From Verrucomicrobia bacterium 12-59-8 (GTDB lineage: Bacteria > Verrucomicrobiota > Verrucomicrobiae > Verrucomicrobiales > Verrucomicrobiaceae): DNA of 8,307 bases. The stretch spans positions 1-8,307 of the forward strand of contig NCCR01000189.1 of the NCBI GenBank assembly GCA_002279765.1, written 5' to 3'. The notes below the pieces were generated by a model, which saw only the letters and a program-made list of their open reading frames with translations, was not told the DNA's origin and searched no databases. Below, in pieces: positions 1 through 8,307 of the stretch (the stretch's first letter is position 1; every line of letters begins with the position of its first letter). The translations under genes were made by a program, and so were the position numbers.

Positions 1-38
1 GTTCACAACGAAGAATGCTGCTGTTACACTATGAAGGG
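1..38 (-). tRNA. tRNA-His(GTG), 5' part only, cut by window edge
   Basis: The first tRNA of the visible array runs off the left edge, so only the acceptor 5' strand, D-arm and anticodon arm are present. On the minus strand the D-stem GTGT/GCAT encloses the D-loop AACAGCA, followed by the 5' anticodon strand CTTCG and the loop TTGTGAA, giving anticodon GTG (His). The base before the presumed first nucleotide is A, so the usual encoded extra G(-1) of bacterial tRNA-His is not seen at this boundary. The T-arm and CCA are outside the window and cannot be judged. The D-loop has A18-G19 like the rest of the array. Confidence 0.65.
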
Positions 39-48
39 TGTGTTGAAA

Positions 49-124
49 TGGATCCTCTGGTGAGATTCGCGCTCACATAAACCTGTTTACAAGACAGGTG
101 CCTTTCTCAGTCGGCCACGGAGGA
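49..124 (-). tRNA. tRNA-Thr(TGT) with non-canonical elbow
   Basis: A 76-nt cloverleaf with encoded CCA (plus strand TGG at 49-51). The acceptor stem TCCTCCG/CAGAGGA has one C-A mismatch at the sixth pair, and the discriminator is U. The D-stem is GCC/GGC. The anticodon stem CCTGT/ACAGG is perfect, with loop CTTGTAA and anticodon TGT, which reads ACN threonine codons. The T-stem GTGAG/CTCAC is perfect, but the T-loop is CGCGAAT: position 54 is C and 55 is G, instead of U54-U55. The D-loop shows A18-G19 where G18-G19 is standard. The perfect anticodon and T-stems argue against simple decay. Confidence 0.85.
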
Positions 125-133
125 ATTTGAAAA

Positions 134-208
134 TGGTGCGGCATGTCGGTGCTGCCCCGACGCGCTCTGTTTGGAAGACAGAAATGCTTGCTGTTACATC
201 AATGCCGC
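134..208 (-). tRNA. tRNA-Gly(TCC) with non-canonical elbow
   Basis: A 75-nt cloverleaf ending in encoded CCA. The acceptor stem GCGGCAT/ATGCCGC is perfect with discriminator A (bacterial tRNA-Gly usually has U). The D-stem ATGT/GCAT includes one G-U pair, and the D-loop AACAGCAA carries A18-G19. The anticodon stem TCTGT/ACAGA is perfect, loop CTTCCAA, anticodon TCC (Gly). The T-stem GTCGG/CCGAC is perfect, and the T-loop GGCAGCA has G55-C56 and lacks the normally invariant A58. A 9-nt linker ending in a U-run separates it from tRNA-Thr. Confidence 0.85.
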
Positions 209-215
209 AATGAAA

Positions 216-290
216 TGGCCGCTGGAGTGGGTAGCGCGCCCACCTCTGCGGATCTTCAATCCGCCGCTCATCTGTCTGAGCCATCCAGCG
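216..290 (-). tRNA. tRNA-Phe(GAA) with non-canonical elbow
   Basis: A 75-nt cloverleaf in which every stem pairs perfectly: acceptor CGCTGGA/TCCAGCG, D-stem GCTC/GAGC, anticodon stem GCGGA/TCCGC and T-stem GTGGG/CCCAC. The loop TTGAAGA gives anticodon GAA (Phe). CCA is encoded and the discriminator is G, whereas bacterial tRNA-Phe normally has A73. The T-loop is CGCGCTA (G55, C56, no A58), and the D-loop AGACAGAT has A18-G19. The combination of flawless stems and broken 'invariant' loop bases is the clearest single example of the array's unusual elbow. Confidence 0.88.
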
Positions 291-302
291 TGTGTGAAAA
301 AA

Positions 303-376
303 GGGTCCCTCGGCGTGGTGACGCTCCACGGTCTTCCGGTTATCGACCGGGTGCTCTGCTGTTGAGCTACGGAGGG
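303..376 (-). tRNA. tRNA-Ile(GAT), atypical, CCA mutated to CCC
   Basis: A 74-nt cloverleaf. The acceptor stem CCCTCCG/CCGAGGG has one C-C mismatch. The D-stem GCTC/GAGC encloses AACAGCA, and the T-stem CGTGG/CCACG is perfect with T-loop AGCGTCA (G55, C56). The anticodon arm CCGG/CCGG holds loop TCGATAA, which reads as GAT (Ile) but has C at position 33 instead of the near-universal U33. The 3' end reads A-CCC, so the terminal CCA is not intact in the DNA, unlike its neighbours. It may need 3' repair, or may be partly degenerate. Confidence 0.7.
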
Positions 377-379
377 AAT

Positions 380-464
380 TGGCTTCGGCGTCAAGCGGGT
401 CAAGATTCGTCAAAAGGGTCATGACGACCTTCTTGACCTTTTGACAATGGCTTGACCCCGAAGC
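380..464 (-). ncRNA. Rod-like hairpin RNA occupying a tRNA slot
   Basis: This slot has the array's spacing and an encoded GCCA end (TGG at 380-382), but I cannot fold a D-arm or T-arm. Instead three nested inverted repeats make one long rod: 382-388 with 458-464 (7 bp), 397-404 with 451-458 (8 bp, sharing its outermost base with the outer arm), and 409-417 with 437-445 (9 bp). The 19-nt terminal loop contains the palindrome GTCATGAC. Read as a tRNA, the acceptor would be TTCGGGG/CGCCGAA with one mismatch. No anticodon can be assigned. It could be an armless or decayed tRNA, a processing signal, or an unrelated structured RNA. Confidence 0.5.
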
Positions 465-470
465 GAAAAA

Positions 471-548
471 TGGCGGAGCACCAGAGAATTGCACCTGGAA
501 CCACGGCCGTTAGAAGCGGCGTATGCAATGCTGTTACACCTTGCGGGC
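471..548 (-). tRNA. tRNA-Arg(TCT), acceptor stem largely unpaired
   Basis: The anticodon arm GCCG/CGGC with loop CTTCTAA gives TCT (Arg, AGA/AGG codons). The D-stem GTGT/GCAT encloses AACAGCATT with A18-G19. The T-stem CCAGG/TCTGG has an 8-nt loop beginning TGC, so G55-C56 is preserved. CCA is encoded. The acceptor strands GCCCGCA and TGCTCCG pair only at the three inner positions; the four outer pairs are G-G, C-C, C-C and C-T. The gene may be decaying or a recombinant of two tRNAs, or the mismatches may need editing. The specificity call rests on the anticodon alone. Confidence 0.65.
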
Positions 549-555
549 ATGAAAA

Positions 556-628
556 TGGCTCCCCAGCGTGGACTCGCACCACGACGATCGGCTTAACAGG
601 CCGACTGGCTACTTTACCTCACCGGGGA
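556..628 (-). tRNA. tRNA-Asn(GTT) with non-canonical elbow
   Basis: A 73-nt cloverleaf with acceptor TCCCCGG/CTGGGGA (one G-U), discriminator G as expected for Asn, and encoded CCA. The anticodon stem TCGGC/GCCGA is perfect with loop CTGTTAA and anticodon GTT. The T-stem CGTGG/CCACG is perfect. The T-loop TGCGAGT differs from the textbook TTCGAGT only at position 55 (U to G), isolating that change neatly. The short D-arm GGT/GCC encloses AAAGTA, again A18-G19. Confidence 0.87.
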
Positions 629-636
629 GTTTGAAA

Positions 637-711
637 TGGTGGAGCCGGACGGTAATGCTCCGTCGCCTGCTGATTGCAAAACAGCCGTGCAGCCTTCTAC
701 ACTACGGTCCC
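637..711 (-). tRNA. tRNA-Ala(TGC) with G3:U70 retained
   Basis: A 75-nt cloverleaf with acceptor GGGACCG/CGGCTCC, encoded CCA and discriminator A. The third acceptor pair is G3:U70, the established main identity element for alanyl-tRNA synthetase, which supports both the Ala call and continuing function. There is one A-C mismatch at pair 4. The anticodon arm GCTGT/TCAGC has a T-T mismatch next to the loop TTTGCAA, anticodon TGC. The T-stem GACGG/CCGTC is perfect with loop AGCATTA (G55, C56). The D-arm GTGT/GCAC encloses AGAAGGCT, with A18-G19. Confidence 0.85.
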
Positions 712-720
712 TTGGAAAAT

Positions 721-797
721 TGGCGGTCCGTGCGGGCTTTGCTCCCGCTACCCTCCGCTCGACAAGCAAGCGCTCTACTGAACTGAGCTAACGGACC
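721..797 (-). tRNA. tRNA-Asp(GTC) with non-canonical elbow
   Basis: A 77-nt cloverleaf with perfect acceptor GGTCCGT/ACGGACC, discriminator G (as expected for Asp) and encoded CCA. The D-stem GCTC/GAGC encloses AGTTCAGTA, where the usual G18-G19 is A18-G19. In the standard frame the anticodon loop is TTGTCGA, giving GTC, on a weak stem CTTGC/GCGGA with two G-U pairs and a C-A mismatch. The anticodon is therefore less certain than in neighbours. The T-stem GCGGG/CCCGC is perfect with loop AGCAAAG (G55, C56). Confidence 0.75.
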
Positions 798-804
798 TTA
801 AAAT

Positions 805-877
805 TGGACACAGGGGATGGAGTTACACCAACCAAGACAGGCTTATGAGACCCGGCAGAGCACTGGCTCTCCCTGCA
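805..877 (-). tRNA. tRNA with CAT anticodon (Met, or Ile2)
   Basis: A 73-nt cloverleaf with acceptor TGCAGGG/CCCTGTG (two wobbles), discriminator U and encoded CCA. The anticodon stem CGGGT/GCCTG (two wobbles) holds loop CTCATAA, anticodon CAT. The initiator signature of three G-C pairs beside the loop is absent, so it is an elongator Met or a lysidine-modified Ile2; sequence alone does not decide. The D-region forms a tight GAGC/GCTC stem around CAGT. The T-stem GTTGG/CCATC has one mismatch. The T-loop TGTAACT has G55 but U56, the only exception to C56 in the set. Confidence 0.72.
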
Positions 878-887
878 GTTTGAAAAA

Positions 888-974
888 TGGTGCGGCGTGA
901 CGGGAATGCTCCGTGGGGGCTCAATGAGCTTTGGAGTTACAGTCCAAGTCGCCTCTTTAACGATCTACCGCCGC
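888..974 (-). tRNA. tRNA-Tyr(GTA), long variable arm
   Basis: At 87 nt this is a class II tRNA, as expected for bacterial Tyr. The acceptor GCGGCGG/ACGCCGC pairs at six positions, discriminator A, CCA encoded. The anticodon stem TTGGA/TCCAA is perfect with loop CTGTAAC, anticodon GTA. The variable arm forms GCTC-ATT-GAGC at 919-929. The T-stem CACGG/CCGTC has one mismatch and the loop AGCATTC has G55-C56. The D-arm is poorly defined (TCG/CGA is the best stem), with AAAG in the loop. Confidence 0.82.
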
Positions 975-991
975 GTTCTTGATTTGGAAAT

Positions 992-1066
992 TGGCACGGC
1001 GGGTGGGTACTGCCCCCACATCTTCGGGTTTTGGAGGCCCGTGCATTGCTTGTCTGCCACCGCCGT
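992..1066 (-). tRNA. tRNA-Trp(CCA) with non-canonical elbow
   Basis: A 75-nt cloverleaf with perfect acceptor ACGGCGG/CCGCCGT, discriminator G (expected for Trp) and encoded CCA. The anticodon arm CGGGC/ACCCG has one C-A mismatch beside the loop CTCCAAA, anticodon CCA. The T-stem GTGGG/CCCAC is perfect with loop GGCAGTA (G55, C56). The D-stem GCA/TGC encloses a loop with A18-G19. It is the most promoter-proximal tRNA I can fold confidently in the array. Confidence 0.85.
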
Positions 1067-1084
1067 ATTGGAAAATCTTCCCGT

Positions 1085-1204
1085 TCTGCCATTCAAGGAC
1101 ACGGAGACAGTCATACCACTGTACACTCTCCCAAGGTTACACCACCTGTTACCGTGCTCCGCGCCCTTGAATGGCAGATCAGCCTCGTTGTGAGGTGATC
1201 TGCC
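1085..1204 (-). ncRNA. Structured element with competing hairpins upstream of the array
   Basis: A perfect 14-bp inverted repeat (1085-1098 with 1165-1178) brackets a 66-nt interior. A second hairpin pairs 1173-1181 with 1196-1204, extended by CCTC/GAGG with one bulged base. The two share the segment at 1173-1178, so TCTGCC at 1085-1090 and TCTGCC at 1199-1204 compete for one GGCAGA. CACGG/CCGTG (1100-1104 with 1151-1155) may extend the long stem inward. It sits 5' of tRNA-Trp in the direction of transcription. I could not fold the interior as a tRNA and do not recognise an RNA family. Confidence 0.4.
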
Positions 1205-1345
1205 AAATAAAAGAACGAACACCGCTGCCACGCACGGGATGGAGTGAAGATCACCCCATCGCTGGCGTCGCACCCGCAGGTATTTCACGGCGGATGTTTC
1301 GGTGTTTATGGCACACCTCCCTGGGAAGCCGGTTCGTGATGTCAA
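1205..1345. other. Non-coding stretch with tRNA-like fragments
   Basis: No gene is supported here. On the minus strand 1238-1260 forms a 10-bp hairpin with a 3-nt loop; its single imperfect pair is G-U in minus-strand RNA but A-C in plus-strand RNA, which favours minus-strand transcription. The stem GGTGT/ACACC around loop GCCATAA (1301-1317) resembles an anticodon arm with CAT. GCGGG/CCAGC around TGCGACG (about 1262-1277) resembles a T-arm with G55. The two arms do not come with a convincing acceptor stem or a CCA end, so I do not call a tRNA. Confidence 0.3.
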
Positions 1346-1426
1346 AAATGGGCAATGAATTCCCGTATTCCTCGTCTCGATGTAGGAATATTACGTATTT
1401 GATGACTGCTTCAGTTGACATTCGTT

Positions 1427-1542
1427 AGGAGGGTGCAAACCTGTATTCAGGTCTTGCTCTGGCGTTTTCTCAACGACTCCTCCCGGAGTCAGCTTGGCTA
1501 GCCTTGCCCCGGTGTCCGTTAGCGCGGATACCGGGGTTTTTT
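1427..1542 (+). ncRNA. Possible small RNA ending at an intrinsic terminator
   Basis: Upstream of the terminator at 1507-1542 the plus strand carries hairpins ACCTG-TATT-CAGGT (1439-1452) and GACTCC-TCCC-GGAGTC (1475-1490), plus GGAGG at 1428-1432 that could instead pair with CCTCC at 1479-1483. A TTGACA hexamer lies at 1415-1420, but I see no -10 at normal spacing. No convincing ORF is present. A plus-strand transcript evidently ends here, opposite in sense to the tRNA array. Whether it begins nearby as a small RNA or further left is not visible. Confidence 0.35.
1507..1542 (+). terminator. Intrinsic terminator, plus strand
   Basis: A 12-bp stem (1507-1518 with 1525-1536) with a 6-nt loop is followed directly by six T residues (1537-1542). 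The one non-Watson-Crick pair is G-U in plus-strand RNA and C-A in minus-strand RNA, confirming the plus orientation. Confidence 0.88.
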
Positions 1543-1622
1543 CGTGCTGTGGGGAAGCGGTCAAAGGACCGCAGGTTCAATCAATGAGTTTGGAAAAGGG
1601 GTAGGTGGTTCGTTTCGCGGCC
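1543..1622. other. Spacer between two facing terminators
   Basis: It contains a 6-bp hairpin GCGGTC-AAAG-GACCGC followed by AGGTTCAATC, which resembles a conventional T-arm start, but no matching 3' stem or acceptor follows. No gene is seen. Confidence 0.3.
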
Positions 1623-1661
1623 AAAAAAAAGCCCTGCTGCCTTGGAGTGGCGAGCAGGGCT
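1623..1661 (-). terminator. Intrinsic terminator, minus strand
   Basis: The stem 1630-1638 with 1653-1661 (9 bp) continues as GCC/GGC across one bulged base and closes a 7-nt loop. In minus-strand sense it is followed by a run of eight U (A-run at 1623-1630 on the plus strand). It could end the mutY-lipoprotein transcript, about 310 nt beyond the last stop codon, or a separate RNA made from 1670-1900. The same bases take part in an alternative hairpin with 1706-1715. Confidence 0.85.
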
Positions 1662-1715
1662 TCCTTCGGAAACTTGGCCTTCGGGGCCTAATGGGGCGTC
1701 AAAGCGCCCTGCTCG
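1651..1715 (-). promoter_or_regulatory. Alternative (antiterminator-like) pairing overlapping the terminator
   Basis: CGAGCAGGGC (1651-1660) is perfectly complementary over 10 bp to GCCCTGCTCG (1706-1715). It also forms one arm of the adjacent terminator stem, so the two pairings exclude each other. Between them are three small hairpins: TTCC-TTC-GGAA (1661-1671), GGCC/GGCC (1676-1688) and GGGCG/CGCCC (1694-1709). In minus-strand order the segments are antiterminator arm, shared arm, terminator arm and U-run, which is the layout of an attenuator. No ligand-binding family is recognised upstream. Confidence 0.4.
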
Positions 1716-1971
1716 TCATGTCTCTTTGTTGGGAGACTCCAATCTTGTGCTGGATAGGCGGGCTTAAAGCCGAGACCCAATCTCACACACATAATGGCTC
1801 CCCGACGCTCGGTCAGCGCGGATGAGTTAAGATGTGTCGAATTGGTTTTCATGGCTTGTAATGAAGGTGACGGATGTTGCCACGGCTTTATCAGGCCGTC
1901 AACATCATAATCTATCTTTTTCTTATGCTCTTAATTTTCAGGTCCGCATTCATCCCTAAAACTCCAACACA
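1716..1971. other. Non-coding region downstream of the metal-binding lipoprotein gene
   Basis: No supported gene. It holds a hairpin at 1873-1906 (GATGTTG/CAACATC plus ACGGC/GCCGT, two unpaired bases on one side). This is followed on the plus strand by a T-rich but interrupted tract, so it is at best a weak plus-strand terminator. The remainder may be the 3' untranslated part of the minus-strand transcript, or a small RNA leading to the terminator at 1623. Confidence 0.35.
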
Positions 1972-2898
1972 TCATGGAAACGCCTTTTCCATCGCCTCCA
2001 CATTCGCTTTCATCACGGTCATGAAATCACCGCTCTCAGGCACGTTGCCACAGGGATCAAAGACAACGCTTTGAAGGCCCAGTGCGGAAAGCTTGTCCAC
2101 ACTGTCCTTGCTGGACTCGCCTTCCCAGATCATCCAACGGGCACGATGTCCGGCGAGGATCTCATTGAGGTCATTGAGAGCCTTCTCATCCAGCACGGTG
2201 TCGGGCTCCCAGAGAACAGACTTCACATTTATGCCATAGCGACGTGCGAGATAGTGATAGACCGGGTGCGAGGCCACCAGTGGATGCTGCACCAGACGAC
2301 GGCTGAGCGCACTCATGCGATCATCGAGTGCTTCCAGTTCATCCTTGAGGGCTTCCGTGTTCTTCTTGATGGCTTCTTTGTCTGCTGGCACCAGTCCGAC
2401 CAGCGCATCCCCCACCGCCTGTGCCTGCATGGAGGCTTGCTTGAAATCGATCCAGGTCGTGAAGGCCGTGCCATTGTGGCTGTGCGCACCGCCGGGGCCA
2501 TGGCTGTGTGTGGTGGCATCGCGAACTTCAATGAAGTTATTGGCAAAGACGGCAGAGGTATCGATGACCTTCGACTCCGGCAGAGTGACTTTGTCCGCCC
2601 ACTTCGAGAAGCCGGCACCGTTCATGAGAATTAGGTCAGCGTTTTGAAACTCCGTGATGGCGGCCTCGTCCGGCTGCCAGAACGCAGGATCTTCATCCTT
2701 AGGAGCCAGAAAGCGCACCTCGACCGCATCCCCCGCGATGCGCTGGGCAAAGTATTGCAGAGGATAGTTCGCCACCAGCACCTGCGGCTTGCCGGACTTC
2801 GCAGCGGTCTCCGCAGTTTTCGCAGGAGTCTCCGCCGAGGGTTTGCAGCCTGCGATGATCATAGCAAGGCATGTAAAGAGAAGAGTTCGCGTTTTCAT
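1972..2898 (-). CDS. TroA/ZnuA-like metal ABC transporter substrate-binding lipoprotein
   Basis: Probably the periplasm-facing, lipid-anchored metal-binding component of an ABC importer. The start at 2898 gives 308 residues beginning MKTRTLLFTCLAMIIAGC, a lipoprotein signal with the acylated Cys at 18; an upstream in-frame ATG at 2925 would place charged or polar residues before it and is less likely. A TroA-fold pattern follows: an N-lobe with DEDPAFWQPDEAAI (about 67-81) and ADLILMNGAGF, a His-rich loop THSHGPGGAHSH (130-141), GTAFTTWID (143-151), a long linking helix (about 153-205), then ASHPVYHYLARRYG (210-222) and FDPCG (280-284). In classical ZnuA/TroA the first two sites read DPH; here both His are absent, while the SHP histidine and the late Asp are kept. 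The His loop may supply ligands instead. Zn or Mn specificity cannot be told. No permease or ATPase gene is in the window. It follows mutY by 52 nt and is probably co-transcribed. Confidence 0.85.
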   Translation of the reverse strand: MKTRTLLFTCLAMIIAGCKPSAETPAKTAETAAKSGKPQVLVANYPLQYFAQRIAGDAVEVRFLAPKDEDPAFWQPDEAAITEFQNADLILMNGAGFSKWADKVTLPESKVIDTSAVFANNFIEVRDATTHSHGPGGAHSHNGTAFTTWIDFKQASMQAQAVGDALVGLVPADKEAIKKNTEALKDELEALDDRMSALSRRLVQHPLVASHPVYHYLARRYGINVKSVLWEPDTVLDEKALNDLNEILAGHRARWMIWEGESSKDSVDKLSALGLQSVVFDPCGNVPESGDFMTVMKANVEAMEKAFP

Positions 2899-2950
2899 AG
2901 GTGGTGATGGCATCTGGTAGGGCATGCGCCGTCAATGGCAAACTCACAAT

Positions 2951-3988
2951 TCAGGCACTGAGCCGGAACTCACCGCGCTGGAGGAGCTCGTTTAATGCCT
3001 TACGATACGGCGCAGGCATGGGAGTGGACTCAAGTTCAGCGAACGGGATCATGCGATGTGTATCAGGCCACACACCTTCCTGGTCATGCAGTTCATGCAC
3101 CCAAAGTGTGACCTTGTAGCGCGTGATGCCATACTGCATGCGCAGCAATACAGGAGGTGGTGCATCCTCGTGTCTGGGAGGCAGCGCAGGCAGCTTCCAC
3201 AGGCCAGTGCGGCGTTTGCCTGTCTCAAGCTCCAGTAGCACCCCTTCACTGGTCCGCAAAAAAATGACGCGCTCAGTGACAGCAGCGATCTGCTGGCGAG
3301 CATGTTTCACGGGGAGAGCTTCGGGATCAGTCGCACGGCATTGCGCGCGTACCGGGCAGAGATCACAGGCAGGCTTCGTCGGCGTACAGTGTGTCTGCCC
3401 AAGTTCCATGAGCGCCGAATTCAAGGCCCGCGGATCGTCAGTTGCTTGCACTAGGGCTTTCGAGCGTTCCCACAGTAACTTCGCACCTGCGGTGGAATCC
3501 ACCGATGTAGCATCGTTGTAGATGCGCGACAGCACACGGGCGATATTGCCATCGACAATAGGCTCCGCGAGACCAAAGGCAAAACTGGCCACCGCACCCG
3601 CCGTGTAGGGACCGACACCGGGCAATCCAAGAATGACCGCGTGCTCACTTGGAAACACCCCGCCATGTTGCTCCATAACCTCCTGGGCAAGCCGCTGCAG
3701 ATTGCGCGCCCGCCGATAATATCCGAGCCCCTCCCAAGTTTTGAGAACCTCATCCTCACGGGCAGCCGCCAGTGTCTTGAAATCAGGAAACCGTTCCAAC
3801 CAGCGCGCATAGAAACCACGATCCAGTACCGTCGCGATCTGCGTCTGCTGCAGCATCACCTCGGCAATGAGGATCTCATAAGGATCACGAGTACGCCGCC
3901 AGGGATAATCACGTGCGTTATGCCCAAACCAGTTCACAAGCTCCACGGCGATAGCATGGGTATTCGGCCTGGCTGTTTGAGATGGCAT
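2951..3988 (-). CDS. mutY: A/G-specific adenine glycosylase MutY
   Basis: A base-excision repair enzyme that removes adenine mispaired with 8-oxoguanine. Its 345 residues are typical for the family. The N-terminal catalytic domain has the general acid Glu43 in EVMLQQTQ, a helix-hairpin-helix LPGVGPYTAGAVASFAFG (122-139), and catalytic Asp146 in VDGNIARVLSR. The iron-sulfur loop supplies Cys201, Cys208, Cys211 and Cys217 (C-x6-C-x2-C-x5-C), the 4Fe-4S pattern. After residue 230 comes a NUDIX-like recognition domain with TGLWKLPALP (261-270), which senses 8-oxoguanine on the opposite strand. Start at 3988: AGGG about 6 nt upstream is a plausible ribosome site. It is divergent from rnhC across 73 bp and lies directly upstream of the lipoprotein gene on the same strand. 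All catalytic and cluster residues are intact. Confidence 0.97.
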   Translation of the reverse strand: MPSQTARPNTHAIAVELVNWFGHNARDYPWRRTRDPYEILIAEVMLQQTQIATVLDRGFYARWLERFPDFKTLAAAREDEVLKTWEGLGYYRRARNLQRLAQEVMEQHGGVFPSEHAVILGLPGVGPYTAGAVASFAFGLAEPIVDGNIARVLSRIYNDATSVDSTAGAKLLWERSKALVQATDDPRALNSALMELGQTHCTPTKPACDLCPVRAQCRATDPEALPVKHARQQIAAVTERVIFLRTSEGVLLELETGKRRTGLWKLPALPPRHEDAPPPVLLRMQYGITRYKVTLWVHELHDQEGVWPDTHRMIPFAELESTPMPAPYRKALNELLQRGEFRLSA

Positions 3989-4043
3989 CGTGCCCTACTT
4001 ATGAACGATCCGGCGCATTTTTCATGAGTCTTTCGCCACTCCT

Positions 4044-4057
4044 GCGATTAAAATCGC
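4044..4057. promoter_or_regulatory. Palindrome in the mutY-rnhC divergent intergenic region
   Basis: GCGATT-AA-AATCGC is a perfect 6+6 inverted repeat ending 4 bp before the rnhC start codon. It could be an operator or a hairpin affecting rnhC translation. Promoter elements in this 73-bp gap are not clear, and no Shine-Dalgarno sequence is evident for rnhC. Confidence 0.3.
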
Positions 4058-4061
4058 GCCC

Positions 4062-5000
4062 ATGCCAGCCCTGACAAGTTACACTCATGCGCTCACCTCC
4101 AGTCAAGCGGCGAAGCTGCGCACTCTACTGGAGGAACGCGGCTTTGAGTTTCAAACCAAACCCTACTGCCTCTATGCCGCCGCCAAATCAAAGGTGAACA
4201 TCTGCGTCTATGAGAAAGGCCCCAAGATCGTCGTGCAGGGAAAGGAGACCGAGGAATTTATCACGAACCTGCTCGAACCCGAAGTGTTGGGGGAGGCAAA
4301 ACTCGGCTACGAAGAAGTTCATCATCCGGAGATGTTTCAGCCTCACATCGGCGTGGATGAAAGCGGCAAGGGCGACTTCTTCGGCCCACTGGTCATTGCA
4401 GGTGTTTATGTCGATGGTGATGTCACACGCAGCCTGCGCGATGTCGGGGCGGTGGACAGCAAACGCATTAGCAGCGACGCGCGCATCTATCAAATTGCCA
4501 CCGACATTCGCAGCATCCCTGGCCTCGCCTGGGAGGTGATCGCGATTCATCCCGAGCGGTACAACGAGCTATACGCCAAATTTGGCAATCTGAACCGGCT
4601 GCTAGCCTGGGGGCATGCCCGGATCATCGAAAACCTGCTTGAACGCGTCCCGGGCTGCCAGCGGGCCATCTCGGATCAGTTCGCCAATCCCGCCGTGCTG
4701 CAGCGTGCTATGCAGACCCGAGGCAGAGAAATCGAACTCGTCCAGCGCACCAAAGCAGAAAGCGACCCGGCGGTGGCCGCCGCCTCCATTCTGGCGCGCG
4801 AGGCTTTTGTGGGCTGGCTGAAGTCACAGGGCCAGAAGTTCGGCATGGAATTCCCCAAAGGAGTCTCGGAAGGTGTGAAACAAACTGCCATCAATCTCGT
4901 AGAACAGCATGGCAGCGACGTTTTACCAAGCCTGTGCAAAATGCACTTCCGGACTTCTTCTGAGGTTCTATCGCGGATAGTTTCGGATCATCCCAAATAA
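4062..5000 (+). CDS. rnhC: Ribonuclease HIII
   Basis: A cytoplasmic type 2 RNase H that cuts the RNA strand of RNA-DNA hybrids, such as R-loops and primers. At 312 residues it has the family's length. The N-terminal TBP-like substrate-binding domain spans about 10-85. The catalytic domain begins at IGVDESGKGDFFGPLVIAGV, with Asp99 and Glu100 of the active site and the GKG(D) motif diagnostic of HIII/HII. DSKRIS follows at 132-137, then Asp205 in ISDQFANP, and ESDPAVAAASILAR (233-246), whose Asp235 is the probable fourth metal ligand. The C-terminal helices carry KFGMEFPKG. The extra N-terminal domain and the DESGKGDFFGPL form separate it from RNase HII. It is the first of three plus-strand genes, 86 bp before the HU-like gene. 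Confidence 0.96.
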   Translation: MPALTSYTHALTSSQAAKLRTLLEERGFEFQTKPYCLYAAAKSKVNICVYEKGPKIVVQGKETEEFITNLLEPEVLGEAKLGYEEVHHPEMFQPHIGVDESGKGDFFGPLVIAGVYVDGDVTRSLRDVGAVDSKRISSDARIYQIATDIRSIPGLAWEVIAIHPERYNELYAKFGNLNRLLAWGHARIIENLLERVPGCQRAISDQFANPAVLQRAMQTRGREIELVQRTKAESDPAVAAASILAREAFVGWLKSQGQKFGMEFPKGVSEGVKQTAINLVEQHGSDVLPSLCKMHFRTSSEVLSRIVSDHPK

Positions 5001-5027
5001 ATATACTGGGTAAATCGTAGGTAGAGC

Positions 5028-5034
5028 TAATAAT
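5028..5034 (+). promoter_or_regulatory. Possible -10 element upstream of the HU-like gene
   Basis: TAATAAT lies in an AT-rich gap after rnhC and 52 bp before the HU-like start codon. No recognisable -35 hexamer is found at the expected spacing, so this is only a suggestion. Confidence 0.2.
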
Positions 5035-5086
5035 TCGACACAGAAATTAGTTGCGCGCCATTAAACGTCTCGCTAGTCACATCATT

Positions 5087-5425
5087 ATGACCACGATCAC
5101 CAAAAAAGATTTGGTTGCGGAACTCAGTAACGCAACGGGAATCAAACATGCCGACACACTGGCCATGGTGGAAGCCTTTATGGAACTGGTATCGAAGAAT
5201 CTAGCCGAAGGAAATGAAGTGACGTTGCGCACTTTCGGCACCTTTGACCTTCGCGTGGCGCGCGGCAAAATCGGCCGCAACCCTAAGCAGCCAAATTCTG
5301 AGGTGATGATTCCTGACCGTTGTGTCGTGCGTTTCAAGCCCAGCAAGGAGCTCAAGTCCCGTGTGGCGGCGCTGTCTGTGCAAAAGCTGAACGATGGCCA
5401 GTCCATGAATGGCAGCCAGGTTTAG
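5087..5425 (+). CDS. HU/IHF-family DNA-binding protein
   Basis: A small dimeric nucleoid protein expected to bend or wrap DNA. I choose the ATG at 5087 (112 residues, starting MTTITKKDLVAELS) because the HU fold begins at once; a TTG start at 5051 would only add a non-homologous tail. Helices 1-2 are KKDLVAELSNATGIKHADTLAMVEAFMELV. The turn EGNEVTLRTFGTFDLRVARG follows, then the DNA-binding beta-arm with GRNPKQPNSEVMIPDRCVV (RNP motif, with the proline that intercalates at kinks), then RFKPSKELKSRV. About 18 extra C-terminal residues, ending NGSQV, are not part of the core. HU versus IHF cannot be settled; in this phylum single-subunit proteins are common. No clear Shine-Dalgarno sequence is present. 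Confidence 0.93.
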   Translation: MTTITKKDLVAELSNATGIKHADTLAMVEAFMELVSKNLAEGNEVTLRTFGTFDLRVARGKIGRNPKQPNSEVMIPDRCVVRFKPSKELKSRVAALSVQKLNDGQSMNGSQV

Positions 5426-5525
5426 CGTGAGCCGGCCTCGGCAGTACTGTTCAGGCCCCCGTGTTCGACAAAGGTTGGTAATCGCGTGCAACGTCAGGTA
5501 ATTTAGTGCGTACTTTCCGCCCACC

Positions 5526-7946
5526 ATGTTGCCTCGTATTTTCTCCACGCTCGCCGCTTTCGCCGTTCTACTGAACACTGCCTCCGCCGTCCCCCAGTGG
5601 ATTTGGCTGTCGAAGAATGGTGACAAAGACCCTCAAGTCACTTTTCGCTATCGCTTTGCAGTGCCAGCCAAGGTGCAATCTGCCACGCTGGAACTGACCT
5701 GTGACAACGGGGCGGACGCCCTGCTAAATGGCAAAAAGGTGCTCACCAATCCCGACTGGCAGGAGCCGACTAAGGTGGACATCAGCAAGGACATCAAGCT
5801 CGGTGAGCAGAACGAAATCATCGTCAACGGCCGCAACAAAGGCGGCGTCGCGGCACTCATCGCACGTCTTACCCTCAATCTCCCGAACAACGAAAAGGCG
5901 ATCGTCGTGGAAACCACGGACAAATGGGAGGCCGCCAAGACCGGCACTGAAGCCTGGCAGCCCGCCCTCGTCATCAATGACTATGGCAAAGGCCCTTGGG
6001 GACTTGCGCTTGATGGCAAAGCGGGTGGTGGCAAAAACAGCGGCCCTGCTGAGAGCGTCGCGGCATCAGAGATCACCGTTCCCAAAGGCTTTAAAGTGGA
6101 AAAACTCTACAACGTGCCCAAAGACCAGGAAGGCTCCTGGGTTGCGCTCACCGTCGATCCAAAAGGCCACCTCATCGCCTGCGACCAGTATGGCAGTATC
6201 TACCGCATGCGCGTCCCCGCCATCGGCAAGACCGAGGACCTCAAGCCTGAAAAACTCGCCATCGAAATCGGCAAGGCGCACGGCCTGCTCGCCGCATTCG
6301 ACAGCCTCTACGTCATGGTCAATGAAGATGGCAAAAACAACGGCCTCTACCGCCTGCAGGACACGAACGGCGACGACCAATACGACAAGGTCACCAAACT
6401 CCACACCATGTCTGGCGGCGGTGAGCACGGCCTGCACAGCATGACCGTCAGCCCCGATGGCAAGCGCATCTACTTCAACTGCGGCAATCACACCAAGCTG
6501 CCCGAAGGCCTCGAAGACAGCCGCCCGGCCAAAATCTGGAACGAGGACCACATCCTCCCACGCTTCTGGGATGCGAACGGCCACGCCCGCGGCATCCTCG
6601 CCCCCGGCGGATACATTTGCAGCATGAACCCCGACGGCAGCGGCCTGGAGCTCTTCTGCTATGGCTTCCGCAATGAGTTCGACATCTGCTTCAACGATCA
6701 GGGCGAACTCTTCACCTACGATGCGGACATGGAGTGGGACATCGGCAGCCCGTGGTATCGCCCCACCCGTGTGAACCATTGCGTCAGCGGTGCGGATTAC
6801 GGCTGGCGCAGCGGCAGCGGCAAATGGCCAAACTATTACGCTGACTCGCTCCCCACCACACTCGACATCGGCCCCGGCAGCCCCACGGGCGTCGTCGCTG
6901 GCACCGGTGCTAAATTCCCCGCCAAATACCAGCACGCCATCTTCATCAACGACTGGACCTACGGCACCATGTGGGCCATCAACTTGGACGCAAAAGGCGC
7001 GAGCTTCGAAGCGACCAAGGAAGAATTCGTCTTCGGCAAACCCCTCCCGCTCACCGATGTCGTCATCCATCCGCAGGACGGTGCCATGTACTTCGCCGTC
7101 GGCGGCCGCAAAACCCAGTCCGGCGTCTATCGCGTGACTTATGTCGGCGATGAATCCACCGCACCCGCCAAAGCCCTGCCACTGGGTGAGGACTTCAAAC
7201 TGCGTGCCTCTCTCGAAGCCTACCACACTGGCCAAGTCGAAGCCGCCAAAGCCCTCAGCGCCGCCTGGAGCAACCTCGGCAACAACGATCGTCGAATTCG
7301 TTATGCCGCTCGCGTCGCGATTGAAAAAATCCCCGTCTCACTCTGGCAGGAAAAGGTCCTGAGCGAAAAAGATCCTGTCGCTTTAATCGAAGGCATCATC
7401 GCCCTCGCACGCGTCACCGGAGCCAAAGACAACCACGCAGGCGGGAAACCTGCCGCCAAGCCCACAGGCACCTCTTCGGAGCCCATCGGCTACGTGTCTT
7501 CTGAGAACGTCGAGCTTGAGGGGCGCATGTTCCTTGCTCTGGGCAGGCTGGTAGGTGCCAAACTTCCGCTCGACCAGCAGCTTGCCGCCCTACGAGCTTT
7601 GGAACTCGTTTTGATCCGCCTTGGTAAACCGAGCGAAGAAATCTGCTCTCAAATCGCCGCAGCACTCGACATTGTTTATCCCACTGAAAATTCTTTCGTA
7701 AACCGCGAGCTTTGCCAAATCCTCGTCGCCATTGATTCACCAACAGTCGTCTCCAAAACACTCGCCTTGATGGCCACGTCGAAAGATGACTTCCAGGAAG
7801 TCACCACCGATGAAGTGTTGAGCCGCAACGATGGCTACGCCAACGCCGCCCGTGCCGCCGCCGGCAGCCGCCCGAACGCGCAGCAGATCAGCTACATGGT
7901 CGCCTTGCGCAACGCCACCGCTGGCTGGACCCGTCAACGATGCTGA
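5526..7946 (+). pseudogene. PVC-type membrane-bound dehydrogenase propeller protein, 3' truncated
   Basis: An 806-residue secreted protein of the Pirellula/Verrucomicrobium 'putative membrane-bound dehydrogenase' family (TIGR02604-like). A Sec signal peptide MLPRIFSTLAAFAVLLNTASA is cut before VPQW. Residues about 24-118 form a beta-rich, lectin-like N-domain (WIWLSKNGDKDPQVTFRYRF...DNGADALLNGK). A beta-propeller spans about 185-540, with GGGEHGLHS (297-305), GFRNEFDICFN (380-390) and DADMEWDIGSPWYRPTRV (399-416). A helical HEAT-like region runs from 555 to about 795. The family usually continues through more helices into a C-terminal cytochrome c-like domain with CxxCH. Here the frame ends at GWTRQRC and no CxxCH is found downstream in any frame. 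I therefore regard it as truncated at its 3' end, although the 806 codons are intact and may be expressed. It is 100 bp after the HU-like gene. The substrate of this family is unknown. Confidence 0.82.
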
Positions 7947-8307
7947 AGGTGCGGCTCGCAAGACAAAAACGAATTCAAATTGAAATTATCCTCCCCGTCG
8001 TAGCTGGCTTCGTAAGAAGCCGGATTGAGTGTGGCTGTCCTCGTAAGCTGGATCGTGTGGTCGGTAATCAAGTGCGTCCGAATGCTCAGGCATCCAACTA
8101 CGTGGTTTATTCTACGCCGGATCCGTGGCTTGGATGAAGGGGAGCTAACGCAAAGTGAAGTTATTGGATTACAATGTTGCCTGAACTTAATTATGGCAAA
8201 TACTCTCCAAGGTAGCTAACTCAAGATGGCGTTTGAACTTCCAGTTGTCTCCGATGCGGCTCTCACGGGCAGTTGCGGGGGCGGTTCGTCCACGGATAGC
8301 ACTAGCG
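7947..8307. other. Region after the truncated gene, no gene recognised
   Basis: Expected coding sequence for the missing C-terminus is absent. The stretch has a hairpin GGCTTC-GTAA-GAAGCC at 8007-8022 and imperfect tandem repeats at 8005-8059. Two short reading frames remain open at the right edge: plus strand from ATG 8226 (27 codons, MAFELPVVSDAALTGSCGGG...) and minus strand 8306-8187 (39 codons, ending LATLESICHN). Neither has a recognisable motif or a good ribosome site, so neither is called. An insertion or recombination joint near 7935-7950 would explain the change in character. Confidence 0.45.
8005..8059 (+). repeat. Two imperfect tandem repeats of about 27 bp
   Basis: The first unit (8005-8031) starts TGGCTTCGTAAGAAGCCGG and the second (8032-8059) starts TGGCTGTCCTCGTAAGCTGG. 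Both share TGGCT, TCGTAAG, GGAT and GTG in order. The first unit contains a 6-bp hairpin. They may belong to a dispersed intergenic repeat family or to the end of a mobile element. Confidence 0.4.

Follow-up and report, generated by a model that had tools for sequence, protein, structure and literature searches.

Staphylococcal cell-wall tRNA-Gly, which is set aside from translation, is changed at positions 18-19 and 54-55. Functional eukaryotic tRNA-Ala has coupled unusual R15/A48 and A54/A58 combinations, reported absent from bacteria and archaea (PMC7566577), and a review of the tRNA elbow gives Psi55 as universally conserved (PMC4810234). In Anabaena PCC 7120 the trn operon of 26 tRNA genes is stress-induced and co-repressed with rtcB by TrcR (PMC10272220). 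A Salmonella RNA-repair operon with RtcB and Ro60 includes a tRNA-like RNA, and the authors suggest that YrlA inhibits an anticodon nuclease by competition (PMC7790460); jumbo phages carry tRNA arrays with RtcB, RlaP and sometimes TROVE (PMC7824862). In RNAs other than tRNA, UGNRA loops commonly take up an outside A to form a composite GNRA loop (PMC2258182).

Here we describe a bacterial tRNA array in which the 18:55 contact, as a rule formed by two of the most strongly conserved bases known, is changed on both sides; no description of an A18:G55 elbow was found in the open-access subset of the literature searched. Our preferred reading, to which we assign a probability of roughly 55%, is that the array is a spare, near-complete translation set with an A18:G55 elbow, probably made upon tRNA damage, and that the elbow forms a predicted composite GNRA-type loop.

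Results

The tRNA array in the window

The window, that is the whole 8,307-nucleotide stretch of DNA analysed, carries a tRNA array on the minus strand at positions 1-1066; position 1 is the contig end, and the array is cut there. The array starts earlier than the first-pass annotation had listed, with a truncated tRNA-His(GTG) at 1-40 that continues past the contig end. Its D-loop (AACAGCA) is seen, its T-loop lies outside the contig, and the full homologue in locus L001 has the T-loop GGCAGAA. There follow, all on the minus strand, tRNA-Thr(TGT) (49-124, T-loop CGCGAAT), tRNA-Gly(TCC) (134-208, GGCAGCA), tRNA-Phe(GAA) (216-290, CGCGCTA) and tRNA-Ile(GAT) (303-376, AGCGTCA, with the D-loop AACAGCA), the last with CCC at its 3' end and CCA in its L001 counterpart. 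An inverted-repeat insert evident in the sequence (381-464, no strand assigned) lies between Ile and a chimeric gene (471-549, TGCAATT), which comparison with L001 resolves into the 5' part of tRNA-Arg(TCT) and the 3' end of tRNA-Ser(CGA); the acceptor stem of this "Arg" is unpaired because its 3' end comes from the next gene, Ser(CGA). The remaining genes are tRNA-Asn(GTT) (556-628, TGCGAGT), tRNA-Ala(TGC) (637-711, AGCATTA, G3:U70 kept), tRNA-Asp(GTC) (721-797, AGCAAAG), a tRNA with anticodon CAT (Met; 805-877, TGTAACT), tRNA-Tyr(GTA) with a long variable arm (888-977, AGCATTC) and tRNA-Trp(CCA) (992-1066, GGCAGTA). The T-loops (positions 54-60) were read from the stems alone, those of Ile, Arg and Tyr by eye since our scanner did not list these genes.

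As first claimed, G55 is present in all eleven readable T-loops. Position 56 is C in ten of the eleven (U56 in Met), position 57 is a purine in 11/11, and A18-G19 stands in nine D-loops, those of Thr, Gly, Phe, Ile, Arg, Asn, Ala, Asp and Trp, with the Ala loop reading A-G-G. The Met and Tyr D-arms had been called less certain and are so: the Met D-arm is compact and lacks the usual loop, and the Tyr reading is uncertain. The Rfam tRNA model recovers seven window genes at its gathering score. ARAGORN detects two of about 12, which suggests that bacterial A18:G55 arrays may be under-annotated; on viral contig L334 it detects most such tRNA genes.

A long inverted-repeat hairpin (1085-1180, minus strand) lies directly upstream of the array, with a fold z-score of -6.4 and conservation in eight loci. 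Divergent from the array is a candidate small RNA gene (1213-1542, plus strand; core 1268-1321) that alignments, BLAST and fold point to and that a terminator-like hairpin (1507-1542) closes; the fold of 1160-1545 has a z-score of -4.8. A search of the window for Y RNA families, with E values allowed up to 1, gave no match.

Coupling of positions 18 and 55

Because covariance model R1 gave no clean separation of the two elbow forms, we used patterns and a stem-only tRNA scanner. The scanner requires the majority of stem pairs to form, is biased against long variable arms and was used with score cut-offs of 34 to 43 by run; one spurious ordinary-tRNA match (L140) was excluded. The A18/G55 state repeats gene by gene across the homologous arrays of relatives, which is more than chance. 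Among unambiguous array tRNAs, 18:55 is A:G in 81/95 and 19:56 is G:C in 85/95, a departure from the canonical G18-U55/G19-C56 elbow. The ordinary tRNAs of one array genome (G004), by comparison, have the canonical elbow in 39/39.

Verrucomicrobial arrays, viral contigs and Planctomycetota were then pooled for tRNAs with 7-nt D-loops, a length that leaves no freedom of alignment. The 537 tRNAs comprise 315 with A18:G55, 193 with G18:U55, 1 with A18:U55, 11 with G18:G55 (eight of these being Leu genes with an odd D-loop) and 17 others, counts that include pattern seeds and sequences related to one another, for which reason a Fisher value computed on them is no true probability. With the pattern seeds removed, the viral set (n = 302, among the matches listed) has A:G in 122, G:U in 166, A:U in 1, G:G in 2 and other combinations in 11. 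The 19:56 pair is G:C in 513/537 and a compensatory A:U or U:A in nine, so that the first-pass picture of an 18:55 contact changed on both sides with 19:56 retained holds in separate arrays, 19:56 being kept or compensated. In most arrays, Arg(TCG) combines G55-A56 with a D-loop that lacks A18. On these sequences, G:U gives way to A:G at 18 and 55 as a unit, with 19:56 kept.

Position 57 is a purine in 281/282 Verrucomicrobial G55 loops and in 397/397 viral ones (among the matches listed). U54 and A58 had been described as no longer conserved. They are indeed not fixed, yet they are not simply relaxed either, as 54 and 58 covary in the combinations T:A, G:G, A:T and C:A, with a mutual information of 1.07 in Verrucomicrobial arrays versus a shuffled maximum of 0.08. 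U54 is kept in 130 of the 265 G55-C56 Verrucomicrobial array tRNAs, in all 130 cases accompanied by A58. Thus, of the proposed loss of the TruB and TrmA target bases, the former stands, U55 being gone, and the latter is only partial.

TruB itself was matched in 14/17 genomes examined, and its loss is rejected as the cause of the switch for most genomes; it is possible for the three without a match, G006, G468 and G497, of which G468 and G497 are the planctomycete genomes richest in A18:G55.

Viral contigs and Planctomycetota

A purely Verrucomicrobial oddity is rejected, since the form also occurs in viral contigs and Planctomycetota; the original observation is confirmed and is wider than thought. 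At least 123 of 358 viral loci scanned have a G55-C56 tRNA, and at least 47 have two or more of each form, which means that the switch is not bound to a whole set. These counts are lower bounds from pattern scans. The 358 loci come from six such scans, to which regions from two of the scanned records and from five named phages were added, and several loci are from one contig; IMG/VR contigs are predicted viruses, the genomes are mostly drafts, and some placements may be wrong. No G55-C56 tRNA was present in the regions read of phages Rctr197k, Tunturi_5, ScoobyDoobyDoo, Aswh_1, Psa21, Va1 and FLC9. A nucleotide-similarity search for close relatives of the array gave only short tRNA matches in phages and none in plasmids.

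Planctomycetota and Bacillota here denote the phyla sampled via loci L054 and L059, respectively. Twelve planctomycete genomes matched and 11 were read further, G565 being left out. In one draft genome with 42 tRNA matches, the only detected tRNA-Thr(UGU) is A18:G55, and in two relatives this gene stands beside Tyr. As the sole detected Thr(UGU) of a draft genome, the A18:G55 form probably works in translation. In Bacillota, 1/398 genomes matched, and the stem scanner found no tRNA in the matched region.

Evasion of nucleases or TruB by the array tRNAs is possible. The stronger proposal, that phages and repair loci share the switch through selection for tRNAs on which toxins, defence nucleases or host enzymes reading G18/Psi55 fail, we regard as rather unlikely. 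The form does sit in accessory sets, in viral contigs and in repair-linked arrays, and RtcB is present in 5/16 G55-rich virus records. However, the tRNA nucleases of this kind that we know of act at the anticodon, and none at the elbow. The switch also occurs in the apparently housekeeping planctomycete tRNA-Thr, many scanned viral arrays are canonical or mixed, and the available part of PMC7790460 likewise places such cleavage at the anticodon.

The array locus in Verrucomicrobiaceae

The array is kept at one chromosomal place in Verrucomicrobiaceae, its position and order conserved among relatives. The carriers form a bacterial group of soils and waters. The second tRNA set is near-complete, covering nearly all amino acids: 14 to 18 amino-acid types occur in 14/23 counted loci (matches without a neighbour within 1500 bases removed, except in L011 and L179), with 18 types each in L124 and L177, and G004 has 39 distinct ordinary tRNAs and 18 listed array genes.

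Downstream of the array, Pfam matches in relatives identify RlaP, RtcB, Ro60/TROVE and RNA ligase genes and also HNH; these correspond to a region beyond the window end, the window itself ending inside the array. RtcB (PF01139) adjoins the array in L119, L180 and L363, the last being the array locus of Brevifollis gellanilyticus NBRC 108608. RlaP is found in 10/10 close genomes; 9/20 RlaP regions examined lack A18:G55-type tRNA, and the array genomes G043 and G106 are absent from the RlaP matches. RtcR (PF06956) was matched in 8/12 array genomes, not in G061, and always on contigs other than that of the array, so that control by a neighbouring RtcR gene is unsupported in these 12 genomes.

Integrity of the array tRNAs

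In 297 distinct array tRNAs, 97% of acceptor, 99% of T and 96% of anticodon stem positions are paired, figures that are not independent evidence because pairing is the scanner's selection criterion. U33 is present in 268/297 and R37 in 285/297. The discriminator base agrees with the ordinary isotype in 240/284, compared with a mean of 116 and a maximum of 211 in 5000 isotype permutations; mismatches are found in Gln (16/16), Gly (13/18), His (7/11) and Phe (5/13). The detected array Leu genes have a short variable loop in 27/28, unlike ordinary Leu, in a scan that disfavours long arms.

The short Leu variable loops, several altered discriminators and the TROVE/Ro60 genes that adjoin arrays would suit RNAs that act outside translation, binding Ro60 or soaking up nucleases, for which YrlA, a Y RNA whose tRNA-like domain has been proposed to act in this way, offers a precedent (available part of PMC7790460). 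We consider such a decoy or RNA platform improbable, as nearly all amino acids are covered, anticodon loops are proper, discriminators mostly match, and in one genome no Thr(UGU) tRNA other than an A18:G55 one was detected. Equally improbable is drift in a redundant set, with chance loss of U55, later compensation by A18 and an array heading to decay: a second set is dispensable, and some members are damaged (the window chimera, T-loop inserts in L001, an inserted gene in some arrays), but A18:G55 keeps recurring and few tRNAs have a further 18:55 combination (29/537), 19:56 and 54:58 covary, stems are 96-99% paired in genes accepted by a scanner that itself demands pairing, and position and order are conserved. 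The coupling of the switch and the retained isotype signals lead us to reject plain decay of the array. The first-pass view of a coordinated replacement with near-perfect stems is supported by the coupled switch, the paired stems, the mostly isotype-true discriminators and the canonical ordinary tRNAs of one array genome, and needs correction for one of the eleven genes, the chimera; as a whole, that interpretation is partly supported.

Discussion

In the spare-set reading, the array would be a second tRNA set that sustains protein synthesis while the ordinary tRNAs are damaged; it would be induced by tRNA damage, transcribed, charged and used in translation. For G55-C56-R57 together with A18, the predicted fold is a composite GNRA-type loop, which would hold the L shape without pseudouridine at 55. 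A UGNRA T-loop consensus completed by an outside A would explain why G55 needs A18. Loss of the TruB base, and of the TrmA base in about half of the genes, may free these tRNAs from the modifications or from the enzymes that read them. More tentatively, and with somewhat less than an even chance, A18:G55 could be a second, so far unrecognised elbow architecture of the composite GNRA kind that emerged or spread more than once among phages, Verrucomicrobiota and Planctomycetota, is pseudouridine-free, evades enzymes reading G18/Psi55 and is kept in bacterial RNA-repair loci as damage-proof spares. A widespread coupled replacement would give the L shape a second solution and link tRNA repair to tRNA replacement, and its tRNAs would serve as natural double mutants to find out which features TruB, TrmH, RNase P, the ribosome and tRNA nucleases read.

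Like the Anabaena trn operon, the array is a tRNA set of many amino-acid types (18 each in L124 and L177) that accompanies the complete housekeeping tRNAs (here in G004) and is associated with rtcB, by a shared repressor in Anabaena and an adjoining gene here. The trn operon lies on a megaplasmid, whereas the Verrucomicrobial array is chromosomal; an elbow change goes unmentioned in the available part of PMC10272220, and the two are compared by description. As in RtcB/RtcA repair operons, RtcB and Ro60/TROVE genes are present in the array loci of relatives; unlike in those operons, there is a whole tRNA-gene array together with RlaP, RNA ligase and HNH, and RtcR is neither adjoining nor divergent in the 12 array genomes. 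Phages also combine tRNA arrays with RNA ligases and RlaP, and A18:G55 tRNAs occur in the viral contigs studied here; the available part of PMC7824862 mentions no elbow change, and the array of bacteria lies in the chromosome at a conserved site. The composite GNRA motif of non-tRNA RNAs likewise has G second in the loop and an outside A; the available part of PMC2258182 does not describe it for the tRNA elbow, and the likeness is drawn from primary sequence. Eukaryotic tRNA-Ala, as far as the available part of PMC7566577 goes, also has coupled tertiary pairs, at other positions and with 18:55 unchanged. The staphylococcal cell-wall tRNA-Gly change concerns one amino acid, whereas the switch described here extends over 14 to 18 types in 14/23 loci.

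The tRNA array and its genomic setting

The tRNA array lies on the minus strand at window positions 1–1066 and comprises, in window order, His (cut), Thr, Gly, Phe, Ile, an Arg/Ser chimera, Asn, Ala, Asp, Met, Tyr and Trp, separated by short, T/A-rich linkers and with CCA encoded in most genes. The Arg gene (471–549) joins part of Arg(TCT) to part of Ser(CGA), as judged against the contig L001. The Rfam tRNA model placed seven window genes above the gathering score, and ARAGORN detected two. All eleven readable T-loops carry G55, as the first-pass annotation had stated. The A18-G19 that it assigned to the D-loops is present in nine of them in the window but does not extend to Arg(TCG), which in most arrays combines G55-A56 with U19, lacks A18 and possibly keeps the 19:56 contact as U19-A56.

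By RNase HIII (window 4062–5000; 96% identity), the nearest genome is the Prosthecobacter MAG represented by L001, and the array occupies the same chromosomal place in L001–L005 and L007–L009; in L011 only Trp was seen of the array genes, close to the contig end. The L001 array spans ~3.6 kb, including, as judged by eye, an inserted transporter-like gene, and RlaP and RtcB come next after it. Two of its genes (~1400–2130) apparently, also by eye, have long T-loop inserts bearing inverted repeats. Further relatives also contain an RNA ligase and Ro60/TROVE, with two HNH proteins after RtcB. RlaP is found in 10/10 close genomes and in 67 of 288 sampled across the order; across the wider order, 20 RlaP regions were retrieved, of which 11 have G55 tRNAs and nine have none. 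The array is also present in Brevifollis gellanilyticus NBRC 108608 (G043), where it adjoins TROVE and RtcB, and in genome G106, though the RlaP matches from the order sample include neither genome.

Divergent from the array is a candidate small RNA gene (window 1213–1542, plus strand; core 1268–1321), which ends in a terminator-like hairpin and is almost invariant across eight relatives. Its core also adjoins the arrays of loci L180, L181, L193, L363 and L364 and those of viral contigs L395 and L466. No Rfam family matched it at gathering, the only match being a weak one to Atu_C7.

Positions 18 and 55 change together

Arrays were read with a scanner that scores stems, U8, A14, U33 and lengths, and no base at 18, 19 or 54–58. 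In 23 Verrucomicrobial array loci it gave 346 matches, or 297 distinct tRNAs, 282 with G55 and 15 with U55. A D-loop GG occurs in 15/15 U55 genes versus 18/282 G55 genes, and several of these 18 read A-G-G or hold GG elsewhere. In 7-nt D-loops, 18 and 19 cannot slide. The 18:55 pairs of such tRNAs in the Verrucomicrobial arrays (n=95) are A:G in 81, G:G in nine, G:U in three and others in two.

Among the viral matches listed, 123 of 358 loci have at least one G55-C56 tRNA; at least 47 loci hold two or more tRNAs of each form, A18:G55 and G18:U55, and at least 41 contain no fewer than four G55 genes. The 81 tRNAs through which viral loci were found by pattern search, all A:G, were left out of the viral count, and the other 302 viral tRNAs with 7-nt D-loops among the matches listed comprise G:U 166, A:G 122, G:G 2, A:U 1 and other 11. 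The pattern also matched 12 of 392 genomes in a planctomycete sample; eleven of these were read further as 12 regions, every one with at least one G55 tRNA, and their 7-nt D-loop tRNAs gave A:G 32, G:U 25, C:G 2 and G:C 2. Pooling 537 tRNAs, a set that includes the pattern seeds and kin sequences and whose viral part is the matches listed, yields A:G 315, G:U 193, G:G 11, A:U 1 and other 17, bearing out the coordinated replacement proposed in the first-pass annotation; the odds ratio is ~5500 with seeds included and kinship ignored. Leu genes with an odd D-loop make up 8/11 of the G:G cases.

The second elbow contact, also claimed to be conserved, is G:C in 513 of the pooled 537, A:U or U:A in nine and other in 15. 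Compared with Pro in other arrays, the Pro genes of L180 and L181 have jointly replaced G19 and C56 by A19 and U56. The 54:58 pairs of G55-C56 tRNAs are mostly T:A, G:G, A:T or C:A, with a mutual information reached by 0/2000 shuffles in the Verrucomicrobial set (n=265) and likewise in the viral set (n=388, matches listed). The suggested comparison with ordinary tRNAs of the same genome was made in G004, where 39/39 distinct ordinary tRNAs have U55-C56 and a D-loop GG (one spurious match excluded), and all but Glu of the 18 array genes listed have G55.

Viral arrays

An HNH motif is present in 6/41 G55-rich viral loci versus 0/15 canonical-array loci and 0/205 without such tRNAs (matches listed). 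Pfam confirmed HNH in five viral loci, at L334 12357–12926, L300 7459–8079, L465 1857–2432, L405 1646–2302 and L373 12070–12645. These proteins have an LNRxWQ-like start and lie in or adjoin A18:G55 arrays, like the pair of HNH proteins that follows RtcB in locus L119. RtcB itself occurs in 5/16 G55-rich virus records. L334 is a 275-kb viral contig with 31 G55 tRNAs and a tmRNA gene (8946–9300; tag ANAPVRLAA, ARAGORN). Single A18:G55 tRNAs stand among canonical ones in phages J2-1 (Cys; L602 7837) and f2b1 (Phe; L342 2992), whose records annotate no tRNA within the stretch fetched.

Possible use in translation

Across the 297 array tRNAs, U33 is found in 268 and R37 in 285. The discriminator base equals that of the ordinary isotype in 240/284, compared with a mean of 116 and a maximum of 211 in 5000 permutations of isotypes, and Ala retains G3:U70. 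The discriminators of Gln, Gly, His and Phe are often unlike the ordinary ones, and of the Leu genes detected 27/28 have a short variable loop, both of which count against easy charging. A TruB match was found in 14/17 genomes examined; G468 and G497 (loci L625 and L626) gave none, and 25/26 of their detected array tRNAs have G55.

An apparent housekeeping tRNA-Thr(UGU) of the A18:G55 form occurs in three planctomycete-sample genomes (L661; L630 684–755; L631 4061–4134). In draft genome G507 it is the one Thr(UGU) among 42 tRNA matches, the remaining tRNAs read being canonical; in G581 and G590 the same gene adjoins Tyr. As the sole Thr(UGU) detected in G507, a draft from which genes may be missing, it is the best sign that translation uses the A18:G55 elbow.

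Proposed elbow structure and proposed role of the array

The TPP aptamer loop is described, in a paper on riboswitches (PMC2258182), as fitting a UGNRA consensus, in which the G commonly meets an outside A to form a composite GNRA tetraloop. G55-C56-R57 together with A18 reads GCRA; R57 is present in 281/282 Verrucomicrobial and 397/397 viral G55 loops (matches listed) and is also usual in U55 loops. A18 would stack into the T-loop and pair with G55 in the manner of the final A in a GNRA loop, and because A18-G55 would act as a GNRA-type pair, 18 and 55 would have to change together. The outer G19-C56 face, a contact for the ribosome and RNase P (PMC4810234), would remain. We found nothing in an open-access subset of the literature describing the A18:G55 switch; tRNA arrays within repair loci may already have been published.

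Evasion of enzymes that read the elbow, array RNAs serving as decoys and drift are rival explanations. We favor the reading that the array would serve as a backup tRNA set when tRNAs are damaged, on account of its repair-gene neighbors, since RlaP, RtcB, TROVE and RNA ligase belong to families that act in repair (PMC7790460, PMC7824862), and of a precedent in Anabaena. The account of that system (PMC10272220) describes a stress-induced second tRNA set that is repressed jointly with rtcB, and here RtcB lies near the array in relatives.
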